64,000 bases of DNA from contig JAJDDJ010000013.1 of NCBI GenBank assembly GCA_029260395.1, positions 496,001 to 560,000 on the forward strand. Direction: 5' to 3'. Source of the stretch: Phycisphaerales bacterium (GTDB taxonomy: Bacteria > Planctomycetota > Phycisphaerae > Phycisphaerales > UBA1924). Below the pieces are notes generated by a model. That model had not been told where the DNA came from. It made no database searches and was given only the letters and a program-made list of their open reading frames with translations. Of the stretch, positions 1 through 64,000 are shown one piece after another. Within the stretch, counting starts at the first letter, position 1; every line of letters begins with the position of its first letter. A program made the position numbers and the translations under genes.

Positions 1-146
1 CGGAACCACTGCTCACTTGCCAGCATCCGCTCGCCGGCGAATGCCTACCCCCGAGTGCCTGCCGATGTTCCGTTAATCGAATCCGACACGCCAGCAAGCA
101 CCACGCGGCCGGGGCATCTCATAGGAGCCCAATCATCGGGGCCATC

Positions 147-1796
147 TCACCGGAGTCGGCCGCTGTCGATCATGTCCTGGCGGAGCAGCGACAGCACAGG
201 CGGCCAGAACAGGTAGTCCCGTCCTGGCGGCGCGTCGGTCGTGTTCTGCACCTCGCTCGCCCAGTTTTTTTGGCTGTCCGTGCCGACCGAGTACACCACG
301 AACTGGTCATCGCGGAGCCTGAACGCCACGTCCTCGCCTTTAGGGTTGATGATGACGATCTCATGCGGGTCGGGCACATCGCGCTCGTTGCGACCACGGG
401 CCGTATCGCGAATCGGCACGAAGTACTCGATCACCGGATCGCGACCATCGAGCTTCGCGTTGTTGAGCGGGTCGGCATCGATGCGGGGGATGTACCGTGG
501 CCGGGTCGCTGCGAGCGACAGCGGGAACCCGCCGGTGTCCTTCGCGAAGCTCATCACGGCCAGCGAATGCCGGGTGCCAGCCGACTCGGTGATCGCGCGG
601 AGCCTCGCCTGGTAGAGGCTCTCGATCTCGGGCACCGCGACGAACACCGCCGCGAACTTGTCACGGTTGGCCTGGAGCGTCGCGTAGGTGGTCGGGGGCC
701 GCTGCACCGGATCGGACCACGCCCGGCTCCAGCGGAATCTGTAGTCATCACCGATGGCTTTGAGGGTGTCGGTGGTCTCAAACCATGTGCCGTGACGCGA
801 CGCCGCGTCTGACCAGCGGGCGTTCTCGCTAAACAGCCGAAGGGGTCGATCAATCGAGCCAAGCGAGGCGAGTACCGTGCCGAACACACCGTCGCGAGGG
901 CCACCCCGCTCGACCATGACCAGTGCAATCAGCTGCTCTGCAGCGACGATATCGCCCTCAGGGAACCGAGCCCGGCCCATCTCCAGGTAGCCCGTTCTTT
1001 CATCGAGCCGGGAGATCAGCGCCGCCACCTTTGCGGTGTCGGCTCTGGGCGTTCGGCTGCGAAAATCGAGGTAGTACACATCGCGGATCCGTTGCTGCAA
1101 CTCGCTGATCGCGTCGTAGCCCCAGTTGGCCTCGGCTGCGAACTGGCGGTCAGCGATCTGCCTAGCGAACAGGATTCCATCAGCCAGCACCTCTGCTGCT
1201 GCATCGGGATCTCCGTCCGCGGCCAAGCGAGTCGCTTCGATATGCAGCAGGCACATCATCTGATCAAACTTGGGCAGCAGGTGAAACCTCGCGCCCGCGA
1301 GCAGCGGCGGGTCACCCGGGATCTCGGTGTACATGTTCGATGCGATGAGTTCGATGCCACCCGGCTGCGACACGAGCGCCTCTTGCCCGTAAGGCTGAGC
1401 GAACGCGAACGCTCGCCGGAGATCCTGTTCCTGGGTGACCGACTCAAGCGCCTCGAGCATCGCCCGCTGGGGTGCCGCCAACGCCCATCGCTCAGCGGCC
1501 GGCCAAGCACCCATCGCGGGAGTGGTCAGTTCAGCAGCTACTCGATCGGCAACCGCGGACGGCGGCGCCTCCATCGCGCCCAGCGGGGGCACGATGATCA
1601 CATCGGAACGCGACTGCGGGCGGACCTTCGCGAAACCCGCGTTGACCCGCTCAATCGGGCCCTGCGCGTTGGCTGGGATAGATGCACACGCGAGCGCTAG
1701 CCCCGCGATCAGCACGCCGCATACGCGGTTGAAACCGTCACACCGAACCGGCCGACGGGAGAGATTTGCTGCTTGGTTCTTGCTTGTTGGCATCAC
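147..1796 (-). CDS. Secreted protein of unknown function
   Basis: A 549-residue protein that I do not recognise. The N-terminus has a basic stretch followed by a hydrophobic segment (GVLIAGLALACASI) and an ANAQ cleavage-like site near residue 45, so it is probably exported. The rest is soluble and mostly helical, with no zinc, nucleotide or metal motif that I can name. The start is GTG at 1796, immediately followed by ATG. A TACCAT hexamer lies 6 nt before the GTG and there is no Shine-Dalgarno, which fits a leaderless start. It stands alone on the minus strand, downstream of nothing obvious, and is not clearly part of an operon. That it is a real gene is supported by codon bias and length; its function is unknown. 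Confidence 0.75.
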   Translation of the reverse strand: MMPTSKNQAANLSRRPVRCDGFNRVCGVLIAGLALACASIPANAQGPIERVNAGFAKVRPQSRSDVIIVPPLGAMEAPPSAVADRVAAELTTPAMGAWPAAERWALAAPQRAMLEALESVTQEQDLRRAFAFAQPYGQEALVSQPGGIELIASNMYTEIPGDPPLLAGARFHLLPKFDQMMCLLHIEATRLAADGDPDAAAEVLADGILFARQIADRQFAAEANWGYDAISELQQRIRDVYYLDFRSRTPRADTAKVAALISRLDERTGYLEMGRARFPEGDIVAAEQLIALVMVERGGPRDGVFGTVLASLGSIDRPLRLFSENARWSDAASRHGTWFETTDTLKAIGDDYRFRWSRAWSDPVQRPPTTYATLQANRDKFAAVFVAVPEIESLYQARLRAITESAGTRHSLAVMSFAKDTGGFPLSLAATRPRYIPRIDADPLNNAKLDGRDPVIEYFVPIRDTARGRNERDVPDPHEIVIINPKGEDVAFRLRDDQFVVYSVGTDSQKNWASEVQNTTDAPPGRDYLFWPPVLSLLRQDMIDSGRLR

Positions 1797-1802
1797 GTCG
1801 GC

Positions 1803-1808
1803 ATGGTA
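1803..1808 (-). promoter_or_regulatory. TACCAT -10-like hexamer, leaderless start
   Basis: On the minus strand TACCAT sits 6 nt upstream of the GTG at 1796. It is one of eight TANNNT hexamers at 5-6 nt from a start codon in this window. No good -35 is visible. Confidence 0.4.
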
Positions 1809-1871
1809 GCCGATGCGAGCCGCTCAAGAACGGGCATGACTGCTCTGGATCAGATCGAACAGCGTCGAGAA

Positions 1872-2852
1872 TCAGCCCGCGGTGGAACGCCTGAACCGCA
1901 GCGTGGGCCGGGTCACGTCACCCTCGCCGGGCGAGTCCTGCCGGCCATCGAGCCCGGGCCGGCGGTTCTCGTTGAAGAACCGTGAGGGCCGCTCGTCGGT
2001 GAGTTGACCGTTGAGCCGCGCCAGTGCTTCTTCAGCGATCTGGCGGACACGCTCTCGGCTGATCCCGACCTCGTCGGCGATCTGCTTGAGCGTCATCGGC
2101 TCCTGGCCATCGAGCCCGAAGCGGAGCCGCAGGATCGTGGCCTCGCGCTCGTCGATCGCCTCGAGAAGCTTGCGGAGCGTCCCGATCTCCTCGTTGTGGA
2201 AGACCGGTGCCTCGGGCATCTCGTTGCGGGTGTCGGCGAGCAGGTCGCCCATGCTCATCAGATCGCCGCTCGAATCCGTGGGCTGACCGATCGGCGACTG
2301 CATCGCCTTGATGGCCCGACGAATGATGCGGATTTTCTTGGCCGGCAGGTCCATGGCACGAGCCAGATCCTCAACATCCGGCGCGTGACCAAGCTCGGCT
2401 TCAAGCCGGCGCGAGGCAGCCTTCCACTTGGCAATCAACTCGACCATGTACGCGGGCACATGAACGGGCTGCGACGCGTTGATCAGCGCACGCTTGATAG
2501 CCTGCTTGATCCACCACGACGCATACGTACTGAACCGTGCGCCCTGGGACGGGTCGAACCCCTCCACGGCGCGCATCAGCCCGATGTTGCCTTCTTCAAC
2601 GAGATCCGTGAGGTGAAGGCCGCGGTTGTTATACCGCTTGGCGATCGCCACCACAAGACGCAGGTTCGCGCGGATCATCCGTTCGCGGGCCTTCGGGCAG
2701 TTGTCGTTGATGATCGCCCAGCCGAGCTCACGCTCGTCTTCAGCGGTCAACAGCGGCGTCCGCCCTATCTCACGCAGGTATAGCTGCAAATCAGATTGCA
2801 GCCCTCCGGCCGTTGAGGCCGAGGCTCGTACTCCACTCACTTCTCTACCCAC
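1872..2852 (-). CDS. RNA polymerase sigma factor, sigma-70 family (RpoD/SigA-like)
   Basis: This directs RNA polymerase to promoters. The 326 residues contain sigma region 1.2 (DLQLYLREIGRTPLLTAEDE, about 20-40), region 2 with the core-binding and -10 recognition helices (NLRLVVAIAKRY, then EEGNIGLMRAVEGFDPSQG and STYASWWIKQAI, about 60-115), region 3, and region 4 ending in the -35 helix-turn-helix (LKQIADEVGISRERVRQIAEEAL, about 255-280). There is no long acidic region 1.1, so it resembles compact group 1/2 factors rather than the large primary sigma. A basic tail of about 45 residues follows region 4. The GTG at 2852 touches its own purine-rich stretch; GTG at 2840 (residue 5) is better spaced from GGAAGG and may be the true start. 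Confidence 0.92.
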   Translation of the reverse strand: MGREVSGVRASASTAGGLQSDLQLYLREIGRTPLLTAEDERELGWAIINDNCPKARERMIRANLRLVVAIAKRYNNRGLHLTDLVEEGNIGLMRAVEGFDPSQGARFSTYASWWIKQAIKRALINASQPVHVPAYMVELIAKWKAASRRLEAELGHAPDVEDLARAMDLPAKKIRIIRRAIKAMQSPIGQPTDSSGDLMSMGDLLADTRNEMPEAPVFHNEEIGTLRKLLEAIDEREATILRLRFGLDGQEPMTLKQIADEVGISRERVRQIAEEALARLNGQLTDERPSRFFNENRRPGLDGRQDSPGEGDVTRPTLRFRRSTAG

Positions 2853-2857
2853 CTTCC

Positions 2858-2873
2858 GCGGCCTTTAGGCCGC
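2858..2873 (-). promoter_or_regulatory. Palindrome in the sigma-factor 5' leader
   Basis: GCGGCCTTTAGGCCGC is a perfect inverted repeat (7-bp arms, TT centre) directly upstream of the sigma-factor start. It abuts the purine-rich GGAAGG that should serve as ribosome binding site. It could be an operator or an RNA hairpin controlling translation; the sequence alone does not decide. Confidence 0.4.
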
Positions 2874-3199
2874 ACCAACGAGTTTAGCACACCCGCTGAA
2901 GGCAAAGACATGCAAATGTTCGCTCACAGTTGATTTTCGGTTCCATCGGGTTGCAATCATTGGAACTTGACTCAGCTTTGTTATCGGTCCTAGAACGATC
3001 CCGAGTCCGATACTCCGAGCACTTTCCCCCTTTCTCGGCCAGTGAACGACGTTTCGCGGATGAAAGACCGGAGACTTGCTCGCGATAGACCTGCTCCAAC
3101 AACGATTTTTTGCTCCGACGGAGCCGGTCTGTGAGGGTCCGGGAACCCGTGCTGTCGCACTCCGAGAGATCTGACTCATCCCATGCGATCCCTCAGCCG
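2874..3199. other. Intergenic region between divergent sigma-factor and UVR-motif genes
   Basis: No convincing gene. The stretch is clearly poorer in GC than its surroundings, as expected for a divergent regulatory region. A TTGACT (2967-2972) and TAGAAC (2991-2996) pair with an 18-nt spacer could be a plus-strand promoter, but it lies more than 200 nt from the next start codon. Confidence 0.4.
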
Positions 3200-3205
3200 T
3201 ACCAT
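3200..3205 (+). promoter_or_regulatory. TACCAT -10-like hexamer, leaderless start
   Basis: TACCAT sits 5 nt before the GTG start at 3211. No Shine-Dalgarno is visible. Confidence 0.4.
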
Positions 3206-3210
3206 GTTCC

Positions 3211-4104
3211 GTGGATCTCTCCAATCTTCTCGACGCGTGGCCTTTCGAACCCGGCAAGCTGAACGTTCGGCTCATCACCGGAACCGACGGTGCCGAGAAG
3301 CTGCAGATTCGACTCGATCTAGGTGTTCTCCAGATGAACCTAGACGGCAGGCCCGACGGGCTCGAACCCGCTGGTTACCCGAGCGTTCTCGAGTATTTTG
3401 AGGCCATGCACGACTCGGTCACACAGGGCTCGCCGCCGCCGCCGCCACGCAGCGAATTGGGTCTGCTGGCCGGCAAGGACGAGGATGCCCCCAATGCCGA
3501 CGCAGCCGAGGCGGCCGATGGCACGTCAGCGGAGGGTGACAGCGATCCCTTAGGCGGTTCATCAGCCTTCGAGCCCGAGCCCGCTGAGGGCCGGTTCGAC
3601 CTTTCGCCCGAAGATGCCAAGCTCATCCGCGACGAAACCGTACAGGTCTACCACCGCTACGTGGCGCTGCTGGTCTTGGAAGACTTCGCGCGTGTGATCC
3701 GCGACACGACCAAGAACCTGCGGGCGCTCGAGTTCATGGCGACGCACGCGCAAACCGAGGCCGACCGCCAGAGCATGGAGCCGTACCGCGCGTACATCAC
3801 CATGATGCAGGCCCGCGCCCTCGCGGGCCAGGCGCTTGATGCCAACGAGCCAAAGGCCGCGGTGCTCGCCATCGACCAGGCGCTCGACTCGCTCCGCGAG
3901 CACTTTGCTAATCGAGGCGACGGCGATGCTTTCGACCAGGCGGGCGAGGTGCAGGCCCTCAGAGCCATGCGAGCCTCGCTCATTCCCAAGCTGCCCGTGA
4001 GCCTCAAGACCGAACTCCAGCAACGGCTCAGCGAGGCGCTCGAAGCTGAGAACTACGAGCTCGCCGCGATCTTGCGTGACGAACTCGGCCAGCTCACCGA
4101 GTAG
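3211..4104 (+). CDS. UVR-motif (UvrB/UvrC motif) protein
   Basis: A 297-residue cytoplasmic protein of unknown role. An N-terminal beta-rich domain (about 1-75) is followed by an acidic, proline-rich linker (PPPPP near 75, then many D/E/A), and a helical C-terminal half. The last 30 residues (LKTELQQRLSEALEAENYE then LAAILRDEL) match the UVR motif that UvrB and UvrC use to contact each other. It has no UvrB helicase or UvrC nuclease domain. The motif also occurs in ClpC-type and other regulators, so DNA repair is only one possibility. Its 3' end overlaps the convergent mnmG gene by 11 bp. Residues 1-75 resemble a common planctomycete N-terminal domain, but I cannot name it. Confidence 0.8.
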   Translation: MDLSNLLDAWPFEPGKLNVRLITGTDGAEKLQIRLDLGVLQMNLDGRPDGLEPAGYPSVLEYFEAMHDSVTQGSPPPPPRSELGLLAGKDEDAPNADAAEAADGTSAEGDSDPLGGSSAFEPEPAEGRFDLSPEDAKLIRDETVQVYHRYVALLVLEDFARVIRDTTKNLRALEFMATHAQTEADRQSMEPYRAYITMMQARALAGQALDANEPKAAVLAIDQALDSLREHFANRGDGDAFDQAGEVQALRAMRASLIPKLPVSLKTELQQRLSEALEAENYELAAILRDELGQLTE

Positions 4105-6001
4105 CCCCCGCCATCGAAGGCCCACGCTTGGCCAGCACCGCCAGAAGCGTCAAGTCTGCGGGCGTGATCCCCTCTAGCCGACGCGCCTGACCGAACGTAT
4201 CGGGCCGAAACTTGGCAATGGCCTGAGCCGCCTCTGAGCGCAAGCCGGGCAGCTCCGTTTCGTGCATCCACACGGGCACTGGTGAACGCTCCATCGAGTC
4301 GTGCCGCTTCACCTCGGCGTGCTGACGGGTGATGTACGCCTCGTATCGAGCATCGGCGTGCGCACTGAACCAGATTTCACTGCCGATTGCGCCCACCCCT
4401 CCAAGACGCACCACCTCAGGATGCCCCGCTACCGCCTGCCGCAGCGTGTCCACAGTCGATTCCGTCCGCCTGAGCACATCCGCCAACGGCTTGTGCTCGA
4501 CACGGGTTTCGGCGATGGCCTTGGCAACTGCGTCGCGCTGGGTTCGGCGAACTTGGAACAGCCGTTTCCGCTGCGCGCCCCGGTCGGTCGTCTCAAGCAG
4601 CCCCAGCTCGATCGCCACCGGGGTGAGTCGATCCGCTGCGTTGTCGCCGCGGAGCAGCAGCCGATGCTCGGCTCGGCTCGTGAACATCCGGTAGGGCTCC
4701 ACGGGCGTCTTCGTCACCAGGTCATCAAACAACACGCCGATGTACGCCTGATCCCGCCCGAGCACGAACGGCTCAAGCTTGCTCGCGGAGCGGACAGCGT
4801 TGATGCCCGCGACGAGGCCCTGCGCGGCCGCTTCTTCGTACCCGCTCGTGCCGTTGATCTGGCCTGCCAGAAACAGCCCCGGAACCAGCTTGGTCTCCCC
4901 GGTGGCGCGGATCTGGTGCGGGCGAACCATGTCGTACTCCACGGCGTACCCGTAGCGAATGATTCTCGCGTGCTCGCAGCCACGCATAGTGCGCACGAGT
5001 TGGTCCTGCACATCCCTCGGCAGGCTTGTCGCGATGCCATTGCAGTACACCACGTTGGTCTCGTGGCTCTCGGGCTCAAGAAACACGCCGTGCTGCTCGC
5101 GCTCCGCAAACCGCACGACTTTGTCCTCGATGCTCGGGCAGTACCTCGGCCCGGCCGAGTCGATCTGCCCCGAGAACATCGGGGCGCGATGGATGTTGGC
5201 GCGGATCGTCGCGTGCGCCTCGGCGGTGGTGTGTGTCTGCCTGCACGGCACCTGCTCAAGCACAGGGAACTTCGCCGGAACGGTCAGTTCGCTGAACCGG
5301 ACCGGCTCAGCGTCGCCGTGGTCTGCGGGCAGGTTGTCCCAGTCAATCGTGTCACGCGCGAGCCTCGGTGGGGTACCAGTCTTGAGCCGGCCAAGCTCAA
5401 AGCCGAGCGCGGCGAGCGCAACCGAGATGGCGCTTACCGCGCCTTCGCCCACGCGCCCGCCGCTGGTTTGCTCCGGGCCCTGGTGCATCAGGCCTCGCAT
5501 GAACGTGCCCGTGGTCAGCACCACCGACCGTGCGCACAGCACGAGCTGACCGCCCTCACCATCTGTCACCGTGACGCCACTCGCGCAGCCGTGGTCGTCG
5601 GTATCGATGCGGTCGACGGTTCCCGCAATGACCTCGATCTCGCGGCGCTCGGCGATCAACGCTCGCACGTACCTCGCGTAAGCCACGTTGTCGCTCTGGC
5701 ATCGCGGGCCCCAGACTGCTGGCCCTTTGGAGCGGTTGAGCATTTTGAAATGAATGCCGGTGGCATCGGCCGCTAGGCCCATGAGCCCGCCGAGCGCATC
5801 GATCTCGCGCACGAGTTGGCCTTTGGCGAGCCCCCCGATTGCGGGGTTGCAACTCATCTGCCCGATCTTGGCTGGGTCGAGCGTGACCAGAGCGACCCGC
5901 GCGGGGCGATCGTCTCCAAGCAGATTGGCGGCTGACCACGCGGCCTCTACGCCGGCGTGCCCGCCCCCCACCACGATGACATCGAACGCCCGTGTGCGCA
6001 T
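4094..6001 (-). CDS. mnmG: tRNA uridine-5-carboxymethylaminomethyl(34) synthesis enzyme MnmG (GidA)
   Basis: FAD-dependent enzyme which, with MnmE, installs the 5-carboxymethylaminomethyl group on wobble U34 of tRNAs. The 635 residues match the family length. Visible features are the dinucleotide-binding GGGHAG at 11-16, SCNPAIGG with its conserved Cys, RSKGPAVWGPRCQSDN, RYCPSIEDKVVRF, the second FAD motif GLFLAGQINGTSGYEEAAAQG, and SRAEHRLLLRGDNAADRL in the tRNA-binding part. I chose ATG at 6001 rather than the upstream in-frame start because homology begins there. TACGAT lies 6 nt before it and no Shine-Dalgarno is present. The partner mnmE is not in this window. The 3' end overlaps the UVR-motif gene by 11 bp, tail to tail. 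Confidence 0.97.
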   Translation of the reverse strand: MRTRAFDVIVVGGGHAGVEAAWSAANLLGDDRPARVALVTLDPAKIGQMSCNPAIGGLAKGQLVREIDALGGLMGLAADATGIHFKMLNRSKGPAVWGPRCQSDNVAYARYVRALIAERREIEVIAGTVDRIDTDDHGCASGVTVTDGEGGQLVLCARSVVLTTGTFMRGLMHQGPEQTSGGRVGEGAVSAISVALAALGFELGRLKTGTPPRLARDTIDWDNLPADHGDAEPVRFSELTVPAKFPVLEQVPCRQTHTTAEAHATIRANIHRAPMFSGQIDSAGPRYCPSIEDKVVRFAEREQHGVFLEPESHETNVVYCNGIATSLPRDVQDQLVRTMRGCEHARIIRYGYAVEYDMVRPHQIRATGETKLVPGLFLAGQINGTSGYEEAAAQGLVAGINAVRSASKLEPFVLGRDQAYIGVLFDDLVTKTPVEPYRMFTSRAEHRLLLRGDNAADRLTPVAIELGLLETTDRGAQRKRLFQVRRTQRDAVAKAIAETRVEHKPLADVLRRTESTVDTLRQAVAGHPEVVRLGGVGAIGSEIWFSAHADARYEAYITRQHAEVKRHDSMERSPVPVWMHETELPGLRSEAAQAIAKFRPDTFGQARRLEGITPADLTLLAVLAKRGPSMAGATR

Positions 6002-6007
6002 GAGCCG

Positions 6008-6013
6008 ATCGTA
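6008..6013 (-). promoter_or_regulatory. TACGAT -10-like hexamer upstream of mnmG
   Basis: On the minus strand TACGAT ends 6 nt before the mnmG ATG. It would make a leaderless mnmG transcript, independent of the small upstream gene. Confidence 0.4.
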
Positions 6014-6065
6014 TGCCGGTGCTCGACAGGCTCGGCTGCATCGGGTTGTCGGGTGCGAGTTCGCG

Positions 6066-6305
6066 TCAGGCAACCACTGCGTGGTCGGCGAGGCGTTCCA
6101 TCAGCATTCGGCCGCGCGAGGTCAGCGCAACGCTCTGGTCGCGTTTTGCCTCGATGTAGTCGTGCTGCACGAGCTGCTCGCGGAAGGGCCACCATTGGTC
6201 GCCAAACCCGAGCCAGAGCGCGTCTTCGAAGCACCGTTGCCTGTTGGCGGCCAGGCATTCGAGCCCCCGCCGAAGCCAACTTGTTTGTTCCAGTGAAAGC
6301 TGCAT
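6066..6305 (-). CDS. Small hypothetical protein, possible winged-helix fold
   Basis: 79 residues, with ATG preceded by AAGGGAG at good spacing. The C-terminal half reads like a winged helix (REQLVQHDYIEAK...VALTSRGRMLMERL, with a TSRG turn between strand and helix), but too little sequence is present to be sure. It lies 64 bp upstream of mnmG in the same direction and may share its transcript. Composition and ribosome binding site argue for a real gene. Function unknown. Confidence 0.6.
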   Translation of the reverse strand: MQLSLEQTSWLRRGLECLAANRQRCFEDALWLGFGDQWWPFREQLVQHDYIEAKRDQSVALTSRGRMLMERLADHAVVA

Positions 6306-6735
6306 CCCCGAACTCCCTTGCGTGCTGCTTGAGCCGTGGAATCGCTGGCCAGCAAGCCAGCGTCCTCCGTACCCATGCGGGACCCGTTACCGGGAGGGGC
6401 CATAATGCGCCTCTCCCCCCTATCGCTCCGCGCCTGTGGGCCCAATATCGGGCCCTGGTCGCGTGTGGCTGGCCGCCGTGATGCCTTGGCTGGCACCCTT
6501 CCCCCGGCGGTCAACGCAACAGGTTGTTCGCGATTGCCGTCCGCGAGTTGCAGGGGATCGCCCAAACTCACAAAAACACGCCCCTATGCGGTCGTAGCTC
6601 TTTCAGGAGCAATGAGGCGATAAGAAGATCGGCGCTCAAGACGAGCCCGCGCCGCGAGCTACGGCAAGGGGGCTTGCAACTCCGGGGCTTGTGCCCCTGG
6701 CTCGAAGGAACGGGCCGCAATCCCGCGAACAAACC
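6306..6735. other. Intergenic region, several inverted repeats, no gene recognised
   Basis: About 430 bp between two minus-strand genes. Inverted repeats are visible: CGCTGG/CCAGCG at 6343-6362, GGGCCC/GGGCCC at 6438-6455, and GGGGC/GCCCC at 6684-6697. The last lies just beyond the sugar transferase stop and could help end its transcript, although no T-run follows. Reading frames here lack coding character. I tested for signal recognition particle RNA and RNase P signatures by eye and found none. Confidence 0.4.
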
Positions 6736-8166
<1,431 letters not shown>

Positions 8167-8410
8167 CGGGGCCTTCCCTGCCTCCGTGTTCGTGGGGCTG
8201 TCGTTTGGGGGGTGGGTGGTTAGGGCTCCACCCCTCAGCCTCCCTAGCCGCTCGCCTAGGCCCTCCGGGCCTGATCCGAGCATCGCCGCCAGCCGCCTTG
8301 CTGACATTGAGTTTCTACCCGCGAGCCCGCCGCGTCAACCAGCCCATCGGCCCCGAGTTACCCCCGGGCCGCCCTGAGCGGCTCAGAAAGCCTGAGTCAG
8401 TCGGTTTCCG
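8167..8410. other. Divergent intergenic region
   Basis: About 240 bp of very GC-rich DNA between the sugar transferase and the plus-strand secreted protein. No gene is recognised. The plus-strand promoter candidate follows at 8411. Confidence 0.4.
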
Positions 8411-8439
8411 TTGACCCGGACCGGACAATCCGGTGTACT
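8411..8439 (+). promoter_or_regulatory. Candidate sigma-70 promoter with inverted repeat in the spacer
   Basis: TTGACC (8411-8416) and TGTACT (8434-8439) are 17 nt apart. The spacer carries ACCGGA-CAA-TCCGGT (8420-8434), a perfect inverted repeat that overlaps the first base of the -10 and could be an operator. The expected transcript starts near 8446 and has AAGGAG before the ATG at 8464. Confidence 0.45.
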
Positions 8440-8463
8440 GGAGGCTCTTGACAAGGAGCCGTC

Positions 8464-10956
8464 ATGCGCAAAGCACTCTCGACGCTGCTCGCCCTCAGCC
8501 TGGGGACGCTCGTTTCCTGCGATCCCATCCCCGCGACGCTGACCAACCTGCAGCAGCAGTTTGAAGGTGCCGCCAATGCGTGCGTGGTGGAAGGGCCCGA
8601 GGGCTCGGGCCGCGTGCTGGTGCTCCAGTACGTCCCGATCGCGACGGACAACGTGACGCTGACCATTTATGAGTCCACGAACATCATCGGCGCGGGCGGG
8701 AGAATCTGCTTCACTGTGCCCGGAAAGCCCGTGGCGATCGGCAAGTGCGTGAGCGATACGACCGCATCGGGCATCTCGAGGATCGCGGTGGCGACCGACG
8801 ACGGCCAGGTACACCTCATCAACATTGAGTCGGGCGTGGACTCGACGCTCGGGCCGAGCGGCGTCGAGATGATCCGCGGTATCGAGTTTGTCGCGGGCTC
8901 TGTGCCCGGGCGCAAGAACATCGTGGTCTACGGCGACAAGGGCGGCGCGACCGACGCGGTCGGTGTCTTCATCGACAACGGCGACGGCTCGTACCTCAAT
9001 GGCGAGTTCCAGTCTGGCCTGGCTTCGGTCACCGGCATGAAGGGCCTCGATCTCGACGGCGACGGCGACGAGGACCTCGCGTTCACCAGCCCTACCGGTC
9101 CCAACGCGCTGCGCACCGCGTTCTACGACGCCGACCTCGCGTACGCTGCGGCGTTCGCCTACACGGTCGCCGACTCGGCAGCCGGGCTGGGCTCGGCCGA
9201 CCTCGACGGCGACGGGCGCAAGGACCTGGTGGTTTTCAGCGATGTGCCGCTCAGCATCGGGCAGGCAACCGTGTTCAAGAACATGGGCGACGGCACGGTC
9301 TCGCAGACCCACACGCAGCCTGTCGGCAGCGGCCCGACCCACATCGCGTTCGGCGACGTCAATCTCGACGGCCACCCGGACGCGGTGGTGGCCAACGGGA
9401 ACGACGACACCGTGAGCCTGCTGTTCGGCATCACCGGCGCAGCGTTCGGCGCGGCGAGCACGCACGTCGTCCCCGACGGCGTAGCTGACATGCTGCTGAC
9501 GAGCGTCGGCCCTCCCGGGCTCAGCGCGCCGTACCCGCACGTTGATCTGGTCGTGTACTCGACCTTCGAGAACGTGGCCGTGGTCCTGCTGGGCGACGGC
9601 ACAGACCTCGTGAGCGAGCAGGTCGTCAAAGTGCCAGCGGCCAACGAAGTGCTCGACTTTGTGCTGGCGGACTTCGACAACTCGGGTGACGGGGTGCTTG
9701 AAGCCGCGGCGCTGATGGTGCCTACGGACACGGGCTCGTTCCCGTACGACCTCTACACCGTTCCCTGGGATGCCGGTGCGCAAACGTGGGGCACACCCGG
9801 CCCGCCGGACGACTCGGCCAACCTGTTCGGCAAGCTCGTCACGGCCGATTTCGACGGGGTCAACGGCCCCGACCTGGCAGGGGGCATCCTCAGCGGCGGG
9901 GTCGGCGTCCTGCTGAATGACGGCAGCGGAGGGCTCGGCCTCGCACCGCTCACGATCGACACCGCGGGCCGGCAGGTCCAGGCGATCGAGGTCGCGAACA
10001 TCAACACGCAAGAGACGGTCGACCAGCACCCCGATGCCATCATCCTGGTCGACAACGAGCTCCGCACATGGTTCGGCCAGGGGGACGGGACGTTCACCGC
10101 CGGTCCAACGACGGCCGCGATAGGCCGGAGCATGGCGATGGCGATCGACCCGAACGGCTCGATCCGGCTGTGCGTCGCGCACCCCGCGATCGACTCGGCG
10201 ACGTTCTGGCTCGTGAACACCGACGGCACGTTCACGCAGACCGACACTGTCTCAACTGCGCCCTTGGGGAACATCTCGTCCATCACGGCGGGCGACTTCA
10301 ACGCGGACGGCTTGCCCGATTTTGTCGCGGTCAGCTCCGACGACCCGCAAGTGGATGTACGCGTGCTCCTGTTCGAGCGGCAGGCCTCGCCCGGTGACTA
10401 CTCGGCCCAGACTTTGTTTACGGGCGCACGTTCCGAAGGCTGGGCGCTGCTCGATGCGGTCATCGCCGATTTAGATGGCAACGGCCAGGCCGATGTGGTC
10501 GCGGTCAACAACGGCTTCGATCCCGCCGAACAGTTTGTCGCTCAGTTGCCCGGGATCACGGCGGGCATGTCGGTCTTGCCCGTCGAGTCGTACCTCTCGG
10601 GCGAGCCCTCGGGACGCATCGCGGTTGCCGACCTTGGCGGCGACGGCGGGACGTGGGTAGTCACGGGCAAGGCCGGGCTGGCAACGGGGCTTTCCGCCTT
10701 GCCTGTTCGGATCAATCGCTTCGTGGAGGCTTGCGTGGGCGATATCGCCGACGACTTCGGCAACCCCGGCGGTGATGGCATGGTGAGCTTTGGCGACTTC
10801 CTCGCGCTGCTCGGACTCATCGGCCCTTGCCCGGGTGGTACCCCCGGCTGCACCGGCGACATCGCCGACGATTTCGGCACACTCAACGGTGGTGACGGCA
10901 TGGTGAGCTTCGGTGACTTCCTTGCGCTGCTCGGGCTCATCGGGCCATGTCCGTAG
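8464..10956 (+). CDS. Secreted FG-GAP/VCBS repeat protein with two C-terminal dockerin-like modules
   Basis: An 830-residue exported protein. The N-terminus has a signal sequence with a lipobox-like LVSC at residues 16-19, so it may be a lipoprotein. The body carries FG-GAP/VCBS repeats with Ca-binding-like loops: DLDGDGDEDLAF, DLDGDGRKDLVVF, DVNLDGHPDAVV, DFNADGLPDFVAV and DLDGNGQADVVAV, which usually build a beta-propeller. From residue 757 two tandem modules follow, each reading roughly GDIADDFG...GGDGMVSFGDFLALLGLIGPC, the second ending the protein. ATG is preceded by AAGGAG. The same tail occurs in three other proteins of this window. Role is probably extracellular or surface binding; the ligand is unknown. 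Confidence 0.85.
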   Translation: MRKALSTLLALSLGTLVSCDPIPATLTNLQQQFEGAANACVVEGPEGSGRVLVLQYVPIATDNVTLTIYESTNIIGAGGRICFTVPGKPVAIGKCVSDTTASGISRIAVATDDGQVHLINIESGVDSTLGPSGVEMIRGIEFVAGSVPGRKNIVVYGDKGGATDAVGVFIDNGDGSYLNGEFQSGLASVTGMKGLDLDGDGDEDLAFTSPTGPNALRTAFYDADLAYAAAFAYTVADSAAGLGSADLDGDGRKDLVVFSDVPLSIGQATVFKNMGDGTVSQTHTQPVGSGPTHIAFGDVNLDGHPDAVVANGNDDTVSLLFGITGAAFGAASTHVVPDGVADMLLTSVGPPGLSAPYPHVDLVVYSTFENVAVVLLGDGTDLVSEQVVKVPAANEVLDFVLADFDNSGDGVLEAAALMVPTDTGSFPYDLYTVPWDAGAQTWGTPGPPDDSANLFGKLVTADFDGVNGPDLAGGILSGGVGVLLNDGSGGLGLAPLTIDTAGRQVQAIEVANINTQETVDQHPDAIILVDNELRTWFGQGDGTFTAGPTTAAIGRSMAMAIDPNGSIRLCVAHPAIDSATFWLVNTDGTFTQTDTVSTAPLGNISSITAGDFNADGLPDFVAVSSDDPQVDVRVLLFERQASPGDYSAQTLFTGARSEGWALLDAVIADLDGNGQADVVAVNNGFDPAEQFVAQLPGITAGMSVLPVESYLSGEPSGRIAVADLGGDGGTWVVTGKAGLATGLSALPVRINRFVEACVGDIADDFGNPGGDGMVSFGDFLALLGLIGPCPGGTPGCTGDIADDFGTLNGGDGMVSFGDFLALLGLIGPCP
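10732..10956 (+). repeat. Tandem dockerin-like module pair (copy 1)
   Basis: Two modules of about 35 residues joined by a GGTPGC linker, encoded at the 3' end of the preceding gene. Nearly identical DNA occurs at 12405-12626, 31932-32156 (minus strand) and 59379-59615. The DxDxDG-like GGDGMVSFGD loop resembles one half of a dockerin, and the flanking Cys residues could form a disulfide. Confidence 0.8.
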
Positions 10957-10961
10957 TCTTT

Positions 10962-10992
10962 TTGTTGGCGCGGGAGCACGTTCTAGTAGACT
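10962..10992 (+). promoter_or_regulatory. Possible promoter of the PQQ-propeller gene
   Basis: TAGACT (10987-10992) has TTGGCG 16 nt upstream or TTGTTG 19 nt upstream. It lies 69 nt before the GTG start. Weak evidence. Confidence 0.3.
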
Positions 10993-11060
10993 GAGGACCG
11001 AACTCGGCGTCTGTGGGCCGGGTCGTTGGCTGTGCATCCATCTGTTCGAGGAGCTACACC

Positions 11061-12626
11061 GTGAGAGAGACTATGACCGCCGCATCGCTCTTTGCCTTGT
11101 CCGCTGGTTGCATGGCGCTGTCCCCAGCCGCAGCGACCGCACAGGACGATCAGTGGGGTGCCGGCCCGGGCGGCAACTCGGCCCGCAACTGCGTCTCGAC
11201 CGTGATCGGCCCGAGCGCCCCTACCGAGATCTGGCGTGGCTCGCCCGTGGGCGACATTCTTGAAACCCAGCCGTTCATCGGCGATGGGTTCGTGGTCACA
11301 GGCCGCATCCAGAGCTTTACGATTCCTACGGGTTCGTTCATCGTGGCGCAGGACCTGTTCACGGGCTCGGTGCTCTGGCAGGTGCAACTGCCTTACAACG
11401 ACAACGCTCTCAACCCCGACCTCGATGCCGAATGGCGAGGCCGGGTGACGAGCGCTCGCAACGACCGTGTCTACGCAACCCGCGCGGGCAACACGAGCTC
11501 GGCCCCGGTGTACGCGCTCGACGCGGCCGACGGCTCGGTCGTGTGGATAAGCGAAGACCTCATCACCAACGGCTCGACCGAAGGTAACGCCTTCGCGCCC
11601 AACGGCGACCTGATCGTGGGCAGCCAGGTAGCGGGTTCGGCCAACCAGATCCCGGGCAACGTGATGCGCATCAACAAGGACACGGGCGAGACGATCTGGA
11701 AGACCGACCGCTCGTGCCCGACCTCCAACGGCTGCTCGGTCGCGGTCGCCAACAACAAGGTGTACTACTTCCAGGCCGGCGCCCCGGGCCCGATTGTCAC
11801 CGCAGCGGACCTTGCAACCGGAGCCGTGCTGTATTCGTCCGTCCCGGGCGACATCGAGACCGGCTTCGTCCAGCAGGTCGGCTTGTTCGTTGGCCAAGAC
11901 GGCACGATCTATGTGCCGCGCGGCCAGCAGGGCCTGCCGGGCGATCTGCCGGGAACCGAGTTCGACACCTTCTTCGCCCTGCGCGACACGGGGAGCGCGA
12001 TCGAGCCTATCTACGGCCTGCCCGCGGGGTTCGTGCCGTTCTCGACCACGGGCACGACCAGCGACGGCAGCGTGTACGCCTACCGCACGCCGGAGAACTC
12101 ATCGGGTCAGCTTCTCGGGGAGTTGATCGTGCTCCGGCTCGACGCGACGGGGACGATCATCAACCAGTCCGCGGCGCTGCCCACCACGACGGTCGCACCC
12201 TCGCCGAGGATGGCGATCGGCGCGGACGACACCATCTATCTCTCGACCGAAGCAGCGCTCGTAAGCCTCAATCCTGATCTCACGGAGAACTGGCGCATCG
12301 ACGACTGGGTCGATCTCGGCTTCCCGGCGCTGGGTCAAGACGGCGTGCTCGTCGTCAGCAGCGGCAACACCGATCTCCGCGCGTTCCAAACTCCGTCTGC
12401 GATGTGCGTAGGCGACATCGCAGACGACTTTGGCAACCTCGGCGGCGATGGCATGGTGAGCTTCGGCGACTTCCTCGCGCTGCTCGGGCTGATCGGACCG
12501 TGCCCAGGTGGAACGCCCGGTTGCACGGGCGACATCGCAGACGACTTTGGCAACCTCGGAGGAGACGGCATGGTGAGCTTCGGCGACTTCCTCGCGCTGC
12601 TCGGGCTCATCGGGCCGTGCCCGTAA
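11061..12626 (+). CDS. Secreted PQQ-like beta-propeller protein with two C-terminal dockerin-like modules
   Basis: 521 residues. I chose GTG at 11061 because GAGGAG lies 8 nt upstream and a clean signal peptide (MTAASLFALSAGCMALSPAA, then ATAQ) begins directly after. The body has PQQ/BamB-like repeats with the typical strand-turn patterns: DLFTGSVLWQVQLP, ALDAADGSVVWISEDL, INKDTGETIWKTD and ADLATGAVLYSSVP. These build a beta-propeller. Two dockerin-like modules start at residue 449 and end the protein. It sits 104 bp downstream of another dockerin protein in the same orientation, so the two may act in one extracellular assembly. No catalytic motif is visible. Confidence 0.85.
   Translation: MRETMTAASLFALSAGCMALSPAAATAQDDQWGAGPGGNSARNCVSTVIGPSAPTEIWRGSPVGDILETQPFIGDGFVVTGRIQSFTIPTGSFIVAQDLFTGSVLWQVQLPYNDNALNPDLDAEWRGRVTSARNDRVYATRAGNTSSAPVYALDAADGSVVWISEDLITNGSTEGNAFAPNGDLIVGSQVAGSANQIPGNVMRINKDTGETIWKTDRSCPTSNGCSVAVANNKVYYFQAGAPGPIVTAADLATGAVLYSSVPGDIETGFVQQVGLFVGQDGTIYVPRGQQGLPGDLPGTEFDTFFALRDTGSAIEPIYGLPAGFVPFSTTGTTSDGSVYAYRTPENSSGQLLGELIVLRLDATGTIINQSAALPTTTVAPSPRMAIGADDTIYLSTEAALVSLNPDLTENWRIDDWVDLGFPALGQDGVLVVSSGNTDLRAFQTPSAMCVGDIADDFGNLGGDGMVSFGDFLALLGLIGPCPGGTPGCTGDIADDFGNLGGDGMVSFGDFLALLGLIGPCP
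12405..12626 (+). repeat. Tandem dockerin-like module pair (copy 2)
   Basis: Both modules read GDIADDFGNLGGDGMVSFGD, then FLALLGLIGPCP, with a GGTPGC linker. They are almost identical to each other and to the other three pairs in the window. Confidence 0.8.
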
Positions 12627-12672
12627 GAGGCAGTCGGAGAGACGAGCGCTCTCGGCTCGAAAGCAGCCGGGC

Positions 12673-13563
12673 TCAGTTCTTGAAGCGGTCGCGTGCTGCG
12701 GGCGTCTTGGCCGTCAAGTCGGCAAGCACTCGTTTCTGATCATCGTCGAGCTGATCGGGATTGGGCGCGTGGACAACGACCACGGTCCGGAGGTCGCCCG
12801 GCTCGCCGGTGCGCGGCTTGATACCGTGACCACGCACGCGGAGCGTTGCGCCTGTTGAAGTCCCAGCGGGAACACGCAGGCTGACGGTTTTGCCGTCGGG
12901 CGCTGGGATCTCGACAGTCGCTCCCAGAGCCGCTTCGCCCGCGCTCAACGGGAGATCGAGTTCGAGATCCTTGGGCGCACCGGTCACACGTCGATACACC
13001 GGGTGTTTGCCGATGCGAACGGTCACGATCAAGTCGCCCGAACTGGCTTGTCCAACGCCAGCCTCCCCGCCGCTGCGCACGCGGAGCTTGGCGCCCTCTT
13101 GCACACCCGGCGGGACCTTGACCTCGATGGTGCGCACACCCGAGCCCGAATCAACGCGGACAGTCTCAGTCCCGCCGCGCACGGCTGTAAGAAAGGAGAC
13201 GTCGATGGGCCGGTGGATGTCCCGCCCTCGGCGGGCAGCCCTCGATTGACCCGGCGCGCCGCGAGCCCCAAAGAAGGCGTCGAACATTGAGCCGAGATCA
13301 TCGGGGTCCATCGAAGCCGCGGTCTGCGCGAAGACATCGTCGCTGGCATGGCCAAATCGATCAAACTTGGCGCGTTTTTCAGGGTCGCTCAGCACGGCGT
13401 AGGCGCGCTGGAGTTCGCTGAAACGCTCGGCGGCGCCGTCGCTCTTGTCGACATCCGGGTGTACCGCTCGCGCCCTGGCGCGGTACGCCTTTTTAATCTC
13501 CTCAGGTGAGGCATCACGCCTCACGCCGAGGGTTTCGTAGGGATCGCTTCTCGCTGTGCTCAT
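12673..13563 (-). CDS. DnaJ-type co-chaperone without zinc finger (CbpA-like)
   Basis: A 296-residue Hsp40 that would stimulate DnaK ATPase and hand over unfolded clients. The J domain (about 8-70) has DPYETLGVRRDASPEEIKKAY and the essential HPD motif in AVHPDVDK. A short G/F-like linker follows (MFDAFFGARGAPG), then the two beta-barrel substrate domains (RGRDIHRPIDVSFLTAV; VKVPPGVQEGAKLRVRSGG; GDLIVTVRIGKHPVYRR; LRVPAGTSTGATLRVRGHG). The four CxxCxGxG repeats of DnaJ are absent, which places it with CbpA-type proteins. A GAGGAG lies about 12 nt before the ATG. No dnaK or grpE is adjacent. Confidence 0.92.
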   Translation of the reverse strand: MSTARSDPYETLGVRRDASPEEIKKAYRARARAVHPDVDKSDGAAERFSELQRAYAVLSDPEKRAKFDRFGHASDDVFAQTAASMDPDDLGSMFDAFFGARGAPGQSRAARRGRDIHRPIDVSFLTAVRGGTETVRVDSGSGVRTIEVKVPPGVQEGAKLRVRSGGEAGVGQASSGDLIVTVRIGKHPVYRRVTGAPKDLELDLPLSAGEAALGATVEIPAPDGKTVSLRVPAGTSTGATLRVRGHGIKPRTGEPGDLRTVVVVHAPNPDQLDDDQKRVLADLTAKTPAARDRFKN

Positions 13564-13607
13564 GCGAGCGACGGGCTCCTCATTGAACTAATACGCAGAG
13601 AAGCGGC

Positions 13608-14783
13608 TCACTCGTCGGAACCGTCCTCGGCTTGCTCCGCATCGTCCGCACCTTCTTCTGGCGTGGGGCCCTGCTCAGCCGGCTCGGGTGGCGGTGGCGG
13701 TGCCTCGACGTACTGCGTCTGGAACGTGAAGATCAGGTCGGACCACGCCGGAATACCTCCACCAGCTGCGGGACGCTCCTTGTAGCCCTGGTCAGAACGA
13801 ATGATAAACCGATGCCACTCGCCGGCTTGTAGCCCCATGATCGCGGGCTGGAGGCCCTCGATCAGCCTGCCCGGAGCGGTGAACCGCAGGACATCCCGGC
13901 CGGCAAGCTCCGAGGAATCGAACATGTATCCGGGGTTGTCGCTGGCTTGCAGGTAGCCCCAGTAGCGGAATCCCACCTTGTCGAGAGCAGCGATGGCTTT
14001 GCCCTCGTCGAGGTCGAGCATGGTGATACGCCACACGCCGTCGATGATCTGCTCGCTCACAAACGGATGATCCGCCTTGGAGAAGCCGTAAAACGTCCCA
14101 GCGGCCGGCCCGGAGACAAGAGCGCCAGAAGCATCAAAGAACCGATCGGCGACCTGCAGCGAGCCGGGCTCGATGCGTAGCTCGCTGGTCATCTCGACCG
14201 CGCCTCGCTCGTTCACCGGGTACGCGCAGGAGGTCTTGCCCGTCCAGCCGTTGCCCGAAGGGGCCATGGTCATGTCGAGGGTGCCCCGGAAGTCCTCGGC
14301 CCTGAAGCCCGGGAAGAAACCGGGGTACATCCACATGCCGGTCATCGCGCCGTTGCGGGCCTCTTCTTTGGCTTCCAGCGTGCGGAGATGCACCGTGTTC
14401 CCACGCTTCCAGAACTGGAGCACCGCCTGGTAGTACGGCTCATAGGCCGTGTCTTCGGCCGCAACCTCGACGTACATCGCATCGGGGTACGCGTCCATTT
14501 TCACGGGCGTGAAGGTAATGAGCGTGTTGGTCGAATCCTCGGAAGCGAATTCAGTAATCGGGGCGTTAGATTTCCAAGTACCGCTCATCATGCCAGCGAT
14601 CTGTGCGAACTCGGGGCTCGACCACTGGGCTGTGTACGACCCGTCGCCGTTCAGCGGCGTGTCGGGCATCTGAGGCGGCTCGGGAACAACGGGCGTGTCA
14701 TCCTGCGCCGTCGCGACTGCTGCGAACGGCAGCAGGAGCGCGGAACAGAGCAGGGTTCGTGCTGCGGGGTGCTTACGGATCAT
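13608..14783 (-). CDS. Exported CpcT/CpeT-like and FKBP-type prolyl isomerase fusion
   Basis: 391 residues with a signal peptide (TLLCSALLLPFAAVATAQ). Residues about 40-215 resemble the CpcT/CpeT family: GMMSGTWKS, AMYVEVAAED, PYYQAVLQFWKRG and late C-Y-P...G...EL strands. In cyanobacteria these are phycobilin lyases, but homologues in non-photosynthetic bacteria have no known role. Residues about 255-360 match an FKBP-type peptidyl-prolyl isomerase: YWGYLQASDNPGYMFDSSEL, PGRLIEGLQPAIMGLQAGEW, then GYKER and IPAWSDLIFTFQTQYV. The tail is acidic and Pro-rich. The ATG at 14783 has GGAG about 9 nt upstream. Both domain calls rest on pattern matching by eye. Confidence 0.75.
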   Translation of the reverse strand: MIRKHPAARTLLCSALLLPFAAVATAQDDTPVVPEPPQMPDTPLNGDGSYTAQWSSPEFAQIAGMMSGTWKSNAPITEFASEDSTNTLITFTPVKMDAYPDAMYVEVAAEDTAYEPYYQAVLQFWKRGNTVHLRTLEAKEEARNGAMTGMWMYPGFFPGFRAEDFRGTLDMTMAPSGNGWTGKTSCAYPVNERGAVEMTSELRIEPGSLQVADRFFDASGALVSGPAAGTFYGFSKADHPFVSEQIIDGVWRITMLDLDEGKAIAALDKVGFRYWGYLQASDNPGYMFDSSELAGRDVLRFTAPGRLIEGLQPAIMGLQAGEWHRFIIRSDQGYKERPAAGGGIPAWSDLIFTFQTQYVEAPPPPPEPAEQGPTPEEGADDAEQAEDGSDE

Positions 14784-14851
14784 GGTTCGGGTCTCCATTT
14801 CGTTCTGGTTACTGGCCATCGGCGCGGGCCGCATGGCGAAGACAGGTTCGA

Positions 14852-15817
14852 TCAGGCGAGTTCAGGGAAAAGGCTGGTGACCACTCCGACGAGGTCGGCA
14901 ACGTGGGACGCGGACTCATCAAAGAGCTTCTGTTCATCGGCTGTGAGCTTGAACTCCACGACTTTCTCGACGCCCTTGGCACCGAGCAGGGCCGGAACAC
15001 CGACGAACAGACCCTTCTTTCCGAACTGCCCGTCGAGGTATACAGCCGACGGGATGATGCGTTTCTTGTCCTTGATGATCGCCTCCACCATCTGGATGGT
15101 GCCAAGGGCCGGGGCGTAGAAAGCGCTGGTGCCCATGAGCTTGACGATCTCGCCGCCGCCCGCTTTGGCACGCTCGACGCACGCCGTGATCTTGTCCTCG
15201 GGCAGCAGGTCGGTGATCGGGATGCCATGGACGCTGGTGAGACGCGGGAACGGGACCATGTCGTCGCCGTGCCCGCCGAGCAGCACGGCCTGCACATCCT
15301 CGACGCTCACGCCAAGCTCCCACGCGATGAACGCCCGGTAGCGTGCGCAGTCCAGAGCGCCCGCTTGGCCCATGATGCGGTGAGCCGGGAAACCTGTGGC
15401 TTTCCATGCGGTGTAGACCATCGCATCGAGCGGGTTGGAGACCACGATGACGATCGAGTCGGGCGCGTGCTGCTTGATGTTCTCGCTGACGCTCTTGACG
15501 ATTTTGACGTTGGTCTGGATCAGGTCGTCGCGGCTCATGCCCGGCTTGCGCGGCAGGCCCGCGGTCACCACGACCACGTCAGACCCGGCGATGTCCTTGT
15601 AGTCGAACGTGCCCGTGAGCTTGGAATCGAATCCCTCGATCGGCGCGCAACAACCCAGGTCGATCATCTTGCCCTTAGGCATGTGCTGATCGGGCGCATC
15701 GGCCCGCGGGATGTCCAGCAGCACAATGTCGCCGAGTTCCTTCTGAGCCGCCCAGTGCGCACAGGTCGCGCCCACGTTCCCGGCACCGATGATGCTGATC
15801 TTCGCCCGCTTTGGCAT
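14852..15817 (-). CDS. mdh: Malate dehydrogenase (LDH/MDH superfamily)
   Basis: NAD-dependent interconversion of malate and oxaloacetate in the TCA cycle. 321 residues, the usual length. The Rossmann motif GAGNVGATCAHWAA is at about 11-24, the substrate-loop arginines lie in GLPRKPGMSRDDL, the conserved Asn in VVSNPLDAM, and the catalytic His in GGHGDDMVPF. The substrate loop RKPGMSRDDL is of malate rather than lactate dehydrogenase type. I chose the ATG at 15817 because homology starts there and GAGAGGA lies about 10 nt upstream. The gene appears monocistronic; the CpcT-FKBP gene is 68 bp downstream in the same direction. Confidence 0.95.
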   Translation of the reverse strand: MPKRAKISIIGAGNVGATCAHWAAQKELGDIVLLDIPRADAPDQHMPKGKMIDLGCCAPIEGFDSKLTGTFDYKDIAGSDVVVVTAGLPRKPGMSRDDLIQTNVKIVKSVSENIKQHAPDSIVIVVSNPLDAMVYTAWKATGFPAHRIMGQAGALDCARYRAFIAWELGVSVEDVQAVLLGGHGDDMVPFPRLTSVHGIPITDLLPEDKITACVERAKAGGGEIVKLMGTSAFYAPALGTIQMVEAIIKDKKRIIPSAVYLDGQFGKKGLFVGVPALLGAKGVEKVVEFKLTADEQKLFDESASHVADLVGVVTSLFPELA

Positions 15818-15884
15818 GAAACTGATCCTCTCAAGCAATGAGTCGATTAGGTGAACCCCACGGTAGGTCGGCACTCCGGGATCG

Positions 15885-16841
15885 TCACCCGCTGGCCTGG
15901 CTGTCCACTCCTTCTTGGCGTTCCGCCATCGGCTGGGCAAACTCGATGCCCGGCGGTTCGGCGGCCTCCGCACCGGCCATCCCCCTCGTCGGCAGCGCCG
16001 GACTCAAGAGCTTGCCGCCTTCGATCGCGAGCACGAGCAGCGGCTGGCCCGCCACCGGGGGCTCGGCCATCGATACCACCAGATCCGGTCTCAGCTTGCC
16101 CGTCGCGAAGTCGTTTCTGCGGTAGACCTGCCTCGGGTTGGCCGACCGCTCGGGACCGGCGATCTTGCCGCCGAGTCTGGTGAGAAACCGCCCGATCGCT
16201 TTCATAACGGCTTGCTCGGGAACCGCCCCAGCGGGGCCGCGTGCAAACCCAGCGGGCGAACCCCTGAGCAGCGGATAGCCCGGCACGGGCACGAACACAT
16301 CGCCCCTAAACCCGAGGGGCGACACCGCCGCGAACAAACCCGCTGTGTGGTCGCCAACGAGCCGATCGCTCGCGACGGTCCACTCGATGCCCGCGTTGCT
16401 CGCGGCCTCGAACATGGCGCGTGCATCGTCGATGATCTCCTCGACTTCCGCTGGCGGCTCGTTGGACCAGATCGTGTAGAGCGCCTTAGCCGCACTCTGG
16501 CAGGTCAACTCGGCCCGGTCGAGCGCCGCCGGCCTGTCGGCATCGGCCAGTTCGTCGAGTTCGCTCAGCGCGTGGGTTATTGCCTGCAACTCGATGATCG
16601 CCGGTACCGCCGCTTTCCACTGGCCGCCCGCTCCGTCATCGGGCAGCGCGACCGATGCCTGCGCGAACTCGGTCCACCGCGCGAGCAGCCCAGCCCAGGT
16701 GAGCGATCGGTCTTGGGCCGTTTGGTCGTCCATGCCCAACGGTAGCGCCGACTTCATTGCCCGCGCAAGAAACAGCCCCTGAGCCTCGGTGGACGCCCAG
16801 GGGCCTTGAGGGTTTTGAACCGATCGCGTGCTGGCAGCCAT
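15885..16841 (-). CDS. Hypothetical protein
   Basis: Unrecognised protein of about 318 residues if started at the ATG at 16841. Starts at 16760 and 16733 are equally possible, and none has a clear Shine-Dalgarno. There is no signal peptide. The middle is helical (about 30-130), followed by a region with short strands (GDVFVPVPGYPLLRGSPAG, PDLVVSMAEPPVAGQPLLVL) that could be an alpha/beta domain. It lies 67 bp upstream of mdh on the same strand and may be co-transcribed with it. I cannot assign a family. Confidence 0.6.
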   Translation of the reverse strand: MAASTRSVQNPQGPWASTEAQGLFLARAMKSALPLGMDDQTAQDRSLTWAGLLARWTEFAQASVALPDDGAGGQWKAAVPAIIELQAITHALSELDELADADRPAALDRAELTCQSAAKALYTIWSNEPPAEVEEIIDDARAMFEAASNAGIEWTVASDRLVGDHTAGLFAAVSPLGFRGDVFVPVPGYPLLRGSPAGFARGPAGAVPEQAVMKAIGRFLTRLGGKIAGPERSANPRQVYRRNDFATGKLRPDLVVSMAEPPVAGQPLLVLAIEGGKLLSPALPTRGMAGAEAAEPPGIEFAQPMAERQEGVDSQASG

Positions 16842-17094
16842 TATTCGAGCTGGCACATACGAATGGTGCCTGCTCTGCTGCCAACCGATGGTGCTTGAGG
16901 CTGCAGGCCCGCCACGGTCCATGACCCAGCCTAAAGGGGTCCTCGGACGGGTTGCCGCACGCACGGGCACAAGGCAGAGCCGCTTCCAGCGACCACTCCC
17001 CGGCGGACTCTCCTTCGTCCGCCTCCCGTGCTGACCTCTTCGCACCAAGCCCGGCCGCCTGTGGGCGTATGCATAAGCCCGACGGCCAAGCCGA

Positions 17095-20000
17095 TCAGCT
17101 ACAGCCCATGCTGTTGCCGCAGTTCAGGCACTTGTAGCACGTGCCGCTGCGAACGGTGATCGTTCCGCACACATCGCATGGCGGCGCATCGGCCGCGCTC
17201 TCCAGAGCGACCGAGAGCGCCGAACTCTGCGCGCTCGCCGCACTCATCATCGGCGCCATCGAGGTTCCAGACAGCTGCGTCCCACCCCGGGCGGACGCGC
17301 GGCCCTTCACCGCCGGCGCGGCGTCTGTGGGGCGAATTGTGTCGTGCGAATCGGTCCAACGAGGTGTCTCCTTCGACTCTGCCGCGCTCGTCACGGCTCG
17401 GCTCTCTGATCTAGCTGCGGGCTTGGCCCCGCCCGAGCGGTCGGGCGCGTTGGCCTCGCGGTAGCCGTGGATGAACTGCATTCCCATCCAGCGGAAGATG
17501 TAATCGACCAGGCTCTTGGCGAACGGGATGTCGCGGTTGGATGTCATGCCCGCGGGCTCGAAGCGTTGGTGGGTGAACTTGTTGACCATGCTCTGGATGG
17601 GCACGCCGTACTGGAGCGCAACGCTCGTCGCCGTGCCAAGCGAGTCCATCAGCCCGCCGATGGTTGAGCCTTCCTTAGCCATGGTGATGAACAACTCGCC
17701 CGGCAAGCCGTCCTCGTAGAGCCCGACCGTCAGGTAGCCCTCGTGGCCCGCGACGTTGAACTTGTGCGTGATCGAGTCCCGCGTGTCGGGCAAGCGCCGG
17801 CGCATCGGGCGGTGCACGATTTTCGTGACCACTCTTTCCGCAGCCTGAGCATCGGCCCCAGCCACCGAGCCCGCGACCTCCGCCACCTCGGCGGCGATCT
17901 CGTCGTGCGCCTCGCGCTCACCGCTGGCCTCCGCCTCGTCGTCTTCGAGTGAGTCCTTCGACTCGCCCGAGCTTGTGCTCAGCGGCTGGCTCAGCTTGCA
18001 GCCATCGCGGTACAGCGCGTTGGCCTTGAGCCCCAGCTCCCAGCTCAGCCGGTACGCCGACTTGATGTCGTCCACATTCGAATCGTTCGGCAGGTTGATC
18101 GTCTTGCTGATCGCACCCGAGATGAACGCCTGCGCCGCCGACATCATCCGGATGTGCCCCTCGGGTGCTATGAACCGCACGCTCAGCGGCCCGCACTTGC
18201 TCGCGCAATCGAACACGCTCAGGTGCTCCTTGCGGATGTGCGGCACCGCCTCGATCGTCTGCGTGCCGCACACGATCCGGTTCAGCTCGCCGATCTGCTT
18301 GTCGCTCAGACCAAGCTCCCGGAGCAAGTTGAACGAACGGTTCGACCGGGCCGAGTCGGCATCGAACCCGAGCTTGCGGTGGCCCTCATCAGAGAGGCAC
18401 CAGCCCGTGAACGCGAACGACAGCTCGAACACGCCCGCGAGCGAAACCTCGATCGCCTTGAGGTCCGACTCCGGCACACCCTTGCCCGAGAGCCACTCGC
18501 GCAGCGAAGTCGATGAATCCACGCCCTCCACACCCGCAGGCATTGGCACTTCAAGGTCCATCGTTCCCAGCAGCGTGCGGAGCATCACCACGATCTGGTC
18601 GTCTGCGTAGCCCATCGCGTGCAGCGCCGGCTTCACCGAGGCGTTGGCGATCTTGAAGTACCCGCCGCCCGCGAGCTTCTTGAACTTCACAAGCGCAAAG
18701 TCGGGCTCCACGCCCGTCGTGTCGCAATCCATCAAGAGCCCGATCGTGCCCGTCGGCGCGATCACCGTGACCTGCGCGTTGCGGTAGCCGTGCTCCTCGC
18801 CAAGCTCGAGCGCTTCGTCCCACGACCGCACGCTGCGTTCGAGCAGCTCGCCCGCGTTCTCAAGCCCAATCCGGCCTGCGTTCACGATCGCGTGGTCCAC
18901 CGGCACCGGGCGGATCTTCAGGTCCTCCCACTCGGTTTCGCCCCGGCTCACGCCGTGCGCTGCGCGGCGGTGGTTGCGCATAACGCGGAGCATGCTGTCG
19001 CGGTCCGCCTCGTACCCCGCAAACGCCCCGTGCTCGGCGGCCAGCTCCGCGCTCTTGCGGTAACTGCGCCCCGTTAGCAGCGACGTCAGCATCGCGCACA
19101 CAGAACGCCCCTCGTCCGAGTCGTACGCGATGCCCGCCTGCATCAGCATCGCGCCCAGATTCGCATACCCAAGGCCCAGCGTGCGGTACTTGTAGCTCAG
19201 CTCGGCGATCCGCTGGCTCGGGAACGCCGCCATCAAGACGCTGATCTCGAGCACCGTCGTCCACAGGTCAATCCCGTGCTCGTACAGCTCGGCATCGAAC
19301 GTCCGCGTCGTGCTGTTGTAGAACTTCAGCACGTTGAGCGAGGCTAGGTTGCACGCCGTGTCGTCGAGGAACATGTACTCGCTGCACGGGTTGCTCGCGT
19401 TGATTCGGCCAGCGCTCGGGCAGGTGTGCCACGCGTTAATAGTGCTATCGAACTGCACGCCGGGGTCGGCGCACCGCCACGCCGCGTAGCCGATGTCGTC
19501 CCACAGCTTGCTCGCGGGCATGCTCCACGCCAACGCGCCGTCGGTGCGGTTGTACGTCTTCCACTCGCCGTCCTCGTCGAGCGCCTCGAAGAACGAATCC
19601 GGCACTCGCACAGAGTTGTTCGAGTTCTGACCGCTCACGGTCTGGTAGCTCTCGCCGTTAAAGTCGTAGTCCAATTCCAAACCGAGCCGGGCAGCCGTCT
19701 CGCCGATCGTCTCGGGGTCGTTCGCCGAGGCGGGCTTACCCGCGATGGCAGCCATGCCCTCGACCATCGCCGCGACTTTGATCTCCTCGCGCACCTTCCA
19801 GTTCACAAACCGCTGAATGTCCGGGTGGTCCATGTCCAGGCACACCATCTTGGCCGCTCTGCGAGTCGTCCCGCCGCTCTTGATCGCGCCCGCGGCGCGG
19901 TCGCCGATCTTCAGCCAGCTCATCAAACCGCTCGACTTGCCCCCGCCGCTCAGGGGCTCGTCCCCGGCCCGCAGGTTGCTGAAGTTCGTGCCCGTGCCGC

Positions 20001-20667
20001 TGCCGTACTTGAACAGACGCGCTTCCCGCGTCCACAAGTCCATGATGCCGCCCTCGTTCACGAGGTCGTCGCTGATCGACTGGATAAAGCAAGCGTGCGG
20101 CTGGGGGTGCGTGTACGCATCGTCCGCGAGCTTGAGTTCGCCCGTCTTGGCATCGGCAATCCAGTGCCCCTGCGCCGGCCCGTTGATGCCGTACGCCCAG
20201 TTCAGGCCCGTGTTGAACCACTGCGGCGACTTGGGCGCGCACATCTGGTGCACCATCATGTACTTCAGCTCGTCCTCAAACGCCTGCGCATCCTCGGCGG
20301 TGTCGAAGTAGCCGTGGCTCTCGCCCCAGTACCGCCAGCACCCTGCCAGCCGGTGGATCACCTGCCGAGCGCTCTTCTCCGGTCCGGTGGGCGCGGAGCC
20401 CTTGGCATCCTTCTTGTGCGCTTTGGCATCCCAGTCGTGCGCCGCGATCCCATTGGGCCCGCCGTCCTGCGGCACGCCCGCCTTGCGGAAGTACTTGCTG
20501 ACCATGATGTCGGTCGCAAGCTGGCTCCAGCTCTTGGGCACCTCGGCATCGGCCATCTCAAAGACGACCGTGCCGTCGGGATTGCTGATCCGGCTCGAAC
20601 GCTTCGTCCACTCAACTGTGGCGAAAGGATCCTGACCGGGCTTTGTGAACTTCCGTGTTACTTTCAT
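17095..20667 (-). CDS. nrdJ: Adenosylcobalamin-dependent ribonucleotide reductase (class II, NrdJ)
   Basis: Makes deoxyribonucleotides, using adenosylcobalamin to generate the thiyl radical; oxygen-independent. The 1190 residues include the catalytic N-x-C-x-E motif in NASNPCSEYMFLDDTACNLA, FFKYGSGTGTNFSNLR-type substrate loop (written here as LFKYGSGTGTNFSNLRAG), QNSNNSVRVPD and APTGTIGLLMDCDTTGVEPD. A long linker rich in D/E/A precedes the C-terminal B12-RNR domain (HKFNVAGHEGYLTVGLYEDG). The end is a zinc-ribbon tail CDVCGTITVRSGTCYKCLNC that carries the re-reducing cysteines. It is the last gene of an apparent operon with dcd and two small genes. No cobalamin riboswitch is visible just upstream. 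Confidence 0.97.
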   Translation of the reverse strand: MKVTRKFTKPGQDPFATVEWTKRSSRISNPDGTVVFEMADAEVPKSWSQLATDIMVSKYFRKAGVPQDGGPNGIAAHDWDAKAHKKDAKGSAPTGPEKSARQVIHRLAGCWRYWGESHGYFDTAEDAQAFEDELKYMMVHQMCAPKSPQWFNTGLNWAYGINGPAQGHWIADAKTGELKLADDAYTHPQPHACFIQSISDDLVNEGGIMDLWTREARLFKYGSGTGTNFSNLRAGDEPLSGGGKSSGLMSWLKIGDRAAGAIKSGGTTRRAAKMVCLDMDHPDIQRFVNWKVREEIKVAAMVEGMAAIAGKPASANDPETIGETAARLGLELDYDFNGESYQTVSGQNSNNSVRVPDSFFEALDEDGEWKTYNRTDGALAWSMPASKLWDDIGYAAWRCADPGVQFDSTINAWHTCPSAGRINASNPCSEYMFLDDTACNLASLNVLKFYNSTTRTFDAELYEHGIDLWTTVLEISVLMAAFPSQRIAELSYKYRTLGLGYANLGAMLMQAGIAYDSDEGRSVCAMLTSLLTGRSYRKSAELAAEHGAFAGYEADRDSMLRVMRNHRRAAHGVSRGETEWEDLKIRPVPVDHAIVNAGRIGLENAGELLERSVRSWDEALELGEEHGYRNAQVTVIAPTGTIGLLMDCDTTGVEPDFALVKFKKLAGGGYFKIANASVKPALHAMGYADDQIVVMLRTLLGTMDLEVPMPAGVEGVDSSTSLREWLSGKGVPESDLKAIEVSLAGVFELSFAFTGWCLSDEGHRKLGFDADSARSNRSFNLLRELGLSDKQIGELNRIVCGTQTIEAVPHIRKEHLSVFDCASKCGPLSVRFIAPEGHIRMMSAAQAFISGAISKTINLPNDSNVDDIKSAYRLSWELGLKANALYRDGCKLSQPLSTSSGESKDSLEDDEAEASGEREAHDEIAAEVAEVAGSVAGADAQAAERVVTKIVHRPMRRRLPDTRDSITHKFNVAGHEGYLTVGLYEDGLPGELFITMAKEGSTIGGLMDSLGTATSVALQYGVPIQSMVNKFTHQRFEPAGMTSNRDIPFAKSLVDYIFRWMGMQFIHGYREANAPDRSGGAKPAARSESRAVTSAAESKETPRWTDSHDTIRPTDAAPAVKGRASARGGTQLSGTSMAPMMSAASAQSSALSVALESAADAPPCDVCGTITVRSGTCYKCLNCGNSMGCS

Positions 20668-20718
20668 TGCCGCCTAATCCCTTGTCCAGATAGCTAGGAC
20701 CACCGACCCAAATCTCAC

Positions 20719-21144
20719 TCAGTCTGCCAGCCGCAACAATCCAAGTGAGGGATACTGACCAGCCATTGTCTCATAAAGCTCTTGAACATATCCCGCCATA
20801 CCCCACTGCTGGGCTTGCTTCGACAGGTGCGATAGTTCCACTTGCGCGCGCTGCTCTAGTTGCACCTTCGCCGTCGCGTAATCCCGCCGCGCAGAATCGA
20901 GAGCCGCACTCATTCGCCCGTTGGCACTGTGTAAGTCTCGGATGAGAGCGACTTCTTCAAACGCCTTCGCAATATCTCGCTCAAGGCAGCTTGCGATCGC
21001 GAACATTTGGCTTTCGATACGCAATGCTCGAATGAATGGCAATTCCGATCTTGCTGCACGTTTGATCATTTGAATTACGAATGAGCAGATACAGGCAAAA
21101 CTAATGGTGACCGCGACGATTGCTGCCAACTCAGAGTCGAACAT
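20719..21144 (-). CDS. Small membrane-anchored coiled-coil protein
   Basis: 141 residues, unrecognised. One N-terminal membrane helix (AAIVAVTISFACICSFVIQM, about 7-26) is followed by a long helical, Ala/Glu/Arg-rich stretch with coiled-coil character (about 40-115). An AGGAG Shine-Dalgarno stands 6 nt before the ATG. It lies 40 bp after the zinc-ribbon gene and 51 bp before nrdJ in the same direction. The coding DNA is much poorer in GC than its neighbours (28 of 60 bases in 21001-21060), which suggests recent acquisition. Confidence 0.7.
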   Translation of the reverse strand: MFDSELAAIVAVTISFACICSFVIQMIKRAARSELPFIRALRIESQMFAIASCLERDIAKAFEEVALIRDLHSANGRMSAALDSARRDYATAKVQLEQRAQVELSHLSKQAQQWGMAGYVQELYETMAGQYPSLGLLRLAD

Positions 21145-21184
21145 GTTTAGCTCCTAGCGTGTGCGACTCGAACGACACTCTGAA

Positions 21185-21388
21185 TTAGCGGCGAACACTG
21201 CTGAGCCGAATAGAGACTGGGTCTCCATTTACCCAAACGACCGGGCTAGTCCATCGGCGAAGAACAGAGCCACAGCGTGCGCATTCCAACTGCTCCGGCC
21301 TCAGCCGCGGGACTCTTGCCCCTCCACAATTCGGACAGAGCGGTACATTGATGTGTATTCCGCTAGACTTTGATCTAGTACGTGGCAC
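21185..21388 (-). CDS. Small zinc-ribbon protein
   Basis: 67 residues. CPNCGGARVP and, 13 residues later, CARCGSVLRR form a CxxC...CxxC pair typical of a zinc ribbon. GTG start with GAGGAG 8 nt upstream, 12 bp after the dcd stop codon, so it is very likely co-transcribed and perhaps coupled with dcd. GC content is lower than in dcd and nrdJ. It may bind nucleic acid or a partner protein; function unknown. Confidence 0.65.
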   Translation of the reverse strand: MPRTRSKSSGIHINVPLCPNCGGARVPRLRPEQLECARCGSVLRRWTSPVVWVNGDPVSIRLSSVRR

Positions 21389-21400
21389 TGTGAAGACTCC

Positions 21401-21973
21401 TCAATCCACCTTCGGCAGCGTCAGCCCCGCTTGGTCCTGGTACTTGCCGGCCTTGTCCGCGTAGCTCGTCTCGCACACCTGCTCGGCCCGCAGGAAGATG
21501 AGCTGCGCAACGCCCTCGTTGGCGTACACCTTGGCGGGCAGCGGCGTGGTGTTGCTGATCTCGAGCGTGACCTTGCCGCGCCATTCTGGCTCGAGCGGCG
21601 TGACGTTCACGATCAGGCCGCAGCGTGCGTAGGTGCTCTTGCCGACGCAGATCACGAGGATGTCGCGCGGCACCTCGATGACCTCGACCGTCTCGCACAG
21701 CGCGAAGCTGTTGGGCGGGATGATCACGTGGTCCCGGCCGGTCGCGGCGACATCGACCTCGACCATGAAGTCGTCGCTGAAGCGTTTGGGATCGACGATG
21801 GCGACATCGCCATGGATGGGCGTGGCGCTGAAGATCTTGAACCGGCTCCCGACGCGGACGTCGTAGCCGTAGCTGGACACGCCGTAGCTGATCTTGCCGG
21901 GCCGCTTGATGGCGGGCTCGAACGGCTCGATCGAGACGGTGTTGCGGATCTGGCTGTCGCACAGGACGGGCAT
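21401..21973 (-). CDS. dcd: dCTP deaminase
   Basis: Deaminates dCTP to dUTP, feeding thymidylate synthesis. 190 residues, close to the E. coli enzyme. Visible motifs are [20 protein letters not shown], the active-site segment [20 protein letters not shown] with the catalytic Glu, and [21 protein letters not shown] chose the ATG at 21973: homology starts there and GGGGAGA lies 7 nt upstream; the upstream in-frame ATG at 22042 adds 23 residues without homology. It heads the apparent dcd - zinc ribbon - membrane protein - nrdJ operon, which makes functional sense for dNTP supply. Whether the enzyme is mono- or bifunctional (also hydrolysing dUTP) cannot be told here. Confidence 0.94.
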
Positions 21974-22449
21974 GAAGCCGTCTCCCCGGGCAGCGGTATT
22001 GGCCCTCCTGGCCTCGCTGTCCGTCGCTTGGTCCAGAGCCATCCAGCTCCGGGTGTTCTACGCGAGATTTTACCGAACATTTCCCAGTCGTGCTTGCTTT
22101 GGATTGCGAGCGGCCGAGATATTACCACTACCTGTCGTGCATGGGGGCTCGCGGGCCACAAAATCGAGTAGTTGACAGTCGATTGCGCGGCCTCGATGGC
22201 GCAACATTCGCTCGATTCTGGGTTTGCAAAGCGCAAAGAATTCGACTCCCGCCCGGCATGTCGATTCCTCAGCCCCCGTGCGCCGCGCGATTTGTCCACA
22301 AGTGACAGGCTTGGCGTCGCGCACTCCGGCTGCAAAGCCCACTAGACTCATGGCCCGACCGCTAGCGCTGCCAACCAGCCACGCCAAGCCGCCCCACACC
22401 GACTTGACCCCTACGCGATCAGTCACCCGAATCCGCCTTGGGAGCCCCT
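21974..22449. other. Divergent intergenic region between dcd and the flgI-like gene
   Basis: About 475 bp without a convincing gene. It is poorer in GC than its surroundings around 22060-22260 (for example TTTTACCGAACATTTCCC). Promoters for both flanking genes probably lie here but none is clear. The minus strand from about 22283 downward begins GGGGGCTGAGGAATCGAC, slightly like the 5' end of tmRNA, but the matching 3' end is absent. Confidence 0.4.
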
Positions 22450-24441
22450 ATGCCCATCCACCGCTGCCGACCGTTGCCCGTTCTTCTGCTGGCACCCCTT
22501 CTTGCGATGGGATGCTCGGCCCTGCTCACCGGCTGCGGCGGGGGGTCCAAGGGCACCACGATCGAGTCCAAGACCACCGGCTTTACGCGCTCGGTCGAGC
22601 CGATCCGGCGCGGAACGCTCGGCTCCATCGCCTCGACCACCGCGGGCGAGCCCATGCTCATCAGTGGCTACGGCCTGGTCGTCGGGCTTGACGGCACGGG
22701 CGGGGGCGTGCTGGCGGACAACATCGTCACCACCATGGAACGGCAGATGCAGCTTCAGGGCATCGGCCCCGGCGGGCCTTACAAAGAGGGCCCGATGGTC
22801 GACCCCGTCACGGGCCAGCCCAAGACCGCGCGAGAGATTCTCGCCGACCCCAACATCGCGGTGGTGCTGGTGCAGGCAGTGATCGCGCGCGGCTCGCCCG
22901 AGGGTTTCCAGTTCGATGCGATCGTGCGCGCCGTCAACGCGACCAGCCTGCGCGGCGGGCTGCTCTGGACTACCGACATGCGGCTAGGCCCGCCCGCATC
23001 CTTTGGCCGGGTGCAGACCCGGCAGGTCGCCTCGGCGTACGGCCCGATCTACACCAACCCGTTTCTCGAGCCCGACTCGGAAGCCGCCGCCAACCAGCCC
23101 GTTGGCCGGGTGCTTGCAGGCGGCAAGGTCACCGACCCATTGGCAGTGCAGATCGCGCTGGATGCGCCCTCGCACGTGCGCGCCACGCAGATCGTCTCCG
23201 CCGTCAACTCACGCTTTAGAGCGGGGCGTTATGACCCCGGTCCGATCGCGCGCGGCCGGAGCGATTCGCTCGTTGACATCCTGATCCCCTACCGCTGGCG
23301 GTCGAACCCGGGCGAGTTCCTGAGCCTGCTCGAGCACGTGCAGCTCGAGTACCAGTTCCCGGCGGCCCACGCCCAGAGAATCGTCGAGCAGGTCCGCAAA
23401 AACCCAACCGAGGCAGAGCTCGCGAGCGACATGCTCGTAGCACTGGGCGACCCGGCGCTGCCCATGGCCCGCGAGCTGTACGAGGAAACCGATCCGCAGG
23501 TCCGGCTTGCTGGGCTCTCAGCGGGCGCCCGCCTGGCGGACGAACGCACCGAGCTGGGCCTGCTGGAGTTTGCCGAGCATTCCCAAGGGGTCGAGCAGCT
23601 CGAGGCGATCAACATGCTCGGCCGCATCGACGGCGGTGTCCGCAGCCAGCAACTGCTCCAGCAGCTTGCCTCGGGCGGGCGCACGACCGTGCGGGTCGCC
23701 GCGTACGCGGCCATCGCGTACCGAGCCGAGCAGGCGACCATCCGGTCCCAGCCCGGCAACCCCAACGCCGAGCACGATGCGGAGCTGCGGCTCGTGCATC
23801 GCGGCATCGGCGGATTCGACCGCCGGACGATCGGCGGCGACTCCTTCGACCGTGCTTCGTCCAAGCCGCGCTTCGTGCTCGACCGCGTGCCCTGGGGCGA
23901 GCCACTCGTCTACGCAACCCAGCAGGGCAGGCCCCGCGTTGTACTGATGGGCCAATCGCTCGATATCCCAAAGCCCGCGTTTGTCTCGCTGTGGGACGGC
24001 AGGCTGGTCATGGTCGCGGACTCGGCCTCGGATCCGCTGCGTATCGCGTACCGGCGTGGCGACTCGGTTGTGCCCATGACGGTCGAGGACGCGCCGACCG
24101 ATCTCGCGGCCCTGCTGCAAGTGCTCACCCGCGTGCGCACGCAGGGCGACCCGAGGCCGGGCCTCGGTCTCTCGTACGGCGAGGTGGTCTCGGTGCTTGC
24201 GGGGCTCGGCGAGCAAAGGGGTGCGCCCTGGGCCTTCACGACCGAGCGTGACACGCTGACGGCAGCCCTCGCCGAGGCGCGGACCGGCCCGGCCTCGAGG
24301 GTGCGGCCCGAGACCAGCGCCGACATCCCCGACCCCGCGACGAGCACGACCGGCGTGCCGGGCCTGCGCGGCCCGCGCGAGCCGCAACGCCCGCAGATCG
24401 TGCCCATCAACCCCGTCACCGGCGAGCGCGAGGGCCGCTAG
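22450..24441 (+). CDS. FlgI-like (flagellar P-ring) lipoprotein with HEAT-like insertion
   Basis: 663 residues, much longer than the usual 360 or so of FlgI. The N-terminus is a lipoprotein signal (LLLAPLLAMGC at 22 or LLTGC at 29). The FlgI hallmark GYGLVVGLDGTGGG follows at about 70, then PNIAVVLVQAVIARGSPEGFQFDAIV and a repeat-like RATQIVSAVNSRF segment as in P-ring proteins. Residues about 290-450 are helical and HEAT-like (LGDPALPMARELYEETDPQVRLAGLSAGARLADERT). The C-terminal part is beta-rich and ends in a Pro/Arg-rich tail. ATG at 22450 has GGGAG 5 nt upstream. No flagellar neighbours are present, so a P-ring role is uncertain; an envelope ring or scaffold is possible. Confidence 0.65.
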   Translation: MPIHRCRPLPVLLLAPLLAMGCSALLTGCGGGSKGTTIESKTTGFTRSVEPIRRGTLGSIASTTAGEPMLISGYGLVVGLDGTGGGVLADNIVTTMERQMQLQGIGPGGPYKEGPMVDPVTGQPKTAREILADPNIAVVLVQAVIARGSPEGFQFDAIVRAVNATSLRGGLLWTTDMRLGPPASFGRVQTRQVASAYGPIYTNPFLEPDSEAAANQPVGRVLAGGKVTDPLAVQIALDAPSHVRATQIVSAVNSRFRAGRYDPGPIARGRSDSLVDILIPYRWRSNPGEFLSLLEHVQLEYQFPAAHAQRIVEQVRKNPTEAELASDMLVALGDPALPMARELYEETDPQVRLAGLSAGARLADERTELGLLEFAEHSQGVEQLEAINMLGRIDGGVRSQQLLQQLASGGRTTVRVAAYAAIAYRAEQATIRSQPGNPNAEHDAELRLVHRGIGGFDRRTIGGDSFDRASSKPRFVLDRVPWGEPLVYATQQGRPRVVLMGQSLDIPKPAFVSLWDGRLVMVADSASDPLRIAYRRGDSVVPMTVEDAPTDLAALLQVLTRVRTQGDPRPGLGLSYGEVVSVLAGLGEQRGAPWAFTTERDTLTAALAEARTGPASRVRPETSADIPDPATSTTGVPGLRGPREPQRPQIVPINPVTGEREGR

Positions 24442-24554
24442 AGAACGAGCACGCAGATTCGCCGCTCTGAAGGTCCGAGAAGATCGCGGCGCGTGCTCCG
24501 CCCAGCAGTTTTGGTGTACAGTGTGCGCCGTGGTGATGCCCATCGAGCACGGCT

Positions 24555-24599
24555 GGTCTCTAAGGATGAGACCGGTGTCACCCGCGACACGGAGGTCTC
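24555..24599 (+). promoter_or_regulatory. smc leader with two alternative hairpins over the ribosome binding site
   Basis: GGTCTC (24555-24560), GAGACC (24568-24573) and GGTCTC (24594-24599) let the middle element pair with either flank. The downstream fold also contains GTGTC/GACAC (24575-24579/24586-24590) and buries part of GGAGG (24591-24595) and the bases next to the ATG. The upstream fold frees them. This is a plausible RNA switch. Confidence 0.45.
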
Positions 24600-27500
24600 A
24601 TGAGGCTCGCGAAGCTCACCGTCAACGGGTTCAAGTCGTTCGCAGACCCAACGGAGTTCGTCTTTGACGACTCGTTGACGGGCGTAGTCGGACCCAACGG
24701 GTGCGGCAAAAGCAACATCGTCGACGCCATCAAGTGGGTGCTAGGCGAGCGTTCGAGCAAGAGCCTTCGCGGCAAAGAGATGATCGATGTGATCTTCGCG
24801 GGCTCAGCGGGCCGGAAGCCCTCGGGCATGGCGAGCGTCTGCCTCGGGTTCGACAACCCGGTACTCAGTGAAGCCCAACTCGCGATGCTCAGGGGCATCA
24901 AGGCCGCAGGCCCGGCGCAGGCAACACAGCTTGAGGCCGATGACGAATCTGGCGATCAAACTGATTCCCGTCCAGACACCGCAGCAGACACCGGCACCGA
25001 CACCGAGGACGAGCACAGCCCGATCGACCGGGCCGCGGCCAAGGGCCGGGGCCTGCCGCTCGATGCCGACGTGGTCGAGGTCGAACGCCGGCTCTACCGC
25101 GACGGCAAGAGCGAGTACCTCGTCAACGGAAAACGCGCCCGGCTCAAGGACATCCGCGATCTGTTCCTCGACACGGGCATCGGCGCCGACGCGTACTCGA
25201 TCATCGAACAGGGCAAGGTCGATGCGATGCTGCTGGCCAGCCCGCAGGAACGGCGCTCGATCTTTGAAGAGGCGGCGGGCATCGCTCGGTACAAGCAGCG
25301 GCGGATCGAATCGCAGCGCAAGCTTGAGAAGGCCCAGCAGAACCTGGCTCTGACGCGCCAATCGCTTGAGAACACCGATCGACGACTGCGCATGGTCAAG
25401 GGCCAGGCCGCCAAGGCCCGCAGGTTCGTCGAACTCGATACCGAGTACCGAGCGCTTCGGGTGGGGGTGGCGTTCGAGCAGTACGACGACCTCCGCACAC
25501 GCATAGACGGGTTTACCAGCCAGCTCAACGAGATCGAGTCCATCCGCAGCCGGGCTCGGGCTGAGGTGGAGGACCTTTCCATCCAGCGCGAGCAGGCCGA
25601 GCTTGAACGCTCGGAGATCGAGTCCACATCCCGCCGGGCCGAGGAAGACCGCTTGCGGGCGGTGCACACGCAGGAGCGCGCCGACGAGCGACGCGCCTCT
25701 GCGATCAAGGCCATCGCCGAAGCCAAACGCCTCGCCGATCAGCACGAGCAGGCGTTGGAAGCCAACCGCGTCAAAGCCGACGCGGACTCGGCTACGCACC
25801 GGGATCTCGAAGAACAGGTCGCCAGCCTCGAAGCAAAGGTGCAAGAGGTCGAGCGCGTGCTCGACGAGACTTCAGTGGCCCAGTCCGCAGCGGCGCAAGC
25901 AGCAGCAAACCTGGCCTCGGCCGCTGCCCAGCGGCGCAGCGCAGTCGCCTCGACCGACCGCAAGCGTGCCGCGGCGGCGGCCTCGCTCGAAAGCGATGAG
26001 CGGCGCCTCGCTCAGCTCGACGCTCAACGGACAGGACTGTTCGACAAGCAGGAGAAGTTCTCCGCTGAACGCGCCACCGCCGAGGCAATCCAGACACAAA
26101 CGCTCGCGCAAGCAGAAGCACTCGGGGCCGAGGCCCGGTCCCTGCAAGCCGAACTGAATGAACAGGAAACGCTCGCATCATCAGCGGGCAGCGACCGCGC
26201 CTCACTCGTTGAGGAGATCGCCGCCGGCGAGCAGGAGCGGGCCCGCATCGAGAGCCGGCACCAGACGCTCGAAGAGCTGGTCGCGTCCCGCGTCGGGCTT
26301 GGCGATGCGACCCGCGCGGTGCTCGAAGCCAAGGACCGCGGCGAGGCGTTCAGAACCGTCATCGCGCCGCTCGCCGATCTCGTATCGACCGACGCGAACA
26401 ACGCTCGGACCATCGAGTCGGCACTCGGTGACCTGCTCGGTGGGCTCGTCATCGAGTCCATAGATTCGCTGCCGCCAGCCGATGAGCGAGCCGAACTTCC
26501 AGGACGTGCCACGTTCATCCCGCTCGCCCGGCTTGGCGCCTCGCAATCGAACCGAATGGTCTTTGATCCGTCGTCATCGCTCGGACAGCGGGTCGTCGCG
26601 GCTCGTACGCTCGTGCGCCCCAACGTGCCCGAGCACGACCCGATGCACGAACGCATCGCCACGCTGCTCGATCGCCTGCTTGGCGAGACGTTCATCGTGC
26701 CCGATCTCGAGTCGTCCGTGCTGCTCGCAGCCGGTCCGCTCGCGGGCCGAAGGCTTGTGAGCCACGATGGCTCGGTGCTTGAAGCCGACGGCCGAATCAT
26801 CGCAGGCCGCGCGAGCAGCCAGCAGGCGGGCGGCGTGCTCGAGCAACGCACGCAGCTCGAATCGCTCGCAGGCGAGCTTGCCAAGGTCCGCGTCGCGCTT
26901 GCCGCACTCCGCGAGCGACTCGCCTCGCTCGATCAGCGAGCAGCAACGATCGAGCAGCAGGCTGGAGAAACCAGAGCCGCACTGAGCAACAAGCAGCGAG
27001 AGCTGGCTTCGGCGACCAGTCGAAACGATCGGCTCGAATCCGAGCTCGCCCATCTCGATCGTTCGCTGGCCGACTGCCATCAGCAACTCGAACAGCACGA
27101 CGAGCGTGCAGCCTCGCTGCGCAGCGAACAGGAAACACTGCAACAGCGAGTCGCGGAGTTGGAAGCCCGGCACGCCGACGAAGCGCAAGGGCTCGAGGCC
27201 ATCGAGGCCGAGCACGCCGATGCTACAACCAAGGTCACCCAAGCGAGCGAGCAGACCGCGTTGCAGCGAGTCGAAGTCGGCAGGCTGCACGAGATCCTGC
27301 GTGCTTCGCGGCGGGAACTGTCGAGGGCGGTCTCCGACCTCGACCACGCGGCCCGCGAACGGTCGGGTCTTGAGAACCGGCTCGAAGAGGCCAACGCCCG
27401 GATGGCCGAGGAGCAGGCCGCAATCACCGAGGCCGAGCTGGCCGCTGCCACCGCCGCCACGAGAGCCACCGAATACGCCGAGGTTGCAGCAAGAACCAGC

Positions 27501-28646
27501 AGCAAATTGGAGAACGTGCGCGGCCGGGTCATCGAGATTCACGCGAGGCTCGACGCCTGCCGCCAGCGGGCTGAGACCATCGAACGCGATTGGAACGCGC
27601 TCGAACGCTCACGCCGCGAGCTTGAGATTCGCCGGGAAACGCTCGAAGACCGCGCCGCCGAAGACCTCTCGCTCGAACTCGAGCTCGAGTACGACGACTT
27701 CCGACTGACCGTTGGCCCGGGCGATGTCGAGCGGCTCGACCCAGAGGCCATCCAGCCCCGCATCGACGAGCTCCGCGCGGACATCGGCAAGCTCGGCAAC
27801 GTCAACCTCGACTCCATCGAAGAAGAAACTACGCTCGAAGAACGCAACGATGACCTCGCCCGCCAGGTCGACGATCTCGATACCGCGCGCGAGCAGCTCA
27901 TCGGTCTCATCGAGCGCCTCAACGCGCTGAGCACCGACCGTTTCGCCGAGTCGTTCGCAGGCATTCAGCAGCAGTTCGGCGGTCCCGACGGCATGTTCCG
28001 CAAGCTCTTCGGCGGCGGCAAGGCTGAGGTGCGCCTCATGCCGCTCGTCAAGACCATCGAAGGACCAGACGGACCCGAGAAGGTCGTCACCGACGAGATC
28101 GACGTGCTCGAGAGCGGCATCGAGGTCATCGCCAAGCCGCCGGGCAAAGAGCCCCGGCAGATCAGCCAACTCTCGGGCGGCGAGAAAACGCTCACCGCGG
28201 TCGCGTTGCTGCTCTCGATCTTCCGATCTAAGCCGAGTTGCTTCTGCGTGCTGGACGAAGTCGATGCCGCTCTCGACGAGGGCAACGTGGATCGTCTGTC
28301 GCGCACCATCGCGCAGTTTACCGATCTCTCGCACTTCATCGTCATCACCCACAACAAACGCACCATGCAGGCCATGGACCGGCTTTACGGCGTGACCATG
28401 CAGGAGCGCGGCGTATCGACGCGGGTCACGGTCAAGTTCGACCACGTCAACGAAGACGGCTCGATCAAACTGCCGGCCAACGGGGCCAAGCCAGCTAAGC
28501 CTGCCGAGCCGGTTGCGATCGAGCCAGACGACCAAGCAGACGACCATCCGGTGCAGCGCCGCGGCCCGGTCGCCGAGGCGCTGTCGAGACTGCGAGACGA
28601 GCAGGCGGTTGAGCGTAGCGAGCAACCCGTCGCGAGCGAGAACTAG
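24600..28646 (+). CDS. smc: Chromosome segregation ATPase SMC
   Basis: The core of bacterial condensin, working as a dimer with ScpA/ScpB. The N-terminal head has Walker A GPNGCGKS (31-38). The C-terminal head has the ABC signature LSGGEKT (about 1190) and Walker [17 protein letters not shown] (about 1212). Long coiled coils rich in E/A/R/Q flank a hinge at about 560-730 (GLGDATRAV... to [19 protein letters not shown]). At 1348 residues it is longer than the usual 1180-1200. About 60 extra residues, acidic and rich in T/D/E, interrupt the N-terminal head between about 92 and 155, and a charged tail of about 60 residues extends the C-terminus. GGAGG precedes the ATG by 4 nt. Neither scpA nor scpB is adjacent. 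Confidence 0.97.
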
Positions 28647-28670
28647 CCCGTCGCAAGCGAGTTTGAGTGG

Positions 28671-29618
28671 TCAATCGAGCCGAACCGCCCCCACCAGTTC
28701 GCTCAGGGCCGTAGCGCCTTGGGTGCGAACCCACTTGCTCAGGCCCGCGTTGACACGCCTTGCAGCTTTCGGGTCAGCGAACGACGCGGTGCCGATCTGC
28801 ACCGCTGATGCCCCGGCCAGAACGAACTCCGCAGCGTCCCGCCACGAACTTACCCCGCCCGCGCCGATGATCGGCGTGCCCAATTCCCGCGCCGCCCGCC
28901 GGTACACCTCGTGCACCAGCTTCACCGCGACCGGGTGGACCGCCGGCCCGCTGAGCCCGCCGGTGACGTTGGCGAGCCTCGGCCTTCGACTCTCGACATC
29001 GATCTCCATCGCGGGGAGTGTATTAGCGATGGTCAGTGCATCAGCACCGGCTTCGATGGCCGAGGCCGCGATATCCGCGATCGAGTTCGGGGTGCCGACG
29101 GTGATCGGGCTGAGTTTGACGATGAGCGTCTGCGCGTTGGCCGCCTCTCGAACCGCCGCGAGCAGTTCGCGAAGCGCCCCCGGGTCAGCGCCAAACTCCG
29201 TGCCGCCGTGCACGTTCGGGCACGAAACGTTCAACTCGATCGCCGGGATGACCCCCGCGTGTTCCGCTATCTTCGCCGCGACGCCGACGTAGTCCTCGAC
29301 CGACCACCCCGCGATCGACACCACAACCTTGGTAGGCATCGCTGCGATTTTGGGCACCTCTCGCTCGATGAACGCATCGACGCCGATGTTCGCGAGGCCG
29401 ATCGCGTTGAGCATGCCGACGCGCGATTCCAATATCCGCCAGGTCTCGTTGCCCATGCGCGGCTCAGCGGTGATCGACTTGGTCACCACCGCGCCCACAT
29501 CGCGAAAGTCCAGCACCTCGCCCATCTCGTCGAGCGTGCCCGCAGTGCCTGCCGCGAGCATCACCGGCGAACCCATCGTCAGGCCCGCGATCGTTGTTCG
29601 CAGTGAGTCCGTGGGCAT
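28671..29618 (-). CDS. pyrD: Dihydroorotate dehydrogenase, class 1
   Basis: FMN enzyme that oxidises dihydroorotate to orotate in pyrimidine synthesis. 315 residues forming a TIM barrel. The catalytic loop reads ELNVSCPNVHGG, with Cys as the base, which marks class 1 (cytosolic) rather than the membrane class 2. Other motifs are VMLAAGTAG, TKSITAEPRMGNETWRI, LIVKLSPI, GLSGPAVHPVAVKLVHEV and the FMN phosphate site IIGAGGVSSWRDAAEFVLAGASAVQIGTA. Class 1B enzymes work with a PyrK subunit, not seen here. AAGGA lies 5 nt before the ATG. It follows the CPBP protease gene by 27 bp, likely one operon, and converges on smc. Confidence 0.95.
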   Translation of the reverse strand: MPTDSLRTTIAGLTMGSPVMLAAGTAGTLDEMGEVLDFRDVGAVVTKSITAEPRMGNETWRILESRVGMLNAIGLANIGVDAFIEREVPKIAAMPTKVVVSIAGWSVEDYVGVAAKIAEHAGVIPAIELNVSCPNVHGGTEFGADPGALRELLAAVREAANAQTLIVKLSPITVGTPNSIADIAASAIEAGADALTIANTLPAMEIDVESRRPRLANVTGGLSGPAVHPVAVKLVHEVYRRAARELGTPIIGAGGVSSWRDAAEFVLAGASAVQIGTASFADPKAARRVNAGLSKWVRTQGATALSELVGAVRLD

Positions 29619-29645
29619 CGCGTCCTTCGGTAGTGTGCGACCTGC

Positions 29646-31091
29646 TCAGTCGATCGCCGCAAGCACCGCGAGCTCGGTCACCGTGATAAGCCCGTTGTGC
29701 AGCATATGAGCCGTGATCGGAGCAATCAGTGAGCCCCGCCATTCGCGGAGCAGCGCGTACACCACGCCGCCGCTGGCGACCATGAGCATGCCGTCGATCG
29801 AGTACGGGTGGATCGCGCCGAACGCGATCGACGTCACCGCCACCGTGCCCCACATCCCCAGCCTCGGCCTCAGCCACGCGAACAGGCAGCCGCGGAACAC
29901 CAGTTCCTCGAAGAACGGCGCCCAGAGCACCGCTGTCAGCGAGCCCAGCAAGAGCAATGGCCATGTCGGCGCGATCGGCGAATCAAACAGCGGCAGGTCG
30001 ATCGTCTCCGCCCCGCCCTCCGTGCTCCCGGCCGCCATCGCCACGATGCCAAACCCGATCGAGAGCAACATCGTCAGCCCGGTGCTCACGCAGAATCCCG
30101 CGAAGCCCCAGAATACCTCGCGCGCGAAGCCCGCCTCGCCAAGCGTCCAGCCGGTGTCCGCCCGAAACGCCATACCCGGCACCCCGCGCAGCCGCGGCCA
30201 GAGCACGCTGAGCCCCGCGACCCAGACTGCGACCTCTGATGCTGCGAAGAACACGACCGCAGCGTTGCCCTGCGATGATGAGGCCATCGCGCCAAGCCCC
30301 GAGAACACGATCGCCCCGATCAGGAACAGCACCGCCGCCTGCAGGTACGCGGGCTCGATATCCATCGACATCTCGATCGCGTCGCCGTCACGATCAAAGA
30401 ACTTGATGAGCGCCCAGATCCCTACCACCAGCGCGAGCAGCGACACCAGCCCGTGCGCGATCCCGACGCCTGCCAGCACGGCGATCAGCTTAAGCCCGCC
30501 GCCCGTGAGCGCTTCGGCGCTCGGCTGGTCGCTCGCTGAGCCCGCGTGCCGTGATAGCGCGAGATCCGTGAACCAGCCGTGCCGGGCGCGCATGACCTCG
30601 GCCCCGCCGATCCCGTCGGCGGCGCTCTCGCCAGCCGCTCGCTCGTACAGCTCGCGGAACCAACGCACATCGCCCCGCAACTCGGCCCGCACGCCTAGCC
30701 GCTCGTCGATCGCAGTCAGCCTTCGCAGGGTCTCCTCGGGACCATGGAGCTCCCCGGCGACCACCGCCACTCTGATCTCGTCGGCCGCAGTCAGCGCGAT
30801 GAAGTCCAGGCCCTCGAGCACCTCCGCCTCGTCCGCTTCCATCTCAAGCTCGCCGCCCATCGAGAAGATCCGCACGATCGCCTTGGACGTGATCGTCAGC
30901 TCGTCGAGCCCAGGCTCGGTGAGCCGTTCTTCCCACGCCCGCTGCTGGCCCGCACCGCTGATGGTCGAACCCGACAGCCACACGCCCCACTGCTGAATCA
31001 GGATCAGCGCCGCCAGCGCCACCACGCCCACCGCGATCCATGGCAGCGTCTCCGCCGCAGACCCCTCGCTCGGCATGTGTGCTTTGGCCAT
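29646..31091 (-). CDS. CPBP-family intramembrane glutamic protease (CAAX-type)
   Basis: Polytopic membrane protein of 481 residues. The C-terminal CPBP/Abi domain carries FFEELVFRGCLFAWLRP (the EExxxR motif), then FGAIHPY and a final AHMLHNGLI, supplying the Glu and His residues of the active site. The N-terminus has one membrane helix (VGVVALAALILIQQWGVW) followed by a soluble extracytoplasmic-like domain of about 150 residues, and five or more further membrane helices. In other bacteria such proteases process prenylated or signal peptides; the substrate here is unknown. I preferred ATG at 31091 over the start at 31136. The gene is 27 bp upstream of pyrD. Confidence 0.88.
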   Translation of the reverse strand: MAKAHMPSEGSAAETLPWIAVGVVALAALILIQQWGVWLSGSTISGAGQQRAWEERLTEPGLDELTITSKAIVRIFSMGGELEMEADEAEVLEGLDFIALTAADEIRVAVVAGELHGPEETLRRLTAIDERLGVRAELRGDVRWFRELYERAAGESAADGIGGAEVMRARHGWFTDLALSRHAGSASDQPSAEALTGGGLKLIAVLAGVGIAHGLVSLLALVVGIWALIKFFDRDGDAIEMSMDIEPAYLQAAVLFLIGAIVFSGLGAMASSSQGNAAVVFFAASEVAVWVAGLSVLWPRLRGVPGMAFRADTGWTLGEAGFAREVFWGFAGFCVSTGLTMLLSIGFGIVAMAAGSTEGGAETIDLPLFDSPIAPTWPLLLLGSLTAVLWAPFFEELVFRGCLFAWLRPRLGMWGTVAVTSIAFGAIHPYSIDGMLMVASGGVVYALLREWRGSLIAPITAHMLHNGLITVTELAVLAAID

Positions 31092-31176
31092 CGGCGACTT
31101 TCCCAGCGTTACCCACGCACGCCCGATGCGAGTCACGACGGACCCGCCCGGCCCGTACAGGCTACCCGCCCGCCCC

Positions 31177-31182
31177 TATGCT
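31177..31182 (+). promoter_or_regulatory. TATGCT -10-like hexamer, leaderless start
   Basis: TATGCT stands 5 nt before the ATG at 31188. No Shine-Dalgarno is present. Confidence 0.4.
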
Positions 31183-31187
31183 CGCGT

Positions 31188-31922
31188 ATGACCGAGCCAA
31201 CCACCGATCTCGACACCCGCATCGGCCGCTTCGAGCACCTGCTCAGCCAGGACCCCGACAACGATATGGCCCACTTCTCGCTCGCCGGGGCGTACAAGCA
31301 GGCCGGCCGCTTCGCCGAGGCCGCCGCCTCCTACGAAAAATGCTGCGAGCTGAACCCCGCCATGAGCAAGGCCTACCAGCTCGGCGGCGAGTGTCACCTC
31401 GCTGCGGGCGACGAGGCCAAGGCCATCGAGCTGCTCACCGCGGGCGTCAAGGTCGCCGGCGGCCGGGGTGATGCCCTGCCCCTCAAGGCCATGACCGAGC
31501 TGCTCACCAAGCTTGGGGCCCCCATCCCCGAGACCGCCCCGCCCAAGCCCGCCTCCAAGGGCGACTTTGTCTGCAAAAAGACCGGCAAGCCCGGCACCAA
31601 GCTCGGCCGACCGCCTTTCCGCGACGGCGTCGGCACCTGGATGGTCGAGAACATCACCAAAGAAACGCTCGACGACTGGATCGGGCTCGGCACCAAGATC
31701 ATCAACGAGCTCCGGCTCGATCTCTCACGCGATGAGGACGAGGCCGTCTACGACTACGCCATGCTCCGCTACCTCGGCATCACACAGCAGCGGGCCGCCG
31801 AACTCCGCGGCCGCGAGCCCGCCCCCATCAAGCCCGACACCAAGCACATCGTCGACGACATGCTCGGCCGCGGCGGGCACCTCGAAGACCTCAAGGGCGA
31901 GATGCACACCAAGCTGGGGTGA
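31188..31922 (+). CDS. TPR protein fused to a YggX-like Fe(2+)-trafficking domain
   Basis: 244 residues. Residues about 10-90 contain two or three tetratricopeptide repeats (MAHFSLAGAYKQAGRFAEAAASYEKCCELNP; KAYQLGGECHLAAGDEAKAIELL). Residues about 123-195 match YggX: VCKKTGKPGTKLGRPPF, GVGTWMVENITKETLDDWIG, LGTKIINELRLDLSRDED. Family hallmarks present are the early Cys, the aromatic/Gly segment, W..W-type positions and the INE..L helix. YggX is a small cytoplasmic protein linked to iron-sulfur protection from oxidation. The fusion could tether it to clients. It ends 9 bp from the convergent metalloprotease gene. ATG follows TATGCT by 5 nt. Confidence 0.82.
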   Translation: MTEPTTDLDTRIGRFEHLLSQDPDNDMAHFSLAGAYKQAGRFAEAAASYEKCCELNPAMSKAYQLGGECHLAAGDEAKAIELLTAGVKVAGGRGDALPLKAMTELLTKLGAPIPETAPPKPASKGDFVCKKTGKPGTKLGRPPFRDGVGTWMVENITKETLDDWIGLGTKIINELRLDLSRDEDEAVYDYAMLRYLGITQQRAAELRGREPAPIKPDTKHIVDDMLGRGGHLEDLKGEMHTKLG

Positions 31923-31931
31923 TCGCGACGC

Positions 31932-32156
31932 CTACGGGCAGGGCCCGATGAGCCCGAGCAGCGCGAGGAAGTCGCCGAAGCTCACCATGCCGTCGCCGCC
32001 GTTGAGCGTGCCGAAGTCGTCCGCGATGTCACCATCGCAGCCGGGCGTGCCGCCGGGGCAAGGACCGATCAAGCCGAGCAGCGCGAGGAAGTCCCCGAAG
32101 CTCACCATGCCGTCAGCGCCGAGCGTGCCGAAGTCGTCGGCGATGTCGCCAACGCA
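31932..32156 (-). repeat. Tandem dockerin-like module pair (copy 3)
   Basis: Same pair as at 10732-10956, 12405-12626 and 59379-59615, here on the minus strand at the 3' end of the metalloprotease gene. Confidence 0.8.
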
Positions 32157-34412
32157 CAGCGACGGCGGCGGCGGAATCTGCTCGTTGATCGCAAATTCCG
32201 TGACGTCGAACTCGTCGTCAATGGTGGTGTTGGTGCGGCCATTGCCGAAGTTGGGGTGCCCGTTCAGCGCGTACTGCAGGTTCGCCCAGTCGTCGTGGCT
32301 GGTGAGGGTGGTGAGGCCGCCGGCGGGGTCGGTCGGCGCGCGCCGGTTGATATCCGCCATCACGAGCGGCTGACCGGCGGGGGTCGCCCCGTCGCCGTTC
32401 CAGTCGACTTTCTGTCCGGTCGCCAGAGGGGCCCAGCCCCAGGTGTTGGCGGCGGTGGTGAAGGGCACTTGCACAGCGGCGTACTCGGGCCGCGTCGCGC
32501 CGAGGCTGGTCGATTCATCGAGCGCCGTCTCGACCAGCGGCGGGAGCGCCTCGCGGGAGTAGTCGAGACGCCAGAGATGTGCATACATCGACTGCGGCGT
32601 CTGCCAGCGGTAGTTCATAACCGAGTAGTAGTTGGGCTTGTAGTGCGTGTTGTCCCCACCGCCGTGGCCAAGCCCGAGGGTGTGGCCGAGTTCGTGCATG
32701 AAGGTGCCGGCCTTCTGGTCGGGCGTGCCGCCGGGCGGCGCCCATGCGCCGAGCGTGACCATGAAGTCGTTGCCGGGGAACTCGGCCAGGCCCGAACTTC
32801 CCGATCCGTCGTAGGTATCGGCGAAGATGCAAAAGCGGAACGCTGCTTCGCGCGCGGCCTTGATGTTGGGCCAGTTGGCGTCGGCGCGCTCCGTGGCGGT
32901 GCCCAAGCGTGCGGCCTTGACCGTATCGAAATCGGCGAAGTTGTTTGGGAACGGCGCTCGAGGGATGCTGGTTTCGTCGATCACGAGATGCAGCGCGATG
33001 CCGCCCGTGCCGCCGCCGGGCGGCGCAGGCACGGGTGCCTGATTGAAGGCGTCGATGACCGGCTGCAGATCCGCCATGGTCGGCGCGCGCCCGGTCATCG
33101 CGTCGATCTCGATGAAGATGTCCTTGCGATCGACGCGTGCGCCCATCGCGGGAAGATCCAGATCGATCACGCCGTCGCCGTTGCTGTCGATGCCGTTGGT
33201 CTCCCACGAATCGAGCAGTCCGTCGCCGTCGGTATCCAGATTGAAGAGGTACGCCGACCCGGAAGAGCTGCCGTTGTCGTCGTCCGCGTACGCCCCAACG
33301 AAGGCCGTGGTGCCGCTGATCGCGACGGAGCAGCCGAACTGGTCTCCCGCTGCCCCATCGCCGGGCAGGAGCTTGGCGATCTGCTCGCCGGTCGTCGTGT
33401 CGAAGAGGTACGCAGACCCGGAGCTAGAGCCGTTGTCGTCGTCCAAGAAGGCTCCGACTACGGCCCTCGTTCCGCTGATCGCGACGGATATACCAACAGA
33501 ATCTGCCGGTGCCCCGTCGGTGGCAATGAGCTTGGCGATCTGCTGCCCGGTTACGGTATCGAAGAGGTACGCCGAACCGGAATCGATGCCGTTGTCGTCG
33601 TCACTCTGAGCCCCGACCACGGCCGTGGTGCCGCTGATCGCCACGGAAATTCCGAAACGATTATCTGCTGCTCCATCCCCGGGCACGAGCTTGGCGATCT
33701 GCAGGCCGGTGGTTGTGTCGAAGAGGTACGCCGAACCGGAGTTGCTGCCGTTGTCGTCGTCTTGGTAAGCGCCGACTACCGCCGTCGTGCTGCTGATCGC
33801 GACGGAGTAGCCGAACCGATCTTCCACTGCCCCGTCGCTGGGCAGGAGTTTGAAGAGCTGCTGTCCGGTGGTCGCGTCGAAGACGTACGCAGAGCCAGAG
33901 CCGGAGCCGTTGTCATCGTCCAAGAAGGCTCCGACCACGGCCGTGGCGCCGCTGATCGCAACGGAGATGCCGAAGTTATCGGCAACTGTTCCGTCGCCGG
34001 GCAGGAGCTTCGCGAGCTGCTGGCCGGTGGTCGTGTCAAAGACGTACGCAGACCCGGAGCCGGATCCGTTGTCGTCGTCCGCGAAGGCTCCGACCAAGGC
34101 CGTGGTGCCGCTGATTGCAACGGAGCGGCCAAAGTAATCTCCCACTGCCCCGTCGCCGGACAGGAGCTTGGCGATCTGCTGGCCGGTGGCCGTGTCGAAG
34201 AGATATGCGGCCCCGGAGTTGGAGCCGTTGTCGTCTTCAAACAAAGCCCCGACCACGGCCATGGTGCCGCTGACGGCAACGGAGAAACCGAACTCATCGC
34301 CCCCTGCCCCGTCGCTGGGCAAGAGCTTGGCATCCTCGTTGATCACCTGGCCCGCGGCGGGCAAGGCGGCGATGGCGAGACAGACGGCGATTATGGTACT
34401 GGTCAGTCTCAT
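31932..34412 (-). CDS. Secreted metalloprotease with seven FG-GAP propeller repeats and two dockerin-like modules
   Basis: 826 residues with a signal peptide (TIIAVCLAIAALPAAGQ). Residues about 28-390 are seven 53-residue FG-GAP repeats, each like KLLPGDGAAGDQFGxSVAIS then GTTAVVGAxxDDDNGSxSG and AYLFDTTTGQQI; seven repeats fit one complete propeller. An EF-hand-like DTDGDGLLDSWE and DSNGDGVIDLDL follow. The protease domain has HELGHTLGLGH at 573-583 and a Met-turn SVMNY about a dozen residues on, as in metzincins. Two dockerin-like modules start at 753. The propeller probably sits outside the cell and binds Ca. It is convergent with the TPR-YggX gene. Confidence 0.88.
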   Translation of the reverse strand: MRLTSTIIAVCLAIAALPAAGQVINEDAKLLPSDGAGGDEFGFSVAVSGTMAVVGALFEDDNGSNSGAAYLFDTATGQQIAKLLSGDGAVGDYFGRSVAISGTTALVGAFADDDNGSGSGSAYVFDTTTGQQLAKLLPGDGTVADNFGISVAISGATAVVGAFLDDDNGSGSGSAYVFDATTGQQLFKLLPSDGAVEDRFGYSVAISSTTAVVGAYQDDDNGSNSGSAYLFDTTTGLQIAKLVPGDGAADNRFGISVAISGTTAVVGAQSDDDNGIDSGSAYLFDTVTGQQIAKLIATDGAPADSVGISVAISGTRAVVGAFLDDDNGSSSGSAYLFDTTTGEQIAKLLPGDGAAGDQFGCSVAISGTTAFVGAYADDDNGSSSGSAYLFNLDTDGDGLLDSWETNGIDSNGDGVIDLDLPAMGARVDRKDIFIEIDAMTGRAPTMADLQPVIDAFNQAPVPAPPGGGTGGIALHLVIDETSIPRAPFPNNFADFDTVKAARLGTATERADANWPNIKAAREAAFRFCIFADTYDGSGSSGLAEFPGNDFMVTLGAWAPPGGTPDQKAGTFMHELGHTLGLGHGGGDNTHYKPNYYSVMNYRWQTPQSMYAHLWRLDYSREALPPLVETALDESTSLGATRPEYAAVQVPFTTAANTWGWAPLATGQKVDWNGDGATPAGQPLVMADINRRAPTDPAGGLTTLTSHDDWANLQYALNGHPNFGNGRTNTTIDDEFDVTEFAINEQIPPPPSLCVGDIADDFGTLGADGMVSFGDFLALLGLIGPCPGGTPGCDGDIADDFGTLNGGDGMVSFGDFLALLGLIGPCP
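33240..34331 (-). repeat. Seven tandem 159-bp coding repeats (FG-GAP)
   Basis: Seven in-frame copies of a 53-codon unit, the last shorter. Both protein and DNA are strongly conserved between copies, for example the DDDNGS segment and the CTTGGCGATCTGCT stretch on the plus strand. This suggests recent amplification or gene conversion. Confidence 0.85.
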
Positions 34413-34714
34413 CTCTGGCTCCTTCCGTCGTGGAACGCCCAGCCTACCCGAAGCGGCGGACGGGGTTCAAGGGCAATCTCGGTCCCTTCGCCCTTCCCAT
34501 ATCCGCCATTCCTCCCTCTCCAAGTACCCCTCATCTCTTCACCCTCTGTGCCTCTGTGGTGAACATCTTCTCTCTCTCCGCTCCATCGCCTGTTGCCCAC
34601 TCCCCATTGCCCTCTTCCCCCCACCAACCTCCCGCGCGCGCAACATTCGGCACCTCTGCGAAGCCTCCTTGATCCCGTCCCCGCAACATGCCACGATTGG
34701 TGCAAGGGGGGGAC
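34413..34714. other. Divergent intergenic region, pyrimidine-rich
   Basis: About 300 bp without a gene, unusually rich in C and T on the plus strand (34480-34640). It contains the repeat-like element at 34543-34563. Confidence 0.45.
34543..34563 (+). repeat. Non-coding CTCTGTGCCTCTGTGGTG-type element (copy 1)
   Basis: The plus strand carries CTCTGTGCCTCTGTGGTGAA. A related copy with an insertion lies at 57695-57724. From memory, motifs of the form TTCACCACAGAGGCACAGAG recur between genes of many environmental bacteria; their role is unknown to me. Confidence 0.5.
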
Positions 34715-36013
34715 ATGGACCACAACCAACTGCTCGAGGACTACCTGGATCCAGATCTCTCGGAGCTTCGCCTCTGCGATCGTCACAGCCTCACCCTCAG
34801 CCAGCTCCGCGAGGCTATTAGCGCGCCGCAGTTCGCCGCTGCACTCGCCGACATCCAGACCATCAATCAACAACGCGCGACGCACCTTGCATCCCAAACC
34901 GCGCGCTCAGCACTCGCCCGCCTCTCCGAGATCACCAGCACCCCACTCCAGCACGCGAGCGCCTCACTCATCGAGACCGTCCGCAAAGCCGCAGTCTCGG
35001 TCCTTCGAGCCGGGGGCGCGAGCTCTCGAGCACGCTCTTCCAGCAAGCCTCAAGCGCAAGCGAGAGCACGAGGACTCTCATGGAAGAACCCAGCGCTGGG
35101 GGACAAGGCAAATCCCGGGAAAGCGGCATCACCGCCTCTGTCTCCTATCGCCCAGTCATCATCGCCCGCTGCCTATCCCAGCACGCCCCGCTGGCGCAGC
35201 ACGCCCAGCAGCACCTCCGCCGGGTCCGCATCGCTCAGCACACGCAGGTGCGTGATGTCCCGCGAAACGCACGCCTTGGCCACCCGCGCCGCGTGCGCCT
35301 CGAACCTCTCTTGGTACCGCTCCAGCAGCGCGCGAGAGAGCGTGACCTCGACGGCCTTCGATGTCTCGATATCCGTCAGCCGCAGATCGCCAACGAGCCC
35401 CGCGTCGCGGTCGGCCGATGGATCGACCTCGCCCGGGCTGAGCACCTGCACGCACGCTGCATCAAAGCCTTTAGGCACGACCAGCGCGCCCAGTGTGGTT
35501 TCGAGGCCATCATCAACGAGCAGATCGCTCAGCAGGATGGCGACGCCCTGGCCGCGCCTGGTCAGCGCACTTCGCCGGAGCTCGGCCGCGAGGTCCACGC
35601 TTGGCATCTCGCGCGAGGCATCGGCGATCGCTTGCAACAGGAACTCGCCCACCCGTCGGATGTTCCGCCTGCCGCGCAGCGGGGCGAGCGTGCGCCCGCG
35701 CGAGGTACCGACCGAGCCCCCCTGTACTGAACCCAGCGGAGCAAGACCCAGGACCGTCACCACCACGCGGTTCTGCTGGCTGAGCCCCACCGCCGCCAGC
35801 GCCATCGCGAGCCGCGCCGCGCTCACGAGCTTGGTAGGTGCTGCATCGCTGGCCGCAAGCGTGCTCTTGCCGCCGGTGAGCATCGACGCCGAGGCATCGA
35901 GGTACAGGTGGAGCGTCTGGTCCTCCTCCTCGCGGAAGAGCTTGAGGACGAGCCGATCAAACCGCGCCAGCACGTTCCAATCAAGGTGGCGAAGGTCATC
36001 GCCCCGCGTGTAA
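34715..36013 (+). CDS. HTH-like protein, ORF continues antisense into the DUF58 gene
   Basis: The first 100 or so residues look like a real protein: MDHNQLLEDYLDPDLSELRL, then HSLTLSQLREAISAPQFAAAL and further helices, reminiscent of helix-turn-helix proteins of the small-terminase or DNA-binding type. AAGGGG lies just before the ATG. From about residue 130 the sequence becomes Ser/Arg/Pro-rich and runs in antisense through most of the DUF58 gene, with no stop until 36013. That second part looks like a shadow. Either the true gene is short and a frameshift or lost stop has fused it to the antisense frame, or the two genes really overlap by 840 bp. Confidence 0.4.
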   Translation: MDHNQLLEDYLDPDLSELRLCDRHSLTLSQLREAISAPQFAAALADIQTINQQRATHLASQTARSALARLSEITSTPLQHASASLIETVRKAAVSVLRAGGASSRARSSSKPQAQARARGLSWKNPALGDKANPGKAASPPLSPIAQSSSPAAYPSTPRWRSTPSSTSAGSASLSTRRCVMSRETHALATRAACASNLSWYRSSSARESVTSTAFDVSISVSRRSPTSPASRSADGSTSPGLSTCTHAASKPLGTTSAPSVVSRPSSTSRSLSRMATPWPRLVSALRRSSAARSTLGISREASAIACNRNSPTRRMFRLPRSGASVRPREVPTEPPCTEPSGARPRTVTTTRFCWLSPTAASAIASRAALTSLVGAASLAASVLLPPVSIDAEASRYRWSVWSSSSRKSLRTSRSNRASTFQSRWRRSSPRV

Positions 36014-36192
36014 GGCCGGTAGTCGTCGAACTCCACGCTCTGGCCCCGCCGCTTGCTACGACGCTCACCGGGCAGCTTGCCCGCGAACAGCTTCTTGCTG
36101 AGGATTGCCAATCGATCCAGACGGGCGAGCAGCTCCGGGCCGAGCAGCTCGTCGACGCTCTTAGGCACAGCGATGTCCGGCGTGAGCAGCAC
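35173..36192 (-). CDS. DUF58 domain protein
   Basis: 339 residues. The DUF58 hallmark is GRRSKRRGQSVEFDDYRPYTRGDDLRHLDWNVLARFD (split here as RGQSVEFDDYRPYTRGDD and LRHLDWNVLARFD). A von Willebrand A-like fold follows, with LHLYLDASASML giving the DxSxS metal site. Such proteins usually occur with MoxR-type AAA ATPases and are thought to help assemble or activate partner complexes; no MoxR gene lies nearby. No membrane helices. GTG start at 36192 with TATGCT 6 nt upstream. It diverges from the secreted coiled-coil gene by 36 bp. Confidence 0.9.
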   Translation of the reverse strand: MLLTPDIAVPKSVDELLGPELLARLDRLAILSKKLFAGKLPGERRSKRRGQSVEFDDYRPYTRGDDLRHLDWNVLARFDRLVLKLFREEEDQTLHLYLDASASMLTGGKSTLAASDAAPTKLVSAARLAMALAAVGLSQQNRVVVTVLGLAPLGSVQGGSVGTSRGRTLAPLRGRRNIRRVGEFLLQAIADASREMPSVDLAAELRRSALTRRGQGVAILLSDLLVDDGLETTLGALVVPKGFDAACVQVLSPGEVDPSADRDAGLVGDLRLTDIETSKAVEVTLSRALLERYQERFEAHAARVAKACVSRDITHLRVLSDADPAEVLLGVLRQRGVLG

Positions 36193-36198
36193 GCCGGT

Positions 36199-36204
36199 AG
36201 CATA
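36199..36204 (-). promoter_or_regulatory. TATGCT -10-like hexamer, leaderless start
   Basis: On the minus strand TATGCT stands 6 nt before the GTG of the DUF58 gene, inside the 36-bp gap to the divergent gene. Confidence 0.4.
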
Positions 36205-36228
36205 CGCGAAGGAAGGTGGAACCCGCCC

Positions 36229-36990
36229 ATGCGAACCACGCCGACTGCTCTTGTGGCTCTGCTCGCCGCCGTGCTGACCGTGCCGACCGCGAGCGGGCAG
36301 TCAGAAACCGCCGAACTCGACCGCTTGCGCGCCGACAACGCCGCTCTCCGCGAGCGGGTCGCCGAGCTCGAAGCGGCGCTGTTTGATGTGCGCTCGACGC
36401 TGAGCGAACTGCTCCGGTCGATCACCCTTGGCCAGACCAGCCGCGTTCCCCAGCGGGCTATCGCGTCGGGGTCTTCCGACCCGACCTCAAGCCCCGATGC
36501 ACTCCTGGCGATGCTCCGCGACCGCTACGAGCGCGAGCTGCCCGCCGATGGCCGAACGCCTCAAGCTGTCCGCCCGTGGTGCGAGCAGCACAACGCCAAG
36601 AGCCTCGGCCGGGTGACGTGGCTCATCAAGCCCATGGCCGACTCGCCCGCTGCTCGCTCGCCGGTCCATACATGGGTGCGCGTGTACGACGAACTCACCG
36701 GCAGACCCATGGGCTCGCCCACCGAGATCCCGCTGCCCGCCCGTCTTGTACGCACGATCAGCACCGATCCGAACCGCCCTTGGCTGCTGGAGGCCGAGCT
36801 CGCGCCGTCGATCGTGTTCAATATCGATCGGCCCACGCCGGGCGTGTTCGATTACCCGGTGCTCATCGGCCCGTATGCCGAGTTTGGCCTGACGCTGCAA
36901 CGAGCTGAACTGCGGCCCGCATCCGAGGGCACCGCTGAGCTGATCGACAGCGCGACATCGCCCATGCCCCCGAGCGATCCGGGCCGGTAG
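36229..36990 (+). CDS. Secreted protein with N-terminal coiled coil
   Basis: 253 residues, unrecognised. A signal peptide (MRTTPTALVALLAAVL, then TVPTASGQ) is followed by a leucine-rich heptad stretch (LDRLRADNAALRERVAELEAAL, about 28-60). A beta-rich C-terminal domain of about 150 residues follows, with HTWVRVYDELTGRPMGSP and PSIVFNIDRPTPGVFDYP. AAGGTGG lies about 10 nt before the ATG. Divergent from the DUF58 gene. Probably periplasmic or envelope-associated; no enzyme motif is visible. Confidence 0.7.
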   Translation: MRTTPTALVALLAAVLTVPTASGQSETAELDRLRADNAALRERVAELEAALFDVRSTLSELLRSITLGQTSRVPQRAIASGSSDPTSSPDALLAMLRDRYERELPADGRTPQAVRPWCEQHNAKSLGRVTWLIKPMADSPAARSPVHTWVRVYDELTGRPMGSPTEIPLPARLVRTISTDPNRPWLLEAELAPSIVFNIDRPTPGVFDYPVLIGPYAEFGLTLQRAELRPASEGTAELIDSATSPMPPSDPGR

Positions 36991-37027
36991 CCAGCGATTG
37001 GCAGACTCTATTCAGCTATTTAGTTCG

Positions 37028-37080
37028 ATTCAGCGGAACGCGCGCGGGTCGTCGATGGGTTCGCCGTCGGCGCGCTCCCA
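37028..37080 (-). repeat. Duplicated 3' end of the 3D-domain gene, copy A (fused to HNH gene)
   Basis: 53 bp matching 38019-38071 with five differences, in the same orientation. In this copy the reading frame of the HNH gene runs into the duplicated sequence and ends ADGEPIDDPRAFR, exactly as the 3D-domain protein does. Confidence 0.9.
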
Positions 37081-38010
37081 CGCAAGTAACCGAGAAATCA
37101 ACGTCGGGAGTGACTTGGTGTCGAAGGAGTACTCTCCCGGCACATCGAGGCATGTCGCCAGACTCGGCACTGGACACGAGTACATGCCCGTCCAAGGGAT
37201 AGGCTCACCGCATGCGTTTAGCGTCCATTCTCGAAGACGTGGAGTCCTAAGAATCCAGAAGCAAGTCCAACCTCGTGTGCATCCGCGCTGCTCATCAGGC
37301 AGTCTTACCCACGTACAGCAGTAGCGAAACTCATTACCCCATATCGAAACTTCATCTCGCTTTGCCGTGGCGACACCCTCCAGTACGATTCGAGCTGCGA
37401 TCGATCGCAAACTGGATTGTGTCTTGCGTACGGTTGCATCTGCTCTCTCGTGGGCACCCTCTGGCACAGGGGCAATCTCACGATGCCCCACAGTTTCAGG
37501 AAGATACTCTCCATAGAGGGCCGCGTGCAACCCTCGTATCCAAGTCCAAATGCCGTCCATCAATGGCCTAGCAGCAATAATTGTCGGCTCTAGCGGCAAA
37601 CTCGGCAAAGTCACGAATGGCCGCAACACCCTTCCCCTGAGCAAGTCAGCAACTGAAGAGGCCCCCGCCGGTCGAGCCTCCATTGCTTCGAGTGCATGCA
37701 ACACCCTGTCGTTGGCCTCTTTTCGAGACTGGTCGCAGGCTCGGTGACACTTCAAAGTCAACGAGAAACGCTGGTTTGCTGCTTTCGGCGGAGTGCCAAG
37801 AACACTTCGAGGTATCACGTGCTCGGTCTGGATCGGATCGCTCGAGCCCCCTGTAAACCCTTCCCCACACAGGTAGCAAAGTCCCCGTTGACCTTGCCGA
37901 CCACGCAGAGTGGACAGTCGAGACCTAGCGAGTTTGGCCTGATTCTGAGTTGTAATACTCGGCACAACTGAGAGTAGCCGTGTGCTCAAAGCGACGCGAT
38001 CACTGCCCAA
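37030..38010 (-). CDS. HNH endonuclease
   Basis: About 326 residues if started at the TTG at 38010; GTG codons at about 37965 are alternatives, and no Shine-Dalgarno decides. The HNH core reads CYLCGEGF...QTEHVIPRSVLG...LKCHRACDQSRKEAND, giving the CxxC, the catalytic His and the second zinc pair. The remainder is unrecognised. GC content is about 52% (31 of 60 in 37321-37380) against 70% in the adjacent 3D gene (42 of 60 in 38041-38100). Its last 13 residues are identical to the end of the upstream 3D protein because the 3' end of that gene is duplicated. It begins 10 bp after that gene's stop. Likely a recently acquired mobile or homing-type gene. Confidence 0.82.
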   Translation of the reverse strand: MGSDRVALSTRLLSVVPSITTQNQAKLARSRLSTLRGRQGQRGLCYLCGEGFTGGSSDPIQTEHVIPRSVLGTPPKAANQRFSLTLKCHRACDQSRKEANDRVLHALEAMEARPAGASSVADLLRGRVLRPFVTLPSLPLEPTIIAARPLMDGIWTWIRGLHAALYGEYLPETVGHREIAPVPEGAHERADATVRKTQSSLRSIAARIVLEGVATAKRDEVSIWGNEFRYCCTWVRLPDEQRGCTRGWTCFWILRTPRLREWTLNACGEPIPWTGMYSCPVPSLATCLDVPGEYSFDTKSLPTLISRLLAWERADGEPIDDPRAFR

Positions 38011-38018
38011 GCGGCACT

Positions 38019-38071
38019 ATTCAGCGGAACGCGCGCGGGTCGTCGATCGGCTCGCCGTCGGCGTATTCCCA
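38019..38071 (-). repeat. 3' end of the 3D-domain gene, copy B (resident copy)
   Basis: Partner of 37028-37080. Of the four codons that differ, three changes are synonymous and one changes Tyr to Arg. The interval between the copies holds only the HNH gene. Confidence 0.9.
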
Positions 38072-38701
38072 GATCACCACGGGCAGCTTCCGCACGCCCC
38101 ACTTGCGGGCCTGCCGAGCCGTCGGGAACAGCACATCGAGCTTGTAGCCCTTGATCGCCGCACCACGATCGAGCACCGGGACCACCCGCGCCTCGTCGTA
38201 GCCCGGCACGCTCACCAGGCTGCCGAACGGCAGCAGGCTCGTGTCGGCCGCCACCAGTTTCATCGCGTTCGTATAGACCGAGTGCAGCGTCGCGGTCTTG
38301 CCGTCGTTGAACGGCGCGCACGACTCGGCACCGGGCGAGTACGCGGTCACCTGCATCCACACGACCCGTGCGGGCCTGATCGGCCTGCCGTTGAACGTGT
38401 GCTCTTGCTCACGAATTTGCTGCTGAATCGCTTCGCTCAACTCGGCCGTCTCGCCGACCGCGTGCTTGCTGGCCTCACGAGCAGCAGCGCGTGGCATGGC
38501 CGCAACCTCTATCACGTGCTTGTCGACGCTCGGCCTGGCGCGAGTCTGCTCGATGACCGCCAACGGCGGAGCCGCGGCTTCCTTGGCGATGATCGCCGAG
38601 CCCACCGTCACCGCGACGGCCATCGCTGCACCCACAGCTTTGGCCCAGGTCTGGAACCTTGCGGATCTCAAGATGCGGTGCGTGGCACTATCGGTGCGCA
38701 T
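38021..38701 (-). CDS. 3D-domain protein (cell-wall lytic or RlpA-like)
   Basis: 226 residues. A membrane helix near the N-terminus (VGAAMAVAVTVGSAII) anchors or exports it. The C-terminal half has the 3D domain with its aspartates: MQVTAYSPGAESC, YTNAMKLVAADTSLLPFGSLVSVPG, VPVLDRGAAIKGYKLDVLF, then ARKWGVRKLPVVIWE. 3D domains occur in MltA and other peptidoglycan-acting proteins, where the three Asp residues form the active site. ATG at 38701 has GGAG about 10 nt upstream; a longer frame to 38866 lacks support. Its 3' end is duplicated in the HNH gene directly downstream. Divergent from the TSUP permease gene (149 bp). Confidence 0.85.
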   Translation of the reverse strand: MRTDSATHRILRSARFQTWAKAVGAAMAVAVTVGSAIIAKEAAAPPLAVIEQTRARPSVDKHVIEVAAMPRAAAREASKHAVGETAELSEAIQQQIREQEHTFNGRPIRPARVVWMQVTAYSPGAESCAPFNDGKTATLHSVYTNAMKLVAADTSLLPFGSLVSVPGYDEARVVPVLDRGAAIKGYKLDVLFPTARQARKWGVRKLPVVIWEYADGEPIDDPRAFR

Positions 38702-38850
38702 CGTCGGCACTCCAGCGGTGCCTTCCTTGGCCCGAGTCGGTTCCCCGCCGCCAGAGCACTCGCCGGGCGCGGGGCCGATATGGTAGACCCGCGTAGCACA
38801 CCCGTCGGCCCCCCGCCCGCTACCCGTACACAAACCCAGCAGGAGCCCCA

Positions 38851-39678
38851 GTGGGCCTCGAAGCACTGATCATCGCCATTCTCATCGGGCTGTTTGCCGG
38901 CGTCATCGGCGGACTGTGCGGCATCGGCGGGTCCATCGTCATGCTCCCAGCCCTGGGGCTGGTCTTTGGTTACAAACTCCTAGACGGCTCGCCCGACCCT
39001 CAGCGGTCCGCGCACCACGTCTACATGGCGGCGGCCATGATCGTCAACGTCGTCATCGCTTTCGCCTCCAGTTCTCAGCACAAGAAAGCCAACGCCAACG
39101 CGCCGGGCGTCGTCGCCAAAGCCCTGCCCAGCATGATCCTGGGCATCATCCTCGGCGTGCTCGTCTCCAACAGCTTCGACGGCAAAGTGCCCAAGCTCGC
39201 CCTTGCCGGCTTTCTTGTGCTCGCTGCGGCGTGGACCGCGTTCAGCGCGGTGCGCAAGCTGCCCGACCCACCGCCCGACGGCGTGTGCGCCACATGGGCA
39301 CGTCTCGGGCCGATCGCCCTGGGCACCGGCTTTCTCGCGGGCTTTCTTGGCATCGGCGGCGGGATCGTCCTCGTGCCTCTGCTCCAGCTCATCCCGCGCG
39401 TGCCGCTCAAATCCTCAATCGCCGCCAGCGCGAGCGTGATGCGGATCAGCTCGATCATCGGAGCAGGCCTTAAGCTCGCCACCCTGCCCACGCTGGCCCT
39501 AGCCGTCGAGCAGCCGGTGCTCCGGGCGGTCTCACTCGGCGGAGCGATGGCCATCGGGGGCGTCCTCGGGGCCATGCTCGGCGCCAAGCTCACCCACCGC
39601 CTGCCGTTGCGCGAGCTGCGGCTGGTGGTCGCGGTCGTGCTCGCGGTGGCCGCAGCCAAGCTGGCCGGCTGGATCTGA
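38851..39678 (+). CDS. TSUP-family permease (TauE/SafE)
   Basis: Membrane transporter of 275 residues with about eight helices arranged as two homologous halves. Each half begins with the family signature: GVIGGLCGIGGSIVMLPAL at about 17-36 and GFLAGFLGIGGGIVLVPLL at about 165-184. Family members export or import sulfite, sulfonates or other organosulfur anions; the substrate here cannot be told. GTG start with AGGAG 5 nt upstream. Monocistronic by appearance, 64 bp before the HtpX-type gene. Confidence 0.92.
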   Translation: MGLEALIIAILIGLFAGVIGGLCGIGGSIVMLPALGLVFGYKLLDGSPDPQRSAHHVYMAAAMIVNVVIAFASSSQHKKANANAPGVVAKALPSMILGIILGVLVSNSFDGKVPKLALAGFLVLAAAWTAFSAVRKLPDPPPDGVCATWARLGPIALGTGFLAGFLGIGGGIVLVPLLQLIPRVPLKSSIAASASVMRISSIIGAGLKLATLPTLALAVEQPVLRAVSLGGAMAIGGVLGAMLGAKLTHRLPLRELRLVVAVVLAVAAAKLAGWI

Positions 39679-39731
39679 GCCCCCCTCAAGCCACGCCATC
39701 GCTGGTGCGAACAAAGACCGTTGCTCGGGCG

Positions 39732-39737
39732 TAGAGT
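39732..39737 (+). promoter_or_regulatory. TAGAGT -10-like hexamer, leaderless start
   Basis: TAGAGT stands 5 nt before the ATG at 39743. No Shine-Dalgarno is present. Confidence 0.35.
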
Positions 39738-39742
39738 CCGCC

Positions 39743-40570
39743 ATGAGCACCTTTGTCAACAACACGAAGACGGTTCTGATGATGGGCGCAATGACCGGCT
39801 TGGTCATCGCGGTGGGCGGAGCGCTCGGCAAGGGCTTTATCATTCCCTTCGCGGTGATGGCGGTCGCCATGAACGTCGGCATGTGGTTCTTCAGCGACAA
39901 GCTGGCTATCGCCTCCATGCGTGGCAAGGAGGTCACCGAAGGCCCGCTGTTCGACATGATCGATCGGCTCCGCCGAAGCGCGAACCTGCCCATGCCACGC
40001 GTGTACATCTGCCCGCACCAGGCACCCAACGCTTTTGCGACCGGCCGAAGCCCGCGAAAGGCGGCTGTCGCGGTCACACAGGGCGCGCTGCAACTCCTCG
40101 ATCAGCGCGAGCTTGAGGGCGTGATGGCCCACGAGCTGGCGCACGTGAAGAACCGCGACACGCTGACCTCGACCATCGCCGCGACCATCGCGGGCCTGCT
40201 CGCCATGCTCGCCCAGTGGGGCTTCTTTCTTGGCGCTGGCAACCGCGAGGGCAGCAACCCGCTGGTGATGATCGGGGTCATCATTCTTGCTGCGGTGGGT
40301 GCCGCGATGCTCAAGTCCATGATCAGCCGCAGCCGGGAGTTCGTGGCCGACGCCGACGGCGCGCGCATCGCGGGCTCGCCCGATGGCCTTATCAGCGCGC
40401 TGGCCAAGCTCGAAACGCTCAATCGCCGCATCCCGCTCCAGAGCCCCAACCCCGCGCAGAACAGCATGTTTATCATCGAGCCCTTCAGCGCTGGCTCCAC
40501 CATCAACAAGCTCTTCGCCTCGCACCCGCCCACCGAGCAGCGGATCGAATCGCTTAGCCGGCTTCGGTAG
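39743..40570 (+). CDS. htpX: HtpX-type membrane zinc metalloprotease
   Basis: 275 residues, family M48B. Two N-terminal membrane helices (about 10-50), then the zinc motif HELAH in EGVMAHELAHVKNRDT (about 128-138), further membrane helices (about 150-195), and the third zinc ligand in SREFVADADGARIAG. ASHPPTEQRIESL near the end is also typical. HtpX takes part in membrane-protein quality control with FtsH. The 3' end overlaps the convergent acyltransferase gene by 17 bp. Confidence 0.94.
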   Translation: MSTFVNNTKTVLMMGAMTGLVIAVGGALGKGFIIPFAVMAVAMNVGMWFFSDKLAIASMRGKEVTEGPLFDMIDRLRRSANLPMPRVYICPHQAPNAFATGRSPRKAAVAVTQGALQLLDQRELEGVMAHELAHVKNRDTLTSTIAATIAGLLAMLAQWGFFLGAGNREGSNPLVMIGVIILAAVGAAMLKSMISRSREFVADADGARIAGSPDGLISALAKLETLNRRIPLQSPNPAQNSMFIIEPFSAGSTINKLFASHPPTEQRIESLSRLR

Positions 40571-41351
40571 CTTCCGGTATCGTCTTGGCGCCGTTGTCGT
40601 CGGTGAGCTTGGCGGTCGGCGCATCGCCCGTTCCCGCCGAGGGCAGCCGACCGTTGGTCCGCTCACGAAGAATAGCTCGTGCGCGCAGCCGCAGCGCATC
40701 CACTTCTTGAGCAAGCCGCAGCAGGGCTTGGTCATCGCGGAGCTCTTCGGGCGCGATCGGCTTGCCGTACACCACGATCAAACGCCTGCGAAAGAGCCTT
40801 GGCAGCCTCTTGTGGCGTGGCCATGTGTCGTACACGCCCTCGACCGCTGCCGGCACTACCGGCCGCTTGGCCCGCCGCATCAGCAGCACCACGCCCTTCT
40901 TGAAGGGAAGCATCGACCCGTCGATCGAGCGTGCGCCCTCAGGGAATACCACCACGGGCCTGCCGTCTTGCAGTGTCTTGATGAGCGCACGGATGGTTGA
41001 TGCATCCGACCCTTTGCCAGACACCGATACCGAGTTGAGCCCGCGGATCACCGCCGAGAACACCGGCACCTTGAACAGGTACTCGTGTGCCACGAACGCG
41101 AACTGCCGCCAGTGGATGAAGCACCCGAGCAGCGGAGGGTCGAAGAAAGACTGGTGGTTCGATGCGAGCAGCACACCGCCAGAGCGGGGAACGTGGTGCG
41201 CATCGACGATTTCCGCCCGGTACACAAAGCGAAACACGAACACTGCCAGCCACCGCCAGGCGCTGTAGAACCACCGGCGCTCGCCCACTGGACGGTGCTC
41301 GCCGGCGCGGGGGCTGCCTGAACTTGGTTCGCCAACGGGCTCGGTCGTCAC
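40554..41351 (-). CDS. 1-acylglycerol-3-phosphate acyltransferase family protein (PlsC-like)
   Basis: 265 residues. Acyltransferase motifs are present in order: NHQSFFDPPLL (NHxxxxD catalytic block), GSDASTIRALIK preceded by the second block, FPEGARSIDG (block III) and VVPAAVEG (block IV). A hydrophobic N-terminal segment (WRWLAVFVFRFVY) would anchor it to the membrane. It probably makes phosphatidic acid. The start codon overlaps the cmk stop codon (ATGA, 4 bp), so the two are translationally coupled. Such a cmk-plsC pair is common in bacteria. Confidence 0.92.
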   Translation of the reverse strand: MTTEPVGEPSSGSPRAGEHRPVGERRWFYSAWRWLAVFVFRFVYRAEIVDAHHVPRSGGVLLASNHQSFFDPPLLGCFIHWRQFAFVAHEYLFKVPVFSAVIRGLNSVSVSGKGSDASTIRALIKTLQDGRPVVVFPEGARSIDGSMLPFKKGVVLLMRRAKRPVVPAAVEGVYDTWPRHKRLPRLFRRRLIVVYGKPIAPEELRDDQALLRLAQEVDALRLRARAILRERTNGRLPSAGTGDAPTAKLTDDNGAKTIPEATEAG

Positions 41352-42103
41352 GGTTTCTCAAGTCTCGAACGAACCAGCGACTCCAGCTGGTCGATTACTT
41401 GCTCGACGCTCAGCTCCGATGTATCCAACACAACCGCGTGCTCGGGCACGACCAGCGGGCCCTCAGTGCGGGTCGAATCGATCTCGTCGCGCCGTCGCAG
41501 CTCTTCCAGAATGACCGCGGCGTCAACAGGCTTGCCCGCTGCTCTCAGCTGTTCGGCGCGCCGTTCTGCTCTGACGTTCGCGTCGGCATCCAAGTAGAAC
41601 TTGACCGCTGCGTCTGGGAACACCACGGATCCCTGATCGCGGCCCTCGGTCACCAGCCGCGGATGCTGGTGGGCGATGATCCGCTGCTTGCGGACCATGT
41701 GCCGGCGGAGCGCCGCGATCGCCGCGACGGCGGACACCAGTCGAGTGACCTCACGCGAGCGGATGCGGTCGTTCATCGGCTGGAGCCACGCGAGCACCTG
41801 CGGCGGGTCGGTGGTCCAATCAAAGTGCAAGTCGGCATCGGCGACGATCTCCACGATCTCGTCGTGGTCCGCTGGATCGAGCCCGCGATCGAGCACGATG
41901 AACGCTGCGGCCCGGTACATCGCGCCTGTATCGAGAAAGTCCAGCCCTAGCCGCTCAGCGAGCAGGCGGGCGACGGTCGATTTGCCCGTCCCTGCCGGGC
42001 CATCGATCGTCACAATGGTCGGTTGAGAGATCGGCACGGTGGGGTGACGCCTGGTGTGGTGCTCGTGCGCCTGCTGAGGGCTTACCGCGGGCTGAGCAGT
42101 CAT
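41348..42103 (-). CDS. cmk: Cytidylate kinase
   Basis: Phosphorylates CMP and dCMP with ATP. 251 residues; an extra N-terminal segment of about 25 residues precedes the P-loop GPAGTGKST. DTGAMYRAAA, LVSAVAAIAALR, TEGRDQGSVVFPDAAVKFYLDA and RRDEIDSTRTEGPL are the family motifs. The usual GRDIGT is GRDQGS here. GAGGAA lies 5-6 nt before the ATG. It forms an operon with the acyltransferase gene and follows the TIM-barrel gene by 75 bp. Confidence 0.95.
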   Translation of the reverse strand: MTAQPAVSPQQAHEHHTRRHPTVPISQPTIVTIDGPAGTGKSTVARLLAERLGLDFLDTGAMYRAAAFIVLDRGLDPADHDEIVEIVADADLHFDWTTDPPQVLAWLQPMNDRIRSREVTRLVSAVAAIAALRRHMVRKQRIIAHQHPRLVTEGRDQGSVVFPDAAVKFYLDADANVRAERRAEQLRAAGKPVDAAVILEELRRRDEIDSTRTEGPLVVPEHAVVLDTSELSVEQVIDQLESLVRSRLEKP

Positions 42104-42178
42104 CGCGTTCCTCGCTCTTGGTCAGGCCGCCTTTGGACGCTGGCTCGGATGGGGACGGTCTGGACGGTTCTTTCAGGG

Positions 42179-43084
42179 TCACTCGGTCGATGATGCAAGG
42201 CGGTCGAGCGCGTCCTCGATCGCGTCTCGGCTGCGTTCCACCCCGAGTCTAACGTCTCCTTCGCCCTCGTAGGAGATCGACATGGTGCCGTCGAATCCGA
42301 CGCTGACCACCGCCTTGAGCATCGGATCGAGGTCATAGCCGATGTGCGGGGCCACGGGGTAGTCTTCATCGTCGAGCGAGTCGAGGGCTGCCAGCAGAGC
42401 CGCCGCCGGGTCTTCACCCTTGGCGACCGTCGGCGGCGGGGCGTCGTCCTCGATCTCGGGCGTCTCGCCGAATTCCGTCGTAACCGCCTGCACGACCGAG
42501 GCGTAGGGCGTAAGCCGGCGGAGGTAAAGCTCGGGGTCTTCCGCTCGCTGAGCGGCAGCAAAGTCGGGGAATGTCCCGATGCGGAACCCCCCCACCAGCT
42601 TCAAGAGCCCCGTCAGGTCATCGGGCTGCTGCGTCAAACCCTCGCGGGGCGAGATCAGCAGGTTGATCTCCAACGCCTCGGCCCGCTCGACCACCGCTTT
42701 CAGCCGTTCGACGGTGGTTTCCAGCGCCTGATCGGTGCTCGGGCCGTCGATCGCGATCGCGGCTGCGTTGCACCCGAGCAGCGAGGAGGCTTCGAGGATG
42801 TTCATCACGCGGGCCTGGGCCTTGTCGCCGCCGGTCTTTGCGTTGCTCAGCGGCAGAGCGCCCGGCTCGATGAGCAGCAGACACGCGCAGCGGGCCTTGT
42901 CCGCCGCGTCGCGCAGCCCTGTGATCGTCGAGCGGTTGGCCCCCGCGAGCAGATCGGTCGAGAGGTTCATGCCGTGGAGGCCAAGCTCTTCGCGGATCCT
43001 GGTCGGCAGCGTGAGCAGTTCAACCCGTCCCCGGCGGTCAGTGAGCACGGGCCGCTTGGCCGAGACCGTCAGCGTGAGAAGCAT
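42179..43084 (-). CDS. Sugar phosphate isomerase/epimerase-like TIM-barrel protein
   Basis: 301 residues. The alternation of strands and helices (LGLHGMNLSTDLL; ARCACLLLIEPGALPL; GCNAAAIAIDGPS; LEINLLISPREGLTQQPDDLTGLLKLVGGFRIGTFPDF; VGFDGTMSISYEG) fits the xylose-isomerase-like barrel family. An acidic insertion occurs at about 215-245. The metal ligands of the classical enzymes are only partly evident, so the activity is uncertain. GGAG is 6 nt before the ATG. Upstream of cmk in the same direction. Confidence 0.7.
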   Translation of the reverse strand: MLLTLTVSAKRPVLTDRRGRVELLTLPTRIREELGLHGMNLSTDLLAGANRSTITGLRDAADKARCACLLLIEPGALPLSNAKTGGDKAQARVMNILEASSLLGCNAAAIAIDGPSTDQALETTVERLKAVVERAEALEINLLISPREGLTQQPDDLTGLLKLVGGFRIGTFPDFAAAQRAEDPELYLRRLTPYASVVQAVTTEFGETPEIEDDAPPPTVAKGEDPAAALLAALDSLDDEDYPVAPHIGYDLDPMLKAVVSVGFDGTMSISYEGEGDVRLGVERSRDAIEDALDRLASSTE

Positions 43085-43305
43085 GGAAATCTCCGGGATG
43101 GCCGGGGCCTCGATGAACGCACGGAGGAACCGACCCTCCGGCCTGCACTGTACCGCTCACGAACCTACCCGCCCACCCCAAACCGAGGTGCTCCAGACTT
43201 GGGCCTCATGCTCTGAAACACATCGTGGCGAGCCCTCCCCCCAAAAGGCTACCCTGCTGCTTTCCCGGGCCGAGCCCGTTTTCCCATAACCACAGCGAGC
43301 CAAGC

Positions 43306-43686
43306 ATGTCTTACCCCGACGATCGCGTGTACACCTCAAGCCACGAGTGGCACCTCGAACAAGACGGCGTGGTCACGCTCGGCCTGACCAGCTTTGCGGT
43401 CGATCAGCTCACCGATGTCACATTCGTCGACCTCAAGCCCGCGGGCACCCAGCTCGACAAGGGCGACGCCCTGGGCGAAGTCGAGAGTGTCAAGACCACC
43501 AGCGATGTCTACTCCGCGGTCGGCGGTGAGATCATCGAGGTCAACCAGCAGGTCATCGACAACCCGGCGCTGCTCAACGAGGACGCCCACGGCGAGGGCT
43601 GGCTCGTCAAGATCAAGGTCAGCGATGCCTCGGGCCTGGCCGACTGCGTGGACGCAGCGACCTACGAGAAAGAGCACGCCCACTAA
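43306..43686 (+). CDS. gcvH: Glycine cleavage system H protein
   Basis: Lipoyl carrier that shuttles the aminomethyl group between the P, T and L proteins. 126 residues. The lipoyl-lysine motif is ESVKTTSDVYSAVGGEI, about residues 62-78; HEWHLEQDGVVTLGLTSFA starts the fold and NEDAHGEGWLVKIKV ends it. The ATG at 43306 starts the homology. No other gcv genes are in the window. It is 18 bp upstream of the ABC ATPase gene, probably a chance operon. Confidence 0.96.
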   Translation: MSYPDDRVYTSSHEWHLEQDGVVTLGLTSFAVDQLTDVTFVDLKPAGTQLDKGDALGEVESVKTTSDVYSAVGGEIIEVNQQVIDNPALLNEDAHGEGWLVKIKVSDASGLADCVDAATYEKEHAH

Positions 43687-43704
43687 CCCGAACCAACCCT
43701 GAGC

Positions 43705-44511
43705 GTGCCGCATCCAACTGACAACCCGCGCCAATCAATAAACGCCACCCCGCGCGCCAACACTGTGGACGGGCCAGTTGTCCGGTGCGTCGATGTCCAC
43801 AAGAGCTACAAGGGCCAAGGCGAGCGTGTCCAGGCCCTGCGCGGGGTCGACCTGCAGATCGATGAGCCCGGGTATTACGCGATCATGGGACAGTCGGGCA
43901 GCGGCAAGAGCACGCTGCTCCATCTGCTCAGCGCGCTCGACCCGCCGGACTCGGGCGAGATTTTTGTGGGCGGCCAACCGATTCATTCGCTGAGCGAACG
44001 CGAAGCCACCGAGTACCGCCGAACACAGATCGGAATCGTGTTCCAGCAGTTCAACCTGATCCCAACACTCACGGCGGTCGAGAACGTGGAGCTGCCCGGC
44101 GTGCTCGCGGGCAAGCCGCCAGCCGAGATCCGCGCCCGGGCAATGGAACTGCTCGATCTGCTCGGGCTCCCGGCACGCGCAAGCCACAGGCCCGATGCGC
44201 TCTCAGGCGGCGAGCAGCAGCGCGTAGCGATCGCGCGGGCGCTGCTCTTCAAACCGCCCGTGGTGTTCGCGGACGAGCCCACGGGCAACCTCGACTCGGC
44301 GAACGCCGAACTGCTCTGGAAGCTGCTGGGCGACATCGCCAAAGAACAGCGGACCACCATCGTGATGGTCACGCACGAGCCCGCGGCTGCGGCGCACTGC
44401 CAATCGGTTTTCATCGTGCGGGACGGACAGATTTGCGGCGAGATCCGCACGGAGGGTTTGGATGCGGCCGGCGTGGCGTCTCGCTACCAGCAGCTTGTCG
44501 GGTCGGCGTAG
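43705..44511 (+). CDS. ABC transporter ATP-binding protein (MacB/LolD type)
   Basis: 268 residues. Walker A is GQSGSGKST (about 62-70), the Q-loop FQQFNLIPTLTAVENVELP, the signature LSGGEQQRVAIARAL, Walker B VVFADEPTGNLD and the H-loop VTHEP. The FQQFNLIPTLT and DEPTGNLDS sequences are typical of the MacB/LolD/FtsE subfamily. The GTG start has only weak ribosome-binding sequence and may couple to gcvH. The gene overlaps the permease gene by 50 bp, so the two are certainly one transport unit. Confidence 0.95.
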   Translation: MPHPTDNPRQSINATPRANTVDGPVVRCVDVHKSYKGQGERVQALRGVDLQIDEPGYYAIMGQSGSGKSTLLHLLSALDPPDSGEIFVGGQPIHSLSEREATEYRRTQIGIVFQQFNLIPTLTAVENVELPGVLAGKPPAEIRARAMELLDLLGLPARASHRPDALSGGEQQRVAIARALLFKPPVVFADEPTGNLDSANAELLWKLLGDIAKEQRTTIVMVTHEPAAAAHCQSVFIVRDGQICGEIRTEGLDAAGVASRYQQLVGSA

Positions 44512-47308
44512 CCGAACGGGCCTGCTCATCGCAGCGGTCGCGCTGTCCGCAGCGCTCGTCGCAGCGGTCGCCACCCTCATGGCATCCGTCAAGGGATCGG
44601 TCCGGCTCCGTATGGAGAAAACCGTCGGCGTCTCCGATGTCACGGTCCGGCCTTCCTCGACCGGCGGCACGTTCGGCGAGGATATTTACGAGCTTGTCTC
44701 AAGCTGGCCCGAGGTCACCGATGCCTTCGGCTGGCAAGAGCTGCCCGTCACCGCGCGCACCACGCTGCCCGTGCTCCAAGCTGTTGAAGCTGGCACCGCA
44801 CAGCCCGCCGACGCAACGCTCAGCACGGTCATGCTGGTGCGAGGCGTGGACTTCGCGGCCCAGACCCGCTTTCTTCCGATCGATCTCGTCGCGGGCCGGC
44901 TGCCCTCCACTGACGATGAGGTCGTCATCGACACGCTGCTCGCCAATCGCCTGACGTACGTAGCCCAGCGCGACGACGACGGGCTCGCAAGCTTCGGCGT
45001 GGTCGATGCGCCCACCCTCGCGCTCTCCCCTGCCCCCCCGCCTCCCACTGCGGGCGGCGACGCCGAGAGCTACAACGCCCGCGTCGGTGTGCGTCTTGGG
45101 GGCGAGATCGAAATCGTCCGCTTCACGGGACCGGCCACCGCGTTCGACCGGGTGGGCGTCGACCTCTCCAGCAAGATCTCGCTCTTCAACCGCTTTACGA
45201 AATCGACGACGGTCAAGGTCGTTGGCATTGCGGCCCAGCCACCGCTCGGCGGCAGGCCGACCGCGCTCATGACGCGCTCGGGCCTCGACGCGATGCTCGA
45301 CTCGAGCAGCCGGCTCAGCGCGATCGATCTCAAGATCCGCGACCCACAGACAGCGCCAGCCGTGGTGCTTAACCGCGCCGCGGATATTCCCGACACCGTG
45401 GTGCTCAAGGAGACCGCCCGGACTACTAGCGGTGTCGAGAAAAACCTCGCTTCGAGCCAGCTCGGATTGATCCTCGCGACGGTGCTCAGCTTTCTGACCG
45501 CATCGTTCATCATCCTCACCGGGCTGAACACTGAGGCCGCTGAACGCGAACGCGAGTTGGCGATGCTCCGCTGCATCGGCGCTTCCAAGCTGCAACTCGC
45601 CCAGTCGCAGCTGCTGGTCGGCGGGTTTATCGGCTTGGGCGGCGCCGCGTTTGGCCTGCCGCTGGGCTTGTTCATCGCGTGGCTTGGTGTGGTCGTGTTC
45701 CCGCAGTACCTGCCCGCGGGGATGGGTGTGCCGCTGCTGGGCTCGGTGCTGACCGTCGTTGGGGCGCTCACTTCCGGTCTTGCGGGCGCTGCGTACCCGG
45801 CGTGGCGCGCCTCGCGCACGAGCCCGCTCAAGGCGCTGGGCGCGCGCTCAAGGCCCCAGAGGGCTCGTGGCTTGTGGCTGATGCTCGCCGTCGGGCTTGG
45901 ACTGCTCGCGTTGCATCTGGCCATCGTGCTCGTGCCGAAAACAGGCGAGGGCGTGTTCTGGGGCTACGCCACGGTCGGGCTGCCCGCGATGTTCCTGGGC
46001 TACTTCATCCTCGGCACGCCGACCGTTTTCGCGCTCGCCAAGCTCACTTCAGGCGGCATTTCTCGCGTGCTTGCGTTGCCGCCGCGCGTGCTCGAACGCA
46101 CTATCACGTCCAGCCCCGCTCGCTACGGGCTGACCGCGGGCGCGATGATGGCGGGCCTCGCGCTGATGGTCTCCATCTGGACGCAGGGCGGCGCGGTGCT
46201 CCGCGACTGGCTCGACAAACTCCGCTTTGCCGACGCCTTTGTCAGCGGCATCAACCTGCCCCAAGAAGCACAAGACGCGATCGAGAGCCTCGAATTCGTC
46301 GAGCAGACCTGCGCCATCACGATCCAGCCGGTGCAGACCGACGCCTTCGGCATCAAGGGTCTTAGTGAGTATGCCACCGCGATGATCGCCTTCGAGCCAC
46401 GCGCGTTCTTCGAGATGAGCACGCTCGAGTTTGTGCAGGGCGATCAAGAGAGCGCGATCGAGCAGCTCGAAGCCGGCAACGCCCTGCTCGTCGCTAAAGA
46501 GTTTCTCGTCGCTCAAAGCCTCGGAGTAGGTGATTCGTTCACCCTCGTGCCCGCGGGCATCGATCCGGATTCACTCACCGAGGCGGAGCTGGCTGACCGC
46601 AGCTTCCGCATTGTCGGCGTGGTCCGCAGCCCGGGGCTCGAGATCGTCAGCAAGTTCTTCAACGTGGGCGATCAGTACGTACAGCAGTCCATGCACGCGG
46701 TTTTTGGCACGCGAGCCGATCTGCAGCGGCTGTTCAACAACGACTCCATTCAGCTCATCCAGATCGAGCTCAGCGACGACATCGAAGACGCTGAAGCCAT
46801 CGCGGGCATCCGCTCGCTGCTCGCCCAAAACGGGGTCGGCATCCTCGATGCGGGCAGCGGGCGCAAGATCCTTGCGGGCATCCAGACCTTTATCCGGGGC
46901 TCGTTGCAAGCGTTTACTGCGATCGCTGTGCTCAGCATGCTCATCGCGAGTCTGGGCGTGGCCAACGTCATCGTGTCGAGCATCCAGGCTCGGCAATTCG
47001 AGTTCGGTGTGCTGCGTTCGGTGGGCGCGCGCCGAGGCCTCGTGCTCCGACTGGTCGCCGCCGAAGCCGTGCTCATCGGCCTAGCCGCGTGCGTGTTGGG
47101 CGTGCTGATGGGCATCCATGCGGCGTTCTCGGGCTGGATCATCAACACCAAGCTGTTCGGGCTTGATCTGAAGCTTGTTCCGCCGCCCGTGCCGATTCTC
47201 ATCGGCTGCGCGTTCGTGCTGGCCATCTGCCTGCTGGCTTCGGCACCCGCCATCGCCCGGCTCAACGCACGCAAGCCCCGCGAACTGCTCGCCTCGATGA
47301 AAGGCTGA
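44462..47308 (+). CDS. ABC transporter permease, duplicated FtsX domains
   Basis: 948 residues. A first membrane helix (LLIAAVALSAALVAAVATLM) is followed by a MacB-like extracytoplasmic domain (about 40-330). FtsX domain 1 is at about 335-460, including LNTEAAERERELAMLRCIGASKLQ. Further membrane helices (about 470-560) and a second extracytoplasmic domain follow. FtsX domain 2 is at about 820-945, with SSIQARQFEFGVLRSVGARRGLVL. GGAGG lies 7 nt before the ATG. With its ATPase it probably exports or extracts a lipid, lipoprotein or peptide from the membrane; no adaptor gene is adjacent, so the cargo is unknown. Confidence 0.93.
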   Translation: MRPAWRLATSSLSGRRSRTGLLIAAVALSAALVAAVATLMASVKGSVRLRMEKTVGVSDVTVRPSSTGGTFGEDIYELVSSWPEVTDAFGWQELPVTARTTLPVLQAVEAGTAQPADATLSTVMLVRGVDFAAQTRFLPIDLVAGRLPSTDDEVVIDTLLANRLTYVAQRDDDGLASFGVVDAPTLALSPAPPPPTAGGDAESYNARVGVRLGGEIEIVRFTGPATAFDRVGVDLSSKISLFNRFTKSTTVKVVGIAAQPPLGGRPTALMTRSGLDAMLDSSSRLSAIDLKIRDPQTAPAVVLNRAADIPDTVVLKETARTTSGVEKNLASSQLGLILATVLSFLTASFIILTGLNTEAAERERELAMLRCIGASKLQLAQSQLLVGGFIGLGGAAFGLPLGLFIAWLGVVVFPQYLPAGMGVPLLGSVLTVVGALTSGLAGAAYPAWRASRTSPLKALGARSRPQRARGLWLMLAVGLGLLALHLAIVLVPKTGEGVFWGYATVGLPAMFLGYFILGTPTVFALAKLTSGGISRVLALPPRVLERTITSSPARYGLTAGAMMAGLALMVSIWTQGGAVLRDWLDKLRFADAFVSGINLPQEAQDAIESLEFVEQTCAITIQPVQTDAFGIKGLSEYATAMIAFEPRAFFEMSTLEFVQGDQESAIEQLEAGNALLVAKEFLVAQSLGVGDSFTLVPAGIDPDSLTEAELADRSFRIVGVVRSPGLEIVSKFFNVGDQYVQQSMHAVFGTRADLQRLFNNDSIQLIQIELSDDIEDAEAIAGIRSLLAQNGVGILDAGSGRKILAGIQTFIRGSLQAFTAIAVLSMLIASLGVANVIVSSIQARQFEFGVLRSVGARRGLVLRLVAAEAVLIGLAACVLGVLMGIHAAFSGWIINTKLFGLDLKLVPPPVPILIGCAFVLAICLLASAPAIARLNARKPRELLASMKG

Positions 47309-47335
47309 GCCGCCCTCCCATGCTGCGGCCGCTCG

Positions 47336-47341
47336 TACACT
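47336..47341 (+). promoter_or_regulatory. TACACT -10-like hexamer, leaderless uvrB start
   Basis: TACACT stands 6 nt before the uvrB ATG at 47348. No Shine-Dalgarno is present. Confidence 0.4.
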
Positions 47342-47347
47342 CCCCTC

Positions 47348-49603
47348 ATGCCGACTCCGGGCCAGCCATTTCAGGTCGTCGCCCCGTTCGCGCCATCGGG
47401 CGATCAGCCCGAAGCCATCGAGGGCCTGGTGCGAGAGTTGCGCAGCGGGGCCGCTGCATCGTGCCTGCTCGGCGCGACCGGCACGGGCAAGACGTTCACG
47501 ATGGCCAACGTCATCGCACAGATCGGTAAGCCCGCGCTGATCATCAGCCACAACAAGACTCTTGCGGCCCAGGTCTACGAAGAGCTCCGCGAGTTCCTGC
47601 CCAACAACTCGGTCAACTACTTCGTCAGCTACTACGACTACTACCAACCAGAGGCGTACATCCCCTCTCGCGACATCTACATCGAGAAAGACTCCGCCCG
47701 CAACGACGACCTTGACCGGCTCCGCCTCGCCGCCACCAGCAACATCCTCAGCCGGCGCGACAGCGTGGTCGTCGCGAGCGTCTCGTGCATCTTCGGCCTG
47801 GGCTCGCCCGAGGCCTACGGCCAGAAGGTCCTCACCCTCACGCGAGGCAACTCGATCGACCGGCGAACGCTCCTCATGACGCTCAATGCGATGCAGTACC
47901 AGCGCAGCGACATCGAGTGGGACCGAGGCATGTACCGCGTGCGAGGCGAGATCGTCGAGGTCTGGCCTGCCTACGAGCGCTACAGCGTGCGCATCGAGAG
48001 CTTCGGCGACGAGATCGAACGCATCGATCTGGTCAACGCGACCAGCGGCGAGGTGCTCGCCGAGGAGCATCAGTTCTTCCTGTTCCCCGCTGTCCACTAC
48101 GTCATGCCCGAGGACCAACTCGCCGAGGCCACTAAGGCCATCCGCGAGGAACTCAAAGCACACGTGCTCGAACTCCGCTCGCAAGGCAAGCTGCTCGAAG
48201 CCCAACGGCTGATCGCACGCACCAACTACGACGTCGAGCTGATCGAAGAAATCGGCATGTGCCCGGGCATCGAGAACTACAGCCGGTTCATGGATGGGCG
48301 CGCCCCCGGCGAACGGCCCTTTACCCTGATGGACTACTTCGAGTACGCCCCGCCCGTGGATGGCTCCGCGAACGACATCGGCGAGCGCACCACGCCGGCC
48401 GAGCCGGGGCTGAGCCCAACCTCCGATGCGGTGCGTGCTAAGAGACCCAACTTCAAGGACTGGCTGGTCATCATCGATGAGAGCCATGTGATGATCCCGC
48501 AGATCCGCGCCATGTTCAACGGCGATAAGGCCCGCAAGACCGTGCTCGTCGAACACGGGTTTCGCCTGCCCAGCGCGCTCGACAACCGCCCGCTGCGCTT
48601 CGAAGAGTTCGAGGCCATCGTTCCGCAGGTTGTCTACGTCAGCGCTACGCCCGGGCCTTACGAGCTTGAGCGCACCAACGGAGTCGTGCACGAGCAGGTT
48701 ATCCGCCCAACGGGTTTGCTCGACCCACAGGTCGAGGTGAGACCCGCCGACACGCAGGTGCAGGACCTGCTCGAGCAGTGCCAGCGCCGCGTGGCCAAGC
48801 ACCAGAGGGTACTTGTAACAACCGTCACAAAGAAACTCAGCGAAGACCTGGCCTCGTACCTCGATCAGCAAGGACTACGAGTCAAGTACCTGCACAGCGA
48901 GGTGGACACGCTTGACCGGATGGAGATTCTCGCTGAGCTTCGCGAAGGCCTGTTCGATGTGCTCGTCGGCGTGAACCTGCTGCGAGAGGGCCTCGACCTG
49001 CCTGAAGTCGGGCTGGTGGCGATTCTCGACGCGGACAAGGAGGGCTACCTCCGCAGCGCGACGAGCCTCATCCAGACGATGGGCCGGGCTGCACGCAACG
49101 CGGACTCGGGCGTGGTCATGTACGCCGACCGCATCACCAACGCCATGCAGACGGCGATCGACGAGACCCAGCGCCGCCGGGCCAAGCAGATCGCGTACAA
49201 CACCGAACACGGCATTGAGCCCACAACCATCCGCAAGAGCATCAGGCGCGGCATCGAGGAAGAACTGAAAGCCGGGCGTGCTGCCAAGTCCGCAGCCGCC
49301 GACGCCGAGCCGCCCATCGAGACCGATGCCTTCATGGTGCAACTCGAAGCCGACATGCTGGAGGCCGCCCAGGCCCTGCAGTTCGAACGTGCTGCCCACA
49401 TGCGTGACCAGCTCCACAAAGTCCGCGAGTACGTCACCCAGCAGCGTTCCATCGGAACCGAGGGACCGATCACTGTCAGGCGCTCGCAACTGGATGACCT
49501 TATCGGCAAACGGGCCGGTCCGACCAAGGGCGCGCGCAAACGCAAGGCCAAGTCTGGCACGCCGCCCACGCGCAGCAAAGCCAAGGGCTCTCGGCGCGGG
49601 TAA
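47348..49603 (+). CDS. uvrB: Excinuclease ABC subunit B
   Basis: Damage-verification helicase of nucleotide excision repair; it is loaded by UvrA and recruits UvrC. 751 residues against the usual 660-700. Present are Walker A GATGTGKTFTMANVIAQ, the beta-hairpin region YYDYYQPEAYIPSRDIYIEKD (given here as YYDYYQPEAYIPSRD), SCIFGLGSP, the DESH box in VIIDESHVMIPQIRAMFNGD, VSATPGPYE, LTEGLD-type LREGLDLPEVGLVAILDADKEG and QTMGRAARN. A UVR motif near 665-695 (LEADMLEAAQALQFERAAHM) binds UvrC. A Lys/Arg-rich tail follows. Downstream of the ABC permease by 39 bp. Confidence 0.97.
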   Translation: MPTPGQPFQVVAPFAPSGDQPEAIEGLVRELRSGAAASCLLGATGTGKTFTMANVIAQIGKPALIISHNKTLAAQVYEELREFLPNNSVNYFVSYYDYYQPEAYIPSRDIYIEKDSARNDDLDRLRLAATSNILSRRDSVVVASVSCIFGLGSPEAYGQKVLTLTRGNSIDRRTLLMTLNAMQYQRSDIEWDRGMYRVRGEIVEVWPAYERYSVRIESFGDEIERIDLVNATSGEVLAEEHQFFLFPAVHYVMPEDQLAEATKAIREELKAHVLELRSQGKLLEAQRLIARTNYDVELIEEIGMCPGIENYSRFMDGRAPGERPFTLMDYFEYAPPVDGSANDIGERTTPAEPGLSPTSDAVRAKRPNFKDWLVIIDESHVMIPQIRAMFNGDKARKTVLVEHGFRLPSALDNRPLRFEEFEAIVPQVVYVSATPGPYELERTNGVVHEQVIRPTGLLDPQVEVRPADTQVQDLLEQCQRRVAKHQRVLVTTVTKKLSEDLASYLDQQGLRVKYLHSEVDTLDRMEILAELREGLFDVLVGVNLLREGLDLPEVGLVAILDADKEGYLRSATSLIQTMGRAARNADSGVVMYADRITNAMQTAIDETQRRRAKQIAYNTEHGIEPTTIRKSIRRGIEEELKAGRAAKSAAADAEPPIETDAFMVQLEADMLEAAQALQFERAAHMRDQLHKVREYVTQQRSIGTEGPITVRRSQLDDLIGKRAGPTKGARKRKAKSGTPPTRSKAKGSRRG

Positions 49604-49651
49604 TTCTTCAAATTCGAGGGGGAGGGACTTGGAGAGGTTGACAGCGTGCGC

Positions 49652-51115
49652 TCAGGTCCGGTCAATCCAGGCAGCCCGGGACGGCCTGCCGAACACCGAT
49701 CCGAACCGGCGCATGACGCGTCCGACCAAGCGAACCGACCAGAGCAGCATCTCGCTCGCCCAACGCAGTTGGAGCTTGATGCGCAGTCGGCGCAGCCCGG
49801 CCTCATCGGCGTCCACCTTGCGAGCGCGCCGAACCCAGTACCACGCTCTGAGCCAGTCCCGCTGCTCCATCGAGGCGAGCGCAAGATTGTGCATGGGCGC
49901 AAACATCGAGGGAGCCAGGCTCAGCGCCTTGCGTGCGTGCTCGGTACCCGCGCCGTGCCGCTTGCTGCGGAGTAGCGCGACGCTCAGCACGTGGTGGGCT
50001 TCGGCGTCGTGCGGCTTGAGCTGGACAGCGCGCTCGAGCAACGGGACCGCGACCGCGTGCTGGCCCGCGCCAACCAAGAGCCGGCCGAGTTCGTACGCAT
50101 CGTCGGCTGCGGCATCGTCTGACGGACGGATCGGCGCGTCTGCAACGCTGTCGTTCGGGGGCGCTGGAAGGCTTGACCGCCGCGCGCTCAGTTCCGCCAC
50201 CAGCAGCGTGCGCGCCCGCGCGAGATCTCCCGGCGAGCCGCGCTCAAGCAGCGTGTCCGCGAGCCGTGTGCGCGCGCCAGGGTGCTCGCTGTCAAGCCGT
50301 AGCACGACATCGAACGATCGCACCGCATCATCGAGCCGGCCCATGCGCACGGCTAGTTCGCCTAGCGCCTCGTGAGCGCTCGCGTGGTGCGGCTGGAGTT
50401 CGAGAACACGGCGGTACTTCTCGCTCGCCTCATCAAACCGGTGCATATCGACCAACAGGTCGCCTATGTCGAGCAGTACATCGGTATCGCCTGGATCGAG
50501 CCGAAGCTCAGCGAGGTACAGCTGGCGTGCACGCTCAAGCCTACCTGTTGACGCGTACGCCTCGGCGAGCCGAGCGTTGATCTTTGCGAGTCCCGGATCA
50601 AGCCGTGCGGCTTCGCGCAGACACCACACCGCACGCTCGTGAAGGCCACGATCGAGCAACGAATCCGCGAGTGCCACGTATAGGTCCGCCCGCTCGGCAT
50701 CGATCTGTTGGCCCAGGTAGAACGCGACCTCCGCGTCCTCATGGCGCCCCAGTCGAGCGAGCGTCTCCACCATGTACACATGCGCTTCGGCGTCGTTAGG
50801 CTTGGCCTTGACGGCGAGTTCAAGCCAGACCAGCGCTTTGGCGAGCTCTTCGAGCCGCATCAGGCACGAACCGATCATCAGCATCGCTGCCGGCTCACCG
50901 TCTTGGAGCGCATGAACCCGTTCGAAGGCCTCGATCGCGTGCTCGTACCGCCCCGCGGCTTCAAGGGTCAGGCCAAGGTTGAACAGCCATTCCGATTGGT
51001 CCGGCTGGCTCGACAGCGCAGCACGCAACTCCACCTCGGCTTCATCGAGGCGGCCCAACTCAAAGAGCTCGTGAGCGCGCTCCACGTGTTGTTCGGCCTC
51101 GAACCATTCGTTCAT
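49652..51115 (-). CDS. Tetratricopeptide-repeat protein
   Basis: 487 residues built of about ten TPR units, for example AHELFELGRLDEAEVELRAALSSQP, LFNLGLTLEAAGRYEHAIEAFERV, AHVYMVETLARLGRHEDAEVAFYLG and AHEALGELAVRMGRLDDAVRSFDVVL. A Pro/Asp-rich linker at about 345-370 separates the last repeats. The C-terminus (LRWASEMLLWSVRLVGRVMRRFG) is amphipathic and may touch the membrane. No signal peptide. The ATG at 51115 has GGGAAG upstream. Presumably a protein-interaction scaffold; the partner is unknown. Convergent with uvrB (48 bp). Confidence 0.88.
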   Translation of the reverse strand: MNEWFEAEQHVERAHELFELGRLDEAEVELRAALSSQPDQSEWLFNLGLTLEAAGRYEHAIEAFERVHALQDGEPAAMLMIGSCLMRLEELAKALVWLELAVKAKPNDAEAHVYMVETLARLGRHEDAEVAFYLGQQIDAERADLYVALADSLLDRGLHERAVWCLREAARLDPGLAKINARLAEAYASTGRLERARQLYLAELRLDPGDTDVLLDIGDLLVDMHRFDEASEKYRRVLELQPHHASAHEALGELAVRMGRLDDAVRSFDVVLRLDSEHPGARTRLADTLLERGSPGDLARARTLLVAELSARRSSLPAPPNDSVADAPIRPSDDAAADDAYELGRLLVGAGQHAVAVPLLERAVQLKPHDAEAHHVLSVALLRSKRHGAGTEHARKALSLAPSMFAPMHNLALASMEQRDWLRAWYWVRRARKVDADEAGLRRLRIKLQLRWASEMLLWSVRLVGRVMRRFGSVFGRPSRAAWIDRT

Positions 51116-51265
51116 GGCCTGCTTCCCGTTAGGGGTGTCCGGACGACCAATGTGACGATAGTAGGGAACTACAACCCAATGCTGCAAACCCGGTATCCAT
51201 AGACTCCGGGACTTGTTGGGACCGGCCAGCCCTCCGATTCACACCCGCCACCCAGGATTTGCCCG

Positions 51266-52516
51266 ATGCACCGTCCGCCCGGCCCCGCCAAACCGAGCCG
51301 CACGATTTCCAAGGGAAAACTCTGGTTATTGATCGGTTTGCTCACCTCTGGAAGCCTAATTGTCCCCTCGACACGCGCCCAACAGTCTGTCAATCAACAA
51401 GATCCGACTGCTGACTCGCTGGAGGCAGACCTCGACCGAATGGTCCGCCGGCTGTATCTAGCCTCCGAAGAGAATCAGCGATTCGAGACGCTCGCATCAC
51501 TTCTAGCTGACGACTCAGCCGTTGTCGTGCGCAGCGCCCTGGATCTGGCTCTCCGCGAGCAGACGGGTGGAAGCCGGCTCAACGAGAGCATCATTGAAGC
51601 CGTGCTCGGCCTGCTCTCGCACCCCGACGCGGGCATCCGGTCGCGGTCGGCGGCGCTGGCGGACCTGGTCGCCACACCTCGGGCGGGCAACGCCATCCTG
51701 CTCCGGCTGACCGACGAGACCGACCCCGCCGTCGCGGAAGTGCTCCTGCGTGCCGGGGCCCGCTGGCCCGAGCAGCTCGACCCTCAAGCCGTCCTTCGCT
51801 GGGTACGCCCGGATGGGGCCATGACTCCCGGCCAAGCGCGCGCGCTGGCTGAGCTCAACCGCTCAGGAAGGCTGACCGATGAGTCCGCGATCCGCGATGT
51901 GCTGACCTCGCTCTCGCTGGTCACCGATTCGGCGCTGACGCAGCCCATGTGCAGGCTGCTCGCCCATCTGGGCGGGCCGCGCGAGCACGCCCGGCTCAGT
52001 TCGCTGCTTGGCTCGCCCGACTCCGCGGTGCTCCGGCGCGCCGCCATGGCGATGGCCGAGGTGCCCCAGCTCGCCGGGGTCGTGATACGGGCCGCGATGA
52101 GCGACCCGCAACTCGTGGAAGCCGCTGCGAGCGCCACCAAGGACATGCCGCCGCGCGAGGCGCTCACCACGCTTCTCATGTTGCCCGAGGCCAAACCGGA
52201 TGCCGCGAGTAAACCCATCCGCGCGTTCGCGGACCGGATGCCGATCGCGACGCTCATTTCCATGACAGACGCTCGTTGGTCGCCTTCTCGCCGAATCGAT
52301 CTGCTGTCGTCAGCGCGCACTCGCCGGATCGAGAGTGCCCTGCGGGGCCAGGCGCTAGTCATGCTTGCCGAGGCCTTGGTCGAGCGGGGCGATCCTGAGC
52401 AGGCAGCCGATGCCGCAGCACTCGCCGGCACCATGCTCGCCGATAGCGCCCCATGGAAAGAACGCGCCGCCCGCCTCGCGACAGTCGATACGGACCCCGA
52501 GCCCGGCGGGCCGTGA
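51266..52516 (+). CDS. Exported HEAT-like repeat protein
   Basis: 416 residues. The N-terminus has a hydrophobic signal (LWLLIGLLTSGSLIV) ending in STRAQQ. The body consists of helical pairs of about 35 residues with HEAT-like spacing (LADDSAVVVRSALDLAL; LLSHPDAGIRSRSAALADLV; LLGSPDSAVLRRAAMAMAEVP). No enzymatic motif. It would act in the envelope as a binding scaffold. AGGAT precedes the ATG by 9 nt. It ends 10 bp from the convergent kinase-like gene. Confidence 0.8.
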   Translation: MHRPPGPAKPSRTISKGKLWLLIGLLTSGSLIVPSTRAQQSVNQQDPTADSLEADLDRMVRRLYLASEENQRFETLASLLADDSAVVVRSALDLALREQTGGSRLNESIIEAVLGLLSHPDAGIRSRSAALADLVATPRAGNAILLRLTDETDPAVAEVLLRAGARWPEQLDPQAVLRWVRPDGAMTPGQARALAELNRSGRLTDESAIRDVLTSLSLVTDSALTQPMCRLLAHLGGPREHARLSSLLGSPDSAVLRRAAMAMAEVPQLAGVVIRAAMSDPQLVEAAASATKDMPPREALTTLLMLPEAKPDAASKPIRAFADRMPIATLISMTDARWSPSRRIDLLSSARTRRIESALRGQALVMLAEALVERGDPEQAADAAALAGTMLADSAPWKERAARLATVDTDPEPGGP

Positions 52517-52526
52517 GCGATTGGCT

Positions 52527-53393
52527 TTAGCGCGAAGCGCCCGAGCCGAACGATCGCAGCACGCTGCGAACAACGCGCACCGTCGGGACTTTCTCTTCGG
52601 GCCGATTGGCGGGCAACGCCGCGATCGCCTCGGCGGCTGTATCGAACCCGTCGCTCGGGTTCAAGCCCCGCTCGAGCCACGCGTCCCATGCCGCGGGCAG
52701 CTTCTTGATGAGGTGGCCCGCTGCGATCAGCGGCTCGGCCGGGGCGAGCCCGGTGAGCAGCGTGTAGGCGATGGCCGCGATCGACCGCACCTCGTCGCGC
52801 TTGAGTTCGCTGTCGGTGCCTGTAAGGCCCGCGACCGCACGGTCAAAGCCGTAGAGCTCGACCAGTACCCGGCCGTGGCGATCGACCAGCACTCGGCCCA
52901 TGGCGATTTCGCCGTGGGCCATGCCCCGTTGGTGCGCGTGAGCGGAAGCCTCAAGCAGATGCAGCACAGCCCGCTCGGCCTCGGCATGGGGCAACTGGCC
53001 GCCCTTCGCCTGGAGCACATCGCCGAGACGTATCCACTGCTGCTGGTTGCCCGTGTAGCTCGTGCGCACACGCAGCCGGCCGACCTCGTCGCCGTCGAAC
53101 GCCTCGATCTCCATCAGGTGCGCGTGGGCCATGTCGGCGAGCGCCTGCACGCGGCCCATCGTGCCTTCGGCCGGATCCTCGAAGCGGTAGATCACGTGGC
53201 TGGTGTGGTCCCCATCGTGCACACCGAGCCATGCCTTCACGCCCCGCTCGGCCGCCAAGCCGCCTTCGAGCCTGCGCAGCAGCGTGCAGCACGCCCAGCG
53301 CGGGCGGGCCGTATCGGCGGGGTCGGTGGATTCAGACCATGAGTTCGGTGTCGCCATAGGTGCTGACTGACGTTGCGTTGCATCCGGTGCCAT
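52527..53393 (-). CDS. Kinase-like protein with degenerate catalytic motifs
   Basis: About 288 residues from the ATG at 53393; 53357 and a GTG at 53423 are also possible starts. The sequence AHQRGMAHGEIAMGRVLVD then GRVLVELYGFDRAV aligns with the catalytic loop and DFG region of Ser/Thr kinases (HRDxKxxN and DFG). Here HRD is HGE, the Asn is Arg, and DFG reads YGF. The following YTLLTGLAPAE and the C-terminal helices fit the C-lobe, and the N-lobe is short. It therefore looks like a pseudokinase. Partner and role are unknown. Planctomycetes encode many Ser/Thr kinases, so descent from one is plausible. Confidence 0.65.
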   Translation of the reverse strand: MAPDATQRQSAPMATPNSWSESTDPADTARPRWACCTLLRRLEGGLAAERGVKAWLGVHDGDHTSHVIYRFEDPAEGTMGRVQALADMAHAHLMEIEAFDGDEVGRLRVRTSYTGNQQQWIRLGDVLQAKGGQLPHAEAERAVLHLLEASAHAHQRGMAHGEIAMGRVLVDRHGRVLVELYGFDRAVAGLTGTDSELKRDEVRSIAAIAYTLLTGLAPAEPLIAAGHLIKKLPAAWDAWLERGLNPSDGFDTAAEAIAALPANRPEEKVPTVRVVRSVLRSFGSGASR

Positions 53394-53423
53394 TGACTCG
53401 TCCGTGCACGCTGCTGTCGGCAC

Positions 53424-53723
53424 CCAGCCTATGGGTCCGAGCCCTGGGCCGAAAAAGCCCCAGCAGCGTTCGATGATCCCTCGGGGCCAAGCCGTCGTCT
53501 GGCCCAGTTCCCTCGGGCGGGCATCATGCCCCTAGCTCCCAGTTCATCGGACCAAGGATACCACCGTCGGGAGTTTCCGGCGGCCTCACGAGCCTGTCAT
53601 TCGCCTTGCACCCTTCCAGATCCCTATCGACGCTCGATTCCACTCTCCCGCGCGTATACTCAGTCTCAACGGACCTGGGCTCCGCAAAGAAACTGAACCG
53701 CCCAAGCTTTGGAGATCAAAATC
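53424..53723. other. Intergenic region upstream of hppD
   Basis: About 300 bp without a gene. TATACT at 53655-53660 is a good -10 match 63 nt before the hppD start, but no convincing -35 lies 16-18 nt upstream. Confidence 0.4.
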
Positions 53724-54923
53724 ATGACCACCGCGCAAACCAAGACCGGGGGCGCTGGCGCTGTCGGCACCGATCCGCTAAGCCTCATCGATGTCGACCA
53801 CGTTCGCTTTTACGTCGCCAACGCCAAGCAGGCCGCGTACTTCTACGCCCACACTTTCGGGTTCAACATCTCGCAGGTCGCCGACCTCACAACCGGCAGC
53901 CGCGACGAGGCCGACTACCTGCTCACGCAGGGCAACATCCGCCTCATGCTCACCACGCCCCTCACCACGGACCACCCCGCCGCCGAGGAGATCAAGCTCT
54001 ACGGCGACGGCGTCAAGGACGTCGCGTTCACCGTCTTCGATGCCGAGGCCGCGTACAAGCGCGCCATGAGCAACGGCGCGGTCTCGGCCGCCGAGCCCCG
54101 CACCATGAAGGACGACATCGGTTCGGTCACCGTCGCCTCCATCAAGACCTACGGCCGGGTCATCCACACCTTTGTCAGCCGCACCGGCGGCTACGACCTC
54201 ATCAACGTCAAGAAGGGCGGGGCGCTCATGCCCGGATTCAAGCCCTTCGACTGCCCCCTCAACGCGTACAACGCCAAGCACCCCTGCGGGCTCAAGTACG
54301 TCGACCACCTCGTTGGCAACGTCGAGGAGGGCAAGATGAATTACTGGGTCAAGTGGTACGAGGATGTGCTCGAATTCAAGATGTTCAAGCACTTCGATGA
54401 TGCCGACATCTCGACCGAGCACTCCGCGCTTATGAGCAAGGTCATGGCATCCGGCAACAACCTCATCAAGATGCCCATCAACGAGCCGGCTGATGGCAAG
54501 AAGAAATCGCAGATCCTCGAGTACCTCGAGTGGCACAACATGACCCCCGGCGTGCAGCACCTCGCCCTGCGCACCGACGATGAGCTGCACTCGGTCGCGG
54601 CCCTTCGCAACCGAGGTGTCGACTTCCTCAGCCTGCCCGACACCTACTACCAGCTCGTCTGGGACCGCGTCAACAAGATGCTCACCGAACACGGCCACAC
54701 CGCCGTCAAGGAAGACCACGACCGCGTCAAGGAGCTGGGCATCCTCGTGGACGCGGACGATGAGGGGTATCTGCTGCAGCTCTTCACCAAGCCGCTGCAG
54801 GACCGCCCGACGCTGTTCTTCGAGATCATCTGTCGCCGCGGCTCGCAGTCGTTCGGCAAGGGCAACTTCAAGGCCCTGTTCGAGGCCCTGGAGCTTGAGC
54901 AGGAGCGGCGAGGGAATCTGTGA
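53724..54923 (+). CDS. hppD: 4-hydroxyphenylpyruvate dioxygenase
   Basis: Non-haem iron enzyme that converts 4-hydroxyphenylpyruvate to homogentisate in tyrosine catabolism. 399 residues; two vicinal-oxygen-chelate domains. The iron ligands are His in KYVDHLVGNV, His in PGVQHLALRT and Glu in LFFEIICRRG. The start is the ATG at 53724 with GGAG 9 nt upstream. The last 29 codons and stop (54834-54923) recur 1.3 kb downstream at 56239-56328. No homogentisate dioxygenase gene is nearby, so the pathway is incomplete in this window. Confidence 0.96.
   Translation: MTTAQTKTGGAGAVGTDPLSLIDVDHVRFYVANAKQAAYFYAHTFGFNISQVADLTTGSRDEADYLLTQGNIRLMLTTPLTTDHPAAEEIKLYGDGVKDVAFTVFDAEAAYKRAMSNGAVSAAEPRTMKDDIGSVTVASIKTYGRVIHTFVSRTGGYDLINVKKGGALMPGFKPFDCPLNAYNAKHPCGLKYVDHLVGNVEEGKMNYWVKWYEDVLEFKMFKHFDDADISTEHSALMSKVMASGNNLIKMPINEPADGKKKSQILEYLEWHNMTPGVQHLALRTDDELHSVAALRNRGVDFLSLPDTYYQLVWDRVNKMLTEHGHTAVKEDHDRVKELGILVDADDEGYLLQLFTKPLQDRPTLFFEIICRRGSQSFGKGNFKALFEALELEQERRGNL
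54834..54923 (+). repeat. 3' end of hppD, resident copy of a duplicated segment
   Basis: 90 bp, 29 codons plus stop, matched at 56239-56328 with 80 of 90 bases identical. All ten differences fall in eight codons and are synonymous. Confidence 0.9.
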
Positions 54924-55097
54924 AGCTCACCATGCGCGGCTCGCCAACCTCCTCAGCCGGGGGGCGGCAGGCGCCGGTCGTTTCACAGGCAACAGAAGCT
55001 CTGAGTGTTCACTCAAGGGTATCGAACCCGTTGATGGGTCACTTGGCGGCAGGATCATCTTGTTTCACACCGCTCATGCGGATCTGTGGATGCACTC

Positions 55098-56687
<1,590 letters not shown>

Positions 56688-56721
56688 TGCCCCGTCCTGC
56701 GAGCGCAGCAACCATCGCAGT

Positions 56722-57393
56722 TCACCCCGCGAGTTGAAGCAACCCGGTCAGCGCCGCGACACTTGCTGCGAGCGATGTCCCTGTTGTGAGCCTCTCAATG
56801 CCCTCCCACAGCATGCTGAGAACCGAGCGGTTCGGCTCTGGCTTGGCTAGCTGCGACTGCACTGAGTCGACATCCGCAAGAATCGTACGCTTGATGGAGT
56901 CGTCGATCTCACCGCACTCTCGAACGGTATCCTTGAAAGAAGCAAGGTCGTTTCCGGCCTTTTCGAAGCGAGCGTCCACCTGATTACCGTCGCCCACGGT
57001 GACGATACTGTCGCTTGCCTCGATCTTAATGCCGTGGAATTTGGGCATGGTGAATGCCCCGGGCCCATCAATCTTGTCGATACCCCGAGCTGTGATACGA
57101 AAGTACGAGGTTGCCTGCGGTATGACCGTGCCGCTCTTCAGTGGCACGGTTTTCGTGACTTGCTCCTCCTCAACCCAGCCTTCGCTGATCAAGTAAGTCA
57201 GGTTGCTTCGAACTTCTTGCTGCTTCAACGAATGGCTCGCCATCAGATCCCTCCTGATGACACTAATCTTCGCAGCAGCGCCAGACTTGTCAGAACGGGC
57301 GCTCTTCGCGTTGCGGTTGCGGTCGTAGAAGTATCGAAGCAGGATCTCGCGGATCTCGGTATCAGAACGGATCGGGTCGTTGTTCTTTGCCAT
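56722..57393 (-). CDS. Winged-helix-like protein with C-terminal helical hairpins, low GC
   Basis: 223 residues, unrecognised. The first 110 residues look like a winged-helix domain (TEIREILLRYFYDRNRN; LKQQEVRSNLTYLISEGWVEEEQV; ATSYFRITARGIDKID). A short strand segment KIEASDSIVTVGDGNQVDA follows, then helices and a hydrophobic C-terminal end (SLAASVAALTGLLQLAG). The VGDGN-type motif occurs before effector or sensor domains in various bacterial proteins, but I cannot name a family. AAGGA lies 8-9 nt before the ATG. Low GC and neighbours suggest an accessory gene. Confidence 0.65.
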   Translation of the reverse strand: MAKNNDPIRSDTEIREILLRYFYDRNRNAKSARSDKSGAAAKISVIRRDLMASHSLKQQEVRSNLTYLISEGWVEEEQVTKTVPLKSGTVIPQATSYFRITARGIDKIDGPGAFTMPKFHGIKIEASDSIVTVGDGNQVDARFEKAGNDLASFKDTVRECGEIDDSIKRTILADVDSVQSQLAKPEPNRSVLSMLWEGIERLTTGTSLAASVAALTGLLQLAG

Positions 57394-57501
57394 CGCTGTG
57401 TCCTTGTGTTCGGCAGGATCGGCCCGCGACTAGCAAGCCGGTGCTGCACAAGGACTCTGGCGAAGGCCGTGCCAGTCCGAGATCCCCAAAAACGGCCAAA
57501 A

Positions 57502-57518
57502 GCAGCCTCTGGGGCTGC
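57502..57518 (-). terminator. Hairpin with T4 in the leader of the winged-helix gene
   Basis: On the minus strand GCAGCC-CCAGA-GGCTGC is followed directly by TTTT. It lies between the candidate promoter and the start codon at 57393, so it could act as an attenuator. The stem is short. Confidence 0.35.
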
Positions 57519-57591
57519 CAAGTACGCCTAAGTTATTTTTTTGGGCTGCCAGAATGGCACAACACACGGGACTGGTGCCCGCTCTGTATAC

Positions 57592-57618
57592 ATTATCGTG
57601 TAGCTCAGTGCGTTTCAA
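57592..57618 (-). promoter_or_regulatory. Candidate promoter of the winged-helix gene
   Basis: On the minus strand TTGAAA (57613-57618) and GATAAT (57592-57597) are 15 nt apart. It would give a leader of about 190 nt before the ATG at 57393. Confidence 0.4.
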
Positions 57619-57694
57619 GTAGTTTCTGGTACATTTCGTACTATTACCCACCTCATACCCCGAACTGCGCACAGATTTCTTCCTCTCTATGTGC

Positions 57695-57724
57695 CCTCCG
57701 TGCCTCTGTGCTCTCGGTGGTGAA
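57695..57724 (+). repeat. Non-coding CTCTGTGCCTCTGTGGTG-type element (copy 2, with insertion)
   Basis: Reads CCTCCGTGCCTCTGTG, CTCTC, then GGTGGTGAA. It resembles the element at 34543-34563 and lies directly before a small gene. Confidence 0.45.
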
Positions 57725-57729
57725 CCCTG

Positions 57730-57957
57730 ATGCCCACCACCGAGACCGTCCACGTCGAACTGCTCAACGAGGGAACCACCGTCTGCCGTCCGACGCAGGC
57801 CGAGCCACTCGGCAGCGGCGTCTACCTTCTGCTTCCGACGCATGACTACAACCCCGAAGACGAGCAATGGGCCCACCCGCCGGGTTCAAGGGTCCGATGC
57901 TCCTTGGAGATTCGCGGCGGCGAGGAAGTGCTCTTAGCCAAGCAACGCGTCGAGTGA
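57730..57957 (+). CDS. Small hypothetical protein
   Basis: 75 residues with balanced composition: VHVELLNEGTTVCRPTQAEPL, GVYLLLPTHDYNPEDEQWAH, PGSRVRCSLEIRGGEEVLLA. It looks like a small beta-barrel domain. GGTGGTG lies upstream of the ATG. A hairpin with a T-rich tail about 120 bp downstream could end its transcript. Function unknown. Confidence 0.6.
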   Translation: MPTTETVHVELLNEGTTVCRPTQAEPLGSGVYLLLPTHDYNPEDEQWAHPPGSRVRCSLEIRGGEEVLLAKQRVE

Positions 57958-58042
57958 TGACAGCTCGAACGGAGACACCTGTGCCTTTCCGTGCGGCACG
58001 ACCGGCTTGCCCGGCCGTGTGCTTTGTGGAGATGCATCCAAC

Positions 58043-58111
58043 GCACTGGCTGCAAGCTGCCAGTGCCACCCGGAAGCTGAGCCCCCTCCCCACCCGAGGG
58101 GGCTGTTTCTT
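58043..58111 (+). terminator. Two tandem hairpins, the second followed by a T-rich tail
   Basis: GCACTGGC/GCCAGTGC (58043-58050/58059-58066) is followed by AGCCCCCT/AGGGGGCT (58080-58087/58097-58104), then GTTTCTT. Both stems are perfect 8-bp matches. It fits a terminator for the gene ending at 57957, or a structured leader of the gene at 58146. Confidence 0.5.
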
Positions 58112-58145
58112 CAGGGGTGCTGCTTTGTTACGCTGGACTCCGTCA

Positions 58146-58505
58146 ATGCAGGTTCACTCCCCACTGCTCGATGACCTCCGCCGCATCCCGCTGCCGCGAG
58201 GCGCGATTGGCAAGGCGATCCGCGCCATCCTCGCGGCGCTCGTGTTCGGCGGCATGTTCATCAGCACCAGCGTGCTCTACTTCCCCGCGATCATCGCGTG
58301 GATGATTCATCCTTACGGCTGGCTCCTCATGCCGCTGGTAGGCGCCGGCTCGGCTTGGCTCGGCTGGCGGATGCTGGCCATCGCGAGACGCCTGTGGAAA
58401 GCCCATCGCGTGCTCATGCTCGATCAGGTCGTGGTGGGCGCGTCGCTGATCGGCATGATGCTCTTGATGTGGTGGATGCTGGCAACGCCCGGCGCGCTGC
58501 CGTGA
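58146..58505 (+). CDS. Small integral membrane protein
   Basis: 119 residues with three predicted membrane helices: IRAILAALVFGGMFISTSVLYF, then WMIHPYGWLLMPLVGAGSAWLGW, and VVVGASLIGMMLLMWWM. Unrecognised. TACGCT lies 11 nt before the ATG. Likely translated as a real protein given the clean helix pattern; function unknown. Confidence 0.65.
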   Translation: MQVHSPLLDDLRRIPLPRGAIGKAIRAILAALVFGGMFISTSVLYFPAIIAWMIHPYGWLLMPLVGAGSAWLGWRMLAIARRLWKAHRVLMLDQVVVGASLIGMMLLMWWMLATPGALP

Positions 58506-58511
58506 GCAACG

Positions 58512-58534
58512 GAGGGGGCGGGGCCCGCCCTCTC
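58512..58534. terminator. GC-rich near-perfect palindrome after the membrane protein gene
   Basis: GAGGGGGCGGG and CCCGCCCTCTC pair with one G-T wobble. It starts 7 bp after the stop at 58505. No T-run follows, so its role as a terminator is uncertain. Confidence 0.35.
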
Positions 58535-58664
58535 GGGCTTGGTGAGGCTTGGTCGGCATGGATCAATCGGATACCCTCGTCAGGGAGATCTGAATGAAAC
58601 CGACCCTCGCGGGCATCCTGCTGAGAGCAACGATGCGCGGGGCTTGGGACGAGGAGAGCACCGC

Positions 58665-59615
58665 ATGAACGCCCGCAACCCTGTACACATCGCGCTGCTG
58701 GCAGCCACGCTGCTGGCCGGTGCCGCACCAGTCGCGTCGGCCCAGGTCGTGCCCGTCCGTTCGAGCCTCGACACGCGGTCGAGGATCGCTCTCAGCGTGG
58801 TCGATCTCAGCGACGAACAAACCCGCTCTGACGATCAGGGTGCCATGACCAACACGCTCGGGCCACACACGACGCCCGTCTCGATCAGCAGCGCCGACGG
58901 CGTGTACACCGCCAACACCACCGGCAGCGCCCTGTTCGCCGATGCTGCCAACGGCACGTTCGCTTCGACGCAGACATACGACGGCAACCGGGCGCCGGGC
59001 GACGTCAGCGCGCAGTCGTTCTTAACCACACTCTCCAGCATTTTCGAGTACGACTTCACGCTCGCCGGTGAGGGCAGCATCCGCTTTGAGGGCACGCTCT
59101 CGAACTCCGGCCCCTCGTTCATCGGCTTCACGGCACGGGTCAATGTCTTCAGCGAGTTCATGCCCGGGAGCGGCTTCACCGGCTCGTTCTTTGAGCAGCT
59201 CTTCACCGATCAGACATCCGCCGGGCCGACACCGTTTGATATCACCGTGCCGCTGACCGCAGCCTCAAGCAGCTACCGCGTTCAGATCCGCCTGACCCAC
59301 AGCGGCAACTCGGGGCTCGAGACCCCCGTGCAACTCGGGTCGACCACCATCGACTGGACGATCACCGCGCCGACCGCGTGCCCCGGGGATATCGCCGACG
59401 ACTTCGGCACGCTCCCCCCCATTGGCGGCCCCGACGGCATGGTGAGCTTCGGCGACTTCCTTGCACTGCTCGGCCTCATCGGACCGTGCCCCGGCATGAC
59501 CCCCGGCTGCGACGGAGACATCGCGGACGACTTCGGCACGCTCAACGGCGGCGATGGGATGGTCAGCTTTGGCGACTTCCTCGCGCTGCTCGGCCTCATT
59601 GGGCCCTGCCCGTAG
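58665..59615 (+). CDS. Secreted protein with two C-terminal dockerin-like modules
   Basis: 316 residues. A signal peptide (VHIALLAATLLAGAAPVASAQ) is followed by a beta-sandwich-like domain of about 200 residues (SSIFEYDFTLAGEGSIRFEG, FIGFTARVNVFSE, SSYRVQIRLTHSG) with no catalytic motif. Dockerin-like modules start at residue 239 and end the protein; the first has a slightly longer loop (LPPIGGPDGMVSFGD). GAGGAG is 8 nt before the ATG. Fourth and last member of this tail family in the window. Confidence 0.85.
   Translation: MNARNPVHIALLAATLLAGAAPVASAQVVPVRSSLDTRSRIALSVVDLSDEQTRSDDQGAMTNTLGPHTTPVSISSADGVYTANTTGSALFADAANGTFASTQTYDGNRAPGDVSAQSFLTTLSSIFEYDFTLAGEGSIRFEGTLSNSGPSFIGFTARVNVFSEFMPGSGFTGSFFEQLFTDQTSAGPTPFDITVPLTAASSSYRVQIRLTHSGNSGLETPVQLGSTTIDWTITAPTACPGDIADDFGTLPPIGGPDGMVSFGDFLALLGLIGPCPGMTPGCDGDIADDFGTLNGGDGMVSFGDFLALLGLIGPCP
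59379..59615 (+). repeat. Tandem dockerin-like module pair (copy 4)
   Basis: Same architecture as the pairs at 10732, 12405 and 31932. The linker is GMTPGC instead of GGTPGC. Confidence 0.8.
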
Positions 59616-59641
59616 ACGCCGTTGCCAGCCACCGGTGGAAA

Positions 59642-59664
59642 GCAGCGCAGCCAGCCTGCGCTGC
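59642..59664 (+). terminator. Perfect 9-bp hairpin after the dockerin gene
   Basis: GCAGCGCAG-CCAGC-CTGCGCTGC, 26 bp after the stop at 59615. It lacks a T-run, so termination would be Rho-assisted if at all. Confidence 0.4.
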
Positions 59665-59826
59665 ACACCATGCACTTTGGCGTGGTGCAGGGGGCATCGC
59701 GGGCGAGCGAGCAGCGAACAAGGCTGGCGGCGTAGGGCCAAGTGATCCGGCGGCGGAGGCGTTCCGGGCCCATCGAGGGGGTTAGGGCCGTTCCTCGCCC
59801 AGAACAGGCTGCTAAAATGCATGAAA

Positions 59827-59854
59827 CCCACTATTTTATAGAAAATATTGTGGG
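59827..59854 (+). promoter_or_regulatory. AT-rich palindrome upstream of the PEP-CTERM gene
   Basis: CCCAC-TATTTT-ATAG-AAAATA-TT-GTGGG forms an 11-bp interrupted inverted repeat 107 bp before the ATG. The AT-rich core contrasts sharply with the surroundings and may be an operator or promoter element. Confidence 0.4.
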
Positions 59855-59960
59855 CAATCCAGGTACAATCCAGCGGACGGGTAAGTCCATGAGGCGGGCA
59901 AGCCTTGGACCCCAGTCATGGAGCAAGGAGCCGGGAGGCTCCCGTAAGAGGAGAGACACC

Positions 59961-60725
59961 ATGAATCGCATCGTACTTTGTGCCGTCGCCGGTCTATGCA
60001 GCGTCGCCGCCGCCCAGCCGGGCATCGCCGTCGTTCTCGATGGAGACTCGGACGCGGGCTGGATCTTCAACAACGGCGCCCTGCAGGCATCGTTCAACAC
60101 CGCCGCCGCCGGCCTCGGCTACCCCGTCGCCGTCCGCAACACTATCTGGATCGGCGACCGCGACAACAGCATCTCGGTGGAGTACGACTTCAACGGCGTG
60201 CCCACGGGCAACACCGCACCCGGCGGCGGGCTCTTCGGCCAGCTGCTGGACGGGGCCGCTGGCGACGGTGTGAACTACTCGGTCAGTTGCTGCGGCAACG
60301 ACACCGTAACGGTCTCCGACACGCAGTTCGTCGGCGAGACCGTGCTCTTCGGTACCGGCAACGCCGGCCTCTCGTCGGGCATCGCCTTTGACCCGACGAC
60401 CGATACCATCTACGTCAACGACTTCAACGGCGGCATCAAGGCGTTCGACCTCGCAGGCAACGTGCTGTTCAGCGGCTCGCTGACCGGCGGCTCTAACAAC
60501 TTTGGAGGCCTCGCGTACAACCCGGCCACCGATAGCATCTGGTTGGCCGAGAACGGCTCCAGCTTCTTCCACGAGTACAACAAGAGCACCTTTGCTCTGT
60601 TGGGGTCGATCGACAGCGGCGTGAATTTCGGCAACAGCTACGGCTTCGAGTTCGCGGTGCCCGCACCGGCCTCGATTGCCTTGCTCGGCTTTGGCGGTCT
60701 CGTGACCGCGCGTCGCCGCCGCTGA
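59961..60725 (+). CDS. PEP-CTERM-like sorted secreted protein
   Basis: 254 residues. A signal peptide (IVLCAVAGLCSVAAAQ) and a C-terminal sorting tail: VPAPASIALLGFGGLVTA then RRRR, i.e. a Pro-Ala-Pro motif, a membrane helix and a basic end, as in PEP-CTERM proteins handled by exosortase. The middle is Gly/Asn/Asp-rich with short beta strands, including TTDTIYVNDFNGGIKAFDLAGNVLFSG and NPATDSIWLAENGSSF, a propeller-like pattern. AGGAG lies 9 nt before the ATG. A terminator follows. The exosortase itself is not in the window. Confidence 0.85.
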   Translation: MNRIVLCAVAGLCSVAAAQPGIAVVLDGDSDAGWIFNNGALQASFNTAAAGLGYPVAVRNTIWIGDRDNSISVEYDFNGVPTGNTAPGGGLFGQLLDGAAGDGVNYSVSCCGNDTVTVSDTQFVGETVLFGTGNAGLSSGIAFDPTTDTIYVNDFNGGIKAFDLAGNVLFSGSLTGGSNNFGGLAYNPATDSIWLAENGSSFFHEYNKSTFALLGSIDSGVNFGNSYGFEFAVPAPASIALLGFGGLVTARRRR

Positions 60726-60751
60726 AGCAGGTTCACCATCTGACCATCTCC

Positions 60752-60791
60752 GAGCCCGTCCGCACGCAAGCGGGCGGGTTCATTCATTCTC
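60752..60791 (+). terminator. Terminator of the PEP-CTERM gene
   Basis: A 12-bp stem with two G-T wobbles (60752-60763/60770-60781, loop ACGCAA) is followed by ATTCATTCTC. It begins 27 bp after the stop codon. Confidence 0.6.
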
Positions 60792-60862
60792 ACGCCCGTG
60801 CGTTCGCCACAGTCACCCGCCACGGCTCGCAGCCTTCGCCCTATTTGCTGTTACAACCGGGC

Positions 60863-61828
60863 ATGCTCACCACACTCGCTGCCGCGCTAACGCTCTCGCT
60901 GGCGAACACCCACCTCCACACCGACCAGCACCCCGGCTCGGGCCTCGAAGTCGCCTCGGATGGCACGGTATACCTCGCGGATGTAGCGAGAAAGACCATC
61001 TGGCGCATCTCGCCCGAGGGCGAAGTCGCCCCGGCGGTCACGAGCAGCTGGACGCACGAGTTCCACCTGACCGCGGGCGACACGCTCGTCTACGAGAAAG
61101 AGCACCTCGGCTACGAGCAGGCCCCGCAGTCAATCTGGACGCTCACCGCCGACGGCCAGCGCACGCAGGTCGTGGCTCCACCGGATGACCGATCCAAATT
61201 CGGCTCCAACGCCTTTGCCCGCAGCGAGAGCGGCGAGGTCTTCTTCGCGCACAGGGTCCGTGGCGAGGACGGCAAGTGGCGGTCGATCATCCGCCAGCGG
61301 GCGGCGGACGACCTCGACGGCTCGGCTGTGCGCACGATCGCGGGCTCGCTCGAGGGCCCGCTGTACCGCGACGGACCGGCCCACGAGGCGACGTTCCGCA
61401 TGATCCTCGACATGCGGCTGATGGACGACGGCACGCTGTATTTGCTCGACCGCGACCGGCTGCGGATGCTCGCGCCCGATGGCACGGTCTCGACGCTCGG
61501 GCCGGTGCTGATCGATGCTTCGCCCAAGAACCCGCCGACGCGCGGCGGGTCGGAGTCGACGTGGAACCGGCTCTACGGGCTGTGCGTGGACAGCGATGGC
61601 GCAGCGCACGTCGCGTACAACGCGGGCCGGCGCGTGGTGTGCATCGACCCCGATGGATCGCTGAAGATCGTGCACACGAGCGATCGCGGCTGGGCCCCGC
61701 TCGGCGTGGCGTTCGGGCCCGACGGCGCGATGCACATCTCCGAGGCATCCGACCGAGGCAGCAGGCTCCGGGTGCTCAGGTTCGAGGGTGATAAGCCGAG
61801 CGTGCTCGCCTCGATCCCGGCCGAGTGA
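60863..61828 (+). CDS. NHL/SMP-30-like beta-propeller protein
   Basis: 321 residues. A short hydrophobic start (TTLAAALTLSLANTH) may export it. The body shows repeated propeller strands: GLEVASDGTVYLADVARKTIW, SIWTLTADGQRTQVV, DMRLMDDGTLYLLDRDRLRML, GLCVDSDGAAHVAYNAGRRV and GVAFGPDGAMHISEASDRGS. This pattern is that of NHL or SMP-30/gluconolactonase-like repeats. No clear metal-site set is visible, so it may bind rather than catalyse. ATG at 60863. Convergent with the second PEP-CTERM gene. Confidence 0.78.
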   Translation: MLTTLAAALTLSLANTHLHTDQHPGSGLEVASDGTVYLADVARKTIWRISPEGEVAPAVTSSWTHEFHLTAGDTLVYEKEHLGYEQAPQSIWTLTADGQRTQVVAPPDDRSKFGSNAFARSESGEVFFAHRVRGEDGKWRSIIRQRAADDLDGSAVRTIAGSLEGPLYRDGPAHEATFRMILDMRLMDDGTLYLLDRDRLRMLAPDGTVSTLGPVLIDASPKNPPTRGGSESTWNRLYGLCVDSDGAAHVAYNAGRRVVCIDPDGSLKIVHTSDRGWAPLGVAFGPDGAMHISEASDRGSRLRVLRFEGDKPSVLASIPAE

Positions 61829-61840
61829 CTTTCGGCGCAC

Positions 61841-61867
61841 AAAAGAGCCCGCCATAGCGGCGGGCTC
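61841..61867 (-). terminator. Rho-independent terminator of the second PEP-CTERM gene
   Basis: A perfect 9-bp stem GAGCCCGCC/GGCGGGCTC (61845-61853/61859-61867) is followed on the minus strand by TTTT. It sits between two convergent genes. Confidence 0.7.
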
Positions 61868-61894
61868 GTAAGAAGATCGAGTTGAGCGGGCGGC

Positions 61895-62542
61895 TCAGCG
61901 CCTGCGGCGGGCGGCCAGAGCACCACCAAAGCCGAGCAGGGCCACCGAGGCCGGAGCGGGAACGATCCTCATCCCGCCGTCGCCGCTGGTCACGCTCGAA
62001 TGGATGCTGCCGATGGCCACGCCCATCGCGATGCCGAGCCGGTCAACGCCGCCATTGGAAACGGTCCGCAGCGTGTTGAGCGGCTGGTCGAGGTCGAGGT
62101 CCACCACGGTGTCGGCGGGGGCGTCGTAGTCGAACAGGTTGAAGAGCATGGCGCTTGGGAAGATGAACGGCCCGCGGTCGACGCCGTCGCTCGAGATGTT
62201 GATGACGTACTGGTTGAAGTGCAGGCCCGAGTTGATATCGAGCACGTCCGTGCGCACGGTGACGGTGTTACGCATGCCCGCCGGATCGAACGGGAAGCGG
62301 ATGCCGTCGACATCGAAGTAGCCGCCCGTCACAGCGCCGTCGTACTGCTTGCGGTCGGCGGACACCTGCGATGCCGCGGTGTCGAGGTTGATCGTGACGA
62401 GCACCTCGACGGGCTTGCCGTGGAACGAAGCCCACGGCGTGTTGGTCGCCACGGTGCCGTTGTACAGGTACGAGACCGAGTCCGCTGACGCGAACGACGA
62501 GACAGCCACCACCGGGGCCAGAGCCCATGCCAATCGATTCAT
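61895..62542 (-). CDS. PEP-CTERM-like sorted secreted protein
   Basis: 215 residues. Signal peptide (LAWALAPVVAVSSFASA) and a sorting tail PAPASVALLGFGGALAA then RRRR, nearly the same as in the gene at 59961. The middle is a beta-rich domain (VEVLVTINLDTAAS, VDGIRFPFDPAGMRNTVTV, HFNQYVINISSDGVDRGP) without catalytic signature. GAGGGAG lies 7 nt before the ATG. A TTGACA promoter candidate and a strong terminator frame the gene, so it is likely monocistronic. Confidence 0.87.
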   Translation of the reverse strand: MNRLAWALAPVVAVSSFASADSVSYLYNGTVATNTPWASFHGKPVEVLVTINLDTAASQVSADRKQYDGAVTGGYFDVDGIRFPFDPAGMRNTVTVRTDVLDINSGLHFNQYVINISSDGVDRGPFIFPSAMLFNLFDYDAPADTVVDLDLDQPLNTLRTVSNGGVDRLGIAMGVAIGSIHSSVTSGDGGMRIVPAPASVALLGFGGALAARRRR

Positions 62543-62608
62543 GATTTACTCCCTCTCAAGCACTCTCTTCGGACCGGTGCCTAACAAGCGGCATCAGCCA
62601 ACTATCCA

Positions 62609-62638
62609 AGGCTAGGAACGGACTTTGAACGATGTCAA
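62609..62638 (-). promoter_or_regulatory. Candidate promoter of the second PEP-CTERM gene
   Basis: On the minus strand TTGACA (62633-62638) and TAGCCT (62609-62614) are 18 nt apart. The -35 is consensus, the -10 weak. Confidence 0.4.
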
Positions 62639-62721
62639 ACCCATTCGTCGGTGACACTTAGCGTGTTCGATGGGGGTCGCTGAGTTCTCGGACCGCATCT
62701 TCCGAGTGCTTGGGTCTCAGG

Positions 62722-62727
62722 TACGCT
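62722..62727 (+). promoter_or_regulatory. TACGCT -10-like hexamer, leaderless start
   Basis: TACGCT stands 6 nt before the ATG at 62734. No Shine-Dalgarno is present. Confidence 0.4.
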
Positions 62728-62733
62728 CTTGCC

Positions 62734-63090
62734 ATGGAACCAACCACCAAGGCCACAGCCGGTCGGCTCCGGGGCCACCTAGGCACCGCTTGCCTCACGC
62801 TCTCGGTCGCTGCATCCTCGGCTCTGGCAAGCCAGCAGCCACATGGACCGCGCTACGAGCGGCTCGGACCCGAGGGGATGATTCTCTTGGGCGGGCTGCT
62901 GCTCGCGGCGGGCGTGTTCTCGATCTACGGCGGGGTGCGCGCGCCCGACTGGTTCATGAACAACCGCCGCGCGCGGCCGCTGGTCGAGGCGCTCGGTCGA
63001 ACCGGCGCGCAGGCGTTCTACGTGCTGGTCGGCGTGTTCGTGATTTTTGTCGGCGCGGTGCTCACGTTGCTCGGCATCAACAAGCTGTGA
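62734..63090 (+). CDS. Small membrane protein
   Basis: 118 residues with three hydrophobic segments: LGTACLTLSVAASSALAS, then GMILLGGLLLAAGVFSIYGG and AFYVLVGVFVIFVGAVLTLLG. The region between the last two is basic (FMNNRRARPLVEALGRTG) and probably cytoplasmic. Unrecognised; the arrangement resembles small conserved membrane proteins of unknown role. It ends 3 bp from the convergent tRNA-binding-domain gene. Confidence 0.65.
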   Translation: MEPTTKATAGRLRGHLGTACLTLSVAASSALASQQPHGPRYERLGPEGMILLGGLLLAAGVFSIYGGVRAPDWFMNNRRARPLVEALGRTGAQAFYVLVGVFVIFVGAVLTLLGINKL

Positions 63091-63093
63091 GCC

Positions 63094-63516
63094 TCACGTA
63101 GCGATCGAGCCCGGCACAAGTTCGCTCATCGGGCTGAGCAGCACAACGCGGCGCGCGCCGTCTGGCCCTTCCGGCTGGTCGCTCCCGGCCAGCAACATGC
63201 CGCGCGATTCCTCGCCCCGGATCTTCCGAGGAGCAAGGTTGGCGACGATGACGATCAGCCTGCCGACCAGTTCCTCGGGCGTGTACGCACCGCGGATGCC
63301 CGCACAGATCTGTCTCGGCGTGCCCGAGCCGTCGTCGAGCTGAAGCCTCAGCAGCTTGTCGGCGTTGGGGTGGTTCTCAGCGACGAGCACCTTGGCCACG
63401 CGCAGGTCGACGCGTGCAAAATCCTCAAACGCGATCTCCGGCTTGAAGAAGCCCTGCGTCTCGGCTGGCTCGTCAGTCACCGGAGGCGTCGCTTGGCTGG
63501 TCGGTTCGTTGGTCAT
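63094..63516 (-). CDS. Stand-alone tRNA-binding (EMAP/Trbp111-like) domain protein
   Basis: 140 residues. From about residue 27 it matches the OB-fold tRNA-binding domain found at the C-terminus of methionyl-tRNA synthetase and in CsaA/Trbp111: FEDFARVDLRVAKVLVAENH, NADKLLRLQLDDGSGTPRQI, CAGIRGAYTPEELVGRLIVIV, ANLAPRKIRGEESRGMLLA. No catalytic MetRS domain is present, so it is a free-standing subunit or a MetRS partner. AGGAA lies 8 nt before the ATG. The start overlaps the upstream zinc-ribbon gene by 44 bp, so both are probably in one operon. Confidence 0.9.
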   Translation of the reverse strand: MTNEPTSQATPPVTDEPAETQGFFKPEIAFEDFARVDLRVAKVLVAENHPNADKLLRLQLDDGSGTPRQICAGIRGAYTPEELVGRLIVIVANLAPRKIRGEESRGMLLAGSDQPEGPDGARRVVLLSPMSELVPGSIAT

Positions 63517-64000
63517 CGGCGGGTTCCTGTTGCGATTGGTCTGGCTCTGGTTCGAGAATGGGTTCTGGTGTCGGCTCGCGGACCCACTGGCCATCGCGCC
63601 AGAGCCTCGCGAGCGGGTCCACACCATAGAACCGCTGCAGGCCCGAGACGGACGGCTCGCGCAACGGCTCGCCCCCGTCGAGTTCGAGCTGCGCTCCCCA
63701 AGTGCGAACCGATCCATTCAAAAGCCTTAGCTCGGCGCGCAAATGGGCGGAAAGCTCCTGGCCCGTCATCTCGCGTGGGCCGGGATTACCAAGACACGTC
63801 GGGCAGCGCGAACGCTCGACATCGCCGTCGCGCCTGCGGGCGATCACCCTCTGATTGCCGCACTCCGGGCAGGGCCAGCCCCGGCTCAGCCGCTCGACCA
63901 GCCCGGAAGCGCCACCGCCCCCAGTTATACCGAGCAGAGGCGTCACCTCTGCGAGCACCGCACGCACGCTCGGCTCGTCAAGCCGCTTAACCGCTTCACG
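63473..64000 (-). CDS. Zinc-ribbon protein, 5' end beyond the window
   Basis: The frame stays open to the window edge, so only the C-terminal 175 residues are visible. They contain RGWPCPECGNQRVIARRRDG and, 17 residues after the first pair, SRCPTCLGNPGPREM, a CxxC...CxxC zinc ribbon, then a soluble segment (LSAHLRAELRLLNGSVRTWG) and an acidic Pro/Glu/Gln-rich tail. The upstream part (EAVKRLDEPSVRAVLAEVTP) is helical. No family is assigned. It overlaps the tRNA-binding-domain gene by 44 bp in the same direction. Confidence 0.65.
   Translation of the reverse strand, partial: REAVKRLDEPSVRAVLAEVTPLLGITGGGGASGLVERLSRGWPCPECGNQRVIARRRDGDVERSRCPTCLGNPGPREMTGQELSAHLRAELRLLNGSVRTWGAQLELDGGEPLREPSVSGLQRFYGVDPLARLWRDGQWVREPTPEPILEPEPDQSQQEPADDQRTDQPSDASGD

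Follow-up and report, generated by a model that had tools for sequence, protein, structure and literature searches.

We conclude that the HNH-like endonuclease gene lying between two copies of the 3' end of a 3D-domain protein gene is probably a passenger, carried in on DNA from a related bacterium that recombined with the resident gene through the 3' end that the two had in common. The anatomy of this locus, in which a gene end is found again on the far side of a passenger, is recurrent. Across five genomes (this one and four relatives), we found seven such loci with nine displaced ends in total, most of them behind genes other than nucleases.

The window, that is, the whole stretch of 64,000 nucleotides that was analysed, carries the 3D-domain gene on the minus strand (38021-38866; Pfam PF06725, E-value 4e-11). 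The 3' end that this gene now uses (copy A, 38019-38071, minus strand) recurs at 37028-37080 on the same strand (copy B), with 48 of 53 bases identical (91%) and five differences. The pair is the longest direct repeat in 35500-39500 and has a BLAST E-value of 2e-14 in a self-comparison of 16 kb. Its score of 40.5, against a maximum of 15 in shuffled downstream sequence, far exceeds chance, and the repeat extends over the stop codon and two more bases (TGAAT). Between the copies is a single long coding ORF, which is HNH-like (37030-38010, minus strand). Its frame enters copy B, and it therefore shares with the 3D ORF the C-terminal end ADGEPIDDPRAFR. The initial annotation had described the recurrence with its five differences, an interval holding only a low-GC HNH gene, and two proteins with the same ending, and the repeat search and the ORFs bear this out; the GC content of the insert is 0.562 (window, 0.652; 3D gene, 0.678), and the HNH identity comes from weak profile matches. 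Translation of this gene probably starts with the GTG at 37965 rather than the TTG at 38010, because the former is aligned with the first residues of homologs. The gene would then occupy 37030-37965 (minus strand), with its last 16 codons and stop codon provided by copy B. Beyond copy B is a convergent gene of the IGPYxEFG family (36262-36990, plus strand; upstream start uncertain), which by tblastn abuts the 3D gene in relatives.

Comparison with relatives indicates which arrangement is ancestral. In nine relatives found by tblastn, the 3D gene and the same neighbor are convergent, the HNH gene is absent, and there is a single 3D tail. Because these genomes without the HNH gene have one tail, the HNH insertion and the tail duplication are the derived state. 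The distance between the stop codons of the 3D gene and its neighbor is 6-109 bp in the nine relatives. In the window, it is 39 bp measured from copy B and 1030 bp measured from copy A. Thus, by synteny, copy B is the native 3D end, now displaced. The earlier proposal of an insertion that left the 3D gene with an intact 3' end is supported by these comparisons, as none of the nine relatives has a second tail. In addition, the shared peptide is not the normal ending of the HNH family. HNH homologs end otherwise, and the peptide is native to the 3D family: 3D homologs are present in 48 of 61 relatives, many relatives have the ending WEYADGxP..PR..R, and copy A codes for WEYADGEPIDDPRAFR, the usual ending of the family. 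Copies A and B are closer to each other (46/51) than to any other genus (41/51 at most), and they are about equally near to other genera in this comparison, which contained no same-genus genome. A search of genome contigs for close relatives of the 3D gene gave only one, at 61% identity, from a Phycisphaerales MAG, and its junctions were uninformative. This match, together with the style of the proteins, points to a planctomycete (Phycisphaerales) as the owner of the genome. We found neither a donor with the 3D-HNH arrangement, or a close relative, nor an empty site at base resolution for the 3D locus.

The passenger itself is foreign, because its GC content at third codon positions (GC3) is 0.55 compared to 0.83 for the 3D gene and because, among 400 genomes from the order, only 13 match a nine-member profile of its family, at unrelated places and usually in one copy per genome. 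At the three codon positions, the HNH gene has GC values of 0.58/0.55/0.55 and the 3D gene 0.67/0.55/0.83, and GC3 is 0.78-0.91 in the KAS III and HPD genes described below. We call the family HNH-like. The HNH_5 profile matches three of nine members (best E-value 0.012), a PHROG HNH profile matches one member (E-value 0.0065), and there is a PtuB match (E-value 0.03). These matches are weak (0.0065-0.04) yet concordant, and the residues conserved across nine members, CxxC (CYxCG), (E/D)H and HxxC, agree with them. No HNH match was found in the PDB, and no HNH relatives were found in phage and viral contig collections. Genes of this family are often behind gene 3' ends, for example those of groEL and MMCM (methylmalonyl-CoA mutase), and one is convergent with sucC; gene calls were made with a simple codon-usage script.

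The same anatomy is found elsewhere in this genome. We scanned about 1.55-1.56 Mb with 1174 genes for local repeats containing the 3' end of a gene, and two loci emerged besides 3D/HNH. The first is also in the window, where the terminal 104 bp of an HPD-type dioxygenase gene (53709-54923, plus strand; copy A, 54820-54923) reappear 1.4 kb downstream, on the other side of a KAS III (FabH-like) gene (55086-56138, plus strand; Pfam PF08541, E-value 2.5e-35). The displaced copy of 104 bp (56225-56328, plus strand; 85.6% identical) is in frame of a 41-aa remnant. The second is the MeaB locus (L115/L116) on the same contig as the window (C13, 114697-118713), which has three 3' ends. The order is a B12-binding/MeaB gene, an NTP-transferase (nucleotidyltransferase) gene, a second MeaB end, a P450-like gene (so labelled from reading of the sequence, with no profile search), and a third MeaB end. 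This locus is a case of serial accretion, and second MeaB tails within 1.5 kb were absent from 29 other genomes. The repeats have a direction. Repeats of the 3' end were found for three genes (four displaced copies), compared to no genuine 5' case among the 1174 genes; the sole match in the corresponding 5' search was a pilin paralog, which was rejected. The genome is apparently a draft assembly of 23 contigs, in which strain-mixture artefacts are possible at any single locus, but recurrence of the pattern in five genomes argues against such an artefact.

Several other local repeats were rejected: dockerin-like SFGDFLALL tails, a Gly-rich low-complexity tail, PEP-CTERM-like paralogs at C13 239922, zinc-ribbon paralogs at C1 199793, and tandem related genes at C13 140246. 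Separately, many large surface-type proteins have at their end a near-identical doubled SFGDFLALLGLIGPCP tail (dockerin-like) that is very similar at the DNA level. Such tails occur in the window at 31935-34412, 8464-10953, 11073-12623 and 58665-59612, and there are many more on C13.

Relatives have displaced gene ends with other passengers. Second HPD tails are present in three of 41 genomes, the one studied here, G288 and G330. The passenger in G288 is a DUF4145 gene. G330 (L221) has two extra HPD tails, with a PIN gene and its antitoxin and then HicB as passengers. In G148, the end of a methyltransferase gene is duplicated around a DUF4145 gene, and in G338, the last 70 bp of MMCM are repeated behind a small Cys-rich ORF. 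This second MMCM 3' end is found in G338 alone in genus g68. The MMCM stop codon in that genus behaves as an insertion hotspot: the sequence behind it differs in every genome examined (L100-L109), and an HNH homolog, found there in G235, is one of many different passengers. Lastly, G330 and G006 (L238), which belong to different genera, have in common an HPD 3' end followed directly by the PIN and antitoxin genes, collinear at 75%. Because this block is shared across genera, it is as expected if the passenger moves together with the gene end.

These findings bear on the mechanism raised in the initial annotation, that the nuclease mobilizes itself by cutting a gene end. The HNH protein would cut the 3' ends of 3D genes that lack the HNH gene, one-sided repair would copy it in together with a resistant 3' end, and the displaced end would mark the cut, as in the mobile ORF elements (mORFs) of fungal mitochondria. 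The architecture does resemble the published mORF hybrids (PMC3630166), since the 3D locus has a duplicated C-terminus with an endonuclease ORF between the copies. An HNH-like protein, the sporadic distribution of the family, and its members behind the 3' ends of groEL and MMCM or convergent with sucC also fit homing. However, identical anatomy is found with passengers that are not nucleases, in the window, on its contig and in four relatives, and HNH is one of many different passengers at the MMCM hotspot. Furthermore, at the other HNH-family loci with both flanks readable, there is no clear repeat of a neighboring gene end, the association with duplicated ends that had been suggested as a check. 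(The G307 locus, whose contig stops at the HNH gene, was left out, as were two pieces of G115 located at contig ends, and a weak 36/49 match beside a small gene at L055 was unconvincing. At the sucC locus in G169, synteny is lost downstream, such that the empty site is unreadable.) In G006, comparison with two same-genus genomes reveals that the HNH gene was inserted with no duplication, between the end of a gene and an apparent rnpB terminator (rnpB recognized by eye). Judged by the loci without clear repeats and this insertion, repeat formation is therefore not a property of this HNH nuclease family, and we consider homing unlikely.

At 924-1509 of L070 (G309), which lies between the end of a gene and an apparent rnpB, an inverted repeat of the ACAGAGCACGAAGCGCAAGCGAGTGCC type encloses a small ORF. 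In G102, the hairpin is bare.

The differences between paired copies are concentrated at third codon positions: 3/5, 8/15, 9/9 (the MMCM pair), 7/10 and 9/11, or 36 of 50 over the five pairs (p = 3e-8 compared to one third). The 3D pair alone, with three of five differences synonymous (p = 0.21), has too few to decide. The paired copies resemble functional alleles that have diverged, one of them imported and the other native, because a plain duplication drifting on one side should give fewer third-position changes. This pattern of synonymous divergence, found over the five pairs and not for the 3D pair by itself, is supportive of import and not conclusive, as purifying selection on the used copy after a plain duplication would also raise the third-position share. 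In such a target-site duplication or templated repair, joining of the HNH gene would have been accompanied by a staggered break or a polymerase slip that doubled the native 3' end, and the copies would then have drifted. The TGAAT shared past the last codon, the small number of synonymous differences in the 3D pair, and the greater similarity of the 3D copies to each other than to those of other genera are all consistent with this possibility. The excess at third positions over the five pairs and the passenger-plus-3'-end units common to different genera speak against it, and we think it quite improbable.

The boundaries of the inserts are variable. The displaced HPD copies begin about 145, 104, 69 and 63 bp before the stop codon, and inspection by eye revealed no obvious motif shared by the insert ends, which together are evidence against one fixed recombination site. 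An arbitrary far junction with homology at only one end is a feature of one-sided import. Site-specific integration, in which gene 3' ends would be attachment sites of a recombinase acting in trans on integrase-less inserts with attL and attR at their ends, as in cis-mobilizable elements (CIMEs), could account for the regenerated 3' ends and the stacked copies (MeaB and the HPD gene of G330), both typical of att sites, and for the MMCM hotspot, but it is very unlikely given at least five unrelated target sequences, start points that differ even at one gene (HPD), insert ends with no common core seen, and no recombinase among the annotated passengers.

We therefore return to homology-anchored import, which we believe probably accounts for the 3D locus. 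A fragment from a related bacterium, with its own 3D 3' end followed by the HNH gene, would enter the cell and recombine with the resident 3D gene via the common 3' end. This could happen by one homologous crossover with a circularized fragment. Alternatively, the exchange could be homologous at one end and the join illegitimate at the other, which is known as homology-facilitated illegitimate recombination (HFIR). Thereafter, the 3D gene would end in the imported 3' end (copy A), and the native end would be pushed beyond the passenger, where by chance it would give the HNH gene its last 16 codons and stop. Both routes fit, and the data do not separate them. For this particular locus, we infer that copy A is foreign, by which route it recombined and what the donor was; against import, the 3D locus by itself, with three of five differences synonymous, does not establish copy A as foreign. 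Homology of 53-104 bp is also short for RecA recombination, which is a further point against import. There is experimental precedent for such events. In E. coli conjugation, single crossovers gave duplications of the lacZ end of 109-950 bp, HFIR was rarer, and end duplications greatly outnumbered events of the deletion type (PMC3240628). Recombination of this kind has also been used to explain small variable segments in bacterial genomes (PMC2884548). It is doubtful, in our opinion to a high degree, that these loci reflect a family with a dedicated gene-capture route, an integron-like system with host gene ends as docking sites, in which single genes would be added directly behind the stop codons of housekeeping genes, the 3' end renewed each time and old ends stacked downstream.

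If import is correct, each displaced gene end is the fossil of one horizontal transfer, from which the anchor and the passenger can be read and, once more genomes are available, the donor too. Simple scanning for repeated gene ends works without close relatives, and thus natural one-sided recombination could be counted and dated. The toxin-antitoxin and nuclease passengers also raise the possibility that gene ends are a general docking place that operates without mobile-element machinery.

The initial annotation knew of no description of regeneration of a protein-coding 3' end with the stop co-opted in frame, but two closely similar systems have been published. In mORFs, known from atp6, atp9, cox2 and nad3 of Glomus and atp6 of Allomyces, a foreign 3' end is fused to the host gene, an endonuclease ORF follows, sometimes in frame with gene pieces, and the native 3' end is displaced downstream (PMC3630166). 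The endonuclease there is LAGLIDADG or GIY-YIG and is held to drive mobility (PMC3630166), whereas the setting here is a bacterial chromosome, with passengers that are mostly other than nucleases. In Vibrio cholerae, type VI secretion (T6SS) effector-immunity modules are displaced, as are Rhs C-termini in an analogous way; a new 3' module arrives via conserved upstream homology, old 3' pieces are stacked downstream in series, and HFIR has been proposed (PMC5361080). Those genes encode polymorphic toxins, and their 3' module changes function (PMC5361080). In contrast, the genes described here are ordinary metabolic genes that keep their C-terminus while unrelated single genes are added. Reports of end duplication by HFIR or single crossover also involve one-sided homology, but they concern laboratory or within-species events, and a recurrent natural pattern behind housekeeping genes is not described in them (PMC3240628, PMC2884548). 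Phage free-standing HNH homing endonucleases (intronless homing) are likewise sporadic HNH-like genes between genes. They are not defined by a duplicated gene end, and the family here, with at most a putative target specificity, was not found in phage and viral collections. Within a limited literature search, what appears to be new is that the pattern recurs behind ordinary metabolic genes, that the passengers are unrelated single genes, and that as many as three ends are stacked.
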